Part shown: in pieces, positions 1-64,000 of the stretch
How positions within the stretch are numbered: position 1 is the first letter of the stretch
Layout of the letters: every line of letters starts with the position of its first letter
NCBI RefSeq assembly: GCF_020171525.1
Contig: NZ_JAIVAI010000003.1
Span: 186,001-250,000, forward strand
Length of the DNA: 64,000 nucleotides
Direction: 5' to 3'
Source: Halobacillus yeomjeoni
Lineage (GTDB): Bacteria; Bacillota; Bacilli; Bacillales; Halobacillaceae
Made by a program: the position numbers and the translations under genes
The notes under the pieces: model-generated
What the model was told of the DNA's origin: nothing
Database searches by the model: none
What the model saw: only the letters and a program-made list of their open reading frames with translations

Positions 1-507
1 GTCTAGGTTACCCGTAGGCTCATCGGCAATCAGAATCTTAGGATGGTTGACAATGGCACGAGCAATCGATACCCTCTGCTGTTCACCGCCTGACAATTCA
101 TCCGGGATGAAACGAGCTTTGTTTTTTAGACGAACTTGATCTAAAACGTCCATCACCCGGCGGCGGATGTTATTCGGATTCTCCTCGATCACTTCCAAAG
201 CGAAAGCGACGTTTTCATAAACCGTCAATTGTGGTAGCAGCCTGAAATCCTGATAAACGACACCAATTTGTCGACGTAGTTTAGGTACTTTTCTTTCTTT
301 CATGGAATATAGGTCATAATCGATGACTTTTACCGTTCCTTTAGTAGGCTTTTCCTCACGGTAGATCAATTTAGTAAACGTCGATTTCCCGGCTCCACTC
401 GGACCGACAACATATACGAATTCACCTTGATCGATTTTTACATCCAGACCGTTTAACGCAGTCACACCATTGGGGTAAGTCTTATATACGCCCTGCATAT
501 CTATCAT
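1..507 (-). CDS. ftsE: Cell-division ABC transporter ATP-binding protein FtsE (partial, cut by window edge)
   Basis: The first 169 codons read from the minus strand give an ABC ATPase. Walker A (GPSGAGKST) is near residue 37, an FtsE-like Q-loop region (VYQDFRLLP) follows, then the signature LSGGEQQ and Walker B (ILIADEPT). The reading frame runs off base 1, so the C-terminus is missing. The ATG at 507 has a ribosome binding site AAGGTGAT seven bases upstream. FtsE acts with the membrane protein FtsX at the cell envelope; in Bacillus the pair activates the CwlO cell-wall hydrolase. The cytochrome c551 gene directly upstream matches the Bacillus subtilis order cccB-ftsE-ftsX, which supports FtsE over another ABC ATPase. 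Confidence 0.9.
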   Translation of the reverse strand, partial: MIDMQGVYKTYPNGVTALNGLDVKIDQGEFVYVVGPSGAGKSTFTKLIYREEKPTKGTVKVIDYDLYSMKERKVPKLRRQIGVVYQDFRLLPQLTVYENVAFALEVIEENPNNIRRRVMDVLDQVRLKNKARFIPDELSGGEQQRVSIARAIVNHPKILIADEPTGNLD

Positions 508-637
508 AGTTTCAATCACCTTATACTTTCGTTTATTTCTTTATGTCTTTTATCTGAAAACACCTCTATTATAACATTCATTTTCGATATTTTTAGACAA
601 AAAATATTACATTTCCTTTTCAATTGTCTATACACTA

Positions 638-664
638 AAAAAGCCCGGCACCAAGCCGGACTTT
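638..664 (-). terminator. Intrinsic terminator downstream of cccB
   Basis: On the minus strand an 8-bp GC-rich stem (GTCCGGC/GCCGGGC with one G-U) is followed by six T. It lies about 20 bases after the cytochrome gene and would separate cccB from ftsE. Confidence 0.8.
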
Positions 665-682
665 TCCTTACGTAAGTATTCT

Positions 683-1102
683 TTATTTCATCGTCGCCAA
701 CCAGCCTGCAATCAGCTGGGCGTCTTCGTCGGAAACTTGCTCTTGAGCAGGCATGCTTCCTTGTCCATTCTTAATGATGTTCACGATTTCATCAGCAGAG
801 TATTTTGACCCGATCTGTGCCAGAGCCGGTCCAAATCCACCGCCCAGTTCACCACCGTGACAGCTGGAGCAGTTGTTCTGGTACGCTTTTTCAGCGGCAG
901 CCGTATCAACGGTACCCTCACCGCCACCTTCTGTACCTTCTCCTGAATCATCTCCAGTCGTATCTTCTGTACCCTCATCGGCTTTTTCTTCCGTTGCAGG
1001 CTCTTCAGATGTGTCCTCAGATGTCCCTTCGTCTCCGCCGCCACCGCATGCGCCTAAGACAAGGACCATGGCAAATAAAAGTGCGAAAAGTAATTTCTTC
1101 AT
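683..1102 (-). CDS. cccB: Membrane-anchored cytochrome c551 (lipoprotein)
   Basis: A 139-residue small c-type cytochrome. The N-terminus is a lipoprotein signal with lipobox LGAC at about residues 16-19, so the mature protein should be anchored outside the membrane by a diacylglyceryl cysteine. A low-complexity Glu/Asp/Gly/Thr linker (about 20-70) is followed by one haem-binding motif CSSCH and a downstream Met in GSMPAQ, the expected sixth iron ligand. The family passes electrons to terminal oxidases. The acidic linker is long and fits a halophile. The start has a GGGGG-type ribosome site. It is followed by its own terminator, with ftsE next. Confidence 0.92.
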   Translation of the reverse strand: MKKLLFALLFAMVLVLGACGGGGDEGTSEDTSEEPATEEKADEGTEDTTGDDSGEGTEGGGEGTVDTAAAEKAYQNNCSSCHGGELGGGFGPALAQIGSKYSADEIVNIIKNGQGSMPAQEQVSDEDAQLIAGWLATMK

Positions 1103-1153
1103 GTCATCGGTACCCCCTTATCACTAAAACAGTATAGAGGTATTATAACCGAC

Positions 1154-2026
1154 TTATGTCGTTTTGAAACCTTCCCCGAGAACCTCTGTTGCATTCATCG
1201 CTACGACGAATGCCCCCGGATCGACCATCTTGACGGTTTGTGTCAATTTAATGAATTCATTTTGCTGGACGACGCACATGACAACACGGCGCTCACGTTC
1301 CGTATATCCCCCAGCTCCGCTCAACACAGTCACACCTCGATCGATTTCCTCGAAAATCGAATCACGCACATCCTCGACATATTCTGTAATAATCATGACA
1401 TTTTTTGAAGTATTGAAACCGACTTGTACAAAATCGATGGTCCGGCTCGTTGCAAACAAACCAATCAATGCATACAACCCTTCTTCTAGTGAAAATACGA
1501 GCGCAGATGTCACGACAATCATACCATCCAGCAGAGCAACGCTGATGCCAAGTGGAAGGTGGGTGAACTTATGGACCACTTGTGCTGCGAGATCGATTCC
1601 ACCTGTAGATGCACGACCTCGGAAAACGATTCCAAGACCCAGACCGACACCCATGCCGCCAAAGATCGCCCCGAGTAAAGAGTTATCCGTAGCTGCATCA
1701 ATGTCACTCGTCAACAGGACGAACAAAGGTAGTACAATCGTTCCGACAAACGATTTTAAACCGAAGTTCTTTCCTAATATGACAACTCCGATGATGAACA
1801 ATGGAATATTGAGCACCCATTGCACGACTCCAGGCTCCCAGTCAAAAACAGCTTTGGTGATTGTACTTATACCCGCAACACCGCCTGATGCGATATTATT
1901 CGGTAATAGAAAAACGTTGAAAGCTAAAGCCACAAAAAATGAACCTAAAATAACAAGACTATATTCAATCAAATTTCTAAGTAGTGGTGGCAGGGGTTCC
2001 CTGCGATACTTTTTTGCCATCATCAT
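1154..2026 (-). CDS. YitT family membrane protein with C-terminal DUF2179
   Basis: A 290-residue integral membrane protein. About five or six hydrophobic segments occupy residues 20-190, and a soluble C-terminal domain of the DUF2179 type (about 205-285, with SKNVMIITE and GGYTERERRVV) follows. This is the YitT/YvjA architecture; the transported or sensed compound is not known. The start has GGAGAG nine bases upstream. A YitT-type gene in the cccB-ftsE neighbourhood is also seen in Bacillus subtilis (yvjA), so it is probably the positional ortholog. No own terminator was found after it. Confidence 0.88.
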   Translation of the reverse strand: MMMAKKYRREPLPPLLRNLIEYSLVILGSFFVALAFNVFLLPNNIASGGVAGISTITKAVFDWEPGVVQWVLNIPLFIIGVVILGKNFGLKSFVGTIVLPLFVLLTSDIDAATDNSLLGAIFGGMGVGLGLGIVFRGRASTGGIDLAAQVVHKFTHLPLGISVALLDGMIVVTSALVFSLEEGLYALIGLFATSRTIDFVQVGFNTSKNVMIITEYVEDVRDSIFEEIDRGVTVLSGAGGYTERERRVVMCVVQQNEFIKLTQTVKMVDPGAFVVAMNATEVLGEGFKTT

Positions 2027-2165
2027 GTTGATTTTCTCTCCCTATTCGTACATATATCTATAAAACCGTTAGGAGTATAACACTCCCCTACTGAAGTGTA
2101 AACGAGAGCGGGATAACGTATTAACACGCTAAAGAAACGAAGAACAACTATTCTCAGTATCCCCC

Positions 2166-2201
2166 AAAAAGAAACCGCGATGAGTATTAACTCACCGCGG
2201 T
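2166..2201 (-). terminator. Intrinsic terminator of gtaB
   Basis: Minus-strand hairpin of 12 bp (ACCGCGGTGAGT against ACTCATCGCGGT, one mismatch) followed by a T-rich run, 14 bases after the gtaB stop. Confidence 0.85.
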
Positions 2202-2214
2202 GCTGATTTAGAAA

Positions 2215-3096
2215 TTATGATTTTAACGCATTCTGCTTTTGAAGTACTTCTTCCATCAACTCAAGGACATCGTCACGGAGATCTTCACGCTCCATAGCTA
2301 CCGCCAGGGTCGTTTCGATGAAACCAAGGTGGTTCCCTACATCATAACGGTCCCCTTCAAATTCATAGCCATAAACCGGCTGTTCCACATTCAAACGCTC
2401 AATCGCATCCGTCAACTGGATCTCACCGCCTGCGCCCACTTCCTGGGTACCGAGCAGTTCCATGATTTCAGGAGTGAACACATAACGTCCGATGATCGCC
2501 AAGTTGGACGGTGCATCCTCGACAGCAGGTTTTTCTACGAAGTGCTCGACTTCATAACGGCGTCCCTGTTGTTCTTTCGGAGCAATGACACCATATCGGT
2601 AGGTCTCTTCTTTCGGCACCTGTTTCACACCGATGACAGAGGAATGAGTTTCTTCATACTGATTCATCAATTGCTTTAAGCAAGGCTCATCCGAACGTAC
2701 GATATCATCACCAAGAAGCACAGCGAAAGGCTCATCGCCGATGAACTTGCGTGCACAATGGATCGCATGACCCAGACCTTTCGGCTCTTTTTGACGAATG
2801 TAGTGGATATCCACTTTAGCAGTTTGCTGTACTTCCTCTAATAAGTCGAATTTCCCTTTTTTATAAAGGTTGTCTTCAAGTTCTAAAGCATGGTCAAAAT
2901 GATCTTCGATCGCACGTTTCCCTTTTCCTGTCACGATGATGATATCCTCAATGCCTGACTTGATGGCCTCTTCTACGATATATTGGATCGTCGGTTTGTC
3001 GACGATCGGAAGCATTTCTTTAGGCATCGCCTTCGTAGCTGGAAGGAAACGCGTTCCCAGTCCAGCAGCTGGGATGATGGCTTTTTTCACTTTCAT
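2215..3096 (-). CDS. gtaB: UTP--glucose-1-phosphate uridylyltransferase
   Basis: A 293-residue nucleotidyltransferase that makes UDP-glucose from UTP and glucose-1-phosphate for teichoic-acid glycosylation, glycolipids and exopolysaccharide. The N-terminal nucleotide-binding loop [20 protein letters not shown] and the later VEKP and GRYVF segments are diagnostic for GalU/GtaB. The open frame extends 14 codons upstream, but the ATG at 3096 is chosen because the protein then starts [12 protein letters not shown], as in relatives of about 292 residues, and has AGGCGGTGA upstream. In Bacillus subtilis gtaB sits beside lytR/tagO genes; here it is between YitT and prfB, so the location differs. Confidence 0.95.
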
Positions 3097-3287
3097 TACA
3101 CATTCACCGCCTGTAATTGATTTGGTATGTATTCTCATTTCATAATAGCAAAAATAGTTGGAAATGGATAGCCAAATTGATAAAAGTTAGTAAAGAAGTG
3201 ATTATAGTTTTTTACTTAAACTTATATAAATTAACAACTATTTAGCATGTAGTGGTTGAATTATAATTGTAGCTCCTTGTGTAGTGT

Positions 3288-3408
3288 AGGGGCACCGGGG
3301 AAGGATTCGCTTTCCTGCGGGGAACCGGCAAGCTTCCTCGGGCTGAGGCCAGTGGGATCTTGCCTGTTTCCTTTTACCGCGGGAGTCTCACCCTTCCCCG
3401 GTGCCCCT
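3288..3408 (-). repeat. Structured intergenic element, copy A
   Basis: A 121-bp element closed by perfect 17-bp complementary arms (3288-3304 and 3392-3408, beginning AGGGGCACCGGGG). Read on the minus strand, the core has GAGACTCCCGCGG, GGCAAGATCCC, GAGGAAGCTTGCC and GCAGGAAAGCGAA. The inner stem is GGCAAG/CTTGCC where the other copies have GGTGAG/CTCACC, so it covaries. It lies in the 600-bp gap between gtaB and prfB. Confidence 0.75.
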
Positions 3409-3514
3409 TTCCGAAGTTGACTCTCAAAATTATTTTTATTGTGATAAAAGTAAATTTTAAACGGTGTTAACTTGCCTATTTTTCAAGTTATTCAATATAT
3501 CAAACTTAATAAAT

Positions 3515-3604
3515 GGAGACTCTGTGGGATGTACATGATAGGAGAGATTCCTTAAAGCTAATAACCTGAGGAAGATCACCACATGCCCACGGAAAGCGAG
3601 TCGT
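3515..3604 (+). repeat. Decayed copy (D) of the structured intergenic element
   Basis: The stretch shows the same landmarks in order on the plus strand: GGAGACTCTGTGGGA, then CTGAGGAAGATCACC, then CCCACGGAAAGCGAG. They are diverged, and no complementary terminal arms are found. It looks like a relic beside copy A, in opposite orientation. Confidence 0.5.
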
Positions 3605-3663
3605 TTTCTACAGCCCCACCCACTCACCAAAAGCCTCGAAACGCTTTATCAAATCCTATAAAT

Positions 3664-3693
3664 AAAAGACTCTCAATTGAATGAGAGTCTTTT
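3664..3693 (-). terminator. Intrinsic terminator of prfB
   Basis: Perfect 11-bp stem AAAAGACTCTC/GAGAGTCTTTT with an 8-base loop, immediately after the prfB stop. T-rich sequence is present on both strands. Confidence 0.85.
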
Positions 3694-3696
3694 GTC

Positions 3697-4804
3697 TTAC
3701 TTATTATCCATCGTAGAACGAAGATAAGCATTGATGAATTTATCCAGGTCACCATCCATGACGCCTTGCGTATTACCTACTTCTGTATTCGTACGGTGAT
3801 CCTTGACCATGGAATACGGGTGGAACACGTAAGAGCGGATTTGGCTTCCCCAGCCGATTTCATTCTTTTCTCCGCGGATTTCATCAAGCTCTTGCTGCTG
3901 CTTTTCAATCTCTAATTGATAAAGCTTCGCTTTCAGCATTTTCATTGCCTGTTCACGGTTTTTAATCTGAGAACGCTCCGACTGACATGTAACTACCGTA
4001 TTCGTCGGTGTGTGTGTAATCCTGACAGCAGAGTCCGTCGTGTTGACGTGCTGACCACCAGCACCACTGGAACGATACGTATCGATTTTCAAGTCTTCTG
4101 TACGGACTTCGATTTCCACTTCATCGTTGAATTCAGGCATGACATCACAGGATACGAACGAAGTGTGACGCCGGCCGGAAGAATCGAATGGAGAAATACG
4201 CACGAGACGGTGGACACCTTTTTCTGCTTTCAGATAACCGTAGGCATTGTGACCTTTAATCAATAACGTAACACTTTTCACTCCAGCTTCTTCTCCAGGA
4301 AGATAATCCATCGTCTGGACAGAAAAACCTTTTCGTTCCGCCCAGCGGGTATACATACGGAGAAGCATGCTCGCCCAATCCTGAGATTCGGTTCCACCAG
4401 CACCCGGGTGGAGTTCCAGAATAGCATTGTTCTTGTCGTAAGGTTCACTGAGTAATATATCCAGTTCAAACTGATTCAAGCCTTTGACCAGTTCTTGAAT
4501 CTGTTCAACTAAATCTTCAAGCAGGTCCTCATCTTCTTCCTCTTTGACCAGTTCATAAGAGACTTCCAAGTTTTCATGTGTCTCTTCATGCTCTTCCAAG
4601 GTATGCACAAGGAACTTGAGGCCGTTTACTTCATCGATGACTTTCTGCGCTGTCGTTTGGTCGTCCCAAAAGCCAGGCATCGTCATTTCTTCTTCTAATT
4701 CAGCAATGCGGGTCTTTCTTTGATCGATGTCAAAGAGACCCCCTGAAGTCCGCTAATCGCTTAGCTGAATTGTCTAACTGGTGGCGAATATCTGCCATAT
4801 CCAT
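3697..4804 (-). CDS. prfB: Peptide chain release factor 2 (with programmed +1 frameshift)
   Basis: Release factor 2 recognises UGA and UAA and triggers peptide release. The gene is two frames joined by a +1 shift. Codons 1-24 ([10 protein letters not shown]...ADFRGSL) run from ATG 4804, with AGGAGTG six bases upstream, to an in-frame TGA at 4732-4730. Skipping one T at 4732 continues as DIDQRKTR and gives about 368 residues, matching the family length of about 366. The specificity tripeptide SPF and the catalytic GGQ (in [10 protein letters not shown]) are both present. It is 69 bases downstream of secA, as in Bacillus subtilis. Not a pseudogene: the split is the known autoregulatory device. 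Confidence 0.95.
4729..4744 (-). promoter_or_regulatory. Programmed +1 ribosomal frameshift site in prfB
   Basis: AGG GGG TCT CTT TGA C: an internal Shine-Dalgarno-like AGGGGG, the slippery CTT and the UGA stop followed by C. This is the conserved bacterial prfB recoding signal. Low RF2 favours the shift and restores synthesis. Confidence 0.93.
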
Positions 4805-4844
4805 ATCTATCACTCCTATAATAATGTACAAAGACAAGGGAAGA

Positions 4845-4863
4845 CACTCTCTTGAAGAGAGTG
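4845..4863 (-). terminator. Hairpin between secA and prfB (possible attenuator)
   Basis: Perfect inverted repeat CACTCTCTT/AAGAGAGTG on the minus strand, followed by a pyrimidine-rich but not pure-T tract. It may act as a weak terminator or RNA-processing site between secA and prfB. Confidence 0.45.
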
Positions 4864-4873
4864 CCCTACACCT

Positions 4874-7390
4874 TTATTTCCCATGACAGTTCTTATATTT
4901 CTTGCCGCTTCCGCAAGGACACGGATCATTACGACCGACATTGTCCTTTCTTACGTAAGGCTGGCGTTTTTTACTTTCTTTGCTTTCTTCACCGCTTCCA
5001 GAAACGGCTTTCGCTCCTTCTGCTACTTCCTGACGCTGAAGGTTGTTGCGAATTTGAGCTTTCATCACATAGCGGGAAACTTCTTCATCGATGTTTGCAA
5101 CCATTTGTTCGAACATACGGAAACCTTCGAAGTTGTATTCACGAAGCGGATCGTTTTGACCATAGGCACGCAAATGGATCCCTTGGCGTAGTTGATCCAT
5201 CTGATCGATGTGATCCATCCACTTCTGGTCGACCGTACGAAGCAGGATGACTTTTTCAAACTCACGCATCTGCTCAGAAGTAAGCTCTTCTTCTTTTTCA
5301 TCGTAACGCATCTTCACTTTCTCCATGATGAGTTCTTCCATTTCTTCAGGAACTTTTCCTTTCAGATCAGAAACGGTTACGTCACCTTCATGAAGCAAGT
5401 TGGCACGTAGATACTCAACGAGAGCTTCCAGATCCCAGTTCTCTTCCTCTTCTTCACTCGTGTGCACTTGCACCGTCTGTTTGACCGTACGCTCAATCAT
5501 CTGTTCGATGATATCACGAAGGTTCTCTGATGTGAGTACATCATAACGCTGGTTGTAGATGACTTCACGCTGCTGACGCAGGACATCATCATAAGAGAGA
5601 ATCGTCTTACGCGCATCAAAGTTGTTCCCTTCTACGCGTTTCTGAGCTGATTCGACAGCTCGTGAGATCATTTTACTTTCAATCGGCTGGGAATCGTCCA
5701 TACCTAATCGATCCATCATACTGCGGATGTTATCGGATGCAAATCGACGCATCAATTCGTCATCAGTCGCCAAGTAGAACTGTGACATACCAGGGTCACC
5801 TTGACGTCCGGAACGACCACGCAGCTGGTTATCGATACGGCGTGATTCGTGACGTTCGGTACCGATGACCGCAAGACCGCCAAGTTCTCTCACACCATCA
5901 CCAAGTTTGATGTCGGTACCACGACCAGCCATGTTGGTGGCGATGGTCACTGCACCTTTCTGCCCGGCGTTTTCAATGATTTCAGCTTCACGGAAGTGGT
6001 TTTTGGCGTTCAGGACATTGTGAGGAACTCCCGCTTTGTTCAAGTAACGAGAAATGATTTCGGACGTTTCAACGGCTACTGTACCGACAAGAACCGGCTG
6101 TCCTTTTTCATGACGTTCCTTGATGTCTTCAACCACCGCTTTGAATTTGCCGTCCATCGTCTTATAGACAAGATCAGCCTTATCGTCACGGACAATTTCA
6201 CGGTTTGTCGGAATGACGATAACACGCATGTTATAAATATTAAGGAATTCCTCTTCCTCTGTCTTCGCTGTACCTGTCATCCCTGACAGCTTGTCATACA
6301 TACGGAATAGGTTTTGGAATGTGATTGACGCAAGGGTCATACTTTCGTTCTGGATTTCCAGACCTTCCTTCGCTTCAATGGCCTGGTGTAGTCCATCACT
6401 ATAACGGCGTCCTTTCATCAAACGACCGGTAAATTGGTCGACGATGACGACTTCTCCCTCTTCTACCACATAATCCGTATCCCTCTGCATGGACGTATGG
6501 GCTTTCAAAGCCTGATTGATATGGTGAATCAAGGAGACGTTAGAAAGATCGAACAAGTTTTCAATCTTGAAGAAACGTTCCGCTTTATTGATACCTTCCT
6601 CTGTCAACTGTACGTTTTTCGTTTTCTCATCATACGTATAATCCTCTTCGTGAGCAAGAAGACGTACGAAGGAGTTGGCAGATTGATAGAGATCCGCTGA
6701 TTTGGAAGCAGTACCTGAAATGATCAATGGTGTACGTGCTTCATCAATCAGAATCGAGTCGACCTCGTCAATGATGGCGTAGTGCAATGGCCGCTGTACC
6801 ATCTGCTCTTTGTACAACACCATGTTGTCACGAAGGTAATCGAACCCGAACTCATTGTTCGTACCATAAGTGATATCCGCAAGATAAGCTTCTCGTTTTT
6901 CTTCCTTGGACATGCCATTGGAGTTCAGACCTACGGTAAGGCCCAGGAATTTATATAGTTCACCCATCTCTGTAGCGTCACGGCTTGCCAAGTAATCGTT
7001 GACCGTGATGATGTGAACCCCTTTGCCAGTGATGGCATTCAAGTAAGCTGGCATTGTTGAAGCAAGGGTTTTACCCTCACCAGTTTTCATCTCAGCGATG
7101 TTTCCTTCGTGAAGGGCAATGGCTCCCAGCAGCTGTACCTTGAATGGACGCATGTTCAATACACGTTTTGAACCTTCACGGACGACCGCGAAAGCTTCCA
7201 CTAACATATCATCTAGTGATTCGCCTTTTTCATAGCGTTGTTTGAATTCTTCAGTTTTTTGACGGAGCTCGTCATCAGATAGTTTTTCATAGTCTGATTC
7301 CACCGCCTCGATGTCATCAGCAATCTTCTCCAGACGCTTCAGCTGACGCGTATTTCCGTCTCCAAAAATTTTCTTTAAAGTACCAAGCAT
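4874..7390 (-). CDS. secA: Preprotein translocase ATPase SecA
   Basis: The 838-residue motor of the Sec export pathway, acting at SecYEG in the membrane. Walker A is in [10 protein letters not shown] (about residue 100) and the DEAD-type Walker B in [14 protein letters not shown] (about 206). The helicase motif SGRQGDPG and the long helical scaffold follow, and the C-terminal zinc-binding tail is [16 protein letters not shown]. The frame is open 17 codons further upstream, but ATG 7390 gives the conserved start [11 protein letters not shown] and has GAGGAG eight bases upstream. Upstream lies the structured element copy B; downstream is prfB, likely co-transcribed. Confidence 0.96.
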
Positions 7391-7560
7391 TGCAACCGCT
7401 CCTCTATTGTTTTCACACTTCGGTTGAATAGTATAATCCATCTCTTATCATAACACTAAGGGAAGCGGACTTACAATAAAACTACTGAGCGGAATACATG
7501 TAGGGCGCTGTCTTTTTAGAGGGTTTGTTCATGATTGTTTCTATGTTCCAGAGGCAGTGA

Positions 7561-7678
7561 AAGGATGCGGTGGAAATGTTACGCTTTCCGCGGGCGGCGG
7601 TGAGCCTCCTCGTTTCACTGCGGGGTCTCACCACTTCCGCTATTCCCGCAGGAGTCTCCACATTTCCACCGCATCCTT
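7561..7678 (-). repeat. Structured intergenic element, copy B
   Basis: A 118-bp element with perfect 19-bp complementary arms (7561-7579, beginning AAGGATGCGGTGG, and 7660-7678). On the minus strand the core reads GGAGACTCCTGCGGGA, GGTGAGACCCCGC, CGAGGAGGCTCACC and CCCGCGGAAAGCG. The core closely resembles copy C, but the arms are unrelated to those of copies A and C. It occupies the 400-bp gap upstream of secA. Confidence 0.78.
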
Positions 7679-7792
7679 CTCATCGAAAGTGCTTCCTTCT
7701 TTAACTTTCAATGACTTTCCTTACCTCAAAAGCTTAGGAATACGCAATCCTTTTATTGATTTTTTCAGAAGTATTTACTAATGGGGAGGTTA

Positions 7793-7969
7793 TCAGAGGT
7801 TTAGAGATGAGGAAACCGGTTGTTCCATATTTTTATGGTGCTCTTTCAGTTCGCCAACGGTTCGATTTAGAGATCCTATGATTTCGACCAGCTGGGCGAT
7901 TGCTTGTTCCTGCTTCTTCAAACGATCGTAAAGGTACTCATATTGTTGGTAATGTGATGTCTTTTTCAT
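7793..7969 (-). CDS. Small hypothetical coiled-coil protein (58 aa)
   Basis: A 58-codon frame starting MKKTSHYQQY and ending SSSLNL. The ATG at 7969 is preceded by a strong ribosome binding site (AGGAGGAAGTGCT). Residues 10-48 (EYLYDRLKKQEQAIAQLVEI... and LNRTVGELKEHHKNM) have heptad-like hydrophobic spacing, suggesting one coiled-coil helix. There is no signal peptide or cysteine. It sits between secA and hpf with no obvious partner. I do not recognise the family. The good ribosome site is the main reason to call it. Confidence 0.6.
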   Translation of the reverse strand: MKKTSHYQQYEYLYDRLKKQEQAIAQLVEIIGSLNRTVGELKEHHKNMEQPVSSSLNL

Positions 7970-8119
7970 AGCACTTCCTCCTGATTGAATTTTCTAACTA
8001 TTTTATACCATGTGTTGGAATTGTAGTGAAATATATAAAACATGGCTTTTAAGGTGTTTATCTATCTAAATATCGAAAGTATGTAAAGGCAAACTTCAAT
8101 TTTCAAGTAAGTAGGGATA

Positions 8120-8158
8120 CAAAAAACAGAAAAACACCTCTGCTGAGCAGAGGTGTTT
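8120..8158 (-). terminator. Intrinsic terminator of hpf
   Basis: Stem AACACCTCTGCT/AGCAGAGGTGTT followed on the minus strand by a T-rich run. It begins 17 bases past the hpf stop. Confidence 0.85.
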
Positions 8159-8174
8159 CGACTTTCATAGTTTA

Positions 8175-8732
8175 TTAAGTTTCAATCAAGCCATAGCGGC
8201 CGTCTCGTCGTTTGTAAACAATGTTGGTTTCATCCGTATTTGCGTTTGTAAATACGAAGAAATTGTGACCAAGCATATCCATTTGCAGGGCAGCTTCTTC
8301 ACTGTCCATCGGTTTCAAATCGAATCGTTTCGTTTTTACAATTTCAATGTCAAAATCACTGTCATCTTCGCTTCGCTCTTGCTGAGCTTCACGCTCAAGC
8401 TCTGCAAAGACGTATTTCGGAGCACCCTCTTGACGGAACCTGCGATTCACTTTTGTTTTATGCTTACGAATCTGTCGTTCCAATTTATCAACCACAAGGT
8501 CGATGGCAGCATATAAGTCTGCATGATGTTCTTCTGCCCGTAGAAGAAGATTCTTCATCGGGATCGTGACCTCGATAGTCTGCTCATCATTATGAACACT
8601 TAAATTAACGTGTACCTCAGAGGACGGAGGAGTATCAAAGTAGCGCTCTAGCTTGCCCACCTTTTTCTCCACATATTCCTTGATTGAATCCGTCACTTCT
8701 AAGTTCTCACCGCGAATGGTGTATTGTAGCAT
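8175..8732 (-). CDS. hpf: Long-form ribosome hibernation promoting factor (YvyD/HPF)
   Basis: A 185-residue protein. The N-terminal S30AE/RaiA-type domain (about 1-100, MLQYTIRGENLEVTDSIKEYVEKKVGKLERYF) binds the 30S decoding region. The C-terminal dimerisation domain (about 128-185, ending NIVYKRRDGRYGLIET) makes this the long form that drives 100S ribosome dimers at rest. The frame extends 15 codons upstream, but ATG 8732 has GGAGGA upstream and matches relatives. Overlapping stress- and stationary-phase-type promoters lie upstream. Its position next to the fliD-fliS-fliT genes is the Bacillus subtilis arrangement (yvyD). Confidence 0.95.
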   Translation of the reverse strand: MLQYTIRGENLEVTDSIKEYVEKKVGKLERYFDTPPSSEVHVNLSVHNDEQTIEVTIPMKNLLLRAEEHHADLYAAIDLVVDKLERQIRKHKTKVNRRFRQEGAPKYVFAELEREAQQERSEDDSDFDIEIVKTKRFDLKPMDSEEAALQMDMLGHNFFVFTNANTDETNIVYKRRDGRYGLIET

Positions 8733-8765
8733 AAGAAGTGTCCTCCTTTCATCCTTATGTGATAT

Positions 8766-8801
8766 ATATTCTATCATACCCAGCGCCTTTCCTGCATAAA
8801 C
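8766..8801 (-). promoter_or_regulatory. Overlapping SigB- and SigH-type promoters of hpf
   Basis: SigB-type: GTTTAT (8796-8801), 14-bp spacer, GGGTAT (8776-8781). SigH-type: GCAGGAAAG (8787-8795), 12-bp spacer, ATAGAATAT (8766-8774). Both match consensus closely. Dual SigB/SigH control is known for yvyD of Bacillus subtilis. Confidence 0.75.
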
Positions 8802-8961
8802 TTTCTAAATATTTTGTCGATTTTTAGCAGGTAATTGATGGAATTGCTGTATTTACGGGGGTTGGCGCCAGTTTTGGAAGGAAGGATTTGACGGAAACAA
8901 AGTGTTTATAAGAGAAAAGATAGACACAAAGAATTAGAGGTCGAAACGTCTCTCTTTCATT

Positions 8962-9687
8962 TTAAAGGCGTTTAATTCCCTTTCTATAAGCCCCGAATGA
9001 ATGATTGAACTTCACTGAATGTGGCAGATACTTCAATGTGAAATCGACTTCAGAATGGACGTGCGTATAATACCACGTCTGACCTTCTCGTTTGACCACT
9101 TCACCCGGAAGTTTCGGAACGAGGTCATTCGTATTTACAAAACGCACACTATAGAGTACATGGTCATTATAGATGGACGCAAAGTGTCGATCGCCGACTC
9201 TCGGACTCGCATAGTTGTACATGACGATTTTTTTAAATCCGATATCACTCAGCTCTGCATCCAGTGCATGTAACGTAGCTAAACCTGCCCCTAAGCTGTG
9301 GCCGGTAATATATAGCGTCTTGTCTTCTGTGTTTTGTATGAGCTGGCTGTACGCATGAAATATCTGCTTTTTACAACTTTTATAAACCGATAAAAAGCCG
9401 CGGTGAACTTTCCCACCATGAAATGAAACCTGGCCCACTTCTGAATCGACCAGCCAGTCTAAAGGAGATTTTGTTCCACGGAAAGAAATGATGATGGAAT
9501 GCTTGGACGCAATGATGAAACCGAACCACTCTTCTTTCCCAAGTGCGCTCGCTTTAAAGCTTTTGATAAGTCGGTATCCTTTCGGAATGGGAAACTTATT
9601 GTGTTTTTCATATTGAGTACTCGCAAGGCGAGCGATTTTCAATAAATTAAGCGCTAAATCTTTATTGAAAGCCACATTCGTTGTCAT
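8962..9687 (-). CDS. Lipase class 3 family protein
   Basis: A 241-residue alpha/beta hydrolase. The nucleophile elbow GHSLGAGLATLHA (Ser near residue 131) and the oxyanion-side segment ISFRGTKSPLDWLVD are typical of lipase_3 proteins, and YNYASPRVGD follows as in that family. The Asp in NTNDLVPKLP and a late His complete a plausible triad. There is no signal peptide, so it is probably cytoplasmic or cell-associated. Substrate unknown. It begins ATG with GGGGGTG upstream and stands as a single gene between hpf and the flagellar operon. Confidence 0.85.
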   Translation of the reverse strand: MTTNVAFNKDLALNLLKIARLASTQYEKHNKFPIPKGYRLIKSFKASALGKEEWFGFIIASKHSIIISFRGTKSPLDWLVDSEVGQVSFHGGKVHRGFLSVYKSCKKQIFHAYSQLIQNTEDKTLYITGHSLGAGLATLHALDAELSDIGFKKIVMYNYASPRVGDRHFASIYNDHVLYSVRFVNTNDLVPKLPGEVVKREGQTWYYTHVHSEVDFTLKYLPHSVKFNHSFGAYRKGIKRL

Positions 9688-9760
9688 TCATACACCCCCA
9701 CAATTGGTCTCAACTATTTTTATGTGAAGGGGTTCTTAATCATGAAAGGATTTGCCCATC

Positions 9761-9788
9761 AAAAAACGCCCCCATTTTCGGGGACGTT
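9761..9788 (-). terminator. Terminator at the end of the flaG-fliDST operon
   Basis: Minus-strand hairpin AACGTCCCCG/TGGGGGCGTT followed by six T, three bases after the last gene of the operon. Confidence 0.88.
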
Positions 9789-9791
9789 TAT

Positions 9792-10175
9792 CTAATGAAC
9801 GATATATGGGTTTAAGAAAGCCTGCATCCGTGTTCTCCAGCTCTCAAAAACCGGTACGACATTTTCTACCAGCAGCCGCTTTTTCTGCAGGTTGGTTTCT
9901 TTAACAAACCATGACTGCAATAAATTTACGATGTCATGAAAATCGTCTATTAATGGATGGACGGTTTTTTCTTCACGGAAGAGGATAAGCATTTGTCCAT
10001 GACTGTCCGTCACCTGCCCAAAAGCCATCAGAAGATCTTCAAACACCTGCTGTGCCTGCGGGGGTGCTTCTTCTTCAATATGAGTCTCCAAATATTCAAA
10101 GGCCTCACTAAGTGTATCCAAGAGTTGATTGTATTCATTCAGCATATGGGTTTGATTCATGGTTAGTTGTGACAA
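9792..10175 (-). CDS. Hypothetical protein at the end of the fliD-fliS-fliT operon
   Basis: About 127 residues, mostly alpha-helical by eye, with no signal peptide and no cysteine. The preferred start is TTG at 10175, since AGGTGA ends five bases upstream; an ATG at 10160 (MNQTHMLNEY) and a GTG at 10184 are alternatives. It follows fliT by 12 bases and precedes the operon terminator, so it is co-transcribed with the filament-cap and flagellin-chaperone genes. Size and helical character resemble small flagellar export chaperones, but I see no diagnostic motif. Bacillus subtilis has no gene between fliT and hpf. Confidence 0.7.
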   Translation of the reverse strand: MSQLTMNQTHMLNEYNQLLDTLSEAFEYLETHIEEEAPPQAQQVFEDLLMAFGQVTDSHGQMLILFREEKTVHPLIDDFHDIVNLLQSWFVKETNLQKKRLLVENVVPVFESWRTRMQAFLNPYIVH

Positions 10176-10187
10176 AAAAATCACCTG

Positions 10188-10538
10188 CTACTTTTTTTGG
10201 TCGAGGTACATGCCGTCGAAACTAGACACGCTTTGATAGGGATTGGTATATCGTTGTTTGCTCGTTTTCTGCTTTTTCATATTTCGCATGTCCTGCTTCA
10301 ATCCACTGAGAAGAAACTCCAACCTCTGGTTGATTTTCAAGTCTCTTTTCTTCACTTCATCCAGCAAAACCATCTCCGAGTCAGCCGGTTGAGGAAGTCT
10401 TTGAATCAAATCAGATCGCTGGTCCAATAGTAAATCTACGTCATCAAGAATCGTGGACCGGTTTTTTTCCGTCACTGTCTGATGAACGGTTTCATCCAGC
10501 TTTTCTGTAAGGGTTAAAAATTCCTTCCAGAGACTCAC
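10188..10538 (-). CDS. fliT: Flagellar export chaperone FliT
   Basis: A 116-residue helical protein beginning MSLWKEFLTLTEKLDE from a GTG that overlaps the fliS stop by four bases (GTGA). The longer open frame starting at 10598 lies inside fliS and has no ribosome site, so it is rejected. Length (Bacillus subtilis FliT is about 113) and position after fliS identify it; sequence alone is weakly conserved. FliT-type proteins chaperone the cap protein FliD for type III export. Confidence 0.85.
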   Translation of the reverse strand: MSLWKEFLTLTEKLDETVHQTVTEKNRSTILDDVDLLLDQRSDLIQRLPQPADSEMVLLDEVKKRDLKINQRLEFLLSGLKQDMRNMKKQKTSKQRYTNPYQSVSSFDGMYLDQKK

Positions 10539-10927
10539 TTCGCCATAGCACCTTTGCCATGCTGTTGCTGGCGCGTTTTCAAGATGACCTGCTTCCACGT
10601 ATCACGGAACTCTTCGGTCAAGCCCTGCACCTCATCCAAGATAGCCACATCGTTTTTCGTATTCGCCTCAATCAGGCGGTGATACATATAATCATACAAT
10701 GGCATGATCTGCTTGCTGATCGCATACTCCTGATTCATCGTCACCATCAGTTCCTGAATGATGTTCTGCGCCTTTTGAATGTTTGTATTTTTCTTTTCAA
10801 TCTCATTGTTCTCCATAGACGTGCGGGCCAATTTGATGAACTTGATGCAGCCATTATAAAGCATCAACGTCAATTCACCCGGGGAGGCCGTTTCAACTGA
10901 GTTATTTTGATAGGCTTGAATAGACAT
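10535..10927 (-). CDS. fliS: Flagellin-specific chaperone FliS
   Basis: A 130-residue four-helix protein with the typical FliS start MSIQAYQNNSVETASPGELTLMLYNGCIKFI. FliS binds the C-terminus of flagellin in the cytoplasm, prevents polymerisation and delivers it to the export gate. In Bacillus it also enters the FliW-CsrA-Hag homeostasis loop. It lies between fliD and fliT with a four-base overlap into fliT. The early LMLYNGCI motif is family-diagnostic. Confidence 0.95.
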   Translation of the reverse strand: MSIQAYQNNSVETASPGELTLMLYNGCIKFIKLARTSMENNEIEKKNTNIQKAQNIIQELMVTMNQEYAISKQIMPLYDYMYHRLIEANTKNDVAILDEVQGLTEEFRDTWKQVILKTRQQQHGKGAMAK

Positions 10928-10943
10928 CTATTCTACACTTCCT

Positions 10944-12452
10944 TTATGAAAAGTTTTGCATTATATATGCAGATTGCTGGTTCATTTTCTGGATCATTTT
11001 TTCCATCGCACCGAATTCGCGCCAATAACGGTCTTCGATATCGTTGAGCCGGTTTTGGAAATCGTCCATTTCTTTATCAAGGTCTTTGATTTGACGACCG
11101 AGTAGGAAATTATTATCAAGCGATGTGGATTTACCTGCTTTTCGCTCAATCGATCCAATTGTATTCTCAATGGATTCTTCAATTTTTCTGGCGACACCTG
11201 GATTGGCTTCTGTGCCTGCAAAAAGCTTCTGCACGGACTCGGGGTCATCATTGAGTGCTTTACGCAATTCATCCTCATTGATCAAGAGCTTTCCATTATC
11301 ACGGTAGTTGGAAGAAGTCGTAATGCCGATTTCCGACATCATGCTGTACTCACCGTCATTGGTGATCGGCGTGTACCAGTTGGAACGCATGCTGTTCAAA
11401 CCACTCTCGATGACAGAATCATTACGAAGCAGACCACTCTTTGCTTTCTCTTCCCAAAGTTCGATCTCTTTCTCTTCCATGTCTTCTTTCTGCTTCTCGG
11501 TCAGTGGCAGAAAATCACGGTACTTTTTCTCTTCGACTTTTCCATTCAGATCTTCGATGATCTTATTGTATTTATCGACGAACTCGACGATGTTTTCAAC
11601 CGCTTTGTCTACATCATTTGACACATTGACTTTCACATTTCCTGTCGTGACTTCATTGAATTTAAAGTTCACACCATTCAATGTGTAATTATTGGAATGA
11701 GAATTAATGACCAGTCCGTTATTGTATGTGAACTGGGCGTCTTCTCCTCCGAATTCAGCAGGTGTCATATCAAGGGTTTCAGTGAAAAACTTATTGGTGT
11801 TATCAAAACCGATTTCAGCTCCGGAAAACTCACCACTTTGGTTGAAGTCTCCTGTCTTCGTCCGCTCAATCATGACTTTATCAGCACTCTTGTCATAAAA
11901 GGCACGGACTCCAAGGTCAGAATTGCTGATTTCCTTCAAAATTTGATTCAACGATTTATCCCCGGTCACTTCAAAGGTGGCTTCATTCTTCGTACCATCT
12001 GCATTATAAGTTGTTAGATTAAAAGACTCACCTAGAGTGACCCCGTTTTTCAAATTGTTTCCCTGGGTGCTCAGCTTGGCATCCGGGTCGAATGCCTCTC
12101 CGTTTTTGGTCATTTTCGTTTCACTATAGTTATAAGCTGACGTAGCCAAACGATCGACGCTTAACGTATAATCGCCATTTCCAGCTGAAGCAGATGCTGT
12201 AGCGGATACTGCTGAACTGGACGAAGTGACGTTCTTAGAGTTATAAGTCGATTGAAGCTTCATATCAAAAGCTAAAGTATCAAGTTCCTGCAGCTGCTTA
12301 TTCACATCACGATACGCATCGCGCTTCCAAGTAAGCCAGGTCTTGTCCTGCTCCATCTTGTTCAAAGGCATACGCTCAGCTTTCATGAGATCGCTGATGA
12401 TCTTATCGGTGTCCATCCCGGAGGCAAGTCCCCCGATTCGCATATCACTCAC
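10944..12452 (-). CDS. fliD: Flagellar hook-associated protein 2 (filament cap) FliD
   Basis: A 502-residue cap protein. The N-terminal FliD_N signature (GGLASGMDTDKIISDLMKAERMPL) occupies residues 7-30 and the C-terminal coiled region (GRQIKDLDKEMDDFQNRLNDIEDRYWREFGAMEKMI) ends in a FliD_C tail. Five copies are expected to cap the filament and fold exported flagellin. The start is GTG at 12452, with AAGGTGA four bases upstream; the in-frame ATG three codons later lies farther from the ribosome site. It sits between flaG and fliS in the standard order. Confidence 0.95.
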   Translation of the reverse strand: MSDMRIGGLASGMDTDKIISDLMKAERMPLNKMEQDKTWLTWKRDAYRDVNKQLQELDTLAFDMKLQSTYNSKNVTSSSSAVSATASASAGNGDYTLSVDRLATSAYNYSETKMTKNGEAFDPDAKLSTQGNNLKNGVTLGESFNLTTYNADGTKNEATFEVTGDKSLNQILKEISNSDLGVRAFYDKSADKVMIERTKTGDFNQSGEFSGAEIGFDNTNKFFTETLDMTPAEFGGEDAQFTYNNGLVINSHSNNYTLNGVNFKFNEVTTGNVKVNVSNDVDKAVENIVEFVDKYNKIIEDLNGKVEEKKYRDFLPLTEKQKEDMEEKEIELWEEKAKSGLLRNDSVIESGLNSMRSNWYTPITNDGEYSMMSEIGITTSSNYRDNGKLLINEDELRKALNDDPESVQKLFAGTEANPGVARKIEESIENTIGSIERKAGKSTSLDNNFLLGRQIKDLDKEMDDFQNRLNDIEDRYWREFGAMEKMIQKMNQQSAYIMQNFS

Positions 12453-12464
12453 ACTATCACCTTC

Positions 12465-12842
12465 TTATATTTTGTGATCGACAATAAAACCAAGCGACTC
12501 CGCAATCGAAGCGTAGAGATCCAGCATTTTTTTAGGAGGGATTTCCCTCACGACCTCGCCGGATTCTTCATCCACAATCGAAACATAATATTCTTCCAAC
12601 TTATCGTGGAACTGGAAACGAAGTGCTGTCGCGGAAGGCTTTAAAAATTCGTTCATGCTGTCTGTCACTTGTTTTAATTTCTCTTTATCTACTTTTTTAT
12701 CAAACTCGGTTAATCTGTTATTCTCGTGTTCTCTACCCTCTGTTTTGACTGGCTTTTTCTCCTGCACAGAAGTTTTTTCACCAACAGGGGTGATGTTTCT
12801 CTGCAAAAGTTGTGATTGGGCTGTAGTATTTCTAATATCCAC
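12465..12842 (-). CDS. flaG: FlaG family flagellar protein (YvyC)
   Basis: About 125 residues. The N-terminal half is polar and disordered; the C-terminal half carries the FlaG signature (residues 70-125: LRFQFHDKLEEYYVSIVDEESGEVVREIPPKKMLDL). In other bacteria FlaG influences filament length. The start is uncertain: the frame is open to TTG at 12851 directly after the ribosome site GGGAG, and the GTG at 12842 gives a normal nine-base spacing. It is the first gene of the flaG-fliD-fliS-fliT operon, with a SigD promoter upstream. Confidence 0.88.
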   Translation of the reverse strand: MDIRNTTAQSQLLQRNITPVGEKTSVQEKKPVKTEGREHENNRLTEFDKKVDKEKLKQVTDSMNEFLKPSATALRFQFHDKLEEYYVSIVDEESGEVVREIPPKKMLDLYASIAESLGFIVDHKI

Positions 12843-12881
12843 CTTCAACAACTCCCTATCCTTTTATTCTCTTTGTATTTT

Positions 12882-12906
12882 ATATCGGTCAAATGTCTTA
12901 AATTTA
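12882..12906 (-). promoter_or_regulatory. SigD-type promoter of flaG-fliDST
   Basis: ACCGATAT (12882-12889) with TAAA (12903-12906) 13 bp upstream; the SigD consensus is TAAA-N15-GCCGATAT, so the spacer is short. It lies between the hag1 terminator and flaG. Confidence 0.65.
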
Positions 12907-12929
12907 AAAGGTAAATAAATGTTTTCATA

Positions 12930-12958
12930 AAAAAAGAACCCCGGTTTTGGGGTTCTTT
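12930..12958 (-). terminator. Intrinsic terminator of the first flagellin gene
   Basis: Minus-strand hairpin AAGAACCCC/GGGGTTCTT followed by a run of seven T, 14 bases after the flagellin stop. Confidence 0.9.
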
Positions 12959-12972
12959 TAGAACTAATAAGA

Positions 12973-14475
12973 TTATCGAAGAAGTTGTAGAACTCCTTGT
13001 GGGTTTTGGTTGGCTTTGGCAAGCATGGCTTGTGATGCTTGGGCTAGTATAGATTGCTTCGTTTGGTTCATCATTTCTTTAGCCATGTCGACGTCACGGA
13101 TACGAGATTCAGCAGCAGTAAGGTTTTCAGAAGAAGTACCTAGGTTATTGATTGTATGATCAAGTCGATTTTGGTAAGCCCCTAACTTAGAGCGTTCTGC
13201 TGAAACATTCTCAATAGCATTATTTATAGAGGTTATAGCTGAATTAGCAGAAGATTGAGTATTAACTGCTATCCCCGCTTGGGCTACTGCGTTAACTGAT
13301 ACATTACCGTTAGCATCTGTAGTAGCTGCTGAAGAAGTATTAGCTGTTAAATTAAATGTAGCTGATTGTGCATCTGTCAAACTTCCAAAAGCGAAGTTAG
13401 ACTTAAGAGTTTCTCCAGTTGCCAGATTACCTACCTGAGCACTTGTATCTCCATTATATACTCGAGTCGCTGAACCAATATCTGTACTACCTGAATCCTG
13501 CAATTGTAAGTCAGCATATGCAGCTGTTACAGCAAAAGTATACGTATCATTCACAACATAGTCGCCTGCTGCTGTTCCATCATTAATTGTAAGAGATAAT
13601 CCATCTCCTAGGTTAAAGCTAGTATCCGTCGCGCCTTTTACACCAGAAACAGAGTTCCAGTTTGAACCTCCATCAGTAGAATATTCAATAGTTGAAACAT
13701 TATTCCCTGATTCAGCAGTTACTTTCACTTGGAAAGTTTTATCTGTGGTTCCAGTATAGTTTGTAGCAGGATTTATTGCTACATCTGAACTAGCAACATT
13801 CTTCGTTCCTGTTACAGACTGATCTTGGAGAGCAGTACTATAGGCTGCATCAGTTTTGGAAACGTCAATATTATATCCAGTGCCTGTTGCAAAGCCTCTA
13901 CCAAGTTCTGTTATCCCCGAAATACCAGAGGTTCCTCCACTAAAACTATCTGCATTCACAGTTTGCCCAGCTACACCAAGAGAATAAGCATCCATTGACC
14001 CAATTTGCATTTGAATATTTTGATCAGCATTAGCTCCTATATGGAATTTAGAATTATGTCCACCTGCTAATAAATTCTTTGTGTTAAATTCAGTAGTATT
14101 AGAAATTCTTGTAATCTCTTGAGCTAACTGATCAACTTCTTTTTGAATTTCATTTCTATCAGTTGCAGTAGCAGTGTCATTGGATGACTGAACAGCTAAT
14201 TCCCGCATACGTTGCAAAATACTGTGTGTTTCATTAAGTGCACCTTCAGCAGTTTGAATCAAAGAAATTGAATCTTGAGAGTTTCGTTGTGCTTGGTCTA
14301 ACCCACGAATTTGCCCACGCATTTTTTCTGATATTGCTAGACCAGCAGCGTCATCTCCAGCCTTATTAATTCTTAGACCAGAAGATAGCTTTTCCATTGA
14401 ATTTCCCATTGCATTGTTTGCCTGTCCCAATTGACGATACGTATTCAACGCTGCAATGTTGTGATTAATTCTCAT
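12973..14475 (-). CDS. hag: Flagellin (paralog 1)
   Basis: A 500-residue flagellin. The N-terminal D0/D1 (MRINHNIAALNTYRQLGQAN... LSSGLRINKAGDDAAGLAIS) and C-terminal D1/D0 (RIRDVDMAKEMMNQTKQSILAQASQAMLAKANQNPQGVLQLLR) are nearly identical to paralog 2. The central 150-400 region is different, Thr/Ser/Asn/Gly-rich, and contains a beta-type insert (TDKTFQVKVTAESGNN). It is longer than Bacillus subtilis Hag (304), so surface-exposed D2/D3-like domains are inferred. Its leader has two CsrA-type sites. It lies downstream of the small csrA paralog and its terminator. I find no convincing SigD promoter directly upstream. Confidence 0.95.
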   Translation of the reverse strand: MRINHNIAALNTYRQLGQANNAMGNSMEKLSSGLRINKAGDDAAGLAISEKMRGQIRGLDQAQRNSQDSISLIQTAEGALNETHSILQRMRELAVQSSNDTATATDRNEIQKEVDQLAQEITRISNTTEFNTKNLLAGGHNSKFHIGANADQNIQMQIGSMDAYSLGVAGQTVNADSFSGGTSGISGITELGRGFATGTGYNIDVSKTDAAYSTALQDQSVTGTKNVASSDVAINPATNYTGTTDKTFQVKVTAESGNNVSTIEYSTDGGSNWNSVSGVKGATDTSFNLGDGLSLTINDGTAAGDYVVNDTYTFAVTAAYADLQLQDSGSTDIGSATRVYNGDTSAQVGNLATGETLKSNFAFGSLTDAQSATFNLTANTSSAATTDANGNVSVNAVAQAGIAVNTQSSANSAITSINNAIENVSAERSKLGAYQNRLDHTINNLGTSSENLTAAESRIRDVDMAKEMMNQTKQSILAQASQAMLAKANQNPQGVLQLLR

Positions 14476-14481
14476 TATTAT

Positions 14482-14523
14482 TTCCTCCCTGGAATGTTTT
14501 CAGGTGGACATCCTTTTCCACCT
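14482..14523 (-). promoter_or_regulatory. Two CsrA-type sites in the leader of flagellin 1
   Basis: Site 1 (14502-14523): 7-bp stem AGGTGGA/TCCACCT with loop AAAGGATG. Site 2 (14482-14494): TTCC-AGGGA-GGAA, which contains the Shine-Dalgarno sequence. The paired arrangement matches the two CsrA sites in the Bacillus subtilis hag leader. Confidence 0.65.
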
Positions 14524-14580
14524 ATCTATTTGATCCGAGTCGCTAACCGGGCCCTGGATAACAACTCAGAAGCAAATCAT

Positions 14581-14646
14581 AAAAAAAAGACGAGTTTGGT
14601 GAAGAGAAGTGGATACGCATCCATGCCTTCTCTATTCCAAACTCGT
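14581..14646 (-). terminator. Large terminator hairpin between csrA2 and flagellin 1
   Basis: On the minus strand ACGAGTTTGG pairs with CCAAACTCGT. Inner stems AGAGAAG/CTTCTCT and GGAT/ATCC extend it, and eight T follow. It is an unusually long, layered hairpin just after the csrA2 stop. Confidence 0.85.
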
Positions 14647-14665
14647 CCATGAGTTTCATCGAATA

Positions 14666-14827
14666 TTATTTATTTTTCTTTTCATATAATTCACCACGTG
14701 TAATGGAAACTTCTTTTGGGGCATCAATGGCAAGTCGAAGGTGTCCATCTTCACTTTTAACCACCTTCACCATGATGTTATCATCAAGCATCACATATTC
14801 TCCAGGTTTTCTTCCAATAACTAACAT
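14666..14827 (-). CDS. Short CsrA-family RNA-binding protein (second csrA, truncated form)
   Basis: A 53-residue CsrA homologue lying between two flagellin genes. It starts MLVIGRKPGEYVMLDDNIMV from ATG 14827 with GGGAGGTA upstream. CsrA landmarks are kept: I4, R6, the AIDAPKEV segment at 33-40 and R44, which in CsrA contacts the GGA of target RNA. It stops shortly after Y48 with EKKNK and so lacks the 23-residue C-terminal helix of the full-length CsrA encoded at 16933-17163, including the N55 position implicated in FliW binding in Bacillus subtilis. Inference: an RNA-binding CsrA that FliW may not inhibit. Its leader is full of CsrA-type hairpins. Confidence 0.85.
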   Translation of the reverse strand: MLVIGRKPGEYVMLDDNIMVKVVKSEDGHLRLAIDAPKEVSITRGELYEKKNK

Positions 14828-14861
14828 AAAACACTACCTCCCTGATGTTTTAAAGCTTAGT

Positions 14862-14927
14862 AATGAAAAGGATGAGTAAATAAACCTATCAGCTCATTTC
14901 GAGACTACAGGTCTATTACTCATCCTT
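14862..14927 (-). promoter_or_regulatory. Terminator-like attenuator hairpin in the csrA2 leader
   Basis: On the minus strand AAGGATGAGTAA (14916-14927) pairs perfectly with TTACTCATCCTT (14868-14879), with GACCT/AGGTT extending it, and is followed by CTTTTCATT. The 5' arm shares the bases of CsrA-type hairpin ACTC-AAGGAT-GAGT (14918-14931), so the two structures are mutually exclusive. This suggests CsrA-dependent attenuation upstream of csrA2. Confidence 0.5.
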
Positions 14928-14964
14928 GAGTGTTTCGTATTTTTCTAACTCATCCATGAGCTAG
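14918..14964 (-). promoter_or_regulatory. Two CsrA-type GGA hairpins in the csrA2 leader
   Basis: Hairpin at 14945-14964: stem CTAGCTC/GAGTTAG (7 bp, one G-U) with loop ATGGAT. Hairpin at 14918-14931: stem ACTC/GAGT with loop AAGGAT. GGA in a hexaloop, with AAGGAUG close to the CsrA SELEX core ACARGGAUG. Confidence 0.55.
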
Positions 14965-15018
14965 ACTGTTTTAATGTAATAAAATACATTATTGTAAAAT
15001 TTTTCTTTCTCATTCATT

Positions 15019-15045
15019 ATATCGGTTGTTTCTATCATTTGTTAA
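15019..15045 (-). promoter_or_regulatory. SigD-type promoter P2, upstream of csrA2
   Basis: TTAA (15042-15045), 15-bp spacer, ACCGATAT (15019-15026), close to TAAA-N15-GCCGATAT. The -10 runs into TATAAT, so SigA use is also possible. Confidence 0.55.
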
Positions 15046-15071
15046 CTATTTGACTCATCTTTTTTTAAAAT

Positions 15072-15169
15072 TAAAAAAGGATGAGGAAAAAAACGTTGGA
15101 ATTACTAACGTTCACCTTTCACTCATCCTTGAAACATATAATTCTACTCTTCCTTGAGTATATCACCTT
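15072..15169 (-). ncRNA. Putative short RNA with CsrA-type hairpins between flagellin 2 and csrA2
   Basis: Predicted transcript of about 100 nt from SigD-like promoter P1 to an intrinsic terminator. It carries hairpin TACTC-AAGGAA-GAGTA (15145-15160) and TTTCA-AGGATGAG-TGAAA (15117-15134), both with GGA in the loop. The terminator stem is AAGGATGAG (15122-15130) against CTCATCCTT (15077-15085), followed by six T. The second GGA hairpin and the terminator share the same AAGGATGAG, so CsrA binding and termination compete. No convincing coding frame was seen. The ends are inferred. Confidence 0.42.
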
Positions 15170-15176
15170 ATATACA

Positions 15177-15203
15177 TTATCGGTTGAAAAGTAAATAGAT
15201 TAA
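15177..15203 (-). promoter_or_regulatory. SigD-type promoter P1 downstream of flagellin 2
   Basis: TTAA (15200-15203), 15-bp spacer, ACCGATAA (15177-15184). Same layout as P2; the last base of the -10 departs from consensus. It lies directly after the flagellin 2 terminator. Confidence 0.45.
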
Positions 15204-15204
15204 A

Positions 15205-15232
15205 TAAAAAAGACCTATCAAATGATAGGTCT
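15205..15232 (-). terminator. Intrinsic terminator of flagellin 2
   Basis: Perfect stem AGACCTATCA/TGATAGGTCT followed by six T on the minus strand, nine bases past the stop. Confidence 0.9.
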
Positions 15233-15241
15233 CTAAAATAA

Positions 15242-16798
15242 TTATCGAAGAAGTTGTAGAACTCCTTGTGGGTTTTGGTTGGCTTTAGCAAGCATAGCTT
15301 GGGAAGCTTGAGCAAGAATACTTTCTTTCGTCTGGTTCATCATTTCCTTCGCCATATCAACGTCACGGATACGAGATTCAGAAGCTGTTAAGTTCTCAGC
15401 AGATGTACCTAAATTATTGATTGTGTGATCCAAACGGTTTTGGTAAGCACCTAGTTTAGAACGTTCGGAAGACACTTCTTGTATTGCGTCATCAATTAAG
15501 GTAATCGCCTTTTCGGCATTTGTAGTAGTAGATACCCCTGATCCTTTTAAAGCTGAGATACTTGAGAATGTAGAGGAAACATCACTATTTAAACCAATCT
15601 TATTCGCATTCATTGAATTGATATTGACTGCCATGCTTTGACTTTGGTTTGCACCAATTTGCATCATGACTCCACCTTGACCAACTTCAACAGTCGCTTT
15701 ACCATCTCCTGTTGCTGTAAGAGCGCCTTGCTCTAGTTGAATCTCAAGGTTGTTTAAACCTAGGTTTGCATCAGCAGTTGTTAAACTAACCGTGTCACCT
15801 GAAACAGTAATGTTTGCACTGTCTGTATTTGAAACAGAATCTTGTAGAGTAACCACAGCATCTACTGAAGCTGTGCCTGCACCTGTACCTCCAGTTCCAA
15901 AGCCAAACGTCGCGCCATTATCAAAGTTATTTTCTGTAGCAGTAATATCATAGTCTGAACCAGCTTTAGTTGAAGTTAGAACTAACCCATTATCTGCATT
16001 AGTTGCACTAAACGAAGCCGTTACTGACATTCCTTGATCTTCAAAAGATTGATTCAGCCTTTGAACAACTTGGTTGAATGTATCCGTACCGGCTACATCC
16101 ACACTAATACTCTTTCCATTTTGAGAGATGGTAAGTGATTCATCTCCACCAAATGCTGTATTTCCTCCAGCGTCAAAAGTACCTGCTAATGTATCAGTTC
16201 CATTCACACCTGTAAAATCAACAGCTACTGCATTAGCATTTGTACCACCTACAGATGTTTGCACTTGTGCTACAGCTGCAGTGTCTACGTTCACACTTAA
16301 TGTTCCTTCATATGTGTTTGCACCTGTTAACCTAGTTGAAATAACATTATTATCACCAGTTTTGACTTGTACACCAGAAGCTTCACCATTTAAAAGGTTC
16401 TTCGTGTTAAATTCAGTCGTATTTGCAATACGATCTATTTCGTCAATCAGTTGATTAACTTCTTTTTGAATTTCAGCTCGATCATCTGAAGTGTTTGTTT
16501 CGTTCGCAGATTGTACAGATAGCTCTCTCATACGCTGAAGGATAGAATGAGTTTCATTCAAAGCACCTTCAGCAGTTTGAATCATTGAAATTCCATCCTG
16601 AGCGTTACGACCCGCTTGTTCAAGACCACGAATCTGACCTCTCATTTTCTCAGAGATTGCAAGACCAGCTGCGTCATCTCCTGCACGGTTGATACGAAGG
16701 CCGGAGGAAAGTTTCTCCATGGAGCTTTCCATACCTTTGTTCGCTTGACCCAATTGACGATACGTGTTCAACGCTGCGATATTGTGGTTAATACGCAT
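15242..16798 (-). CDS. hag: Flagellin (paralog 2)
   Basis: A 518-residue flagellin with the same D0/D1 ends as paralog 1 (MRINHNIAALNTYRQLGQAN and NPQGVLQLLR) but a different central region (about 150-410) rich in Gly, Thr, Ala and Asp. It directly follows csrA, the position of hag in Bacillus subtilis, so it is the positional ortholog. It has its own SigD promoter overlapping the csrA stop codon and a leader with two CsrA-type hairpins, one covering the ribosome binding site. FliW and FliS are expected to regulate and chaperone it. Confidence 0.96.
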   Translation of the reverse strand: MRINHNIAALNTYRQLGQANKGMESSMEKLSSGLRINRAGDDAAGLAISEKMRGQIRGLEQAGRNAQDGISMIQTAEGALNETHSILQRMRELSVQSANETNTSDDRAEIQKEVNQLIDEIDRIANTTEFNTKNLLNGEASGVQVKTGDNNVISTRLTGANTYEGTLSVNVDTAAVAQVQTSVGGTNANAVAVDFTGVNGTDTLAGTFDAGGNTAFGGDESLTISQNGKSISVDVAGTDTFNQVVQRLNQSFEDQGMSVTASFSATNADNGLVLTSTKAGSDYDITATENNFDNGATFGFGTGGTGAGTASVDAVVTLQDSVSNTDSANITVSGDTVSLTTADANLGLNNLEIQLEQGALTATGDGKATVEVGQGGVMMQIGANQSQSMAVNINSMNANKIGLNSDVSSTFSSISALKGSGVSTTTNAEKAITLIDDAIQEVSSERSKLGAYQNRLDHTINNLGTSAENLTASESRIRDVDMAKEMMNQTKESILAQASQAMLAKANQNPQGVLQLLR

Positions 16799-16803
16799 GA
16801 TTA

Positions 16804-16843
16804 AATCATCCTCCTTGATTTTTGAACCCCACGTCCTTGTGGG
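16804..16843 (-). promoter_or_regulatory. Two CsrA-type sites in the leader of flagellin 2
   Basis: Site 1 (16828-16843): stem CCCAC/GTGGG with loop AAGGAC. Site 2 (16804-16820): stem AATCA/TGATT with loop AGGAGGA, which is the Shine-Dalgarno sequence. CsrA binding to both would block translation, as for Bacillus subtilis hag. Confidence 0.72.
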
Positions 16844-16866
16844 ATTGTAAAAAGTTTGACCAAGTA

Positions 16867-16884
16867 AAAAGTCGGCCGACTTTT
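16867..16884. repeat. Perfect palindrome in the flagellin 2 leader
   Basis: AAAAGTCGGCCGACTTTT, an 18-bp perfect palindrome between the SigD promoter and the CsrA sites. In RNA it would form a hairpin ending in U's; as DNA it could be an operator. Confidence 0.6.
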
Positions 16885-16908
16885 GAAATGCTTGGCTTTA
16901 CATTTCTT

Positions 16909-16935
16909 ATATCGGACGACTTCTGGTTTCATTTA
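16909..16935 (-). promoter_or_regulatory. SigD promoter of flagellin 2
   Basis: TAAA (16932-16935), exactly 15-bp spacer, TCCGATAT (16909-16916), one mismatch to TAAA-N15-GCCGATAT. The -35 overlaps the csrA stop codon. Confidence 0.85.
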
Positions 16936-17163
16936 ATCTTTTGGACTATTATTTTTTAATAAATTCATTAAATCATTATTAAGTGAAGCAGCTTCTTTGT
17001 TCTCCTCCTGAATCGCAAAGTAGATTTCCTGACGATGAATTTCCATATCAGAAGGGGCATCGATTCCGATCCTTACCTGATTGCCTTCAACAGAGATCAC
17101 TTTAATTTCAATATCATCACCGATTCTGATTGATTCATCTTTTTTTCTATTTAGAATGAGCAT
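16933..17163 (-). CDS. csrA: Carbon storage regulator CsrA (full length)
   Basis: A 76-residue RNA-binding dimer that represses flagellin translation by covering GGA sites at the hag ribosome site. It starts [20 protein letters not shown] and keeps R44, the IDAP turn, and the C-terminal helix with N55 ([11 protein letters not shown]) that FliW contacts in Bacillus. ATG 17163 is chosen over a GTG three codons upstream because AGGTGA is five bases before it. It overlaps the end of fliW by 17 bases, implying translational coupling of CsrA and its antagonist. A second, shorter paralog is at 14666-14827. Confidence 0.95.
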
Positions 17164-17605
17164 GGGATTCACCTGCTTCTTCTTTAGATGTGATGGAGTG
17201 CTTCGTATGATAATCAGATTGATTCAAGATTAGCTGCTTCGCATCTCTGTTTTGTTGGTTGATGATGATTGGAGCTTGCAAGTTAATTGTGGATTGATTA
17301 AAAGGGTCTTTCAACGTCATTACAGAATATAATTCCACGTCTTCCGCCAGTTTCAAGTCCAGTTCTTTTTTAGACTGTTCGTCAATATCAAAAGCGTAAT
17401 CGTGGAAGAATACATATGGATTGACGAGGATAAAAGCAAGTCCCTCTTCTTTCGTCGATTGTAAAACTTTATAAATAGGAGCTTCCTCAAGTGGAAGGAG
17501 CACAAATTCCTTGTAATCCTTGAACCCCGGCAACCCCTGTTTGAATTGAATGACTTGCTCTTCGTTTATTTCAATCGCACCAAAATATTTCGTTTCGATT
17601 TTCAT
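17147..17605 (-). CDS. fliW: Flagellar assembly factor FliW
   Basis: A 152-residue protein starting [28 protein letters not shown], the FliW signature. It binds flagellin and, when released by flagellin export, binds CsrA and removes it from the hag mRNA. It lies between yviE and csrA and overlaps csrA, the conserved arrangement. Segment [14 protein letters not shown] is also typical. The C-terminal tail [11 protein letters not shown] is polar and somewhat extended. The start has AAGGAAGG upstream. Confidence 0.95.
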
Positions 17606-17627
17606 AGGTCCCTTCCTTTATACGAAA

Positions 17628-18179
17628 TTAAATTTTCCAGTCAATCTTAACATCTGCATGTTGAGCTAGTGAGACATCCACCGAGCCTCGTTGATATTCG
17701 AATTGTGGGTATCTGGGAGTGGCTTCAATAATTGGATCATTCCTCTGAACTTCGATCACTGCAGGGTTCGCTTCATACCTCGCCTTGACTAAATCGTACG
17801 TCGGAGTGTTCCCTGGAAGATACGTAAAATTCATCACTGAATTGTTTTTCGCATGTTCAGCAACGGGATTTCCACCATTCTCCACACGCATCAAATCATC
17901 GCCTTCTTCTGCCATACGTCCGATGCCCTCCAGCCATTTCTGGTTGGCATCATCCGCCACTTCCCGCGTCCTTTCAAAAACCGATTTGAAATGAAGGTTA
18001 CGCCAGGCATTCGATTGATCGATCGTCAATTTCCCCGGTTTTTGCTCAATCTTAAGATCTGCTTTTGGCTGCTGAATACTTTGTTCAGCTTTTTGTTGAT
18101 GATATTCATGACGGGCAGGGTTCGTATTGAGTGTAAGTTTTGCTTGCTGAGTTTGCAGTTGCAGCTTTGGCATATCCAT
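17628..18179 (-). CDS. yviE: DUF6470 family flagellar-operon protein (YviE)
   Basis: A 183-residue cytoplasmic protein between flgL and fliW, the position of yviE in Bacillus subtilis. The N-terminus (MDMPKLQLQTQQAKLTLNTN) and the central NFTYLPGNTPTYDLVKARYEANPAV fit that family. The C-terminus is beta-rich (GSVDVSLAQHADVKIDWKI). Its role is unknown. It has a good ribosome site (GGGGAGG). A terminator-like hairpin separates it from flgL, so partial uncoupling of yviE-fliW-csrA from upstream genes is possible. Confidence 0.85.
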   Translation of the reverse strand: MDMPKLQLQTQQAKLTLNTNPARHEYHQQKAEQSIQQPKADLKIEQKPGKLTIDQSNAWRNLHFKSVFERTREVADDANQKWLEGIGRMAEEGDDLMRVENGGNPVAEHAKNNSVMNFTYLPGNTPTYDLVKARYEANPAVIEVQRNDPIIEATPRYPQFEYQRGSVDVSLAQHADVKIDWKI

Positions 18180-18194
18180 AACGATCCCTCCCCT

Positions 18195-18228
18195 TAAAAA
18201 AGAAAGCTACCTGAAATTCAGATAGCTT
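18195..18228 (-). terminator. Terminator-like hairpin between flgL and yviE
   Basis: Minus-strand stem AAGCTATCTGAA/TTCAGGTAGCTT followed by TCTTTTTT, starting at the flgL stop. It would attenuate read-through into yviE-fliW-csrA. Confidence 0.75.
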
Positions 18229-19105
18229 ATCTTAAAAAATCCATCAATGTCGGTTGAATGATCCGTGCTCCAACACCCATGGCTGCACGGTGGACACTTT
18301 CCTGTGTCTTCAAATCTGTAATCACTTTTTCAAGCTCTGCATCCTCATTATCTGAAAGAACGCGGTTCGCAATGATTTCCTGGGTTTCTAAACGATCTTC
18401 TACGAGTTCCGCCCGGTTCATCCGCGCCCCGAGATCTGCCCGTTCATTAACGATATTATCAATGTGACCATCTAACTTGGAAATAAACTGATCGAGATCT
18501 TTTTCAGAACCGCTCTCTAAAGTAGAGGCGAATTCATTCAGGTCCTTAAACAGTTCTTCATTGAAAACCTGCGTGCCATCGACATTGGCTTTCAGAAAAA
18601 CTCCCTGGGAAACCTCCATCTTCACTGGATCACTGTTATCGGGAAAAGTGTTTTCTTTGACCGATACTGGAGCTGTTTTCGTGTTTGCCCCATTGAATAA
18701 GTATTTTCCATTGATTTTGGAGTTACCGATGTTCTCCATATGTTCGACCAGCTGCTGGACTTCTTTCGCTATATTCTTTCTTTGACCGGAATCATAAGTG
18801 CCGTTACTCGCTTGGACGTTCAACTCACGAATCCTTTGCATCGTCTTCGTCGCTTTATCAAGAGAAGAGTCAGAGTTATCCATCCAAATGTTCACTTCGG
18901 TCATGTTCCGCTTGTATTGTTCAATTTCCGTTTTCTGCGTCCGGTAGTTGACCGATTTCATCGCTATGACAGGATCATCGGAAGGACGATGGATTTTCTT
19001 ACCTGTCGATAGCTGCTGCTGGTATTTATCCATATTCTCATAACTTTTACTCAAGTTACGAAGCATATTGTTTGAAAGCATACTTTGTGTAATACGCATC
19101 GTCAA
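18227..19105 (-). CDS. flgL: Flagellar hook-associated protein 3 FlgL
   Basis: A 292-residue hook-filament junction protein with the flagellin-like N-terminus RITQSMLSNNMLRNLSKSYENMDKYQQQLSTGKKI and C-terminal helix ending in GARIIQPTLMDFLR. Start: TTG at 19105 lies six bases after GGAGGT, and an ATG two codons later (MRITQSML) is the conserved N-terminus, so either may be used. It follows flgK by four bases. Confidence 0.94.
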   Translation of the reverse strand: MTMRITQSMLSNNMLRNLSKSYENMDKYQQQLSTGKKIHRPSDDPVIAMKSVNYRTQKTEIEQYKRNMTEVNIWMDNSDSSLDKATKTMQRIRELNVQASNGTYDSGQRKNIAKEVQQLVEHMENIGNSKINGKYLFNGANTKTAPVSVKENTFPDNSDPVKMEVSQGVFLKANVDGTQVFNEELFKDLNEFASTLESGSEKDLDQFISKLDGHIDNIVNERADLGARMNRAELVEDRLETQEIIANRVLSDNEDAELEKVITDLKTQESVHRAAMGVGARIIQPTLMDFLR

Positions 19106-19109
19106 TCAC

Positions 19110-21056
19110 TTACCTCCCCACTCGGCCCATTTGGTTGATGATTCGATCCATCATTTCATCGACGACGGTGATATTTCTGGCTGCCGCATTGTATGCATGC
19201 TGGAATTTGACCATATTCGTCATTTCTTCATCAAGCGATACAGAACTGACGGATTGTCTTTGTTGTTCCACCGATTGTCTTAACGTTTCAGAATTCTCAT
19301 GCTGACGATTGGCTTCCTGAGCTTCCACCGCCATACTGCCGATCATCCCTTCGTAAAAAGAAGCGACACTCGTTTCCTGCCCTAAAAGATCCAACGCTTC
19401 TGTCCTGACATCTGCGAGCGCCTGAGCATTATCTCCATTACCGGCAAATGCCTGTCCATTTTTATTGGTCTTGGCAGCAGCGATATCATCCAAGTCCCTG
19501 CGAATCGAATCAGAAATTTGGATCGATCCGGATAAGCCACGATAAACTCCGTCCTTCACCGAAGGAGGCAGAGATTTACCGAATGAAAAGAATGGCGGGG
19601 GAGTGTCACCATTATTCATGCTTTCCAGCGATTCCCCACCTTGATGGACACGGTTGAACTCGGTCATAAACGCAGATGCCATCCGATCGAGGTTGGCCAA
19701 CATATTCGAAAAGACACCGTTCAAGTTGTTCGAACCCTGATAATCACCCTGCACACCAAGTGCAGAAGCAGCATCAGAAGGCTGAACATTCAAGGCTGCT
19801 TCTTTACCGACGTACTGAGATTTTAAAACCAGCTGTTGAGAGCCGTCATGCTCCTCGACCGTTGCTGTGACACCCTGGCCTGAGTTGTTGATTTTATCAG
19901 CTAAACTCTTTAATGTTTCATCCGGTTCAATCGTGACGGAAAACTGCTGGCTGGTTTGATAACCCGGATCTTCAGCAATCGCCCTTGTCCCTGAAATCGT
20001 CAACGTCTCCCCGTGCAGTTTGCTGGGAAGAGAAGCATCCGTTGATCCATCCATGGAATAAGACTCGGAAATCGTATATGCCTCTACATCTGGTGTATTT
20101 CCCATATACCCCACAGCCGTCATAAGCCCTGTCAACTTCCCATTGGCCTTGAATTCATTCATTGAATATTTTTGATCGCCGACAGTAATTTGATTGACGA
20201 GCGTTTGACCCCTCGTTTCATTGAAGGAAACGCTCACGTCATTCACCTGTTCTGTTTTTCCATCGACTAAAACGATATTCGGCTGCACAGGAGTGCCATC
20301 TTCATTCGCAAGCCGGACGGTTGCTTTTCCAAGAGCAAGAGGATCCGCAGACCCTTTCGTGCTGGAAGGAGAATAGCTGACATCGATATTGACCAATTTG
20401 GACATTTCGTCTAAAAGCCTGTCCCTTTGGTCATACAAATCGTTCGGTACATACCCATGAGGTTCAATTTCCCCGATTTGGTGGTTCACACTGTTAATCT
20501 GCTTGGATAACGAATTGATCTGCATTGAAACGACGTTGATTTCGTTTTTCATATCTTTTTGGATCGCCTTCAGTGATCCATCCAGGTAATTGAATGTTTC
20601 TGCTAACGCAATGCCTCGCTGGCGGACAACTGAACGTGCCCCTGAATTTTCAGGGTTCACAGCTAAATCCTGAAGCGACTGCCAAAAGCGATCCATCGTT
20701 TTGGATAAACCTTGTTCAGAGGGTTCATTCATGACCTCTTCCATCTTTTCCAGTGCACCTGAAATAGACTCATAAAAACCGACTTTATGGTTCTCATTCC
20801 TGAACTGCACATCGATGAACTCTTCACGGACCCGTTCGATGGTTCCTGCTTGAACACCCTGACCGATCTGCCCCGGCATTTCAGGACGATTTCTCGCTGC
20901 TGCCGGGTAAGGGGAAGTCTGCTCGAAATTCACCCTCTGCCTCGTGTATCCCTCTGTATTCGCATTTGAGATGTTATGACCTGTTGTATACAGAGCTGAC
21001 TGCTGGGTGAATAACCCCCGCTTGGCCACCTCAAGTCCATGAAAAGTTGATACCAT
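19110..21056 (-). CDS. flgK: Flagellar hook-associated protein 1 FlgK (enlarged)
   Basis: A 648-residue junction protein. The N-terminus MVSTFHGLEVAKRGLFTQQSALYTTGHNISNANTEGYTRQR and the C-terminus SSVSLDEEMTNMVKFQHAYNAAARNITVVDEMMDRII are standard FlgK. It is about 140 residues longer than the Bacillus subtilis protein (about 507). The extra length is in the middle (about 290-440), which includes a segment GETLTISGTRAIAEDPGYQTSQQFSVTIEPDETLKSL-like in flavour to flagellin/FlgK beta inserts. ATG 21056 has GAGGAG upstream. Order flgM-flgN-flgK-flgL is canonical. Confidence 0.95.
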   Translation of the reverse strand: MVSTFHGLEVAKRGLFTQQSALYTTGHNISNANTEGYTRQRVNFEQTSPYPAAARNRPEMPGQIGQGVQAGTIERVREEFIDVQFRNENHKVGFYESISGALEKMEEVMNEPSEQGLSKTMDRFWQSLQDLAVNPENSGARSVVRQRGIALAETFNYLDGSLKAIQKDMKNEINVVSMQINSLSKQINSVNHQIGEIEPHGYVPNDLYDQRDRLLDEMSKLVNIDVSYSPSSTKGSADPLALGKATVRLANEDGTPVQPNIVLVDGKTEQVNDVSVSFNETRGQTLVNQITVGDQKYSMNEFKANGKLTGLMTAVGYMGNTPDVEAYTISESYSMDGSTDASLPSKLHGETLTISGTRAIAEDPGYQTSQQFSVTIEPDETLKSLADKINNSGQGVTATVEEHDGSQQLVLKSQYVGKEAALNVQPSDAASALGVQGDYQGSNNLNGVFSNMLANLDRMASAFMTEFNRVHQGGESLESMNNGDTPPPFFSFGKSLPPSVKDGVYRGLSGSIQISDSIRRDLDDIAAAKTNKNGQAFAGNGDNAQALADVRTEALDLLGQETSVASFYEGMIGSMAVEAQEANRQHENSETLRQSVEQQRQSVSSVSLDEEMTNMVKFQHAYNAAARNITVVDEMMDRIINQMGRVGR

Positions 21057-21074
21057 AGTGAATTCTCCTCTTTT

Positions 21075-21569
21075 CTATGCTTTTGAATCAAAGACGGATC
21101 GTTTAGGCTGCACATCTGAAGCTGTTCCGGTTTGGTTAAAATAATTCACTGTATTGAGGGAGGGTTGGAGTAAATCCAGGGATAAATTGATGAATTGCAG
21201 AGATTGGTGAGTCAACTCAGAATTCAGCTGCTCCTGCTTTTTCAATTCGGACAATACGAAAATCAACCGCTCATAAGCTTCATTCAGTTTTGCTTTTTCT
21301 CCGCCATCCAATTGTTCGATCATTTCAGATACCGTGGCAGATAAAGGAATTTCTCCCCGCTCACGATACCAGTCACTCACGGCCATCTCCCGTTTCTTTT
21401 CCACTTGGCTGATCGCTTGGACATGCTTTCTTTCTTGAATGAGCAGTTGTTGAATTCCGTTCACATCGTTTTGTTTCAATGCGTCCGTTTTCTTTTTTGA
21501 TAAAACGAGCAGACTGTCATGAAGTTTTTTTAAGTGGTTCATATGCTGAACGACAGTATTGATGGTCAC
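21075..21569 (-). CDS. flgN: FlgN family flagellar export chaperone
   Basis: A 164-residue helical protein between flgM and flgK (YvyG position). The N-terminus has coiled-coil character (LKKLHDSLLVLSKKKTDALKQNDVNGIQQLLIQERKHVQAI). FlgN binds FlgK and FlgL for export. It starts with GTG at 21569 with GAGGAG upstream. The identification rests on position, size and the helical pattern. Confidence 0.9.
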   Translation of the reverse strand: MTINTVVQHMNHLKKLHDSLLVLSKKKTDALKQNDVNGIQQLLIQERKHVQAISQVEKKREMAVSDWYRERGEIPLSATVSEMIEQLDGGEKAKLNEAYERLIFVLSELKKQEQLNSELTHQSLQFINLSLDLLQPSLNTVNYFNQTGTASDVQPKRSVFDSKA

Positions 21570-21581
21570 ACAAATTCTCCT

Positions 21582-21848
21582 CTATGACTTATTGGTCCAA
21601 AAATCGAGCATTTTTTCAGCGGTGGACTTTGCATCCTTTTGATAGTTTCCTGCATCCACTTCCATTTTGATATCATTGACAAGCTTTTGTCTCGCAGGGT
21701 CCGCTTTTTCAGAACTTTGCATGCGCTTGGCTTGATGGGATATCTCTATTTTATCTTTTTGTGATTGGATTTCTTTCATCCCGGATTGTTTTTGAATTTG
21801 TTTTTTATATGGGTTGAAGTTTGTATGGTTCGGACCATTGATCTTCAT
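21582..21848 (-). CDS. flgM: Anti-sigma factor FlgM
   Basis: An 88-residue, highly charged protein starting MKINGPNHTNFNPYKKQIQKQ, with the FlgM core KIEISHQAKRMQ and C-terminal helices binding SigD. It holds SigD inactive until the hook-basal body is complete. First gene after a good SigD promoter, giving the usual negative-feedback loop. The ribosome site AGGTGA is seven bases upstream. Confidence 0.93.
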   Translation of the reverse strand: MKINGPNHTNFNPYKKQIQKQSGMKEIQSQKDKIEISHQAKRMQSSEKADPARQKLVNDIKMEVDAGNYQKDAKSTAEKMLDFWTNKS

Positions 21849-21892
21849 AAGTTCACCTCTTTCACCTTTCTTACGACTCCTTCTTTATTCTT

Positions 21893-21919
21893 ATATCGTC
21901 CAACAAGATCTATTGTTTA
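21893..21919 (-). promoter_or_regulatory. SigD promoter of the flgM operon
   Basis: TAAA (21916-21919), 15-bp spacer, GACGATAT (21893-21900), one mismatch to consensus. Confidence 0.8.
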
Positions 21920-21928
21920 AGGTATTTT

Positions 21929-22339
21929 TCAATCATCTTTTACAGAGTAATAGGTCATCTTTGCAGCTTGTTTTTTCATTTCGGATAGTTCTTTATCTCT
22001 TTCCACCTGCTTAAGTCCACTTTCAATTTCCTTAATACAATCTAAGCAGATACGACCGTCTTGAATAGGTCCTCCACACTTTTCACATTCATAAGATAAA
22101 CTTGGAAATTGCGCCGGATGCAGACGTTTCTGTTTTACAAATTTACGAATCTGTTTTTCCGGAACCCCTGTCCCCTCAACGATTTGAGAGATTTGAGCTG
22201 TACGGTTCTTTCGAATCCTCATAAAAGCATAAACCGCCTGAAACTGTTCTTCTTCTTTTTTCATACAGTCTTTGCACATCGTCGCAGGACCTCGAAAAAA
22301 AATGGCATTGCAGTGCGGGCAATTCGCTACTTCTCCCAT
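21929..22339 (-). CDS. yvyF: YvyF family flagellar-operon zinc-ribbon protein
   Basis: A 136-residue protein with two zinc-ribbon-like pairs: CPHCNAIFFRGPATMCKDC near the N-terminus (residues 7-26) and CEKCGGPIQDGRICLDC (about 86-103). A helix-turn-helix-like segment (TAQISQIVEGTGVPEKQIRKFVKQ) lies between them. This matches the TIGR03826/YvyF family always found between comF and flgM. Function is not established; it regulates flagellar genes in some species. The start has AGGAGG eight bases upstream. Confidence 0.9.
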   Translation of the reverse strand: MGEVANCPHCNAIFFRGPATMCKDCMKKEEEQFQAVYAFMRIRKNRTAQISQIVEGTGVPEKQIRKFVKQKRLHPAQFPSLSYECEKCGGPIQDGRICLDCIKEIESGLKQVERDKELSEMKKQAAKMTYYSVKDD

Positions 22340-22414
22340 CGGCGTCGCCTCCTGAGTATCTCTTTTAACTATTATATCGGATTAAACATCGGAATCCGAA
22401 GGAGGAAAGCAGAA

Positions 22415-23080
22415 TTATCTGAAAACCGTGAAAGAATAGACTTCGGGACACCCTTGTTCTGTCAATAATGAAGCCGCATGCCTGACTGTAGTTCCCGTAG
22501 TATATATATCATCAACAAGGACGACAGGTTTACATATAGGTTCAACAAGCGTAAACGGGTTTTGGGAATGAATCCGTTCAAGCCTTCCTTTTTTGGATTG
22601 TTTCTCTGAATGACTTCTTACTAAAGCTTGGACAGGGCTCTTGTTCAACAACTCGATGATTGCTTCCGATTGATTAAACCCTCGTTCCTTTTCTCGTTCA
22701 TCGCTTAAAGGGATGGGGATAAGAGGCCAATTACGATAACCAGCCTCGTCAAAAGCCTTAACGATTTGTTCTTCCACTGATTGGATCAACACATAATCTC
22801 CTCTATACTTCCATCTCGCCACTAAATCTTTGGCAAAACCATTATAGTGGTAGACCGATGTATTTCTTTTCAATAGATCAGGATGAGATTTTGTCCAGCG
22901 TTTACAATCGAAACAAACCCCTGTGCTGTCTTCACGTGAGCAGACGGGGCATCCCGCTTCACCAAGCACTTTCATTTCATCTAAGCAATCGTTACATATC
23001 TTTTCTTTCTTCGGCGGTCTCCAGAACGTATCCCACGTCACTACCAGCATGATTTCTTGATGACAAACGTAACACCTCAT
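22415..23080 (-). CDS. comFC: ComFC competence-type phosphoribosyltransferase-like protein
   Basis: A 221-residue ComF/GntX-family protein. It has an N-terminal zinc-binding region (CYVCHQ ... ICNDCLDE ... CPVCSRED ... CFDCKRW), then ERGFNQSE and the PRPP-binding loop VVLVDDIYTTGTT near residues 189-201. Needed for DNA uptake in competence. ATG 23080 overlaps the comFA stop by four bases, so the two are translationally coupled. The comFB gene that separates them in Bacillus subtilis is absent here. Confidence 0.92.
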   Translation of the reverse strand: MRCYVCHQEIMLVVTWDTFWRPPKKEKICNDCLDEMKVLGEAGCPVCSREDSTGVCFDCKRWTKSHPDLLKRNTSVYHYNGFAKDLVARWKYRGDYVLIQSVEEQIVKAFDEAGYRNWPLIPIPLSDEREKERGFNQSEAIIELLNKSPVQALVRSHSEKQSKKGRLERIHSQNPFTLVEPICKPVVLVDDIYTTGTTVRHAASLLTEQGCPEVYSFTVFR

Positions 23081-24498
23081 GACCGATCCGCCAATCGGTT
23101 CATATCACGAATGTGATCGACGGCATCCAGAAGAGCATTCGTTTTTCCGCTGTGGAAAAAGATGACTTCTCCATCAGGGTCTTCAGGACTCCTCCCCGCT
23201 CGTCCGGCAATCTGTACAAGGGCCGCTTCATCAAATACTTCATGGCCGGCATCGATCACGAAAACATCAACCGAAGAAAAAGTCACTCCCCGCTCTAAAA
23301 TCGTGGTAGTCACCAGGATGCGGTAATCTTTATTGCGAAACTGTAGAATCTTTCTTTCCCGGTCAGGATCTTCTGAGTGGACGGACTTCACTTGATACCC
23401 TCTGGTATATAAGGTTCGAGCGGTTTCCTCCGCTTTTTTAATGGAAGGAAAAAACAACAACAATTGACGATTCGTACTTTGCTGACGTCGGATCGTGTTC
23501 AGGATGGCAGGTGGGAGAAGTTTTCTTTTTGAGTAGCTTGGAAGATTGTACATCATTTTCAGTGTCGGAACTGGTAGGGGATGACCGTGAAAGCGTCGTG
23601 GAATGAAGACAGAAGGAAGATTTCCAGATTTGATTCTTCTCTTGAATTTTTTTCTTGGTGTCGCGGTCAAATAAATGATCGATGCATCTGGTTTTGCAGC
23701 CCTTTTACTCGCAAAATGGAGAGTTGGATCATTATGATAAGGAAAAGCATCCACTTCATCAATAATGATTACATCAAAAGCATGGGCATAACGGTAGAGC
23801 TGATGAGTAGTAGCAACGAGGAAAGGTGCATCTCCTCTTTTCTCATCACTATCTCCATAGAGCGCTTGGATCTTTACATCCGGAAAAGCTTTTTGGAATC
23901 GTGGATACAACTCCCTTACAACATCAACTCTTGGCGTCGCAAGGCATACCCGCTTCCCCTTTTCCAAAGCAAGTGTCAGTCCAGGGTAGAGCATCTCTGT
24001 TTTTCCCGCACCGCAGACGGCCCATACAAGCAGTTCACCTTTTCCGTGATGGACGGTTTTCGTTATTTCAGCTGCAGCTTTTTCCTGATGGTGAGAAAGC
24101 TCTCCTTCCCATTGACACGGACGGCTGTATTCCAGCCATTGAAAGGAAGAGCTGCCATAATATAAGGGTTCACAATCCATCACACGACCGAGCTGGATGC
24201 AGTGACGGCAATACACACACTCCTTCCCGCAATTTGCATGAGGCATTTTTGCAAACAGATCATGCTTGCGATTCCCGCAGCGTCGGCATTGATAGCCCCA
24301 GACAAAGCGCTCAATCGCATCAACTTCGGTTAAGACAGACTGTGGAATAAGGTATTTCAGTTGTTCTTCCGGCACATGGAGTTCATTTCTCTGAAGGAGT
24401 TTTCCGGCAAGTTCCGGATGAGAATGAGAATGGGAGGGTTTGGATGAGGGGATCCAATCGAAACGGGGGACAAAATAATTGTAAAAGTCTTTCAGCAT
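23077..24498 (-). CDS. comFA: ComFA DNA-uptake helicase
   Basis: A 473-residue DEAD-type ATPase that drives inward transport of transforming DNA through ComEC. Order: N-terminal region, a four-cysteine zinc motif (CRRCGN ... CGKECVYCRHC, about 72-102), Walker A VCGAGKTE (about 160), Walker B IIIDEVDAFPYHNDP (about 247), SAT-like LTATP, and the C-terminal helicase domain ending with AGRAGRSPEDPDG. ATG 24498 has AAGGTGAT upstream. It follows degV, as in Bacillus subtilis, but after a terminator. Confidence 0.94.
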   Translation of the reverse strand: MLKDFYNYFVPRFDWIPSSKPSHSHSHPELAGKLLQRNELHVPEEQLKYLIPQSVLTEVDAIERFVWGYQCRRCGNRKHDLFAKMPHANCGKECVYCRHCIQLGRVMDCEPLYYGSSSFQWLEYSRPCQWEGELSHHQEKAAAEITKTVHHGKGELLVWAVCGAGKTEMLYPGLTLALEKGKRVCLATPRVDVVRELYPRFQKAFPDVKIQALYGDSDEKRGDAPFLVATTHQLYRYAHAFDVIIIDEVDAFPYHNDPTLHFASKRAAKPDASIIYLTATPRKKFKRRIKSGNLPSVFIPRRFHGHPLPVPTLKMMYNLPSYSKRKLLPPAILNTIRRQQSTNRQLLLFFPSIKKAEETARTLYTRGYQVKSVHSEDPDRERKILQFRNKDYRILVTTTILERGVTFSSVDVFVIDAGHEVFDEAALVQIAGRAGRSPEDPDGEVIFFHSGKTNALLDAVDHIRDMNRLADRS

Positions 24499-24514
24499 GT
24501 CATCACCTTCCTGT

Positions 24515-24556
24515 TAAAAATAAGCACCTGTCCGAGTCTCACAAACAGGTGCTTAC
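24515..24556 (-). terminator. Intrinsic terminator of degV
   Basis: Stem AAGCACCTGT/ACAGGTGCTT followed by ATTTTTAA on the minus strand, six bases after the degV stop. Confidence 0.88.
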
Positions 24557-24562
24557 TTATTA

Positions 24563-25408
24563 TCAGGATTTTCGGTACCAGCCGAGGCCGATGGCACCTT
24601 CCCCAAGGTGGGTTCCGATGACAGGACCGAAATAACTGACCTCGATATCGACATTATCATGTTTTTCTTCAATTTCTTTCTTAATCTCTACTGCTTCATC
24701 TGGGCGGTTGGCATGAATGATGCAGGCTTTGTACTGCCCGCCTTCACTGACCAATTCCTCGAATAATGAGATGATTTTTCTGATTGCTTTTTTCCTTGTA
24801 CGGATTTTTTCATATGGGACGATCTTCGTATCTACGAAGTGAAGGACCGGTTTCACTTGAAGGAGGCTGCCTACAAAAGCCTGGGCACCATTCAACCGGC
24901 CACCTCTTTTCAGGTGACTCAAGTCATCGACCATGAAATAGGCATTCATCGTCTGTTTCATTTCATCCATACGAGTCAAAATCTGTTCCGGCGTCGCTCC
25001 ATTTTCTGCTAACTCGGCCGCTTCCAATGCATAAAACCCTTGCATGAGACAGCTGATTTCCGAATCATACACATGCACCTCCAGGTTTTCCACCATTTCA
25101 GAGGCTGTATTCATCGCCTGGAAGGTTCCGCTGATGCCACTCGAAAGGTGGATCGCTACAACCGCATCATAATTTTCAGCGAGTTCTTCGAGTTTTTTAG
25201 TCATCAGACCAATCGCAGGCTGTGATGTTTTAGGAAGCTTTTCTCCTTCTTTGACCATATCGTAGAAATCATCTGCATTTATGTCGACTTCTTCCTGATA
25301 GGATTCATGACCAAAAATGACGTTTAACGGCACCATATGTATGTTTTTGGCCTTGCGGATATCCCTGGGCAGGTAAGCTGTACTATCGGTAAGTACCGCT
25401 GTTTTCAT
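24563..25408 (-). CDS. degV: DegV family fatty-acid-binding protein
   Basis: A 281-residue DegV protein. The N-terminal VLTDSTAYLP (residues 4-13), SQPAIG around 65, and the lipid-binding LSSGISGTFQ (about 90) are family motifs; the C-terminus has FGPVIGTHLGEGAIGLGW. DegV/FakB-type proteins bind a fatty acid and present it to the kinase FakA. Located between comFA and degSU as in Bacillus subtilis. The ribosome site is AAGGAGATG. Confidence 0.94.
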   Translation of the reverse strand: MKTAVLTDSTAYLPRDIRKAKNIHMVPLNVIFGHESYQEEVDINADDFYDMVKEGEKLPKTSQPAIGLMTKKLEELAENYDAVVAIHLSSGISGTFQAMNTASEMVENLEVHVYDSEISCLMQGFYALEAAELAENGATPEQILTRMDEMKQTMNAYFMVDDLSHLKRGGRLNGAQAFVGSLLQVKPVLHFVDTKIVPYEKIRTRKKAIRKIISLFEELVSEGGQYKACIIHANRPDEAVEIKKEIEEKHDNVDIEVSYFGPVIGTHLGEGAIGLGWYRKS

Positions 25409-25579
25409 TATATATTCATCTCCTTATCGCGAATGTATAAGTATGTATTTTCCATTCTCTTGTACTATCATTCTACATGAACCCCTCATGCATTGCACCA
25501 CCAAACTGGAAATCTGTCTATCTGTATCCATGGAATCATAGGGTTAAGCTTGATTGTTTTCAGGGTTATTCTGACGCAA

Positions 25580-25624
25580 TGAAAATGGCACCGGACCAGG
25601 AATACTTCATCCTAATCCGATGCC
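25580..25624 (-). terminator. Probable terminator of degSU
   Basis: Minus-strand imperfect hairpin GGCATCGGA/TCCGGTGCC with inner GGA/TCC pairs, followed by ATTTTCATT, just after degU. Confidence 0.65.
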
Positions 25625-25639
25625 TATTCATCACTGCAT

Positions 25640-26317
25640 TTAAATGACTTCTACCCAGCCATTTTTGATGGCGGTGACGACCGCTTGCGTACGGTCATTC
25701 ACGTTCATCTTTTGCAAAATATTACTTACGTGGTTTTTAACCGTTTTTTCACTGATATATAACGCCTCTGCAACACCCCGGTTACTATTACCGTCTGCTA
25801 GAAGCTGAAGAACTTCGCACTCACGACGAGTCAGCAGATGAAGTGGTTTGCGGTACTCGATGGTACGATAAGCGTTGTTACCTTTATTTTCAGATAGACG
25901 ACGATACTCAGCAACAAGGTTGTGTGTCACTTTTGGATGCAGGTAAGACCCACCATCGCTCACGACTTTGATTGCATCAATCAACGCATCAGAATCCATT
26001 TCTTTAAGAAGGTAGCCTTTTGCCCCTGTTTTCAATGCATGTGTCACGTAGTTCTCATCATCATGGATGGAAAGAATGATCACTTTGATTTCTGGGTATT
26101 TCTTTGAGATTTCTGCTGTAGCTTCGACTCCATTCATGCTTGGCATATTGATATCCATCAATACAACATCCGGCATGTACTGCTCAATCAATGGAAGTGC
26201 GGATGAACCGTCGTCCCCTTCCGCCACGACCTCGAAACTGGATTCAAAGTCTAAAATTCTTTTTACGCCTTCTCTGAACAATTTGTGGTCATCAATAAGA
26301 ACGATTCTGGTCGTCAT
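25640..26317 (-). CDS. degU: Response regulator DegU
   Basis: A 225-residue NarL/FixJ-type regulator. Receiver domain 1-120 with the phosphoacceptor Asp55 in [10 protein letters not shown], then a LuxR-type HTH ([40 protein letters not shown], about 158-198). In Bacillus it controls degradative enzymes, competence, motility and biofilm. It follows degS by 150 bases and probably forms a two-gene operon with it. The start has TAGGAGG upstream. Confidence 0.96.
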
Positions 26318-26467
26318 AGTCTCTTCCTCCTATTACTTACAATGGTATACCCTAATCTGTTTTCTCTCTTTTTCTATCTTTTATCTCTACGTCTTTTTTA
26401 TAAACCCTAATCCTATCTAACTCCTATTATAAACGATTCATGTCCATTTACATAGTTCTTCCTAAAT

Positions 26468-27607
26468 TTATCTATTAATTGGTAAATGAATCGTGACCTT
26501 TGTCCCTTCTCCTATACCTGATTCGATAGAAAGCTCACCTTCCAGCATTTCTACCCTTTCTTTCATCCCTACGATTCCGAATGAGTTTTTCTTTGTTTTA
26601 TTCGGATCGAATCCTTTCCCATCATCTTTGACCAAGATCGTTGCGGTCTCTCCTCTCATCTCCATCTTCACATGGATGAATGTGGCTTCCGCATGTTTGA
26701 CTGCGTTCTGTACAGCTTCTTGAATCAAACGGAAAAGAGCGACTTCATATTTAGGTTCTAGTCTCCGTTCTTCTCCGAGGGACGTGTACTGGATTTCAAT
26801 GTTGTTATAGTCTTCGATGGTGGCCAGGTATTTTTTCAAAGTAGGGATCAGCCCTAAGTCATCTAAAGCCATCGGCCTCAGATCGTAAATGATACGCCGC
26901 ACTTCATATAAAGCTGAGCGGACCATCTTTCGAACACTTTTCATTTCACTTAATGCTTCATCAATACCGCGCTCGCGATATGTACGGTCTACGAGGTCTG
27001 AGCGTAGCATGACGTTCGCAAGCATCTGAGCCGGGCCGTCGTGGATTTCTCTGGAAAGGCGTCGCCTTTCCTCCTCTTGTGCTTCAATGATCTGAAGACC
27101 GAATTTCTGTTTTTCTTTTGCATCTTCCAGCACGTTTGAGACTTGTTTGAAATCCTCTTTCAGGTAATTCAATACGACTGAAATCTTGCCACCCAATGCC
27201 TCCGCACGATCGATCGTTTCATCCAAATTCCTCAATCGGAACTCCAGATCATCACGGCGGGCACGAAGCTGTTTTTCTTTCTCTCGGTTCATTGATAAAT
27301 CCATCTGCAGACTGTGGGTCTGCTCGTACACTTTACGGATTTCTTCTTCGGAATATTTCTGGAATTGTTTGCTCACTTCAGATAAGCGCACTCGTGATAA
27401 GCGTACTTTTCTCTCAAGAAGATCGCCTTCATTGATCAAAGACAATACTTCTTCTTTTGTCTCTAATAATTCCTGATTCAGCTTTTCAAACTCATGGCGG
27501 GAATCCTCTCCAATTTCAAAGATCTCATCTTTACTATTGGATACCGTATCTATCATTTCTTCTATGATATGATCAAGTGCGAAATCCCTAAATTTTTTAT
27601 CACTCAT
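26468..27607 (-). CDS. degS: Sensor histidine kinase DegS
   Basis: A 379-residue cytoplasmic kinase without membrane segments. A long coiled-coil DegS sensor domain (about 10-175) leads to the HisKA_3 box RRRLSREIHDGPAQ, with His189 as the phosphorylation site, the same number as in Bacillus subtilis. The HATPase domain carries VKDDGKGFDP and FGIVGMKERVEML. The frame is open eight codons upstream, but ATG 27607 is preceded by GGAGGG at proper spacing. It is divergent from the yvyE gene. Confidence 0.96.
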   Translation of the reverse strand: MSDKKFRDFALDHIIEEMIDTVSNSKDEIFEIGEDSRHEFEKLNQELLETKEEVLSLINEGDLLERKVRLSRVRLSEVSKQFQKYSEEEIRKVYEQTHSLQMDLSMNREKEKQLRARRDDLEFRLRNLDETIDRAEALGGKISVVLNYLKEDFKQVSNVLEDAKEKQKFGLQIIEAQEEERRRLSREIHDGPAQMLANVMLRSDLVDRTYRERGIDEALSEMKSVRKMVRSALYEVRRIIYDLRPMALDDLGLIPTLKKYLATIEDYNNIEIQYTSLGEERRLEPKYEVALFRLIQEAVQNAVKHAEATFIHVKMEMRGETATILVKDDGKGFDPNKTKKNSFGIVGMKERVEMLEGELSIESGIGEGTKVTIHLPINR

Positions 27608-27726
27608 CAAAGTCCCTCCATCAATATTCACAACACACTCATTCGTTTTACCTAAGTATTTTTATGGGGGTGTTCGATTACGAAATCTAGTAAGTATTTC
27701 TATTTTCATACATAAGATTCCTTCAT

Positions 27727-27755
27727 TTGCCGGATAGAACCCCGGGTTATATAAT
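27727..27755 (+). promoter_or_regulatory. SigA-type promoter of yvyE
   Basis: TTGCCG (27727-27732), 17-bp spacer, TATAAT (27750-27755), 24 bases before the yvyE start. Confidence 0.7.
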
Positions 27756-27779
27756 GAAAAATTAGGAGGTTGGACAACG

Positions 27780-28421
27780 ATGTTAGAAACTTATCATACA
27801 GTCAAAACTGAAGGATCCGAAGAGGTTATTATCCAAAAATCCCGATTCATCGGGTACGTGAGAAGATGTGAAACAGAAGAGGAAGCACAGGCTTTCATTC
27901 AGGAAATCAAAAAGAAGCATAGCGATGCGACCCACAACTGCTCTGCCTATATGATCGGTGAGCATGATTTGATTCAGAAAGCGAATGATGACGGGGAGCC
28001 GAGCGGCACAGCAGGAGTTCCAATGCTTGAAGTCTTGAAAAAGAGGGGATTGAAAGATACTGCAGTCGTTGTGACCCGTTACTTCGGCGGAATCAAATTA
28101 GGCGCAGGCGGTTTAATCCGGGCATATGGTGGTACGACATCGACAGCGATCGATGCGACCGGCGTCGTCCGCAGGCAATTGATGAAACAAATGAAAGTGA
28201 CTGTCGATTATCACCTGCTTGGAAAACTTGAAAATGAAGTCCGTAATTCGAAATATACGCTGGATACGATTAATTACCTGGAGAATGTGGAACTAATAAT
28301 ATATGTAGAAAGTGGTCAAGAAACAGAATTTGAAAGCTGGATTGTCGATTTAACAAGCAACCAAGCTCAAATCACTATTGGAGAATCATCGTATGTAGAA
28401 TTTGATGTCACTCCAGAATAA
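27780..28421 (+). CDS. yvyE: YigZ/IMPACT family protein (YvyE)
   Basis: A 213-residue protein with the UPF0029 N-terminal domain (IQKSRFIGYVRRCETEEEAQAFI; AYMIGEH; DDGEPSGTAGVPML; VVVTRYFGGIKLGAGGLIRAY) and a C-terminal YigZ domain. This family may bind ribosomes or RNA; its role in bacteria is unresolved. Strong ribosome site TTAGGAGG. Divergent from degS, and 17 bases ahead of the LytR-type gene, as in Bacillus subtilis. Confidence 0.93.
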   Translation: MLETYHTVKTEGSEEVIIQKSRFIGYVRRCETEEEAQAFIQEIKKKHSDATHNCSAYMIGEHDLIQKANDDGEPSGTAGVPMLEVLKKRGLKDTAVVVTRYFGGIKLGAGGLIRAYGGTTSTAIDATGVVRRQLMKQMKVTVDYHLLGKLENEVRNSKYTLDTINYLENVELIIYVESGQETEFESWIVDLTSNQAQITIGESSYVEFDVTPE

Positions 28422-28438
28422 AGGGGTAATCGAACATC

Positions 28439-29449
28439 ATGAGTCGCAAAAAAGTGAAGTATGTCATTTGGGCTCTCGCTTTCATTCTCCTGTCGGGAGT
28501 GGGAGCCGCTGCCGGGTATGCTGCGTATATTACGGATAAAGTGAAGCAGACAGCCACCGACTCCCACCAGGCTCTGGACCGGGGTAAAAAATCGGACAAG
28601 CGCGTGAAAGTCGTAAACCCTGCTAAAGATCACACATCCGTTCTGTTTGTAGGTATTGATGACAGTGAGCAGCGCACTTCAGAACATGCAAGGTCTGATG
28701 CACTCGTCTTAGCGACGTTCAATGACGATGAAAAATCCATCAAAATGGTCAGTATCCCCCGTGACTCCTACACCTACATTCCTGAAGTCGGCTACAAGGA
28801 TAAAATCACCCACGCCCATGCTTTCGGAGGTATCGATGCGACTGTGGAAACGGTCGAGCGCATGTTTAATGTCCCTGTCGATTATTATGTGAGGCTCAAT
28901 TTCAACTCATTTGTAGAAGTCGTCAATTCCATAGGTGGGATTACGTATAATGTTCCTTTTGATATCAAAGAACAAAATAGTAAAGACCAATCAGGAGCTA
29001 TTGAACTGAAAAAAGGATACCAGCATTTGAATGGTGAAGAAGCCTTAGCGCTTGCACGGACGAGAAAGTATGACAGTGACCTGGCCCGTGGCCAGCGTCA
29101 AATGGACTTGATACAGGAAATCATCCGCCAGGCAATGTCAGAAAATGCGATTGGTAATTTCAGCGGGATTATCGACTCCATCAATAACAACCTCAAAACA
29201 AATTTATCCTTCGATGAAATGATCAGTTATAAAGATTACTTCCTTACCAAAGAAGGGTTATCTTTTAACAAAATGCAGATTAAAGGTGAAGGAATGAGGA
29301 AAAATGGCGTTTGGTATTACAACGTACAGGAAGACAGCCTTTTGACTGCACAACAACAATTAAGGACCCATCTGGATATAGAATCCCCAGAAAATCAAGG
29401 AAATATGAATTCATTTGCAGAAGATGACGAACAAGATTCCTCTATGTAA
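28439..29449 (+). CDS. LytR-CpsA-Psr family cell-wall polymer ligase (first copy)
   Basis: A 336-residue type II membrane protein: TM helix about 9-29, then an extracellular LCP domain with SDALVLATF, SIPRDSYTYIP, KITHAHAFGG and the catalytic-region ARTRKYDSDLARGQRQ. LCP enzymes move wall teichoic acid from undecaprenyl carrier to peptidoglycan. It is followed by tagO in opposite orientation, matching the teichoic-acid pathway. The C-terminal tail is acidic. The ribosome site AAGGGG is slightly distant. It resembles TagU/LytR, but the exact paralog cannot be assigned. Confidence 0.92.
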   Translation: MSRKKVKYVIWALAFILLSGVGAAAGYAAYITDKVKQTATDSHQALDRGKKSDKRVKVVNPAKDHTSVLFVGIDDSEQRTSEHARSDALVLATFNDDEKSIKMVSIPRDSYTYIPEVGYKDKITHAHAFGGIDATVETVERMFNVPVDYYVRLNFNSFVEVVNSIGGITYNVPFDIKEQNSKDQSGAIELKKGYQHLNGEEALALARTRKYDSDLARGQRQMDLIQEIIRQAMSENAIGNFSGIIDSINNNLKTNLSFDEMISYKDYFLTKEGLSFNKMQIKGEGMRKNGVWYYNVQEDSLLTAQQQLRTHLDIESPENQGNMNSFAEDDEQDSSM

Positions 29450-29453
29450 TACA

Positions 29454-29485
29454 AAGGCGTTCCTCAACATTCAGGAACACCTTTT
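29454..29485 (+). terminator. Terminator after the first LCP gene
   Basis: Stem AAGGCGTTCCT/AGGAACACCTT with an eight-base loop and a short T run, five bases past the stop. Confidence 0.72.
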
Positions 29486-29528
29486 CAAATTTCCTTAATT
29501 TACGACGAAATATTTCCCGGGGAATGAC

Positions 29529-29556
29529 AAAAGCTGTCTCAAAAGAGACAGCTTTT
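29529..29556. terminator. Bidirectional terminator between LCP and tagO
   Basis: Perfect stem AAAGCTGTCTC/GAGACAGCTTT with loop AAAA. T-runs on both strands let it end tagO (minus) and back up the LCP terminator (plus). Confidence 0.88.
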
Positions 29557-30600
29557 TTATCGCTTACGATAATCCCTGATAAAGTTGAGAATCGGCTTAT
29601 AATCCTTACCGATCAAACCTGTCATTTCGACAATCAGTTCAATCATCAGGAACAGCATTCCAATGACCAGCAGGGACCCATACATGGTTGCTTGTGAGAA
29701 AATCACAGCTGCTAGACTGAATAAGGCACTAACAGCATATATCATCAATACAGTTTCCGGATGACTGTAACCTAAATTGATCAAACAATGGTGTAAATGG
29801 GACTTGTCCGGTGCTGATAACGGTTTACGTTGTATTACACGGCGAACGATGGCAAATAGTGTATCTGAAATCGGAACACCTAGTATAATAACTGGAATGA
29901 TGAAAGAAAATAAAGTTACATTTTTAAAGCCCAGCAGGGACAGGACACTGATCATGAAACCTAAAAATAATGCGCCGGTATCCCCCATGAATATTTTGGC
30001 TGGGTAAAAGTTGTAGATAAGAAAACCTAAGGTACTTCCTAACATCATTAACCCTGCGAAAACTACGAATACGTTCCCCATGGTGATCGCCATTCCTGAA
30101 ATCGTAAGAAGAGCTATTGATGAAACTCCGGCAGCAAGTCCATCGAGACCATCAATCAGATTGATGGCATTGGTTATCCCGACAATCCAAAGGATCGTGA
30201 TCGGAATACTGAGGTAACCGAATTCCAGCTGCCCGCCGAATGGAAGGTTGATGTACCCCACTTGGACACCACCAAGAACGACGACAACAGCAGCGAGGAG
30301 TTGTCCACCTAACTTCACTTTAGCGGAGAGCTCTCTCATATCATCTAAGACACCCGTGATGATGATGATTGTCGCTCCTATGAATACAGGCCATGTATAA
30401 TTGCTTTCCGGGAAGAAAAACAGCAGGCCCGCCGCAAAACTTAAGAATATCGCCAAGCCTCCTAAACGGGGCATTACGATCTTGTGCACTTTACGATGGT
30501 TGGGCTGATCGGTCGCACCGATTTTAATTGCGATTTTTTTAACAAGCGGTGTGATTAAAATGGAAGCAATAAAGCAGAATAACAAGGCCTTATACTCCAT
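29557..30600 (-). CDS. tagO: Undecaprenyl-phosphate N-acetylglucosaminyl 1-phosphate transferase TagO
   Basis: A 347-residue polytopic membrane enzyme of the MraY/WecA family with about ten or eleven TM helices. Motifs: HRKVHKIVMPRLGGLAI near the N-terminus, the catalytic Asp-rich DDMRE, NLIDGLDGLAAGV, KIFMGDTGALFLGF, and HLHHCLINLGYSH. It starts wall teichoic acid synthesis by putting GlcNAc-1-P on undecaprenyl phosphate. Neighbouring LCP proteins attach the finished polymer. Start ATG 30600 has GAGGAGGG upstream. Confidence 0.94.
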   Translation of the reverse strand: MEYKALLFCFIASILITPLVKKIAIKIGATDQPNHRKVHKIVMPRLGGLAIFLSFAAGLLFFFPESNYTWPVFIGATIIIITGVLDDMRELSAKVKLGGQLLAAVVVVLGGVQVGYINLPFGGQLEFGYLSIPITILWIVGITNAINLIDGLDGLAAGVSSIALLTISGMAITMGNVFVVFAGLMMLGSTLGFLIYNFYPAKIFMGDTGALFLGFMISVLSLLGFKNVTLFSFIIPVIILGVPISDTLFAIVRRVIQRKPLSAPDKSHLHHCLINLGYSHPETVLMIYAVSALFSLAAVIFSQATMYGSLLVIGMLFLMIELIVEMTGLIGKDYKPILNFIRDYRKR

Positions 30601-31047
30601 AAAGACCCTCCTCAGGTTTATTATGTCCTCTCCGACACGTTGTAAGCTGATATATTTTTTCCATCATGCATTGCATAGATGTTGGTTATTGTCGAACACT
30701 AAATCTTAGAAGATTATAGCACAAGAACGGGCAATCGAATATATATTTTTTTCTTCATTACCCGTTAGCCGAATTTGCGAGTAAATAAACTTCAAACGAA
30801 TAGAAAAAAGTAAATTTATTCCATATATAAACCTTCTATATTCTAGACGATTCAAACTGGTTAAAGTTTCACTACTCAGCATTATTTTTTTGGTGGCATG
30901 AAAATCTCTATACTTCTTCGCTACCCTTGTAACACTTTGAGGGGGTCATCAAAAAAATGACGATTTTTAAAGAAAATCATCATTTTATGTTTGAACGTTA
31001 ATCAAGTAGTCAATATAACCCTAATGGAGTTATATACAAAAGAACAT
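30601..31047. other. Noncoding stretch upstream of the permease; nothing recognised
   Basis: AT-rich intergenic DNA between tagO and the permease promoter. I see an imperfect hairpin near 30955-30987 (ATGACGATTTT/AAAATCATCAT) and a short one near 31013-31036 (ATATAAC/GTTATAT). No riboswitch or coding frame was recognised. Confidence 0.4.
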
Positions 31048-31076
31048 TTGCATACAGCCGGAAGTATACGTAAAAT
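31048..31076 (+). promoter_or_regulatory. SigA-type promoter of the permease gene
   Basis: TTGCAT (31048-31053), 17-bp spacer, TAAAAT (31071-31076), about 39 bases before the start codon. Confidence 0.6.
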
Positions 31077-31114
31077 CGGTGCGTATGGTTAACAAATAGG
31101 AGGATTAACGTCAC

Positions 31115-32575
31115 ATGGAAAAAAGAGAACGAAAAAAACTTGAAAGATCTTTGAAGCCTCACTGGGTCTGGGCCATTGCCTTTGGATCTGCGATTGGCTG
31201 GGGAGCCTTCGTCCTTCCGACGGACTGGATCAGCCAGGCAGGACCTCTCGGAGTTGTCATTGGTATCTTGTTAGGCGCAGCCCTTATGATGGTGATCGGA
31301 GTAAGTTATGGCTTCCTTATTGAAAAATTCCCCGTCACAGGGGGAGAATTCGCATACGCTTATATCGGATTCGGACGGAGTTTCGCATTTATTGCCGGAT
31401 GGTTTTTGACGCTCGGATATATATGTATCGTCGCTTTGAACGCATCTGCTTTGGCACTTTTAGCTAAATTTCTATTCCCGGAGCTTGTCCGGACAGGTAA
31501 TCTATACACTGTCGCAGGATATGAAGTTTCCATTATTCAAATCGCGATTGCAAGTATTGCACTTATCTTATTTGCCTTTTTAAACATTCGCGGAGCAAGC
31601 TTTTCCGGTCGGACGCAGTTTGTATTCAGCTTAATCTTAATTGCAGGCATTACACTTTTAGCCTTGGGTGCGATCTTTACAGAAGGACCGAGTGTCCAAA
31701 ATATCACGCCGGCCTTCAAACCTGACCAGGCTGCCATCGCATCCATCCTATCGATTCTGGCGCTCGCACCTTTCGCCTACGTCGGTTTCGATAATATCCC
31801 GCAGGCGGCTGAAGAATTCAAATTCGAACCTAAAAAAGCGTTCGGTCTGATCATCTGGTCACTTTTAGCTGCCGGCCTTGCCTACAGCGCAATGATTTTA
31901 ATCACGGCAAGTACGATGCCTTGGCAGCAGCTGCTCGCTGATATTGAAGCCAGTAATTCTGTCTGGGGTACAGGAGACGCCATTGAAAGCTATATGGGAA
32001 GAATCGGTGTATTTGTCATCGGCATCGCTGTTACTATGGGAATCTTTACTGGACTGAACGGTTTCTACATCTCAGCCAGCCGTTTGACATTTGCTATGGG
32101 CCGTGCCCGGATTTTACCGAACATGTTCAGAAAGCTTCATTCCAAATATCACACGCCTTATGTAGGAATACTATTTACGATGGTGGTCTGTCTGATCGCC
32201 CCTTGGTTCGGAAGACAGGCGCTGCTCTGGGTAGTGGATATGTCGGCCACCGGTGTAGCCATCGCTTATTTCTTCTGTACAGCGACGGCCTATAAATTCT
32301 TCCGCTGGTCCCCAAGCCAGGCTTCCAAAAGTAAGGAAGATGTCGTGGCTCCAGGTAAGAAACTCTTATCATTGATCGGGGTCATCAGCGCACTAGGGTT
32401 CCTTGTACTGCTGTTATTCCCAGGTTCACCGGCCTCTTTAGGAAAAGAATCGTATATGGCACTTGGAATATGGATCTTGATAGGAATCATTTTCTACGCT
32501 TTCAACGCCAAGCGCTACAACAGCATCGATAAAAAAGAAATGAACTATCTCATCCTAGAACGAGAAGAAATATAA
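31115..32575 (+). CDS. APC-family amino-acid permease
   Basis: A 486-residue transporter with about 12 TM helices. The first helix carries the APC substrate-site pattern FGSAIGWGAFVLPTDW, and GGEFAYAYIGFGRSFAFIAGW follows in TM3. It belongs to the amino acid-polyamine-organocation superfamily; the substrate cannot be read from sequence. It is monocistronic with its own promoter and terminator. The ribosome site is AGGAGG. The C-terminal segment (KEEMNYLILEREEI-like) is cytoplasmic. Confidence 0.88.
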   Translation: MEKRERKKLERSLKPHWVWAIAFGSAIGWGAFVLPTDWISQAGPLGVVIGILLGAALMMVIGVSYGFLIEKFPVTGGEFAYAYIGFGRSFAFIAGWFLTLGYICIVALNASALALLAKFLFPELVRTGNLYTVAGYEVSIIQIAIASIALILFAFLNIRGASFSGRTQFVFSLILIAGITLLALGAIFTEGPSVQNITPAFKPDQAAIASILSILALAPFAYVGFDNIPQAAEEFKFEPKKAFGLIIWSLLAAGLAYSAMILITASTMPWQQLLADIEASNSVWGTGDAIESYMGRIGVFVIGIAVTMGIFTGLNGFYISASRLTFAMGRARILPNMFRKLHSKYHTPYVGILFTMVVCLIAPWFGRQALLWVVDMSATGVAIAYFFCTATAYKFFRWSPSQASKSKEDVVAPGKKLLSLIGVISALGFLVLLLFPGSPASLGKESYMALGIWILIGIIFYAFNAKRYNSIDKKEMNYLILEREEI

Positions 32576-32581
32576 AGAGAA

Positions 32582-32606
32582 AACTCCCCGTGCAGCACGG
32601 GGAGTT
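32582..32606. terminator. Bidirectional terminator between the permease and the nuclease
   Basis: Perfect AACTCCCCGTGC/GCACGGGGAGTT stem with seven T on the plus strand. It also lies just after the minus-strand nuclease stop. Confidence 0.9.
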
Positions 32607-32612
32607 TTTTTA

Positions 32613-35258
32613 TCATTCAAATTCCACTTCACCGAAATATTGATTCCAAAAATCATCAAACCAGCTGAACCACTTTTCATCATCCTTGGCTTTATTTTTC
32701 TTGATTTTGATTTGAGCAAGGACTGGATCGTGGTCACTTGCCCGGCCGGATTCCTTAGAAAAATCCGAGTTGATGTTTACGGTTTCGATTTTGGTGTCTT
32801 TTTTCAAATTGTGACTGACTAATATGTGATCCAGCACTTGTGAATTGCCTTGATAAATATACGTATACCGTTCTTCATGAGGAACTTCTTCCATCATGTT
32901 CTTCAGCACATTGCCTTCAAGGGTATCAATAGGGGAAGAGAATTCAAAGTCATTCAGGTCCCCTAGAACCACAACTTTCGCATCTTTCATTTTTTCATCC
33001 ACTTTATTCACGAACTTGTTGACGACAATCGCTTGCTGAAGGCGCTGCTTTTCAGAGTTCAATTCTACCGGGTGAGAAGATCCGAATAAAGCGTCGTCTC
33101 CACCCTTGGAATTGAAATGATTGGCAACGACAACAATTTTTTCACCATTGAATACAAATTCAGCTGCCAGCGGTTTTCTGGAGTCGTAAAAAGCTCCGTT
33201 TGTCGGATCAATTCTTCCAGGGTTTAGAGTTAAGCCATCCTCTTTCACATCTACTGCTGTAGTCGCGTCCCCATCAGGCTTCTCCGGCATAGAAACTCGA
33301 TCGGGATTGTAAAGGAATCCGACACGAATGTTTCCACCGGGCTGCCCGCCATCCTCTTTGTCTTCAGGGGCGATATCAGTAAATTCATAGGAAGGTCCAC
33401 CAGCTTCTTTAATCGCATCAATCAACTTTTGATAACTCTCACTTGCATCCACCGTTCCATCATCTCCAGGACCATTATTGTCCTGCATTTCAATCAGTCC
33501 GATGATATCGGGAGTATTCAATCGATCGACAATGGAAGAAGCGATTTTCTTCACTTTTTCAGGTTTGGTTTCGGCTGAGAAATTTTCAACATTATAACTG
33601 GCTACAGTCAGTTTGATTTTATTGTTTTTCAATTTCGCTTCCTGCCGCTCTGTTCCTCCATCTTTTATAGAAGGGAAATCACCGGTCGGACGAATTTTGA
33701 AATTACTATAATCGTAACTGACTATCCCTGTGATACTTTCTTCAAAATAATCACCGGTCTTCGCCTGGACCCCTAAGCCTTTAACATCCACTAAAATACG
33801 TTCCGGATTAAGATCTTCTTCAGAAATCAATAACCCTTCCGCTCTGGTAAACAGTTGATCTTCACTTGCTTCGACAAACACAGGGAGCTCATCATATTTG
33901 ACCGGGCCGCTCACTTTCGGCTCAGGAAGCTCGACTAACATCCCCTCCAGGCTTTCATAGAAATCCAATCCGTCTTTTTTTGGATCGAATGAATCCATTC
34001 CATCGTTTTCTATCACTTCTGTCGGTTGTTCACGGTCTTCTCCAATGACTACAGGGGCAGGGAGATCATGGCTGGATGACAATACATTGACGTCATACGC
34101 TGATATTTCAGTCGTCAGCAAATCATCAGCATCGTTAAAACCATCTTCACGCCATTCTTTGACTTTTCCTGTGATTTCTAAATGATCGCCTACTTTTAAA
34201 GAATGCGACTTGTTATATACAAGAATCCCTTCTGATGTGGCGATATCATCATCGGGGTTCAGGCTTTGCATGTAAAAAGTGTTTTTTCCATCGACTTTTG
34301 TCACCACACCTTCGACTCCTTCAACGACACTCCCTGCATAAGGAGAGATATGTCCTGCCCCCTGGATGTCATGGATCTCCAGTTCATCCAAAGGCTCTAA
34401 AGCCGTGTAAGCAAAGGTAGAGACTTCACTTAGCTCCCCGTTTTCACGGACAGCTACTGCTTTAATTTTAACGTCTTCCTGGATTTCTATTGGACCTGTG
34501 TATTTCTGACTGTCTGCATTCGGAGTCGAGCCATCTACCGTGTAATGAATGCTTGCTCCAGGTTCCGCTGTGTTCAGGGCTACTTCTTCTCCTGTAACCA
34601 CTCCACCGGAATCAGGGGTCGCTGTCACAGAAAATATCTTTTCAACGATATCGGAGGAGCTGCGGGGCAGCAGCTTGTAATCTCCGTAACTGTAACTGAC
34701 TACTCCTTGAATCTGTTCATAAGTCTTCCCGACTTCAAGACTTTTTTCGACTTGAGGCTGAATTATGAATGTTCCTTCTTTATCTTCAGCTGTGTAGTTC
34801 CCATATTGATCGACCTGTGTAATTTCCACCGGTCCTACCTGAACAAGCTCCGCCTCCACTTCTTCTCCAAAATCAGAAGAAGTGATTTTCTTAACTTCGG
34901 GTTCTCCTGCTTTTTCTAGAACCTTCACTTGGGAAGAGTCAGACTGGATTTGCTCTAAACCATAATGTACATAGAATTCTCCACTCGCTTGAACTCGATC
35001 ACCAACCTCAATATTCAATCCCTCTGCTCTCACGACAATACCCGCAGTATCATCTTGTATGTAGAGGTTGGTTTCCCCTCCTACATCAAATGAGGCTGTT
35101 GCAACACCTTTGGCAGCTACCTGAGCTCCACCTTTGCTTTTTCTCACATCCGCTATAGATTGTACTTCTTCCGCCGCGCTCATTTTGGACACAGGGGTTA
35201 TGAATGTACAGACCAAAAACAAAATAAAAAGACTATAAAAAAACGATTTTCGAAACAT
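32613..35258 (-). CDS. Secreted multidomain endonuclease/exonuclease/phosphatase-family nuclease
   Basis: An 881-residue exported protein. Signal peptide about 1-28 (ending MSAAEE). Three OB-fold-like modules: IADVRKSKGGAQVAAKGVATAS... (about 33-150), HISPYAGSVVEGVEGVVTKVDG... (about 305-400) and EGMLVELPEPKVSGP... (about 440-540). A chitobiase-type domain (EPGASIHYTVDGSTPNADSQ, about 230-260) lies between the first two. The C-terminal EEP catalytic domain (about 555-865) has VASYNVENFS, LIEMQDNNGP, VVANHFNSKGGDD, VVVLGDLNDFE and SDHDPV. It probably degrades extracellular DNA for nutrients. There is no LPXTG or TM anchor, so it should be released. Confidence 0.88.
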   Translation of the reverse strand: MFRKSFFYSLFILFLVCTFITPVSKMSAAEEVQSIADVRKSKGGAQVAAKGVATASFDVGGETNLYIQDDTAGIVVRAEGLNIEVGDRVQASGEFYVHYGLEQIQSDSSQVKVLEKAGEPEVKKITSSDFGEEVEAELVQVGPVEITQVDQYGNYTAEDKEGTFIIQPQVEKSLEVGKTYEQIQGVVSYSYGDYKLLPRSSSDIVEKIFSVTATPDSGGVVTGEEVALNTAEPGASIHYTVDGSTPNADSQKYTGPIEIQEDVKIKAVAVRENGELSEVSTFAYTALEPLDELEIHDIQGAGHISPYAGSVVEGVEGVVTKVDGKNTFYMQSLNPDDDIATSEGILVYNKSHSLKVGDHLEITGKVKEWREDGFNDADDLLTTEISAYDVNVLSSSHDLPAPVVIGEDREQPTEVIENDGMDSFDPKKDGLDFYESLEGMLVELPEPKVSGPVKYDELPVFVEASEDQLFTRAEGLLISEEDLNPERILVDVKGLGVQAKTGDYFEESITGIVSYDYSNFKIRPTGDFPSIKDGGTERQEAKLKNNKIKLTVASYNVENFSAETKPEKVKKIASSIVDRLNTPDIIGLIEMQDNNGPGDDGTVDASESYQKLIDAIKEAGGPSYEFTDIAPEDKEDGGQPGGNIRVGFLYNPDRVSMPEKPDGDATTAVDVKEDGLTLNPGRIDPTNGAFYDSRKPLAAEFVFNGEKIVVVANHFNSKGGDDALFGSSHPVELNSEKQRLQQAIVVNKFVNKVDEKMKDAKVVVLGDLNDFEFSSPIDTLEGNVLKNMMEEVPHEERYTYIYQGNSQVLDHILVSHNLKKDTKIETVNINSDFSKESGRASDHDPVLAQIKIKKNKAKDDEKWFSWFDDFWNQYFGEVEFE

Positions 35259-35496
35259 ACGGTTCCTCCTTCAACATTTTCCTACATGGATTTCATTCCC
35301 ACTATAAAGAACAAAAAATCCAATTAGTATGATTTTCTTGTTAAAAACGATAATTCATTCCAATTATCCGATACCAAATACCTATATATGACAAGCGGTT
35401 TACACTTTTTCCTTCCATAGAAATATGTCCTTCGGGTGTTTTCATATATGATAGAATAAGAAGTTGAGAGATTGGTTAGTATGTGAGGTGAACACC

Positions 35497-36531
35497 ATGA
35501 GCAAAAGAATGGAACGTATTCGAAGACGTAATATAAAAAAGAAAAGACGACGTATTGCAACAATATTGATCATGTTCGCCCTGTTGATCGGTGGCGGATT
35601 TTACTTCGTTTCTCAAGTCTATACAGCAGCGTTTACGGATTTAAATCGAGGAGACAAATCAGACAAAAGAGAAGAAGCCGTAGATATCGGTGATGACCCA
35701 ATTTCTATTTTATTAATGGGCGTTGAAGATTATTCGACAAACGGCGAAGCCGGACGGGCAGACACGCAAATCGTGATGACCCTCGATCCTAAAACGAACA
35801 AAATCACTATGACCAGCGTCCCGCGCGACACTAGAGTCACGATTCCAGAGGAGAAAGTCGGAAGAAAATATGCAGGTCAGCATAAAATCAATGCCGCCTA
35901 CTCAATGGGAGAAGTGTCGGGGTATGGTGGTGAAAGATTGACGGTCGAAACCGTAGAAGAATATCTCGACATTCCAATTGATAAATTCGCAACAGTCAAT
36001 TTTGATGGATTCATAGAGATTGTGAATTTATTGGATGGGGTAGAAGTGGATGTCAAAGAATCTTTCTGGGAACGAAGCAGCCTGGATTGGTATAAGAAAA
36101 TCGAGTTCGATGAAGGCCCGATGGTGATGGATGGAGAAGAAGCACTTGCCTTTGTACGTATGAGGAAAAGGGAAGCGAACTTGGTTTATCCTCGTGAAGA
36201 ACGTCAGCGTCAGTTCATAAGAGCGGCCATCAATGAAGCGATTTCTGCAGGTACACTGTTCAAAGCCGGAGACATCGCGGATGTACTGGGAGAGAATGTG
36301 TCCACAAACTTATCACCGAGAGAACTTTATTCAATCCAAAAAGTTTTTTCATCGAAAAAATCAACGACACAATCCTACTCGATTGAAGGAGAGAATAAAC
36401 GCCTGGAAAATGGTTTGTATTATTTTGTCCCCTCAGATGAAGGGCTGAAAGAAATTCAAACGAAATTGAAGAAAGAGCTGGGGCTGGTCAAAGCCCCGGA
36501 TAAAGAACAATCTAACCAAACTTCTGCCTGA
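35497..36531 (+). CDS. LytR-CpsA-Psr family cell-wall polymer ligase (second copy)
   Basis: A 344-residue protein with a very basic cytoplasmic tail (MSKRMERIRRRNIKKKRRR), a TM helix at about 21-42 and an extracellular LCP domain with GRADTQIVMTLD, SVPRDTRVTIPEE, HKINAAYSMGEV and the catalytic VRMRKREANLVYPREERQRQ. The frame is open 11 codons upstream, but ATG 35497 has GAGGTG upstream. It stands alone between the nuclease and a hypothetical gene. It likely shares the teichoic-acid transfer role with the copy at 28439. Confidence 0.92.
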   Translation: MSKRMERIRRRNIKKKRRRIATILIMFALLIGGGFYFVSQVYTAAFTDLNRGDKSDKREEAVDIGDDPISILLMGVEDYSTNGEAGRADTQIVMTLDPKTNKITMTSVPRDTRVTIPEEKVGRKYAGQHKINAAYSMGEVSGYGGERLTVETVEEYLDIPIDKFATVNFDGFIEIVNLLDGVEVDVKESFWERSSLDWYKKIEFDEGPMVMDGEEALAFVRMRKREANLVYPREERQRQFIRAAINEAISAGTLFKAGDIADVLGENVSTNLSPRELYSIQKVFSSKKSTTQSYSIEGENKRLENGLYYFVPSDEGLKEIQTKLKKELGLVKAPDKEQSNQTSA

Positions 36532-36535
36532 ACGT

Positions 36536-36575
36536 AAAAAGCCCGTTTGAGATCTACTCTCAAACGGGCTTTTTC
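36536..36575 (+). terminator. Terminator after the second LCP gene
   Basis: Stem AAAAGCCCGTTTGAG/CTCAAACGGGCTTTT with loop ATCTA, four bases past the stop. T-rich on both strands, so it may also end the minus gene at 36588. Confidence 0.9.
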
Positions 36576-36587
36576 ATCATTTCATCA

Positions 36588-36851
36588 TCAGGAAGCAACT
36601 CTCTCAAAAACCAGCACGCCATTCACTTTCTTGAATCTGTAAGGACCTTTGAACTCAAGAAAAGGCTTCACTCCTGCGTCCTTGATACTGATATGATGAA
36701 TGACTGGTTTCGTTTCCTGAATTCTCCTGAATGTAGTCTCCGTCAATTGGCGTTTCGGTTCGATGACAATCGTCTGATCAATACGAACACTGTACCTGCC
36801 AAAAACAGATAACTCTTCCATGTCTAAAAATAGTCTGCTTAGTTGTGCCAA
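36588..36851 (-). CDS. Hypothetical protein (87 aa)
   Basis: I do not recognise the family. The frame starts MAQLSRLFLDMEELSVFGRY from a TTG with AAGGGTG upstream; an ATG at codon 11 is the alternative start. The sequence is mixed, beta-rich by eye (FGRYSVRIDQTIVIEPKRQL; GPYRFKKVNGVLVFERV), with no signal peptide, TM helix or cysteine. It lies between two good terminators, so it is probably monocistronic. Confidence 0.6.
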   Translation of the reverse strand: MAQLSRLFLDMEELSVFGRYSVRIDQTIVIEPKRQLTETTFRRIQETKPVIHHISIKDAGVKPFLEFKGPYRFKKVNGVLVFERVAS

Positions 36852-37019
36852 CCCACTTCACCCTTCCCTTGTTGATTCAGAAGCGATTCGCACATCTCCT
36901 AATCCTCATCTATTATAGTAGTACAATTTCCTATAACTTCCTACAGCATTTTGCACTATATTCAGGTTAAGCTTAATATTTTACAATATATTCTTTTATG
37001 ACAGCAGACCTTCACTATA

Positions 37020-37048
37020 AATAACCCCCTCTCAGAGGAGAGGGGGTT
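37020..37048 (-). terminator. Terminator after the DUF2187 gene
   Basis: Perfect AACCCCCTCTC/GAGAGGGGGTT stem, 11 bases past the stop, then TTATTTAT on the minus strand. Confidence 0.82.
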
Positions 37049-37059
37049 ACAGTGATTTA

Positions 37060-37266
37060 TTAGTCTATAATACGGTAATTTGTATGGGCAACCACCGTAC
37101 GATCGTATTCAAAATCGATTTCATCCAAGTTATCCATGATTGTCAAATCAACAATAACCGACCGTTGGCATTGACTAGGGATGACTTTCCCTGTAAAAGT
37201 GATATCATTCCGTTCAAAAGTTACGACTTGACCAGGTGTTGCTACTCGTTCATCAGGCTTGATCAT
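37060..37266 (-). CDS. DUF2187 family protein
   Basis: A 68-residue protein. The segment PGQVVTFERNDITFTGKVIPSQCQRSVIVDLT matches the DUF2187/YkvS-type pattern (G-V-F ... F-G-V-I ... S-VIVDLT), a small SH3-like beta fold common in Bacillus. Function is unknown. The start ATG has AAGGGTAGG upstream. Own terminator downstream. Confidence 0.78.
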   Translation of the reverse strand: MIKPDERVATPGQVVTFERNDITFTGKVIPSQCQRSVIVDLTIMDNLDEIDFEYDRTVVAHTNYRIID

Positions 37267-37482
37267 AATTTTCCTACCCTTCCTCTACCACATTTTCAAC
37301 AGCGTTGAATCGGCTTTCATCAAATTAACAAACAATTCTAATAAAAAGGTTTACAGATAATGTTACTCTAATCGACAAGAAATTACAAGTGTCAAATCCC
37401 TATAAATTTTCAAAATATGGTTTAATGTTAAGTCTAAAGAGTTATAGTAAAATATTCCATAATGTAGAGAGGCGGTCATCCA

Positions 37483-38067
37483 TTGAACTTTTCCATCCGA
37501 CAAATAAAGAAATACATACTTCTTACACTAGCCTCCACCTTTATGCTATGTGTGTTGATTTTAATGCTCCCGTTCATTCTCGGCGCTGATTACCTGGAAA
37601 TAAAAAGCGATGCGAAGCCGTCTGAAGCAATCATCCTTCTCAGCGGCAGTAAAGAGCGGATGGAGAAAGCCGTAGAACTTTATGAAAATGGATGGGGAGA
37701 GAAAATCATCCTTACCAATTCGAAACACCAATGGACTACTGTTAAAAAGGCAACAGAGCTCGGGGTTCCTGAGGACGACTTGATTTCAGAGCCTCATGCT
37801 ACAAGCACATTCGATAATGCACTCTTCTCCAAAGAGATTGTGGAAAGAAAAAATATCAAATCCGCAATCATCGTGACCAGTGACTATCATTCGCGGAGAA
37901 CCCGAATGACTTTTGACGATATCTACGATCACCAGATTGAACTTACCTATTCCTTCGCATCATCATTCTTCAATCCGAAAGATGGTCTATCTAAAGTAGA
38001 AGAATTTATAGCTTTCTCTGAATATGTGAAGCTATTCGGGTATTGGCCCAGGCTGTTGTTTGTCTGA
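37483..38067 (+). CDS. YdcF/SanA family (DUF218) membrane-anchored protein
   Basis: A 194-residue protein with one N-terminal TM helix (about 10-32) and an extracellular DUF218 domain: AIILLSGSKERMEKAVELYENGW, IILTNSK, AHATSTFDN-type HATSTFDNA, and IIVTSDYHSRRTRM. The family is implicated in envelope integrity; its reaction is unknown. It starts with TTG at 37483 and GAGAGGCGG nine bases upstream. It precedes the amylase but has no terminator hairpin of note between them. Confidence 0.85.
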   Translation: MNFSIRQIKKYILLTLASTFMLCVLILMLPFILGADYLEIKSDAKPSEAIILLSGSKERMEKAVELYENGWGEKIILTNSKHQWTTVKKATELGVPEDDLISEPHATSTFDNALFSKEIVERKNIKSAIIVTSDYHSRRTRMTFDDIYDHQIELTYSFASSFFNPKDGLSKVEEFIAFSEYVKLFGYWPRLLFV

Positions 38068-38129
38068 GGCCCTGTGCTCTCCCCCTGATTCACACTCTCA
38101 TTTGAGAGGAAGATATAACCATAGCCTTG

Positions 38130-38171
38130 TAGACAAAGGAAATCATTTCCTTTATAATGTAAGCGATTGCA
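38130..38171 (+). promoter_or_regulatory. Promoter and LacI/CcpA-type operator of the secreted amylase
   Basis: TAGACA (38130-38135), 17-bp spacer, TATAAT (38153-38158), then TGTAAGCGATTGCA (38158-38171), a cre-like or MalR-type operator with one mismatch to TGWAANCGNTNWCA. The spacer itself is a palindrome (AAGGAAATCATTTCCTT), which could be a second regulator site. Confidence 0.6.
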
Positions 38172-38201
38172 AAGAAACCATTTAGAAAGTAGGGAGCTGC
38201 C

Positions 38202-40697
38202 TTGAAAAAAAGTTGGATTTTGCTTATAAGCTTATTAGTTTTTTTAGTGTCATTTGCGCAACCGGTTGCACAAAAGGTGGTAAAGGCTGAAGAACAACAG
38301 TACTCTTCCGTCGTCTTACGCGGAAACGCAGCGTCGCTTGATTGGGGTTCAAATGATAACCCTCTTCATTATGACGGCGCAAATGGTGTATGGAAAAGTG
38401 AACCTATTGCATTAGAAGGTGGAAAAGAGGTTCAATTCAAGTATGTGTATGATGGAAACTGGATGAGTGGAAGCAACTTGTCCTATACCCCTCCACAGGA
38501 TGGGGATTATGTTTTCACCTTTTATCCCCAAGAAATGCGAACAGTAGATGTAGATTTTGCAGCTACACAAGCTGGAAGTCTTACGTTAGAGGTGACTGTG
38601 CCTGAAGAAACACCGGGCTGGGTAACCCCTACCCTTGCTTCTAGTAAAAATAATTTCAATTATACAGCGGCCCCCTTAACTAAAACCGGTGAACGAAAAT
38701 ATGAAGTAACCGTTTATGGAGAACCCGGTGAAACTTTATCTTATTTATACAGTCTTGGTGGAGAACCTTACAAAGAAGAACGAGACCAACCCAGGACAGT
38801 CACATTCGCTGAAGAAAACCAAACGTATGAAGATCGCATACAAGACTGGGTGAATATTCCGATTGCCAAGGACATCACTCATGATTTCAATTATTCCCCA
38901 TATACCCCTGATCAGAATGATGCTGTCGAAGTGACAGTCAAAGTGGATCATTACGGAAATGTGGACAATGGAGCTATTTATTTCACTACTGATGGTACGA
39001 CACCAAAAGGAAAACGCGGACAAGCTCAAAGTGGGCAGGTCTCAGCGCTGAGCGTCATTGATAAAACCACTAAAGATGGCTTACACACGACAACATTCAC
39101 AGGCACGATTCCTGCACAAGCGAATGAAACGAGAGTCAAATACAAAATTGATGTATGGAATTCTGCTATCAAAGGCTCTCAATTTGCAGATAATGACGTT
39201 CTTTATTCTCAAAAAGCTACGGAGTTCGCCTATTACGTGGACGACTTCCAATCACCAGAATGGGCGAAAGAATCTATCATCTATCAGGTGTTCGTCGATC
39301 GCTTCCATGATGGAAGCAGCAAAAACAACACCTCCGTGAATGAGACCATTCCTTACGATGAGCAGTTGAAAGGATGGATGGGAGGAGACCTTCAAGGGTT
39401 ACTAGAAAAGCTTGACTACATTGATGACTTAGGAATAAACACCATTTGGGTTTCTCCGATCTATGAAGGGCCATATTCTCACGGGTATCATCCGACGGAC
39501 TTTATGAACATCGACCCACGCTTTGGGAACAATGAGTTAATGAAGGAACTCGTCCACAAAGCCCATCAGCGGGATATCAAAGTCATTTACGACCTGGTAC
39601 CGAATCACACCTCCAATCAACACCCGTTTTTCCAGGATGCTTTGGATAATGGAGAGTCCAGCCGGTACTATGACTGGTATACATTCTTGAAATGGCCGGA
39701 AAGGTATGAAACGTTTTATGGCATTCAAGAACTTCCAGAACTGAACAACGACAACCCGGAAGTGCGGGACTACATGCTGAATGAAGTCGTTTCTTTCTGG
39801 ATGGAGGACATCGGTGTGGATGGCTTCCGTTTAGACTATGCAAAAGGACCGAGCCAAAGCTTCTGGGTGGATTTCCGTCATAAAGTGAAAGAGATTGATT
39901 CAGAAGCATTCATTTTTGGTGAGATTTGGGACAACCTGGATACCATCGATTCCTACACAGGCAAACTGGATGGGGCGATTGACTTTGCTACTCAATCGGC
40001 CATCTATGATACTTTTATAAAAAATGATTCTATGGATCAGCTGGCTGACTCATTGAAAACGATACGCAGCACATATGGCCAGGAATATCTGCCTGCCACA
40101 TTCCTCGACAGCCACGACATGCCTCGCTTTATCTATGAAGCTGATGGAAATGTGGAAACGATGAAAATGGCAGCCACCCTGCAATTTACCCTGCCAGGCG
40201 CCCCGATCATCTATTACGGGGATGAAGTAGGATTATCTCAAAGTGGAGATCATAACGCAGTCAATGAGTGGAAGGACAGATACTACCGTGAAATGATGAT
40301 TTGGGATGAAGAAAAACAAAATCAAGACTTAAAAGCCTATTACGAGCAATTGATCGAGATAAGAAAAGACAATGAAGCTTTGACACACGGTGACATGAAC
40401 ATTCTTTATTCAGATGAAGATGTCATGGTCTTAGAACGTGTGCTGGAAGATGAACGAGTGCTTATCCTGTTTAATAAAAGCTCTAATCAACGCAGTTTAA
40501 ATATAGCTGGCTTTTATTCTGGCAGTGATGATCTGGAGCTGGAGTCATTGCTTTCCGAAAAAGAATACGAAAATGAAGAAGGCATCTTGTCTATTCCTCT
40601 ACCATCAAACACTGTTGAAATCTTTGAAGTCGATGGTTTTGAAAGCTTAGAAGATGATGATGAAGAAAATGAGGAAGACGAGGAAGATGCAGCTTAA
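38202..40697 (+). CDS. Secreted alpha-amylase family (GH13) glucan hydrolase
   Basis: An 831-residue exported enzyme, probably opening starch- or pullulan-type glucans. Signal peptide about 1-29 (cut near VVKAEE). Starch-binding-like N-terminal module (about 33-110), further beta module (about 225-345), then the GH13 barrel from about 357: YDLVPNHTS, GVDGFRLDYAKG (nucleophile Asp545), FIFGEIWDN (acid Glu574), and FLDSHD (Asp639). The N-terminal modules point to a neopullulanase- or pullulan-type amylase rather than a plain alpha-amylase. The C-terminal tail is strongly acidic (DDDEENEEDEEDAA), fitting a halophile. TTG start with GGGAG upstream; the operator overlaps the promoter. Confidence 0.92.
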   Translation: MKKSWILLISLLVFLVSFAQPVAQKVVKAEEQQYSSVVLRGNAASLDWGSNDNPLHYDGANGVWKSEPIALEGGKEVQFKYVYDGNWMSGSNLSYTPPQDGDYVFTFYPQEMRTVDVDFAATQAGSLTLEVTVPEETPGWVTPTLASSKNNFNYTAAPLTKTGERKYEVTVYGEPGETLSYLYSLGGEPYKEERDQPRTVTFAEENQTYEDRIQDWVNIPIAKDITHDFNYSPYTPDQNDAVEVTVKVDHYGNVDNGAIYFTTDGTTPKGKRGQAQSGQVSALSVIDKTTKDGLHTTTFTGTIPAQANETRVKYKIDVWNSAIKGSQFADNDVLYSQKATEFAYYVDDFQSPEWAKESIIYQVFVDRFHDGSSKNNTSVNETIPYDEQLKGWMGGDLQGLLEKLDYIDDLGINTIWVSPIYEGPYSHGYHPTDFMNIDPRFGNNELMKELVHKAHQRDIKVIYDLVPNHTSNQHPFFQDALDNGESSRYYDWYTFLKWPERYETFYGIQELPELNNDNPEVRDYMLNEVVSFWMEDIGVDGFRLDYAKGPSQSFWVDFRHKVKEIDSEAFIFGEIWDNLDTIDSYTGKLDGAIDFATQSAIYDTFIKNDSMDQLADSLKTIRSTYGQEYLPATFLDSHDMPRFIYEADGNVETMKMAATLQFTLPGAPIIYYGDEVGLSQSGDHNAVNEWKDRYYREMMIWDEEKQNQDLKAYYEQLIEIRKDNEALTHGDMNILYSDEDVMVLERVLEDERVLILFNKSSNQRSLNIAGFYSGSDDLELESLLSEKEYENEEGILSIPLPSNTVEIFEVDGFESLEDDDEENEEDEEDAA

Positions 40698-40737
40698 AAA
40701 ATGCGCCCTGCGGTTTTGTACCGAAGGGCGCATTTCT
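40698..40737. terminator. Bidirectional terminator between amylase and LTA-synthase-type gene
   Basis: Stem AAATGCGCCCT/AGGGCGCATTT with a 15-base loop. Six T follow on the minus strand and a U-rich tract on the plus strand. Confidence 0.86.
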
Positions 40738-40748
40738 ATTTCTGTTTT

Positions 40749-42818
40749 TCAGTCATATAGAGTATCAAGTATATACTCTTTGCCTGCTAATGTGTCGTAT
40801 TGTATCCTATGATAATCTTGTAACAATGATTTCGTTGTTGAAGGGAGTTCACCCATGGAATGAACTGTACCTGCCTCCTTATCAATATAAATAAGATCTT
40901 TGAAAGCTGGGATTTCTTGTTTCATCTCATTCATATATTCATAAAACAAGTGAGTTTTAAAGTCCAATGAATCTGTTACCATAGGGGCTATATAAATCGG
41001 ACTTACCGTTCCAATTTCTTGAGGTAAACCAGTGTCAAAGTTAGACATGAATAACAAAGGTGTCTCATAAAATTTTGACATCTTTTGTTGACTCTCTTCA
41101 TCTCCGAATCCGGTTTCTTTGAATGCTTTCAAATTCGCACCAATAGAAGGTAGATGGTCTCCAAAAAATACCACTAATGTCGGCTCTTCCATCGATTGAA
41201 TCTTTTCATATAACCTCTGAATGGTTGTATCTGACCGTTTTATTCCCTCAGCATAGACTTCTATCCTCGTCTTTGATTCTTGAGACAGTCCCTCGCCTTC
41301 TACCTCAATTGTACTACCACCTTTATATTTATCAGCATCATAAGGCAGGTGATTGGCAATAGTCACAGCATGGATGAATGCGGGCTGATCTTTCTCTTCA
41401 ATTGTCGATAGCAATTCTTTAACAACAGACTCATCCGAAACGAATTGCTTGTTATCTTTTTCTGTATAAGTCATATCTTCAAGGAACTTCCATCGATTGA
41501 ACTCTAAATTAGGATAGACACGTTTACGCCTATATAAATTCCCACTATTAGGATGAATAGCCTCACTAAAATAACCTCTGTTATTCAAATAAGTTACGAA
41601 TGAAGGATATTTTTGGTTAGCTAATAACTGGTTAAAAGGATTACCGCCTGGATTGATGAAGTCCATAGAATAACTCGTCAATGCTTCAAATTCCACATTA
41701 GCAGTTTCCCCGCCGAACGAAGGGCTGAATAATGTTCCTGAGGGATTTATGGTCATAAGCCTTCTGATATTCGGCATTGGATCCTCAGAAAATTTAACAT
41801 CTAGTTGTGTAGGGTCCCAGAATGTTTCATTCATTAGAAAAACTATATTTGGAAGAAATTCTTTTTGACTCCCCTTATCATCTTTTGCGACTTCCTTAAT
41901 TTCGTTGAGCGTATTTGCCATAACTTCACGATTATATTTTCCAGGCTTCTCTACAATGTCCAGTTTGATATTGGATATCATACCTATGACAGGACCATTA
42001 TAATAATAATTGTTTTGCTGGTTCCATGGCATTATCGATGTGTATTTATCGTAATATTTTTCAGTAAATGTATCTTCATATAATAAAAAAGAATAGATAA
42101 GATAAGCAATTGGAATTAATAAAAAGAGCCTTGTAATCCATCCTACTTTCAATTTAGGGGACTTATACCAGACAAAAATAGAGAAGACTAAGATCAAAAT
42201 GATCATCAAGGTGTACAAAAGTGGAATAGACTTTGAAACGAATGGAATTACTTCATTCAATTGACCTATTTGAGTGAAATCGTTTGGAAAAAGTGGCTCA
42301 CTTCGATAAATTTTTTTGTAATAGTTGACAATGGCTATTACAAAATAAATGACCAAAGATATTCCAGCCCCCATATACACTTCACCAATTAAGAGGATCA
42401 GCCCCAAAGTAAGCAAGGACAATATAAACCATGTAAAACCAAATCGTTGAGGATATTGTTGCAGCCACTCTGTTGTACGTCCTATATTTTCGATATCAAT
42501 ATGAAAAGCAAGGAATAGGTAGGCTGAAATTCCACCTACATATATAGAAAAAACTATAGTAGATAGCAATTTAAAAAATTTAGAGTCAATTATTCTAACA
42601 AACCATTCGTATTTAGATAAGTACCAAATAGTTAAACACCAAACAATTAAAGATATTCCTACTATGGATCCTACTATAGAAAACGTATGTAATTGCACCG
42701 AATCTACAACACTTCCCCAGCTAGAGTTTCCTGCCAAGCTGACACCTGCATAAAGTAGTGAAAATACTGAAATATATACAAGTAGTAAAGGAAATGTTTG
42801 AAAAACTTTTTTATACAC
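40749..42818 (-). CDS. LTA synthase family sulfatase-type membrane protein
   Basis: A 689-residue protein with about ten N-terminal TM helices (to about residue 255) and an extracellular sulfatase-fold domain: NIVFLMNETFWDPTQL, FGGETANVEFEALTSYSM (Thr372 is the likely nucleophile), HPNSGNLYRRKRVYPNL, and VVFFGDHLPSIG. The family adds phosphoglycerol to lipoteichoic acid or modifies other polymers. It has more TM segments than the five of classical LtaS, so it may be a paralog with a different acceptor. AT-richer than its neighbours; it interrupts the glucan-utilisation genes and could be a later insertion. Confidence 0.85.
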   Translation of the reverse strand: MYKKVFQTFPLLLVYISVFSLLYAGVSLAGNSSWGSVVDSVQLHTFSIVGSIVGISLIVWCLTIWYLSKYEWFVRIIDSKFFKLLSTIVFSIYVGGISAYLFLAFHIDIENIGRTTEWLQQYPQRFGFTWFILSLLTLGLILLIGEVYMGAGISLVIYFVIAIVNYYKKIYRSEPLFPNDFTQIGQLNEVIPFVSKSIPLLYTLMIILILVFSIFVWYKSPKLKVGWITRLFLLIPIAYLIYSFLLYEDTFTEKYYDKYTSIMPWNQQNNYYYNGPVIGMISNIKLDIVEKPGKYNREVMANTLNEIKEVAKDDKGSQKEFLPNIVFLMNETFWDPTQLDVKFSEDPMPNIRRLMTINPSGTLFSPSFGGETANVEFEALTSYSMDFINPGGNPFNQLLANQKYPSFVTYLNNRGYFSEAIHPNSGNLYRRKRVYPNLEFNRWKFLEDMTYTEKDNKQFVSDESVVKELLSTIEEKDQPAFIHAVTIANHLPYDADKYKGGSTIEVEGEGLSQESKTRIEVYAEGIKRSDTTIQRLYEKIQSMEEPTLVVFFGDHLPSIGANLKAFKETGFGDEESQQKMSKFYETPLLFMSNFDTGLPQEIGTVSPIYIAPMVTDSLDFKTHLFYEYMNEMKQEIPAFKDLIYIDKEAGTVHSMGELPSTTKSLLQDYHRIQYDTLAGKEYILDTLYD

Positions 42819-43146
42819 TTTAATTCACCCTAAAAAATTTATTATTATTATGTTTTTCACGCTCCACCATTGTAATATGAAATGTTATATTTTTCTAACA
42901 AAATGTAAAACTATTGTAAATCATACTTAAAACTACGATCTACATCTCGCAATACTATATTCATAAATGTTATTGATGCCCTCTACAAAATAATGACCCC
43001 GGTTTGATACCGAGGTCACTTATTAGTAGCTTAGCGCTTTTCATTAAACTGTCCATTTTAAGGGTTACAGTTCAACCGATGTTTATTTTTCATTGCCAAT
43101 TTTATTTTACTCCGTTCAGATTTAACGTTTCGCATCAATAATTAAA
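42819..43146. other. Intergenic stretch with one terminator
   Basis: 328 bp of AT-rich DNA between the LTA-synthase-type gene and the small exported protein. It holds a minus-strand terminator at 42989-43019 (GTGACCTCGG/CCGGGGTCAT with U-rich tail). Nothing else was recognised. Confidence 0.5.
42989..43019 (-). terminator. Terminator downstream of the 98-aa small protein gene
   Basis: Minus-strand stem GTGACCTCGG/CCGGGGTCAT, one mismatch, followed by TATTTTG. Confidence 0.75.
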
Positions 43147-43443
43147 TTAATAGCAAATATACGAAATATTTTCTGTTATCTCTTCATAAAGATTTATCCA
43201 GGCACTGTTATATTTGCATTCATCATTTTTGATTTCATATTTAACAACGTATTCTCCAGCCTCCGGAAGTCTATCGATCTTTCCTATTATGAAATCACCA
43301 TCTATATTTTCTTCTAAAACCTCATGTATTTTATCTTCACCTAAACGAGGGGCATTTAAGAAACCTGAAGCCATTTTATAACCTTTGAAGCCTACCGTTA
43401 AAATGATAGGTATAGCTATTGCAAAAATAAGTGTTTTCTTCAT
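43147..43443 (-). CDS. Small exported or membrane-anchored hypothetical protein (98 aa)
   Basis: Starts MKKTLIFAIAIPIILTVGF, an N-terminal signal or anchor helix (about 4-19). The rest is a small globular domain with two cysteines (NDECKYNSAWINL and ISYICY at the C-terminus), which could form a disulphide outside the cell. No family recognised. It is AT-rich like its neighbour at 40749. The gene lies alone between terminators. Confidence 0.65.
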   Translation of the reverse strand: MKKTLIFAIAIPIILTVGFKGYKMASGFLNAPRLGEDKIHEVLEENIDGDFIIGKIDRLPEAGEYVVKYEIKNDECKYNSAWINLYEEITENISYICY

Positions 43444-43656
43444 ATATTCTCCCTTGCCTAAAATTTATATCTGAGATGATAGGTGGTCACATCTACCAGG
43501 ATAGGCGTACTTTCTAACATTTTTAGTTTGAACCTTAGAACTCATAGAAGCAATCCTTTGTAACTATTCTTGTAAAAGTGATTATTCAGCATAATAGAAT
43601 ATAATTCCATTCCCAGAAAACCCCTTTTTATTACTTCCTTTTTTATAAGAGGTAAA

Positions 43657-44115
43657 CTATTTATTATAATCCCAGAGAATTGTCCACTCTTTCTTTTCCT
43701 TTTTTACAAAGACTTTTTGTTGAATCGAAAAATGGCCATACTTTCCTTTGAACGTTTGAACGACTGTTACAGCATAAACCGGTCCTATCGCTTTAGCTTC
43801 CTTATCCGGCTTCCAACTGTTGATTTTCTCAACACTGCTCTTGAGAGTATACGTAAACGTCTCTACCCCGAAATGGTTCATGAACACATGCGCCCGGTCT
43901 TGTATGTAGTGTCCTTTATCGAACCGTTCTTTCATGTATGGATGGAAAAGTTTCCATGAGCTTGAGAAATTCCCTTCCTTTTCAAAGTCATAAAAGGTTT
44001 CAACTGTATTTTTCGCCTGATTGCTCGGGCTTGTATAAAGATAGGCAGCTATAGATCCCCCGATCAGAATCAAAACAAATAATGTAATAAAAACAATGAA
44101 GTTTCGGTTGTGCAT
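43657..44115 (-). CDS. Membrane-anchored hypothetical protein, NTF2-like (152 aa)
   Basis: N-terminal TM anchor (about 6-27), then an extracellular domain. SNQAKNTVETFYDFEKEGNFSSSWKLFHPYMKERF and the terminal KKEWTILWDYNK resemble small NTF2-like or DUF4829-type ligand-binding domains, but I cannot name a family. No cysteines. Located between the small exported protein and the LacI regulator; the regulator's terminator lies upstream, so it is a separate unit. Confidence 0.65.
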   Translation of the reverse strand: MHNRNFIVFITLFVLILIGGSIAAYLYTSPSNQAKNTVETFYDFEKEGNFSSSWKLFHPYMKERFDKGHYIQDRAHVFMNHFGVETFTYTLKSSVEKINSWKPDKEAKAIGPVYAVTVVQTFKGKYGHFSIQQKVFVKKEKKEWTILWDYNK

Positions 44116-44196
44116 GGACAGCTCCCTCCTTACAGGAAGTCTGTTAATACCCTATGCTCACCACCCGGAAAATATCAGTTATTCCATGACAATATA

Positions 44197-44237
44197 AAAA
44201 ACGCCTCCTCCCTTGTTCAAGGGCTTGGAGACGTTTT
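44197..44237 (-). terminator. Terminator overlapping the 3' end of the LacI-type regulator
   Basis: Minus-strand stem AAAACGTCTCC/GGAGGCGTTTT with inner GCCCTT/AAGGG pairs and T-run. The stem uses the last codons of the gene. Confidence 0.82.
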
Positions 44238-45257
44238 TTCTTTTTCTTTTGCTGACGAACGATGCACAATATCAAAAGGAACGATGATTCTTTTAGCTGG
44301 CTCGGACTTATCCTTCACCTTTGCAATCAAACCTTTGGCTGCCTGTACACCTAAATCATAAATGTTGATATTCACAGTGGTAAGTGGAGGTCTGGTCAGT
44401 TCAGATAAGTAAACGTTGTTGAAGCTCACTAAAGAAACATCTTCCGGGACACGTTTCCCGCATTCTTCAAGCATGTTCATGACCCCGATGCTCATCAAGT
44501 CATCGACCACTACCAGTCCTGTCGGAGGTTCAGGTAGTGAGAGCAGCTCTTCCACTGCTCTTTGTCCTCCGGATTTAAGGAACTCGGTGTGTACTCGATA
44601 CTCCTCCAGATAAGGAAGCCCCGCTTCTTCTAAAGCCAGCTGGTACCCACGCATTCGATCCACAGTTACAACCCTGTCCATTGAACCACCAATGAAAGCA
44701 ATACATTCATGTCCAAGATCGATTAAATGTTTGGTAATCTCCTTGCCGGCACGGACATTGTCGTTATCCACATGGGTTATTTCATCCACCCGGTCGGAAG
44801 GCTTTCCTACGATGGAGAAAGGGAAGTCCTGGGCGAGTAGAAAGTTTACAATCGGATCATCTACCTGTGAATAAAGAAGAATGATACCATCGGTTCGGTT
44901 GCTATATACCATCCGCTCCACCCCTTCGAGCATCTCCTTATCCGTCTCACCGGTACATAGTACGAGTGAGTAGTCCGTTTGATGGGCTACACTGCTTAGA
45001 CCACGAAGTACTTCCGGGAAAAAAGGGTTTTGTAATGATTTATCTGCACTTGAAGGCATGACGACGCCTATCGATTGACTCGATCTGTTCGCCAAACTTC
45101 TTGCACTTGCATTAGGGTGGTACCCCATCTCTTTCATCGCTTTTTTCACTTTCTTTTTCGTAGCCGGGCTGATTCTCGGATGATCAGCGATTACACGTGA
45201 CACCGTAGAAGGGGCGACCCCCGCCACTTTGGCCACATCTTTAATAGTCACTGCCAT
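44217..45257 (-). CDS. LacI-family transcriptional regulator (MalR-like)
   Basis: A 346-residue repressor. The N-terminal HTH (VTIKDVAKVAGVAPSTVSRVIADHPRISPATKKKV) and hinge (NASARSLANR) precede a periplasmic-binding-type effector domain. It is encoded next to a MalGFE transporter and glucan hydrolases, so it likely senses maltose or maltodextrin and binds the operators at 38158, 49372 and 49573. ATG 45257 is chosen for the AGGTGA five bases upstream; two in-frame codons earlier are possible. Confidence 0.88.
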   Translation of the reverse strand: MAVTIKDVAKVAGVAPSTVSRVIADHPRISPATKKKVKKAMKEMGYHPNASARSLANRSSQSIGVVMPSSADKSLQNPFFPEVLRGLSSVAHQTDYSLVLCTGETDKEMLEGVERMVYSNRTDGIILLYSQVDDPIVNFLLAQDFPFSIVGKPSDRVDEITHVDNDNVRAGKEITKHLIDLGHECIAFIGGSMDRVVTVDRMRGYQLALEEAGLPYLEEYRVHTEFLKSGGQRAVEELLSLPEPPTGLVVVDDLMSIGVMNMLEECGKRVPEDVSLVSFNNVYLSELTRPPLTTVNINIYDLGVQAAKGLIAKVKDKSEPAKRIIVPFDIVHRSSAKEKEKTSPSP

Positions 45258-45511
45258 TTCCATCACCTACAATTTCTTAAGCTAAATCCAATGTACATAT
45301 CTATCTATCATTGTAACCTAACTTCATAGTTTTAAAGCTTTCTTCATCAATATTGTTATTTATATCGTTGATTCTTTTCAACTCATACACTTAAGGATAA
45401 GAAAATGTTCTTTCCACTGTTGCACACCTTTTTAAAAGACAAAGGGTCTGTTAATGGTTGGTGGGGTAATCTCACATGTCAGTTGGGTCAGCTCTTTCTG
45501 TCGAAAAATTC

Positions 45512-45570
45512 ATGTGAGGCGGCTTTGGAAATGACTCTCCAAAACCCTTATAAAGCGAAGTCCGCCACAT
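45512..45570. repeat. Imperfect intergenic hairpin
   Basis: ATGTGAGGCGGCTT (left) against AAGTCCGCCACAT (right), with bulges, in the 535-bp gap upstream of the malR-like gene and next to structured element C. It may be the remains of another such element or an unrelated secondary structure. Confidence 0.4.
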
Positions 45571-45580
45571 CAACTTCGAA

Positions 45581-45706
45581 TGGGAGGGAAGGGAAAACAG
45601 GTAGACTCCTGCGGGATTAAGGAACAAGGTGAGACCCCGGAGAACTAAAAGTTCGAGGAGGCTCACCATTCCCCGCGGAAAGCGGACTGTTTTCCCTTCC
45701 CTCCCA
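45581..45706 (+). repeat. Structured intergenic element, copy C
   Basis: A 126-bp element with perfect 20-bp complementary arms (45581-45600, beginning TGGGAGGGAAGG, and 45687-45706). The core reads AGACTCCTGCGGGA, GGTGAGACCCCG, CGAGGAGGCTCACC and CCCGCGGAAAGCG on the plus strand, nearly the same as copy B reverse-complemented, but its arms are unrelated. Confidence 0.78.
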
Positions 45707-45740
45707 ACCTCTGATAACCAAGCGGACCGAAACCCCAAAT

Positions 45741-45782
45741 CAAAAGAAACGGAAGGCAGGTTTTTCAACTCCCTTCCGTTTC
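45741..45782 (-). terminator. Terminator of the malEFG operon
   Basis: Stem AAACGGAAGG/CCTTCCGTTT followed by CTTTTGATTT on the minus strand, ten bases past malG. Confidence 0.82.
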
Positions 45783-45792
45783 TTTAAACAAC

Positions 45793-46638
45793 TTATCCTT
45801 TCGTTCCTCCTGCAGTCAATCCAGAAACGAAATATTTCTGTAATGACAAGAACAAGAGAGAGATCGGCACAGCGATCAACACAGAACCAGCGGCGAACTT
45901 CGTGAATTCGTTACCGAACTGATCGGCAATCAATTCGTAAAGACCGACGGCCAACGTGAATTTTTCTTCTGTACGAAGTAAAATCCGAGCCAGGATGAAG
46001 TCCGTGAACGGCATGATGAATGTGAATAGTGAAATAACGGCAATCATCGGTTTTGCCAACGGCATGACAATCTGCCAGAAGATACGGAAGTTTCCTGCAC
46101 CGTCGATTTTCGCGGATTCATCCAACTCCTTAGGGATGGTATCCAAGTAACCCTTCATCAAGTACGTATTCATCGGTATCGCTCCACCTGTATAAACGAG
46201 GATAAGCGCCAAATGTGTATCCAAAAGTCCTGTCAGGTTCGCCAGGGCATAAATAGCGATCAACGCTGCGAAGTTCGGAATCATTTGGAGAATTAAGAAC
46301 GTCATCAATCCATTCTTACGACCCACAAAACGGAAACGTGAAAAAGAGTACGCCGTCAAACAAACGAGAATCACAGAGAATATCATAGTCAGAATACAAA
46401 TCTTCATCGTATTCCAGTACCAGCGTAAGTAATCGCTTTTCTCAAGGTCGAACAACTCTTTATAATGGGCGAGCGTCGCATCCTTAGGAATGATGGACGA
46501 GCCGGACAAACTGTTCCCCGGATTGAAAGAAGAGCCTACAATCCAGAGAATCGGATATAAGATGATCGCGATCATCGCCACAATTACAAGATAGGACAAG
46601 GTCAATTGTACAATTCTTTGTTTTTTATGAGTAGTCAT
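45793..46638 (-). CDS. malG: Maltodextrin ABC transporter permease MalG-type
   Basis: A 281-residue inner permease of the carbohydrate ABC family (CUT1), with six TM helices and the EAA-like loop ELDESAKIDGAGNFRIFWQIVMPLAKP (about 190-216), where the ATPase docks. It starts one base after the malF stop. No ATPase gene is encoded here; Bacillus-type CUT1 systems share the unlinked MsmX ATPase. Sugar specificity is inferred from neighbours. Confidence 0.92.
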   Translation of the reverse strand: MTTHKKQRIVQLTLSYLVIVAMIAIILYPILWIVGSSFNPGNSLSGSSIIPKDATLAHYKELFDLEKSDYLRWYWNTMKICILTMIFSVILVCLTAYSFSRFRFVGRKNGLMTFLILQMIPNFAALIAIYALANLTGLLDTHLALILVYTGGAIPMNTYLMKGYLDTIPKELDESAKIDGAGNFRIFWQIVMPLAKPMIAVISLFTFIMPFTDFILARILLRTEEKFTLAVGLYELIADQFGNEFTKFAAGSVLIAVPISLLFLSLQKYFVSGLTAGGTKG

Positions 46639-46639
46639 A

Positions 46640-47929
46640 TTACATCATATCCTCTTCTTGGAATGATTTTGTTCTTCTGAACTGCCACAATGCGACCACA
46701 ATGACAATCAAGGATAGGATCATCGTGATGGCAGCTGCTTTCCCGTATTGTGCGGATGTCATCGTCAACGAGTAGATCCAGGAAATCAAGATGTCCGTCC
46801 CGCCGGCGTTTTGGCCGGGAACTGCAGGACCACCGCCGTTGAACAGGAAGATGACATTAAAGTTGTTGAAGTTGAACGTATACTGAGTAATTAATATTGG
46901 AGCCGTTGCATAAAGAACCAGTGGCAGGGTGATGCTCTTGAACTTCTGCATGATTGTTGCTCCGTCAACGTCTGCCGCTTCATACAATTCATTTGGAATC
47001 GATTGCAGAACGCCGGTCACCATGGCAAAAATGAATGGGAAACCGAGCCATGTCTGAATCATGATCAAAGCGATTTTCGTATAGGTCGGGTCCGTCAGCC
47101 AAGGTATGTTCCCGAGTCCGAAAATGGCCAGGATATCATTGTTGATCGTTCCGAATGTTTCATTGAACATTCCAGCGAATACGAGGATGGATACGAATGC
47201 TGGAACAGCCCAAGGCAGAATGAAAATCGTACGGATCGTTCTTTGGAAAATGATTCCTTTCTGGTTCATCAAAACAGCAAGGAAAATCCCTAACGCAATT
47301 TGAAGTGTGGTCGCTCCGAATGTCCATATTACTGTCCAGGCAAGAACACTGAAGAACGTTTCCCGCCAAATCGGAATCTTGAAGATATCAATGAAGTTTT
47401 GGAATCCGATCCAGTCGACTAAGTTTGCCGGTGGAGAGTGATATAAGTCATAGTTCGTAAAAGATAATAAGATGACAAATAAAATCGGGAAGATGACCAC
47501 GAAGATCAGCAGTAAAAAACCTGGTGTCATCATTAAATACGGAAAACCACCGCCGACCAAGTTTTGATATTGGGAGCGCACGGAGTTTGGCTTTTCTCCT
47601 TTATCCCTCTGCTTGCCCACTTTGAAAGCATCTCTTAAGTTGAATACATAAATTCCTAATCCCAGCACAGTGACGATTAAAGTCAGGATTCCTTCCACTA
47701 AAAGAACGATGGAATGATCGAACTGTGTATCCGTTCCAAGTGTAACTAATCCCCAAAAACCGTACTGGATCAAATCTGAGAAAGCAATGAAAAAAGATGC
47801 TGTCAAAACGAGAAAGACTATTCCTTTGAGCCATTGCTTATTATAAAACTGTCCAAGTCCAGGAATTACCGATAACGCCAGGGCGATTTTTCGATGATTG
47901 CCGGAATATTGATTTCCCTGATCCCCCAT
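46640..47929 (-). CDS. malF: Maltodextrin ABC transporter permease MalF-type
   Basis: A 429-residue permease with about eight TM helices: an N-terminal pair (IPGLGQFYNKQWLKGIVFLVLTA) beyond the six-helix core and the EAA-like ELYEAADVDGATIMQKFKSITLPL. It forms the channel with MalG. ATG 47929 has AAGGAG upstream. It follows malE after a hairpin at 47984-48018, which would lower permease expression relative to the binding protein. Confidence 0.92.
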   Translation of the reverse strand: MGDQGNQYSGNHRKIALALSVIPGLGQFYNKQWLKGIVFLVLTASFFIAFSDLIQYGFWGLVTLGTDTQFDHSIVLLVEGILTLIVTVLGLGIYVFNLRDAFKVGKQRDKGEKPNSVRSQYQNLVGGGFPYLMMTPGFLLLIFVVIFPILFVILLSFTNYDLYHSPPANLVDWIGFQNFIDIFKIPIWRETFFSVLAWTVIWTFGATTLQIALGIFLAVLMNQKGIIFQRTIRTIFILPWAVPAFVSILVFAGMFNETFGTINNDILAIFGLGNIPWLTDPTYTKIALIMIQTWLGFPFIFAMVTGVLQSIPNELYEAADVDGATIMQKFKSITLPLVLYATAPILITQYTFNFNNFNVIFLFNGGGPAVPGQNAGGTDILISWIYSLTMTSAQYGKAAAITMILSLIVIVVALWQFRRTKSFQEEDMM

Positions 47930-47983
47930 CTTCAGTCTCCTTTCTCTTTATAAAAGACATATAAGTTCTTCATACCCTTTGAA

Positions 47984-48018
47984 AAATGAAAGCAGCGCCC
48001 GAGAGCCGGGCACTGCTC
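47984..48018 (-). terminator. Intercistronic hairpin between malE and malF
   Basis: Stem AGCAGTGCCCG/CGGGCGCTGCT, one mismatch, then TTTCATTTTT. Leaky terminator or mRNA-stabilising structure, usual after binding-protein genes. Confidence 0.72.
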
Positions 48019-48025
48019 TTCATCT

Positions 48026-49318
48026 TTAATTTCCTGAGTGATTCAATTCAATCTGACTCTTGATTGTTTCTGTCGCTTCATTCAAAGCTTTTTCAGGTTC
48101 AGACTTACCTGTTGCGACCAATTGAAGTGCTTGTGCCATCGGCTCCCAAACCTCACTCATTTCTGGAATGTTCGGCATTGGAGTCGCGCGCTCAGATTGA
48201 ACGGCAACAGCACGAGCTTTTTCGTTGTCTGCGATAACCGGATCTTCAATCAAAGATTTGACCGGTGGAATTTCGTTTGTTTCTTCAAAACGGATTTTTG
48301 CGTTTTCTTCGTTCGCAATCCATTTCACCAACTCTTCTGCCCATTTCTTGTTTTCAGATTGAGCAGAAACGTGCCAGCCTTTCACCCCTACGAATGTTTC
48401 CGGATACTCACCGTTAGGCAGCTTCGGAAGTGGAGCGACACCATAATCGATTCCAGCTTCATTCAATGTCTGGAACGCCCAAGGGCCGTCCATCATGGAA
48501 GCGACTTTACCTTCTTGGAAAAGACCATCTTTCGCAGAACCGCCGCTTTCGCCTACGATTCCAGATGGGAAGACTTCTTCATACCATTTCTGGATGTACG
48601 CAGCACCTTCAACAGCGCCTTCATTGTTCAAACCAAGATCCTGCGGGTTGTACTTCCCGTCAGTCTTATCGAAAACATAGCCGCCGTAACCAGCGATGAC
48701 TGCGTTACCGAAATAGAAGTTGTCCCAAAGGGCTAGATAACCATATTCTTTCTCTTCTCCGAATTCTTTGGAGAATTCAAAAAGCTCTTCAAATGTTTCC
48801 GGAGCTTCTTCCATATGTTCTTTGTTGTAAATGAATACTGGTGTTTCTGTAGCTTTCGGAAGACCGTAAAGCTTACCATCGTATGTTTGAGCAGAAATAG
48901 AAGCATCTGTGTAAATATCTGTTACAGAACTATCGAATTCTAATGGAGAAATCAATCCTTCAATCGCCAACTGACCGATTTGGTCGTGTGGAAGCGTCAA
49001 TACATCCGGACCTTTACCAGCTGGACCATCCAGGCGCAGCTGCTCACGCATTTTATCTGACATATCCAATTCTTTGAATTCTACTTTGATGCCATGCTCT
49101 TCTTCGAAGCTTGCGATAGCCGGTTCAAGACCTACACCTTTTTCATTGTCTTCCCAAATGACCAGCTTTTCTGGTTTTTCCGGCATACCATCTTCAGAAG
49201 TTGTTCCTTCATTCTCGGAACCACTTGAATTTGCTTCTTCTTCACGCTCAGGTGCACATGCAGCAAGCAGCCCGACCGTAAGAAAAGCTATGAACAAAAC
49301 ACTTAACCACTTCTTCAT
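48026..49318 (-). CDS. malE: Maltodextrin-binding lipoprotein MalE-type
   Basis: A 430-residue extracellular solute-binding protein. Lipobox LLAAC at about residues 17-21 (MKKWLSVLFIAFLTVGLLAAC), then Ser/Glu-rich linker and the family 1 SBP fold (VIWEDNEKGVGLEPAIASFEEEHGIKVEF; GPDVLTLPHDQIGQLAIEGL). The predicted frame opens 24 codons earlier, but ATG 49318 is preceded by AAGGGGG and gives a normal signal. It captures glucan oligomers and hands them to MalFG. Promoter and operators are upstream at 49372-49430. Confidence 0.94.
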   Translation of the reverse strand: MKKWLSVLFIAFLTVGLLAACAPEREEEANSSGSENEGTTSEDGMPEKPEKLVIWEDNEKGVGLEPAIASFEEEHGIKVEFKELDMSDKMREQLRLDGPAGKGPDVLTLPHDQIGQLAIEGLISPLEFDSSVTDIYTDASISAQTYDGKLYGLPKATETPVFIYNKEHMEEAPETFEELFEFSKEFGEEKEYGYLALWDNFYFGNAVIAGYGGYVFDKTDGKYNPQDLGLNNEGAVEGAAYIQKWYEEVFPSGIVGESGGSAKDGLFQEGKVASMMDGPWAFQTLNEAGIDYGVAPLPKLPNGEYPETFVGVKGWHVSAQSENKKWAEELVKWIANEENAKIRFEETNEIPPVKSLIEDPVIADNEKARAVAVQSERATPMPNIPEMSEVWEPMAQALQLVATGKSEPEKALNEATETIKSQIELNHSGN

Positions 49319-49371
49319 CCTTTTTTCCCCCTTAAATAAATGAAACCTGTTTATGAAGTGTGTGCCATATT

Positions 49372-49430
49372 TGTGAAACCGATTGCACACTTCGTAATTC
49401 TCATTATACTAACCTCTATTATTATTGCAA
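49372..49430 (-). promoter_or_regulatory. Promoter and operator sites of malE
   Basis: On the minus strand: TTGCAA (49425-49430), 16-bp spacer, TATAAT (49403-49408). Downstream operator TGTGCAATCGGTTTCACA (49372-49389) is LacI/CcpA-like; a further cre-like AAAACGCTTGCAA overlaps the -35 (49425-49437). The malE and 49607 genes are divergent, sharing this region. Confidence 0.65.
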
Positions 49431-49514
49431 GCGTTTTCTTATAAATTTTTCTCTACTATGATCGTTTCCTGTAACTACCGTCCCTATAATTATAAATCGC
49501 TTCCATTGAATAGA

Positions 49515-49541
49515 TTGACTTCCTATCTCACTTTCTATAAT
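49515..49541 (+). promoter_or_regulatory. Promoter of the intracellular glucan hydrolase
   Basis: TTGACT (49515-49520), 15-bp spacer, TATAAT (49536-49541). The short spacer suggests a need for help or weak basal activity. Confidence 0.5.
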
Positions 49542-49567
49542 TTAGAAGATAAAAGAATGATAGATAA

Positions 49568-51340
<1,773 letters not shown>

Positions 51341-51351
51341 GATTGATAAAA

Positions 51352-51408
51352 AGAAGTCCGCTCCAGTCATCCTTAAGAGAGATGAACAGAGCGGATTTCT
51401 TTTTTTGT
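51352..51408. terminator. Bidirectional terminator between the glucan hydrolase and the next gene
   Basis: GAAGTCCGCTC/GAGCGGATTTC with a long interior and seven T on the plus strand. It also lies past the stop of the minus-strand gene. Confidence 0.78.
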
Positions 51409-51416
51409 ATTATCTT

Positions 51417-52535
51417 TCAAGCTTTCAAATAGATTTCGTCCAGGAATTCCCGTTCTTCTTCTGTAAGTTTCATATCAATTTGAAATGCTTTTCGATCTAT
51501 GTCCAAACCTTTATTTTCCCACTCCGGTTCAGTGAATAATGATCCCACCCATTTTTTCGTCAGGTCTGTAAGGTGAGAATGTCGATTCACATAAAGGCTG
51601 TCATATTGCTCCTTTACCTTATCGTGCCACTCTGAATCGGACTCTTCCTGTATACTATTATCGAAAACAGAGTGAAGAAGATCACGAACTTGTTCATCTA
51701 GTGTGAGAAGATATGAAATCTCTTTTAACTTTACGATTGTTAAATGGTCATTTAGATGTTCTGCTATTTGTTTTAATAATGATTTTTTAGTGTGATCATA
51801 ATAATTTTCCATAGACCGAATTAGATCTCTTATCCACTCATTCAAATCAATCCTATACTTGATACATTTCAAATTGAAGTCATTCACTGCCTGGTAATAG
51901 GATGAATAGGATGATTTCAATTCTTCAACCGAGGAATGATAGTCTTTTACGTATGATTCATATACGAATTTACTTCTTTTGCTGAAATTCTCTAAGTTAA
52001 GGTGTCTTTCTTTCATTTTCTCTACTTCTCTTTTATTGTACGAACAAGTAGATAGCTTGCCTTCATAGTTGGGAATCACTTCTTTCGTAATTGATTCGTA
52101 CAGTACATGGAGACCATCATAACGGATCATCAAAGATTGGAATGATTCTTTCTGCTTTTCACTTTTAGGATAAGTATCATCATATAACTTTTTCAAAGGG
52201 TTCAAGTGTTCATTGAACGTATAAAAACCTTCCACCCTTTTTGATGTAAATTCGTTCCACCTTTCAAGCAGATCTTTGATCATTCGTTTTCTTTCATAAA
52301 GAAAGAGTAACCTTTCGTAAGATTCCTTCTCCGCTTCTAAGTTCAGAGCCTCAATGAATTGAAAATAATCTTTCATAGGAAGGAGATTCAGGTGCTCTGT
52401 AAAAATTGACTGATAATCTTTCATTAAATCCAGTAACTGTTTATCATTTGTACCCTTGTAGGAAATGACTGATTCGTTTTCATTCATCCAGCTCTCTATA
52501 TCAAGATAAGCATTGGTTAATCCGGATCTTTCCAC
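51417..52535 (-). CDS. Hypothetical coiled-coil-rich protein (372 aa)
   Basis: No family recognised. The protein is very rich in Lys, Glu, Leu and Tyr, with long heptad-like helices throughout (for example NEFTSKRVEGFYTFNEHLNPLKKLY and MKERHLNLENFSKRSKFVYESYVKDY). No signal peptide, TM segment or catalytic motif. It starts with GTG at 52535; the ribosome site AGGGAGG lies 12 bases upstream, which is long. AT-rich relative to neighbours, possibly acquired. It stands alone between terminators. Confidence 0.6.
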   Translation of the reverse strand: MERSGLTNAYLDIESWMNENESVISYKGTNDKQLLDLMKDYQSIFTEHLNLLPMKDYFQFIEALNLEAEKESYERLLFLYERKRMIKDLLERWNEFTSKRVEGFYTFNEHLNPLKKLYDDTYPKSEKQKESFQSLMIRYDGLHVLYESITKEVIPNYEGKLSTCSYNKREVEKMKERHLNLENFSKRSKFVYESYVKDYHSSVEELKSSYSSYYQAVNDFNLKCIKYRIDLNEWIRDLIRSMENYYDHTKKSLLKQIAEHLNDHLTIVKLKEISYLLTLDEQVRDLLHSVFDNSIQEESDSEWHDKVKEQYDSLYVNRHSHLTDLTKKWVGSLFTEPEWENKGLDIDRKAFQIDMKLTEEEREFLDEIYLKA

Positions 52536-52715
52536 TATTCAAAAACACCCCTCCCTGAATTTAGAAAAAAATACTACTATATAATTTCTGTTTATATGAA
52601 ATAAATCCTATATAACCCGACAAAAAAAGACAAAAATCATTCCAATGTCATGCTGGTAGTTAATTATACCTAATTCGAATAGATCTATACCCAAATTAGA
52701 TTTACTATAGTAAAA

Positions 52716-52749
52716 CAAAAAGACATGACCAAATTCATGTCATGTCTTT
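52716..52749 (-). terminator. Terminator of the arsA-like operon
   Basis: Minus-strand stem AAAGACATGAC/GTCATGTCTTT, then TTGTTTT. Confidence 0.85.
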
Positions 52750-52755
52750 GCTTTG

Positions 52756-53700
52756 CTATACCATTACCATATGCCTCAATTGATCAGCAAAAACCCCTAA
52801 TTTCTCTAAATCCGATACATCCTCCTCGTACAAAGGAACCTGTATCAATTCCTGCTTCGCAAATGTACGCTCAATCTCATTCAAATATGTTTTTTCCTGC
52901 TGCCTTCTTTTCTCTAGAAAAACTCCATCTGCATGTTCAGGCAGCACTTTATTGACAACCAGCGTATGAACAGGAAGGTCGTGCTTTCCAAGCTGCTGAA
53001 TCGCTTGTTTGGTCTCCAATATAGGCAGGCGTTCAGGAATTAACACAAAGATGAACCCTGTCCTTTCTTCATCGAGAATGATTTCTCGAACGGCTGCGAA
53101 TTTCTCTTTTCTTTTCTGCAGAATATCATAAATTGGATCATCGACCGGGTCCCCGTCATTAAGGAGCTGGGTATAGTTATCATTGATTTTCTTCCGCCTT
53201 TCAAGCATCCCGTCGATCCATACTCCCATCAGCTCCGGCAATGTCAGTAATCGGACTGTATGTCCTGTAGGTGCTGTATCAAAAACGATTTTATCAAAGT
53301 CTTCCGCTTCATCCAGGATGATAGAAATCAAACGGTCGAACAAAGCCGCTTCATCGGCACCGGGAGATGCACTCGCCATATCGATCTGCCTATGGACTTC
53401 CTCAATCATTTTCGACTTCACAAGACCCTGCAGGTTTTCCTTTACGCCTTCAATATATCGTTTAGATTCACGCGCTGGGTCAACTTCGATTCCCCATAAA
53501 TTTTCTTGAAGCTTCGTTTTCTCGTGATTCACTTTTTTATGAAAAATATCCCCGAGATTATGGGCGGGGTCCGTCGATACGACTAAAGTTTTGAACCCTT
53601 CCCTGGCAAAAGCCATCGCTATTGCAGCCGAAGTGGTCGACTTTCCGACTCCACCTTTCCCCCCGACAAACAGAATTTGATTTTTCGACAAATGATTCAT
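52756..53700 (-). CDS. ArsA/Get3-family ATPase
   Basis: A 314-residue soluble ATPase with the deviant Walker A FVGGKGGVGKSTTS (residues 11-24), switch I VSTDPAHNLGD, and the ADP/switch II VFDTAPTGHTVRLL. This is the ArsA/Get3 family, as in arsenite pump ATPases and tail-anchored protein targeting. It is a single-domain form, as in Get3 or short bacterial homologues. No arsB or arsC lies nearby. It ends a three-gene run of small vicinal-cysteine proteins, 19 bases after the cory-CC-star gene, so it likely acts with them. Confidence 0.9.
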   Translation of the reverse strand: MNHLSKNQILFVGGKGGVGKSTTSAAIAMAFAREGFKTLVVSTDPAHNLGDIFHKKVNHEKTKLQENLWGIEVDPARESKRYIEGVKENLQGLVKSKMIEEVHRQIDMASASPGADEAALFDRLISIILDEAEDFDKIVFDTAPTGHTVRLLTLPELMGVWIDGMLERRKKINDNYTQLLNDGDPVDDPIYDILQKRKEKFAAVREIILDEERTGFIFVLIPERLPILETKQAIQQLGKHDLPVHTLVVNKVLPEHADGVFLEKRRQQEKTYLNEIERTFAKQELIQVPLYEEDVSDLEKLGVFADQLRHMVMV

Positions 53701-53719
53701 GAAGTTACCAACCTTTCTA

Positions 53720-53983
53720 TTAACAGCAGCGTATTCCGTCCAATGGGGACTTTTCCATCCCCATCCTCAAATGCCAGTCATGGAACTTCTCGACGATGTG
53801 AGGATAAAGCTCCAGCGTGTAATAAAACGCTGGATTCGGTATACCGAGCATGTCTGAATAAACGAGAAGAAGAAACAAATCATCTTCATCCCGCAGTTCC
53901 CTCGCTACTTCCTGTTTATGAGGGAGACTCAGCATTTCGTCATATAGTTCGATCAGTCTCTTCAACGTAGGCTTCTTTTTCAC
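53720..53983 (-). CDS. cory-CC-star protein (C-terminal Cys-Cys)
   Basis: An 87-residue helical protein ending GIRCC immediately before the stop, the hallmark of the cory-CC-star family. The remainder (LYDEMLSLPHKQEVARELRDEDDLFLLLVYSDMLGIPNP) is one small domain. Function unknown. It lies between an N-terminal CC protein and the ArsA-type ATPase, with gaps of only 12 and 19 bases, so an operon. The C-terminal vicinal cysteines could bind a metalloid or metal, or be modified; this is inference. Confidence 0.82.
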   Translation of the reverse strand: MKKKPTLKRLIELYDEMLSLPHKQEVARELRDEDDLFLLLVYSDMLGIPNPAFYYTLELYPHIVEKFHDWHLRMGMEKSPLDGIRCC

Positions 53984-53995
53984 GCCTTTTCCTCC

Positions 53996-54370
53996 TTACT
54001 CCTGGATCTGAATTCTCAGCTGTCTCTCATAATCGGAAAAACTCTCAGTCATTCGACCATTTATAAAAATGGCTCCATATTTCATGTGAAATAGGATATT
54101 CTTAAGAGCTGTTCTCTTGTTTATCTGCTTTTTCCTCGCTTGTTTTACAAAGTACATAAGGATGGCAAGAAGATTTCTCGGATCTAAAAATATGATATCG
54201 ACACGATCTCCATACTCATTTAAAGTTCGCTGATAAATTTCCCCGAGCCGCATGCGCTCTTCATCATGATGTTTGAACTCATCCTCCATGTGGACGAGTC
54301 CATCTTCATCACTGCAGACTCCTCCACAACACCCCATACCGATTTCTTTTTCCGGACGGATGATCATCAC
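53996..54370 (-). CDS. Small protein with N-terminal CCGGVC motif
   Basis: No family recognised. About 124 residues from GTG 54370, or about 113 from the internal ATG giving MGCCGGVCSDEDG. The ribosome site GAGGAGG is about 15 bases before the GTG, so the true start is unclear; an ATC codon closer to it is conceivable but rare. After the cysteine-rich start comes a helical domain (DEFKHHDEERMRLGEIYQRTLNEY ... LAILMYFVKQARKKQINKRTALKNILF). It leads the operon with cory-CC-star and ArsA. Confidence 0.7.
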   Translation of the reverse strand: MMIIRPEKEIGMGCCGGVCSDEDGLVHMEDEFKHHDEERMRLGEIYQRTLNEYGDRVDIIFLDPRNLLAILMYFVKQARKKQINKRTALKNILFHMKYGAIFINGRMTESFSDYERQLRIQIQE

Positions 54371-54396
54371 TTCGATGATAGAACCCCCTCCTCGAA

Positions 54397-54426
54397 TAAA
54401 AGAAAGCCGTACGAAGGTGTACGGCT
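54397..54426 (-). terminator. Terminator of cstA
   Basis: Minus-strand stem AGCCGTAC/GTACGGCT followed by TTCTTTT, between cstA and the CC-protein gene. Read-through may still feed the downstream operon. Confidence 0.78.
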
Positions 54427-54439
54427 GTTCTCAATTTTA

Positions 54440-56176
54440 TTACGCACTTCTTTGTATTTGATCCTGGTCACCTTTTCTTAAAGCAGCAACAGCCGTTACC
54501 AAAATCCAGAAAGTGAATACGAGGATGATAGCACCAAATGTGAAGAGCATCCAGTCACTCTCAGCCGCCCAAGGTGCCCATTTCGTCACCACTTGTGAAA
54601 TCATGGCCCACAAAGTCATGAACATGATGAATACCATCGGAATGACTGTTGGAAGGTAGTTCCTTCCTTGACGTTTCAGCCATATAGAGATCAAAAGTAA
54701 ACTGATTCCGGCTAACAGCTGGTTGGATGTACCGAATAACGGCCAAAGCAGGTACCCTCCTGAACCAAAACCTCTCGGCCCTTGAGGAATCAATGTCAAA
54801 GCAGCACTGGAAACGACCGCTGTCGTCGTCGCCACATGCATCTTCGTAAGCGGTGTGATTTTATATTCCGCGCCTAGTTCAGAAATGATATAGCGCATCA
54901 GACGGACGGATGAATCAAGCGTTGTAGCCGCGAAGCTGACGACAATGACGGATACGATCGTCGACGCAACCGTAGCCGGGATGCCTAATCCAGCAGCGAG
55001 CTGTCCAGCTCCTTGAACGAATACACCCAAGCCGGCTCCGCTCGCAGCAGCAAAGCCGCTGTAAGTCGCCGTGAATTGTTCAGCTGTCGGGAAGAATGTG
55101 ACAACGGCTATGATCGCGACTAAAGCCAGTGCACCTTCTCCGACTGACCCGAGATAACCGACGAAACGCGCATCTGCTTCATTATTCAATTGTTTGGACG
55201 AAGTTCCTGATGACACTAATCCGTGGAACCCGGAAATGGCTCCACAAGCGATCGTGATGAACAATAACGGGAACCAGGAAGTATCCGCAGACGCATTGGT
55301 CACAGGAGCGGTAATTTCCGGATTTGTAAACAAAAGCCCCAGATAAAGCAAGCCAAGTCCGACGATCAACTGGTGGGAGTTGATGTAATCACGGGGCTGA
55401 AGCAGCTTCCATACCGGTAAAGTGGATGCAATGTATACATACACCATCAACACGATGATCCAGGCGAAAAACGCCATGGAAGTTGCACTCAATCCGAAGA
55501 ATGAAGTGGCCCCTTCGCCTCCGAAATATTTAACGAGGTCGATTTGCATAGCTGGAACATAGCTTGCGACAACCGCCGCCAAATACATGACCGCCAATGC
55601 GACGATCGATGGCAGCAGCATGTTGCCTTTCTTTTTATAAACACTGTACCCGATCCATATCGCCAATGGGATTTGGATGAAAACCGAAACGACACTTGCC
55701 GGGAAGGAAATGAACAATTTAGCGATGACCCACGCAAAAACAGCGTTGACCATAAGAACTAACAATAAAATGATGAATAAAAACAAGACTTTCGCTTTCT
55801 GCCCGATCAGTTTGCTTGCTAAAGTACCGACAGACTGCCCTTTGTTACGGACCGATAACACCAATGTTCCGAAGTCATGAACCCCCGCTGCAAACACCGT
55901 ACCTAGCAGCACCCACAACACTGCGGGAAGCCATCCCCAGTAAACAGCAATCGCAGGACCGACAATCGGTGCTGCTCCAGCTACAGATGTGAAATGGTGC
56001 CCCCATAAGACAAATTTATTTGTCGGAACGAAGTCCACGCCATCCTTATACCGATGAGCAGGTGTGACATAATTCGGATCCAAACGATAGATTTTTTCAG
56101 CGATGAACTTGGAATAATATTTATACCCTAAGAAAAAAACAAGCATCCCTACAACCGCAAGCCATATTCCACTCAC
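54440..56176 (-). CDS. cstA: Carbon starvation protein CstA
   Basis: A 578-residue integral membrane transporter with about 16 TM segments. Family motifs: DFVPTNKFVLWGHHFTSVAGAAPIVGPAIAVYWGW near the N-terminus, FAAGVHDFGTLVLSVRNKGQSVG, and SGFHGLVSSGTSSKQLNNE. The CstA family imports pyruvate or peptides under carbon limitation. The frame opens 26 codons earlier, but GTG 56176 has GAGGAGG five bases upstream and gives the conserved start. A catabolite-response element lies just downstream of its promoter. Confidence 0.94.
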   Translation of the reverse strand: MSGIWLAVVGMLVFFLGYKYYSKFIAEKIYRLDPNYVTPAHRYKDGVDFVPTNKFVLWGHHFTSVAGAAPIVGPAIAVYWGWLPAVLWVLLGTVFAAGVHDFGTLVLSVRNKGQSVGTLASKLIGQKAKVLFLFIILLLVLMVNAVFAWVIAKLFISFPASVVSVFIQIPLAIWIGYSVYKKKGNMLLPSIVALAVMYLAAVVASYVPAMQIDLVKYFGGEGATSFFGLSATSMAFFAWIIVLMVYVYIASTLPVWKLLQPRDYINSHQLIVGLGLLYLGLLFTNPEITAPVTNASADTSWFPLLFITIACGAISGFHGLVSSGTSSKQLNNEADARFVGYLGSVGEGALALVAIIAVVTFFPTAEQFTATYSGFAAASGAGLGVFVQGAGQLAAGLGIPATVASTIVSVIVVSFAATTLDSSVRLMRYIISELGAEYKITPLTKMHVATTTAVVSSAALTLIPQGPRGFGSGGYLLWPLFGTSNQLLAGISLLLISIWLKRQGRNYLPTVIPMVFIMFMTLWAMISQVVTKWAPWAAESDWMLFTFGAIILVFTFWILVTAVAALRKGDQDQIQRSA

Positions 56177-56208
56177 AAAAACCCTCCTCTTATGAAATTG
56201 GTATTCTA

Positions 56209-56262
56209 TGTATGCGTTTACATACTTCTGACAGTATACTACATTGTTCCCCAAACCATCAA
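56209..56262 (-). promoter_or_regulatory. cstA promoter and catabolite-response element
   Basis: TTGATG (56257-56262), 18-bp spacer, TATACT (56233-56238), and cre-like TGTATGCGTTTACA (56209-56222) with one mismatch to TGWAANCGNTNWCA. A cre downstream of the start site would block elongation when glucose is present. Confidence 0.68.
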
Positions 56263-56375
56263 TGTAGTTTTTTTATTTTTCTGAAAACAAAGAGGTTAAG
56301 GATTTCAAGAGCCAGCTAAGGTAAAAAAGCCTAAGGATATAATTCGAATCCACCCAATACATGCCTTTAGTTTGA

Positions 56376-56420
56376 TAAAAAAATACCACCTCAAGCATGC
56401 CTTATGCTCAAGGTGGTACC
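56376..56420 (-). terminator. Terminator of the sortase gene
   Basis: Minus-strand stem GTACCACCTTGAGCAT/ATGCTTGAGGTGGTAT, followed by seven T. Six bases past the stop. Confidence 0.9.
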
Positions 56421-56426
56421 CCCATT

Positions 56427-57098
56427 TCATGATTCACTTTGCTTCAGTTCTGTATAAACGACGAGGCGATCCTGATGCCCGCCTTTGGAACGGATGAACT
56501 CTCCTGTACAAGTAATCAACTTCAGACTGCGACGAGCCGTATAGCCGAAAATATCTTCTACAGGTGCTTCATATTGAGGAAAGACATCTTTACCTGTAAC
56601 GACAAAGGTGAGACGTTCACCGCTCTCGCCGGTCACAAAGATCTCATCTCCTTTTTTCAACTTCTGCAAGTTATAAAACACGGCCGGGCCTGTCTTGCTG
56701 TCCACATGACCCGCAAGGACAGAGCTGCCACGTGCTCCTGGTTTGGCCCCTGGTTCAAACCATCCTACATTCTCGACTTGTTCCGGGACTCCCATTTGCC
56801 CGTTATCGAGGAGCCCGACATTTTCAATATCGGTGTCGACGTCAATAGCAGGAATTTGCAGCCGTTTGGGCGATACACTTACATCTTCATCCTTAATGAT
56901 CGGGTCTGCATAGGTTCCCTGCTTTTTTTTCTGCATGGTTGCTTCTTCTCTTACATTTTCAGAGGATTGATCGTTTTCTTTTGCAGAGACCTGTTCAGCA
57001 GTGTCTGACACCACCTGGGAGTCAGTGCCGCCACACGCGACTAACAGGGTGAGGATCACCCCCATCAGGATTTGGATCGATAAGTGATACCGTTTCAT
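56427..57098 (-). CDS. Class F-type sortase
   Basis: A 223-residue transpeptidase, N-terminal signal with lipobox-like LLVAC, a polar linker, then the sortase beta-barrel: KRLQIPAIDVDTDIENVG, LAGHVDSKTGPAVFYNLQKLKKGD (catalytic His near residue 127) and LITCTGEF (catalytic Cys near 197), with R in HQDRLVVY. The HVDS...GPAVFY motif favours class F. Its likely substrate, with an MPDTG sorting signal, is encoded directly upstream. The two are separated by a hairpin. Confidence 0.87.
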   Translation of the reverse strand: MKRYHLSIQILMGVILTLLVACGGTDSQVVSDTAEQVSAKENDQSSENVREEATMQKKKQGTYADPIIKDEDVSVSPKRLQIPAIDVDTDIENVGLLDNGQMGVPEQVENVGWFEPGAKPGARGSSVLAGHVDSKTGPAVFYNLQKLKKGDEIFVTGESGERLTFVVTGKDVFPQYEAPVEDIFGYTARRSLKLITCTGEFIRSKGGHQDRLVVYTELKQSES

Positions 57099-57125
57099 AG
57101 CTGCATGCTCCTTTATTTAAGAAGG

Positions 57126-57147
57126 AAAGAGAGGCTCACCTCTCTTT
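57126..57147 (-). terminator. Hairpin between the surface protein and sortase genes
   Basis: Perfect stem AAAGAGAGGTG/CCTCTCTTT-like on the minus strand, then CCTTCTTAAA. A partial terminator would lower sortase expression relative to its substrate. Confidence 0.6.
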
Positions 57148-57151
57148 ACCC

Positions 57152-58492
57152 TTATTGTTTCGCTTGTTTGCGATAGAATAGTGCAGATGCACTGATCAAT
57201 GCCAGAATAGAAGCGAAGATCCACAGGTCACTGTTGGAATCCGCTGTACCACCCATTCCGGTATCCGGCATTTCTGAAGGCATTTCCATAGCGAACTTAT
57301 CAGGGAACTGGCTGACGAACGCTCCAGATAGGGCTTTGGAAGCACCGAACATGTGAGCATAAGATTCTCTCAACTGTTCATAAGTCGCAGCGTAGTCTTC
57401 TTCAACATAACTATCGAACGTGTTGATCAAGTGATCTACGTGCTGCTGCAGATTACCGGATAGTGTATCGGCATCAAGACGGCCTTCCGTTGCTGTTTCT
57501 AAAAATTGAGAGAAGTCAGCACGATAGTTTTTCAAAGCTTCCATCGCTTTTTCTTTTTGTGCTGCATCATCTTTTGCCGTTCCTTGGACGTAGGTTACAA
57601 AGTCACCGATGTGACCGGTCCACATTTTCTCAAATTGCTGCCCTGCTTCTTCACCATAAATGGATGAAATTGCAGCAGCAAGGTCATCCGTGTTGGCAGC
57701 GAGAGCTTCAGTGGAAGCTTTAAAGTCTTCAGATCCTTCGATTCCATTCTGCATCGCCATCATGGCAAGTCCTGCGTGCTCGCTCAGCAAGTGGTTCAAG
57801 TTGGAACGAAGGTCGGCTGCAGGTGTGACTGCTTTCGTATTGTTGAATTTGTCCGGGAATTGATTCACAATCGCGCTTGATAGACCTTTACTCACACCGT
57901 ACATGTGGTTGATCGCTTCACGTTCATATTCATACGCTTTTGCATAGTCTCCCACTACATAGCTGTCAAAAGCTCCGATCAGCTGGTTGACGTGCATTTG
58001 CAGTCCTTCCGCTAATGCATCAGCTTCCAGGCGCTCACCTGTAGCGGACTCAAGGAATTGTGAAAAGTCCTGGCGGTATTGACTCAATTCATCCAATGCA
58101 TTTTGTTTCTTCTCTTCATCGTTTTCAGCTGTTCCTTTTACATAGTCCACAAAGAATCCGATATGGCTTGTCCACATTTTGCTGAATTTCTCTCCAGCTT
58201 CTTCACCGTATACAGATGAAATCGCTCCAGCTAAGTCTTCCGTATTCGCTGAAAGAGCTCCAGCCGCTTCCTTGAAGTCCGGGGCACCTTCTGCACCTTT
58301 TCTCATCGTTTCAACAGCAAGGTAGGCGTGTTCACTAAGTAGATTGTCTAATGTAGAACGAAGCTCAACAGCTTCAGTCGTAACGGATGGCTTCGCATGG
58401 TCCTCGGCACTTACGACGTTCAATCCAGTAGGTATTAATAGGGATACACTCAACGGTACAGCTAGAAATGCGTTTTTCATGTTCATATTCAA
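57152..58492 (-). CDS. Sortase-anchored surface protein with two His-conserved repeats
   Basis: About 446 residues from TTG 58492 (AAGGAG upstream). Signal peptide to about VVSAEDH, then two homologous domains of about 175 residues (about 35-215 and 225-405), each helical with conserved His in SEHA.LA, T.HIG.F, .HV..LI and .HM.G. C-terminal sorting signal MPDTG, hydrophobic helix (DLWIFASILALISASALF) and basic tail RKQAKQ. The retained histidines suggest metal binding in each domain; this is inference. Encoded next to a class F sortase and downstream of an ECF sigma/anti-sigma pair. Confidence 0.85.
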   Translation of the reverse strand: MNMNMKNAFLAVPLSVSLLIPTGLNVVSAEDHAKPSVTTEAVELRSTLDNLLSEHAYLAVETMRKGAEGAPDFKEAAGALSANTEDLAGAISSVYGEEAGEKFSKMWTSHIGFFVDYVKGTAENDEEKKQNALDELSQYRQDFSQFLESATGERLEADALAEGLQMHVNQLIGAFDSYVVGDYAKAYEYEREAINHMYGVSKGLSSAIVNQFPDKFNNTKAVTPAADLRSNLNHLLSEHAGLAMMAMQNGIEGSEDFKASTEALAANTDDLAAAISSIYGEEAGQQFEKMWTGHIGDFVTYVQGTAKDDAAQKEKAMEALKNYRADFSQFLETATEGRLDADTLSGNLQQHVDHLINTFDSYVEEDYAATYEQLRESYAHMFGASKALSGAFVSQFPDKFAMEMPSEMPDTGMGGTADSNSDLWIFASILALISASALFYRKQAKQ

Positions 58493-58633
58493 TCGATCCA
58501 CTCTCCTTGTTATTTTTTTATTCACTTAGCTATCGAGAGAGATCATAGATTGGATCACTTTTTTCTGAAAAAATTTTGAATTTAAGATTCTCAACTTCTT
58601 AGAACGCTGTCACGGCAACGGTTCGTGGCAAAT

Positions 58634-58670
58634 AAAAAAATCCTGAAACCGTTATACGATTTCAGGATTT
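58634..58670 (-). terminator. Terminator of the sigma/anti-sigma operon
   Basis: Minus-strand stem AAATCCTGAAA/TTTCAGGATTT followed by seven T. Seven bases past the anti-sigma stop. Confidence 0.9.
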
Positions 58671-58676
58671 CATCTA

Positions 58677-59456
58677 TTATAAGCTTGAACTCATGACGAC
58701 TTCGCCCTGTGGCGTTTCGCTGTTCGCATCCGGTTCTTTAGATACGGCAACGGCATCCCACTCGACGTCCTCAGGCAATTGGTCCATGGAAAAGGCGACA
58801 GCCCCTTCGCCATTTTCATTGGCGACAAATGTACCTGCGCGGTAAGGCGTTTCTCCTTGAATCAACCAGACTTGATAAACTTCTTCCCCTTGTAGAGGCG
58901 TGAGCTGTTCAGCCTGTATCGTCAACAATTCTTTCTCATTTTGGCGGATCATCGCAGCAGTGGCGTTCGCTTGTGTATTCTCACCCTTCAACTGTACCCG
59001 CTTAGCCACTTGATCGGTACTTTCCTCTATTTGAGGCGGTTCGGGTTCCGGGTCGGAAACCTGTTCTTGTCCATTATTAGTTAAAGCATAGAGGTTTCCT
59101 ACTAATGAGAGGATGAGTGCGGCTGCCAATCCACGGACCACCCATGGCCGCTTCGACTGTTTTGGCACCTGTTCCTGTTTTTGTTCTCGGTGCTCGTCCA
59201 TGTAGACAACCGGATCTTCCTCGTTTGAAACAGGCTCATCTTCTTCAAATACAGCACCCAGCACTCGATCTTTCATACCTTCCGGAGGGTCGACAGGTTC
59301 AGAACTGAACGGCAGATCTGCAGTAAGTTCACGCAATTCTTCGAGCTCTTCACGACATTCTGAACAAGATTCCAAATGCTGCTCGAACTGTGCTTTTTCA
59401 TTCTCTGATAGTTGATCATTGAAGTAATCCAACACCTTATCACATTCGTTACGCAT
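58677..59456 (-). CDS. RskA-type anti-sigma factor (zinc-finger, membrane)
   Basis: A 259-residue regulator. N-terminal anti-sigma zinc finger HLESCSECREELEEL (His-Cys-Cys, about 28-36), a TM helix at about 107-127 (GLAAALILSLVGNLYAL), and an extracellular RskA domain (LTPLQGEEVYQVWLIQGETPYRAGTF). It likely sequesters the adjacent ECF sigma factor until an envelope signal triggers proteolysis. It overlaps the sigma gene by eight bases. Confidence 0.9.
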   Translation of the reverse strand: MRNECDKVLDYFNDQLSENEKAQFEQHLESCSECREELEELRELTADLPFSSEPVDPPEGMKDRVLGAVFEEDEPVSNEEDPVVYMDEHREQKQEQVPKQSKRPWVVRGLAAALILSLVGNLYALTNNGQEQVSDPEPEPPQIEESTDQVAKRVQLKGENTQANATAAMIRQNEKELLTIQAEQLTPLQGEEVYQVWLIQGETPYRAGTFVANENGEGAVAFSMDQLPEDVEWDAVAVSKEPDANSETPQGEVVMSSSL

Positions 59457-60012
59457 CGCGTATCCCTCCTTCCAATGCTGATACGTGCTCTTTCAGATGC
59501 TTCAAGGCAAGCCTCAGTCTCCCTTTTACCGTACCGAGAGGGAGATTACACTGTTCAGCGATCTTACTCTGGCTTAATCCTTTGAAGTAAAATAGGTCCA
59601 CCATTTGTTTTTGGTCATCGGATAATTTCTGGACCGCCTGTTTCATGACAGCACTCTTTTCTTTCCATTCCACCAGGTCTTCCGTGGATTGCGTCTGTTC
59701 TTCAGGCACATCGGTTTCTTCCTGTAAGGAAACATTGTGCTTTTTGTTTCCTCGTATTTGATCGATCGCTGTATATCGAGTGATGGTCACAAGCCAAGAC
59801 GAGAACTTCCCCTTCGTGTTGTCGTACTTCGCTTTTTGTGTCCACAGTTTTATAAATACTTCTTGTAACACTTCTTCGGCTAACGTCTCATCAGAAGACA
59901 GCTTGATGACAAATGAATATAATAGCTTTTCATATTTATCGTAGAGGGCTTCAAGTGATTGCTTGTCGCCGTCGATCATCTTCTGATAGAGCTCTGCATC
60001 ACGATTACTCAT
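59449..60012 (-). CDS. ECF-type RNA polymerase sigma factor
   Basis: A 187-residue sigma factor. Region 2: MIDGDKQSLEALYDKYEKLLYSFVIKL and EVLQEVFIKLWTQK...FSSWLVTITRYTAIDQIRG. Region 4: LPLGTVKGRLRLALKHLKEH. It pairs with the membrane anti-sigma just downstream. It may control the sortase/surface-protein genes beyond the terminator, which lie on the same strand; no ECF-type promoter was recognised before them. ATG 60012 with AAAGGGG upstream. Confidence 0.92.
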   Translation of the reverse strand: MSNRDAELYQKMIDGDKQSLEALYDKYEKLLYSFVIKLSSDETLAEEVLQEVFIKLWTQKAKYDNTKGKFSSWLVTITRYTAIDQIRGNKKHNVSLQEETDVPEEQTQSTEDLVEWKEKSAVMKQAVQKLSDDQKQMVDLFYFKGLSQSKIAEQCNLPLGTVKGRLRLALKHLKEHVSALEGGIRDA

Positions 60013-60118
60013 AGCACACCCCTTTAACTCATAGATATCGCCATCTTACCACACTCAGAGTAGGAGTTCTGTATTAAGCTATCGGATTGGAGTCCGTTTT
60101 GGATCACTTTTTGTGGTT

Positions 60119-60211
60119 TGGTCGATAAAATTTGTTTTCCGCTGATAAACAGGGGTGAATCGCTGATTAAAGGACCGGTTTGACTGATAAAATGCAATTT
60201 CCGCCGATAAA
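60119..60211 (+). repeat. Five phased GATAAA-type repeats upstream of the NERD gene
   Basis: Cores begin at 60124, 60144, 60165, 60186 and 60206 (the third is GATTAAA). Spacing is 20, 21, 21 and 20 bp. Each is preceded by a C/T/G-rich triplet: GTC, GCT, GCT, ACT, GCC. Between the ECF sigma gene and the NERD gene. Confidence 0.78.
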
Positions 60212-60265
60212 AAGGAAAACACACCTTAGCCGTCTAATAGATAGAGATCAGAAAGGTGTGATGTC

Positions 60266-61216
60266 ATGATTAGAAAAGACCTCATATTCCCTCTCCGCAT
60301 CGAGCAGCTCCAAGCGTTGGAAAGAAGACTCCCTTGCTCTCATACTCATCTCCCAGCTGTAAAAGAAAAACTAGCGATTGAATTTGCAGGCTATAAAGGA
60401 GAAAACGCCTTGCGCCACCCTCTGTCTTTCCTCCCTGACCAATTCTCTATTTACTATGACTTGAGACTCTTCGACGGTACTCACTACTTTCAAAATGATG
60501 CTCTCATTCTTACCTCCCGGTGGATTTTATTGATTGAAGCGAAATACTATGCTGGAGAACTATTTTATGAGAATAACCAAGTACGGCGGGAATGGAATGA
60601 TGAGGTGCAGGGTTTCAATGATCCATTAATACAAGTCAAACGTCATAAACGCCAGTTGGAAAAGTGGCTGATTAATCGAAACCTTCCCCTTCTCCCCATT
60701 CATTGCCTCGTTGCCAACAGTCATCCACACTGCGTCATTCATTCCGCCGCCCCCGAAGTAATCCGCACTTATAATCTGCCAGAGAATATAGAAATCATTG
60801 AACGTTTACATGAAAAACGTACTCACCAAGATATCCACGAGCTATCTCAAGCATTACTCCACCACCATCAACCATTCTCATATGATTTTGCAGCGCATTT
60901 TCAAATAGGCAAGCGGGATGTGATGACCGGAGTACACTGCCAGGACTGCGGAACTCTTGGAATGACTCGACTTTACGGGGGCTGGTACTGCGGGAAGTGT
61001 AAGCATAAAAGTAAAAATGCTCATATTCACTCCCTGAGAGACTATGCTCTACTTTTAGGTAAGAAAATTACCAACGCTCAAGCAAGACGCTTTTTACAAT
61101 TGTCATCGCCTTCGACTACCAAGCGCATCCTGCAGGCTACTGGCTCACGTAGGGTAGGCATGAGAAAAAGCAGCGTCTATGAACTGGATTTGGACAGTTT
61201 GGTCGATAAAAATTGA
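60266..61216 (+). CDS. NERD-domain protein with zinc ribbon and C-terminal HTH
   Basis: A 316-residue protein. An N-terminal NERD (nuclease-related) domain (about 35-160) has EFAGYKGENALRHPL, NDALILTSRWILLIEAKYYAG (acidic residues and K of a PD-(D/E)XK-like core), then a zinc ribbon CQDCG...WYCGKCKHK (about 222-250). A C-terminal helix-turn-helix-like segment KKITNAQARRFLQLSSPSTTKRILQ follows. The last codons (SLVDKN) overlap the first downstream GATAAA repeat. Strong ribosome site AGAAAGG. Molecular function is not known; the HTH is inferred to bind the flanking repeats. Confidence 0.82.
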   Translation: MIRKDLIFPLRIEQLQALERRLPCSHTHLPAVKEKLAIEFAGYKGENALRHPLSFLPDQFSIYYDLRLFDGTHYFQNDALILTSRWILLIEAKYYAGELFYENNQVRREWNDEVQGFNDPLIQVKRHKRQLEKWLINRNLPLLPIHCLVANSHPHCVIHSAAPEVIRTYNLPENIEIIERLHEKRTHQDIHELSQALLHHHQPFSYDFAAHFQIGKRDVMTGVHCQDCGTLGMTRLYGGWYCGKCKHKSKNAHIHSLRDYALLLGKKITNAQARRFLQLSSPSTTKRILQATGSRRVGMRKSSVYELDLDSLVDKN

Positions 61217-61291
61217 TTTGCGCTGATAAAATTAATTTTCCGCCGATAAACCTGCCCATTTGGTCGATAAAATTAAAAAGTCGCTGATAAA
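61198..61291 (+). repeat. Five phased GATAAA-type repeats downstream of the NERD gene
   Basis: Cores begin at 61205, 61225, 61245, 61266 and 61286, spacing 20, 20, 21 and 20 bp, in the same orientation as the upstream array. Triplets before the core: GTC, GCT, GCC, GTC, GCT. The first copy encodes the last codons of the NERD protein. Confidence 0.8.
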
Positions 61292-61294
61292 CAT

Positions 61295-61329
61295 AAAAAA
61301 GAGCCCTGCGCCCCCTACGCAAGACTCTT
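61295..61329 (-). terminator. Terminator of the DUF3221-type lipoprotein gene
   Basis: Minus-strand stem AAGAGTCTTGCG/CGCAGGGCTCTT, then TTTTTATG, just past the stop. Confidence 0.82.
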
Positions 61330-61334
61330 CCTAT

Positions 61335-62354
61335 CTACTGATCCTCCACTTCAACAGTGAACTCTCCATCGCCTTGAGCGTACACAACCCAAACATCGTC
61401 ATCTATCTTATACTCTAATTCACTGATGCCATAAATCTCTTTCTCAGCTTTATCCTTGGCTTCCTTGATCACTTCACCGACACTCAAATCAGCCTCTCCC
61501 CAAGCATCTTCTTCAAGAATTTCAGTTTTCCATGCTGAAGATTGAGCAGGTAAGGACTCAGCAACGTTCCCGAACTTCACATGAACTCGATCGCCGACTT
61601 CCACCCCTGAAGGTGCATTCGAGAACCAGATGGAATTCACGAGCATTTCATCGTCTCGAGTATCTACGACATACCCTATCAGTTCATCGACCCACACATC
61701 GAGTAAAATCCTGGCTTCGACTTGTTCTTTCAAATAAGATAAATCCTCTTCACTCAACTCTTCCTTTACGCCTACTTCAATAGCATTTCCAGGAGTGCAG
61801 GTGCCAAGCGAATTCCACACCTCTTTAATAGAAGGGCGATCTTCAATCGCTTCATATAACTGATCCTGCATGTTTTCTAACTCTCGCTGCGAAAAATCTA
61901 CCTTCTGGACAATTATGGCGTCATCATTAAAGTGCTGCTTCACTTGTTCTACAACCTTTATAACGGCGTCTTCTTTTTCCACATTCTCCTTCAACTGAAT
62001 GACGATCGTCCCTTTCACCATATACATGTTCCCAATCTCAAACAGTGATGGAACATCCAAACCTTGCTCCGACAATTTCTCCCGTAAAAATTCCTGCCTT
62101 ACATTTTGAATCGCACTCACTTTATACATTTCTTCATTCTTAATAGCTGAATCAACCTGATCGATCGGATACATCTTCTGCTCTTCTTCAGATAAATCTT
62201 CAAAGGTCTGTCCTTCGATCGACGAACGATCACAGGTGATTTCTTTTTTCTCCGAAGTATTTGATTTTGCTGCATTGTCTTCATCCGGATTGCTCGATGA
62301 TGTCCCACAACCAGCCAGTAATAACAATATCAGTCCTAAATATAGCGCTCTCAT
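61335..62354 (-). CDS. Lipoprotein with DUF3221-like domain
   Basis: A 339-residue exported lipoprotein, lipobox LLAGC at residues 12-16. The central part is helical and acidic. A C-terminal beta domain (LIGYVVDTRDDEMLVNSIWFSNAPSGVEVGDRVHVKF, about 220-275) resembles YobA-type DUF3221 domains. Cysteines CTPG and ITCDRS might pair. Function unknown. Its terminator separates it from the NERD array. ATG 62354 has AAGGGGG upstream. Confidence 0.75.
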   Translation of the reverse strand: MRALYLGLILLLLAGCGTSSSNPDEDNAAKSNTSEKKEITCDRSSIEGQTFEDLSEEEQKMYPIDQVDSAIKNEEMYKVSAIQNVRQEFLREKLSEQGLDVPSLFEIGNMYMVKGTIVIQLKENVEKEDAVIKVVEQVKQHFNDDAIIVQKVDFSQRELENMQDQLYEAIEDRPSIKEVWNSLGTCTPGNAIEVGVKEELSEEDLSYLKEQVEARILLDVWVDELIGYVVDTRDDEMLVNSIWFSNAPSGVEVGDRVHVKFGNVAESLPAQSSAWKTEILEEDAWGEADLSVGEVIKEAKDKAEKEIYGISELEYKIDDDVWVVYAQGDGEFTVEVEDQ

Positions 62355-62570
62355 ACGTATCCCCCTTTCACTATCTTAGTCGTTCAGACCTAGATTTTAG
62401 TTACAAATTTTTCATAATAAAAAGAAAAATATGGTATAAAATGCACTACTAAATGAGTAATAAGGAGTATTTTAGTAGAATAAAGCGAAATTGAAAGAAA
62501 ATTAGCTATATTTTTGCATGGATTCTAGTATTTCAATGTTTTTCTCCACTTTGCTGATATTTCTGAATTT

Positions 62571-62598
62571 TTGTATTTGTTACACAATTTGAGATAAT
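62571..62598 (+). promoter_or_regulatory. Probable promoter of the glutamine-type ABC transporter
   Basis: TTGTAT (62571-62576), 16-bp spacer, GATAAT (62593-62598), about 33 bases before the start. Confidence 0.45.
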
Positions 62599-62631
62599 AG
62601 TATATGACTAACTGAAGGGGGAGCACGATTT

Positions 62632-63408
62632 ATGAAAAAGATGTACGCACTTATTATTAGTTTGATTGCAGTTTTATTCTTAGCTGCATGTGGAGGCGGA
62701 GATTCAGAAAATAAAACATACTCCGTCGCAACAGATAACAACTTCGTTCCGTTCGAATTCCTGAATGAAGAAACAGGAGAAATGGAAGGATTCGATATGG
62801 ACTTGATCCGCGCCATCGCTGATGAAGCGGGAATCGATATTGAAATCGAGTCGATGAAGTTTGATGGTGTTGTTACTGGAATGCAGTCCGAACGTTATGA
62901 TATCGGTATTGCAGGAATGACGATTACAGAAGAACGTAAAGAAACAATCGATTTCTCTGATCCTTACTATGATGCTGGTTTGATGCTGGCTGTTCAAAAA
63001 GATAACACAGAAATCAAATCGGAAGATGATCTGGCTGGTAAAAAAGTCGCTACCCGTTCCGGTACGACAAGTGAAACGTACTTAAAAGACAATCACCCGG
63101 AAGCTGAAGTCGTAACTTTCCCAGGTATTGTGGAAGCGTACATGGATCTTCAGTCCGGTCGTGTCGACGCGGTTATGTATGATGTTCCGAACGTTCAATA
63201 CTATGTAGCCAACGACTCTAAAGGTGAACTGAAAACTGTCGGAGACATTCTACAAGGTGAACAATACGGAATCGCATTCCCGAAAGGTTCTGAACTTGTT
63301 GGAGATGTGAACGAAGCACTTCAAACGTTGATCGACAACGGGAAATACGATGATATTTATGAGAAATGGTTTGGTGAGCGTAAGTACGGTACAGAATCAT
63401 CTGAATGA
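62632..63408 (+). CDS. glnH: Glutamine-type ABC transporter substrate-binding lipoprotein
   Basis: A 258-residue SBP family 3 protein. Lipobox LAAC near residue 21 (MKKMYALIISLIAVLFLAAC). Ligand-site motifs VATDNNFVPFEFL, GFDMDLIRAIADEAG, YDIGIAGMTITEERKETIDFSDPYYDAGL and KKVATRSGTTSETYL match polar amino acid, glutamine-like binding proteins. Ribosome site AAGGGGG. A hairpin separates it from the permease gene, which would keep the binding protein more abundant. Confidence 0.92.
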   Translation: MKKMYALIISLIAVLFLAACGGGDSENKTYSVATDNNFVPFEFLNEETGEMEGFDMDLIRAIADEAGIDIEIESMKFDGVVTGMQSERYDIGIAGMTITEERKETIDFSDPYYDAGLMLAVQKDNTEIKSEDDLAGKKVATRSGTTSETYLKDNHPEAEVVTFPGIVEAYMDLQSGRVDAVMYDVPNVQYYVANDSKGELKTVGDILQGEQYGIAFPKGSELVGDVNEALQTLIDNGKYDDIYEKWFGERKYGTESSE

Positions 63409-63420
63409 TAGCATAACCGG

Positions 63421-63455
63421 AAAAGCGTAGCAGGTGTCAAACTTGTTACGCTTTT
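63421..63455 (+). terminator. Intercistronic hairpin between glnH and glnP
   Basis: Stem AAAAGCGTA/TACGCTTTT with an inner GCA...TGT extension, 12 bases past glnH. Likely an attenuator. Confidence 0.65.
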
Positions 63456-63519
63456 CTACCCTGTAAAGAACACTTACCCAGCAATACAAAACAGTCATAG
63501 ATAAGGGGAGTCACTGGAT

Positions 63520-64000
63520 ATGGAAGCTTTCTTAGAGTCGCACTATGTCAGGGTCATGCCCTTCCTATTGGAAGGTTTGGTCTATACCCTGCTCATCACC
63601 GGCGTCGGCCTGTTCTTCGGCTTCATCCTCGGAGCCATCGTAGGACTTGCGCGTCTATCAAAAAACAAAATCATTTATGTACTTTCCTCCATTTATGTAG
63701 AAGCACTGCGGGGAACTCCGATTTTAGCACAGATCTTATTCATTTATTTTGGTCTACCCGATTTACTCGGCTTCAACATTGATAAAATTACCGCATCAAT
63801 CATTGCTATTGCGGTCAACGCAGGAGCGTATATCGCGGAAATCGTCCGTGGTGCGGTTTACTCGATCGACAAAGGTCAAAACGAAGCCGGCCGGTCTATC
63901 GGACTTACACGCGGCCAGACGATGCGTTATATCATATGGCCACAAGCGTTCCGCCGTATGATTCCACCTCTTGGTAACCAATTCGTCATCAGTTTGAAGG
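63520..64000 (+). CDS. glnP: Glutamine-type ABC transporter permease (partial, cut by window edge)
   Basis: The first 160 residues of a polar amino acid ABC permease: TM helices from LLEGLVYTLLITGVGLFFGF onward, then the family segment YVEALRGTPILAQILFIYFGLP and AYIAEIVRGAVYSIDKGQNEAGRSIGLT, in the EAA-loop region. ATG 63520 has AAGGGGAG nine bases upstream. The frame is still open at base 64000. An ATPase gene (glnQ) is expected beyond the edge. Confidence 0.9.
   Translation, partial: MEAFLESHYVRVMPFLLEGLVYTLLITGVGLFFGFILGAIVGLARLSKNKIIYVLSSIYVEALRGTPILAQILFIYFGLPDLLGFNIDKITASIIAIAVNAGAYIAEIVRGAVYSIDKGQNEAGRSIGLTRGQTMRYIIWPQAFRRMIPPLGNQFVISLK

Follow-up and report, generated by a model that had tools for sequence, protein, structure and literature searches.

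CsrA is among the best-studied bacterial RNA-binding proteins. In the passages of four articles drawn on here (PMC7652899, PMC7430163, PMC4347634, and PMC6582626), its known effects concern translation, RNA stability, a riboswitch, and Rho-dependent termination, and antitermination at intrinsic terminators is not named among them. In Bacillus subtilis, CsrA acts at GGA sites of the flagellin gene hag and represses translation at the Shine-Dalgarno sequence (PMC7652899). In the case of Escherichia coli pgaA, CsrA remodels the leader and alters transcript elongation, promoting Rho-dependent termination (PMC7652899, PMC6582626). CsrB and CsrC present GGA in hairpin loops, CAGGAYG-like sites included (PMC7652899). 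LicT, SacT, and GlcT of the BglG family act at RAT sites, where the protein stabilises a leader hairpin overlapping an intrinsic terminator (PMC7430163, PMC4347634).

The locus described here lies in the window, the 64,000-nt stretch of Halobacillus yeomjeoni DNA that was analysed as a whole, and resembles each of these systems in part. As with LicT, SacT, and GlcT, a leader hairpin overlaps an intrinsic terminator, but the proposed protein, the CsrA paralog CsrA2, has a CsrA fold and no PRD domains, the RNA site is a GGA loop, no sugar signal is known, and the protein would control its own gene as well as flagellin. The locus has in common with hag a CsrA-family protein, GGA sites, and a flagellin target; however, activation by a paralog via antitermination is predicted in place of translational repression. 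Compared with pgaA, intrinsic termination would be prevented, rather than Rho-dependent termination promoted. Unlike CsrB and CsrC, there is no stand-alone multi-site RNA, and the sites are tied to terminators 5' of genes. Among the papers listed in searches of the open-access PMC literature (subscription papers and preprints lie outside it), and in the passages of the four articles above and of PMC6529632, neither CsrA-family antitermination at intrinsic terminators nor a csrA2-type paralog was found.

The locus likely represents a protein-dependent transcription antitermination module, in which the dedicated short paralog CsrA2 would serve as the antiterminator. SigD would initiate transcription 5' of csrA2, and the first structure to fold in the nascent RNA would be a short hairpin whose loop, ANGGAN, is that of a CsrA-type site. 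A CsrA2 dimer would hold this hairpin together with, where present, a further GGA hairpin at a distance of about 31 nt. With GGAYGAGT thus unavailable for pairing into the terminator, the polymerase would continue into csrA2, forming a positive autoregulation; a further copy of the switch would allow read-through into the downstream flagellin gene, itself showing no SigD-like promoter. Without CsrA2, the far more stable terminator would form. We infer that CsrA2, rather than canonical CsrA, is the ligand, and likewise its binding, the read-through, the bridging by dimers, and any bistability. In broader terms, we lean towards an undescribed CsrA branch acting as a dedicated antiterminator in several families of Bacilli, whose dimers would clamp GGA hairpins about 31 nt apart in a self-amplifying, possibly bistable switch of a second flagellin. 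If true, the pairing of a 53-residue protein with an RNA of some 80 nt, under positive feedback, would be added to the CsrA-family mechanisms and could explain flagellin choice in some Bacilli, and the two-part system is simple enough for heterologous testing.

The gene order on the minus strand is flgN-flgK-flgL-yviE-fliW-csrA-flagA-[P1, switch 1]-[P2, switch 2]-csrA2-[switch 3]-flagB-flaG-fliD-fliS (Table 1). CsrA and FliW were named from Pfam matches, and the remaining genes carry labels of our own. The original prediction had described four GGA hairpins, two SigD-like promoters, two terminator-like hairpins, bases shared between hairpin and terminator at two places, and a 53-codon csrA paralog; all of these are present on the minus strand, the paralog as an open reading frame with a Pfam CsrA match. 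The third switch, just outside the interval it considered, had escaped it. A hairpin with AGGGCCC in its loop lies between terminator 3 and the flagB leader (14539-14565, minus strand) and was seen again by eye in G018, G016, G175, and G249.

Table 1. Features of the csrA2 locus, in positions of the window; the last three rows refer to loci of relatives.
Feature	Position	Strand	Basis and remarks
P1, SigD-like promoter TTAA ... CCGATAA	15175-15205	-	sequence; -10 box within 15175-15186
Site 1a, GGA hairpin TACTC-AAGGAA-GAGTA	15145-15160	-	sequence, folding
Site 1b, weak GGA hairpin; GGATGAG doubles as 5' arm of terminator 1	15117-15134	-	sequence
Terminator 1, GGATGAG / CTCATCC and U-tract	15073-15130	-	5' arm within 15122-15130, shared with site 1b; 3' arm and U-tract 15073-15085
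P2, SigD-like promoter GTTAAC ... CCGATAT	15015-15047	-	-10 box within 15015-15027; also top sigma-70-like match
Site 2a, partner GGA hairpin, 30 nt 5' of site 2b	14944-14965	-	folding, sequence
Site 2b, predicted antiterminator hairpin ACTC-AAGGAT-GAGT	14918-14931	-	strict detector, model search, covariation
Terminator 2; GGATGAGT common to site 2b	14866-14927	-	folding, model search, covariation; shared bases 14916-14927
csrA2 ribosome-binding site	14834-14845	-	sequence
csrA2, 53-aa CsrA paralog, proposed antiterminator protein	14666-14827	-	ORF, Pfam, protein comparison
Site 3, predicted antiterminator hairpin AAACTC-ATGGAC-GAGTTT, 5' of flagB	14639-14656	-	strict detector, model search
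Terminator 3; GGACGAGTTT common to site 3	14581-14648	-	detector, model; GGA at apex (14616-14627)
flagB-leader GGA hairpin resembling CsrA site	14502-14523	-	sequence; putative function by analogy with B. subtilis hag (PMC7652899)
flagB ribosome-binding site, GGA within	14481-14492	-	sequence
flagB, downstream flagellin	12973-14475	-	ORF
flagA, upstream flagellin	15242-16798	-	ORF
flagA SigD-like promoter	-10 within 16906-16920	-	sequence
flagA-leader GGA hairpin	16828-16843	-	sequence
flagA ribosome-binding site	16806-16817	-	sequence
Canonical csrA	16933-17172	-	Pfam, NCBIfam
fliW	17147-17605	-	Pfam
Group I introns, L028	5923-6273, 8506-8855	+	Rfam RF00028
Group I introns, L089	2301-2652, 7244-7597	+	Rfam RF00028
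Group I introns, L099	125-534, 2621-2970	-	Rfam RF00028

In each switch unit, a hairpin presents GGA in its loop (typically ACTC-AAGGAY-GAGT), and its GGAYGAGT doubles as the 5' arm of an intrinsic terminator. At site 2b, GGATGAGT forms the 5' arm of a long hairpin that is closed by ACTCATCC and followed by U's. Because the GGA hairpin and the terminator share bases, the two folds are mutually exclusive, and since these bases belong to the 5' arm of the terminator, binding is predicted to prevent termination, not to cause it. Three copies exist in the window, two in the csrA2 leaders and one in the gap between csrA2 and flagB (14581-14656); the third has the top score of the covariance model, whose training set included these copies, with 57.5 bits against 47.7 and 45. 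For either leader, none of 200 dinucleotide shuffles folded as well (z -3.87 and -4.84). A strict detector, defined as a GGA hairpin whose GGA and 3' arm pair with an arm further 3' that precedes a T-run, reported three sites on both strands of the 64-kb window, all at the csrA2 region, against an average of 0.2 in one-strand shuffles. Over loci, it gave 25 matches in 28 loci, three of them double-counted in overlapping loci, compared with 2 matches when 140 shuffled loci were scanned. The most degenerate of the three copies is switch 1: the GGA-loop hairpin of site 1b is weak and was not reported by the strict detector, and the covariance model aligned site 1a in its place.

CsrA2 matches Pfam CsrA (PF02599) with 71.4 bits over a cut-off of 27, its sole Pfam match at E up to 0.001, and no BglG/LicT-type domain was found in it. 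It stays below the cut-offs of the canonical equivalogs TIGR00202 (55.8 against 70.1) and NF002469 (57.1 against 73), which the adjoining canonical csrA passes with 96.6 and 98.4, respectively. In a tree, the 49 csrA2-type proteins cluster together, apart from 16 canonical CsrA proteins of the same loci (100/100; 50 columns, with weak inner branches); 50 such proteins had been found, and a 44-aa piece after the stop codon of G312 was excluded. By sequence comparison, csrA2 is a conserved CsrA clade of its own, not the truncated csrA that it had been called. A decaying csrA is excluded by this clade and by the constraint on csrA2 (7 genes, 21 pairs), with dN of 0.044-0.261 and dS of 0.89-3.16 in the 9 computable pairs, the other 12 having no value.

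The RNA-contact residues of CsrA include L4 and R44 (PMC7652899). R44 is present in 49 of the 49 csrA2-type proteins, and G5 and G45 in 46 each; position 4 is L in 27 of the 49 and otherwise V, I, or M, with I4 in the protein of the window. The PDB relatives of CsrA2 by sequence are CsrA/RsmE chains (9 sequences). The median length is 56 aa (49-82) against 76 (74-79) in canonical CsrA. The protein of the window, with 53 aa, lacks the C-terminal tail beyond approximately residue 50, and a few csrA2-type proteins possess longer, unlike tails. The missing tail is what we take to be the FliW-responsive part of B. subtilis-type CsrA; the passages of PMC6529632 drawn on here name neither this tail as the FliW target nor residues that bind FliW.

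Genes of the csrA2 type were found in 3 of the 22 genomes of the genus (E below 1e-24) and in the same 3 of the 44 genomes of the family (E up to 1e-9), where one further match, in G027, is a canonical csrA located behind fliW. In a sample of the order, they occur in 24 of 397 genomes and 15 of 135 genera. All but one of these 24 loci have csrA2 just 5' of a co-oriented flagellin gene, the exception being G060, where csrA2 is inverted. Local model searches gave sense copies of the switch at 23 of these 24 loci, G060 again being the exception. The covariance model was built from 33 copies (alignment A1); of the original 46 detector matches, 12 had been discarded as spurious or as partner sites, and another was not carried forward. 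Searched over the 397 whole genomes, it gave matches in 33 at E up to 0.01. A score of at least 35 bits was reached in 21 genomes, of which 20 belong to the 24 csrA2 genomes, although the model was trained on csrA2 loci and the scores there are therefore non-independent. The sole other genome, G205, has a match without a GGA hairpin. Among the csrA2 genomes, G060, G065, G108, and G141 have no match of at least 35 bits, the last three containing copies of 22-36 bits in local searches. The upstream arm, judged by eye, is absent in all 10 genomes inspected of the 13 with matches and without csrA2 (G205 included); the matches in G094, G354, and G422, and a weak second match in G139 away from csrA2, were left uninspected.

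A less circular test of the csrA2 link is provided by the exact DNA pattern ACTCAWGGAYGAGTN{30,60}ACTCRTCNTTT, searched over 84,980 species genomes. It gave 8 matches, with approximately 0.5 expected by chance according to our own arithmetic. All 8 adjoin a csrA2-type gene, and 7 of the 8 stretches also contain a flagellin gene, which was not found within 8 kb in the P. lignilyticus stretch. The species are H. locisalis, H. salinus, Pontibacillus yanchengensis, and Bacillus coahuilensis, already in the training set of the model, and four Paenibacillus, which are new. Among the 197 genomes of the P. lignilyticus family, 9 contain the element (E up to 0.001) and 10 contain csrA2 (E up to 1e-11), with 8 shared; local searches gave copies at all 10 csrA2 genomes and at two more pattern-match genomes (12/12). 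The single genome that has the element without csrA2, G818, contains a look-alike with no flagellar gene near; a further match, in G881, precedes a broken csrA-like stretch, judged by eye to be a csrA relic. In the class-level sample (398 genomes), matches were obtained in three csrA2 genomes already known and, as look-alikes, in G537 and G481; the latter has the same coordinates as the G818 match and could pair into a 4-bp hairpin that includes a G-U pair. In total, alignments A2 and A3 comprise 77 rows, and the removal of 7 antisense palindromic matches (5 and 2) leaves 70 copies in the sense orientation; these lie at 35 of the 36 csrA2 loci and at the one relic. The counts of partners and positions below use 36 loci, the 35 csrA2 loci with copies and the relic locus L169.

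Several further observations were made at these loci. Two csrA2-type genes are present at 14 of the 36 csrA2 loci (L087, L088, L090, L091, L102, L103, and eight Paenibacillus-type loci), in several of which each gene lies behind its own switch. In G312 (L045/L100), csrA2 contains an in-frame TAG, and yet the two switches there are intact. Weak model matches without csrA2 at L075, L077-L080, and L082 have a common GTGTYACTGAYNCGATCAGGCATGAGT-like leader 5' of the terminator, presumably a GlcT/ptsG-type antiterminator. Carriage by phages was considered on account of a single looser-pattern match in viral contigs; this DNA has no match to 13 reference proteins of the window, and the match was judged to be chance.

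The distribution bears on the identity of the ligand. The same switch might be run by canonical CsrA under the control of FliW: as flagellin piles up, FliW would be occupied and free CsrA would antiterminate csrA2-flagB, so that a second flagellin and a FliW-insensitive CsrA would be deployed sequentially. Canonical csrA and fliW are indeed nearby, the loops suit CsrA generally, and the switches that survive beside the stop-bearing csrA2 of G312 and the relic of G881, odd if CsrA2 were the sole ligand, leave room for canonical CsrA. However, CsrA-family genes are nearly general in the order (310 of 328 genomes) and the strong matches track csrA2, which favours CsrA2 as the ligand and also disfavours a general CsrA target of flagellar operons. 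In addition, free CsrA would presumably act on the flagB leader as well and repress translation there. The account by canonical CsrA is accordingly considered unlikely, and antitermination by CsrA2 is retained as the preferred reading.

The switch hairpins are predicted to be CsrA-type binding sites. Their loops are ANGGAN in 59 of the 70 copies and AGGAN in 11, ANGGAN being the loop in RsmE complexes; most selected CsrA hairpins have six-base loops and four or fewer pairs, and CsrB sites read CAGGA(U/A/C)G (PMC7652899). At glgC, a CsrA dimer bridges two sites (PMC7652899). A second GGA hairpin of at least 4 bp exists within the terminator loop in 41 of the 70 copies, against 149 of 3500 shuffled loops, and often lies approximately 31 nt from the first: a spacing of 28-34 nt was found in 36 of 70, against 32 of 3500. 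An upstream partner GGA hairpin was seen in 11 of the 70, two of them poor, in a count made without a shuffle control; 18 copies have a second hairpin in neither place, and none has it in both.

Both folds were compared across relatives, the check named in the original prediction. Since the model carries the terminator only, the antiterminator had no part in shaping the alignment. In A2 (52 rows), 79.8% of the cells of the antiterminator helix are paired, against 26.2-43.2% when slid by 1-3 positions, and 95.0% of those of the terminator helix, against 37.9-51.9%; in A3 (25 rows), the values are 75.4% against 32.6-50.7% and 96.7% against 38.0-53.2%, respectively. These counts used all 77 rows, the antisense rows being set aside as gaps for the antiterminator and counted for the terminator. 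Covariation scores beat all 500 shuffles in four of four cases, which kinship alone can bring about without structure. Shuffles yield about as many antiterminator pairs with two-sided changes as were observed (3 observed against 3.0; 4 against 3.1). Only the count of cells with two-sided changes and the covariation score, both of which relatedness can raise, exceed the shuffles. In G851 and G822 (L141, L146), all three arms are altered in concert. The comparison thus indicates that covariation keeps both of these exclusive folds, with the weaker case for the antiterminator.

The antiterminator stem has at least 4 bp in 64 of the 70 copies and fewer in 6. Holding the hairpin costs a median of 13.3 kcal/mol compared with the full fold. 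In the nascent RNA, 53 of 70 copies have it in their minimum-free-energy fold and 17 do not; once the element is complete, the number falls to 2 of 70. The antiterminator could thus form first and would need help to persist.

SigD promoters follow the consensus TAAA-N15-GCCGATAT. A strict SigD-like motif lies within 150 nt 5' of the first switch at 27 of the 36 loci, against 82 of 3600 random stretches, and in 0 of 24 gaps between switch and flagellin, in a search confined to this promoter type. In the window, no SigD-like promoter was seen between switch 3 and the flagB start. At G249 (L086 6400-6463, minus strand), the first switch closely follows the stop codon of the upstream flagellin, and read-through from flagellin to csrA2 might be controlled there as well. 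Both flagellin leaders of the window contain GGA hairpins and Shine-Dalgarno sites like the CsrA-repression sites of hag (PMC7652899), so flagB may be under two opposing controls.

Such leader sites also suit a post-transcriptional reading, in which CsrA2 or CsrA would alter the translation or decay of the csrA2 and flagB mRNAs, the usual actions of CsrA (PMC7652899), and the terminators would be constitutive and partial. This reading explains neither the overlap of the GGA hairpin with the terminator arm nor their covariation, and appears quite improbable.

The original prediction had offered either a local RNA sponge or a CsrA-sensing attenuator. Exclusive hairpins and terminators, covariation in both, and the close association with csrA2 speak for the attenuator. 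As a sponge, terminated GGA leaders would titrate CsrA in the manner of CsrB/C; the window does contain several successive GGA hairpins, and short leaders would be released at each terminator. However, each unit contains one or two GGA sites set against a terminator, and the main GGA is paired within that terminator in the terminated form. Furthermore, the start of a csrA2-type or flagellin gene lies within 330 nt in 68 of 70 copies (first gene csrA2-type in 44, flagellin in 24, and neither called in 2). Rfam gave no match at the gathering score anywhere in the window, and in the region 14400-17200, all matches at E up to 10 were of eukaryotic or viral origin and regarded as chance. The sponge is therefore held to be very unlikely. 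Ordinary terminators with chance GGA hairpins can hardly be credited, because, although look-alike terminators occur elsewhere (G205, G537, and others), none of the 10 inspected order genomes without csrA2 shows the upstream arm by eye, the csrA2-linked copies keep it with covariation, and the strict detector far exceeds its shuffled loci.

In addition, three relatives have flagellin genes interrupted by group I introns (Rfam RF00028, above the gathering score), six in all and two per relative, located towards the 3' end of the coding region.
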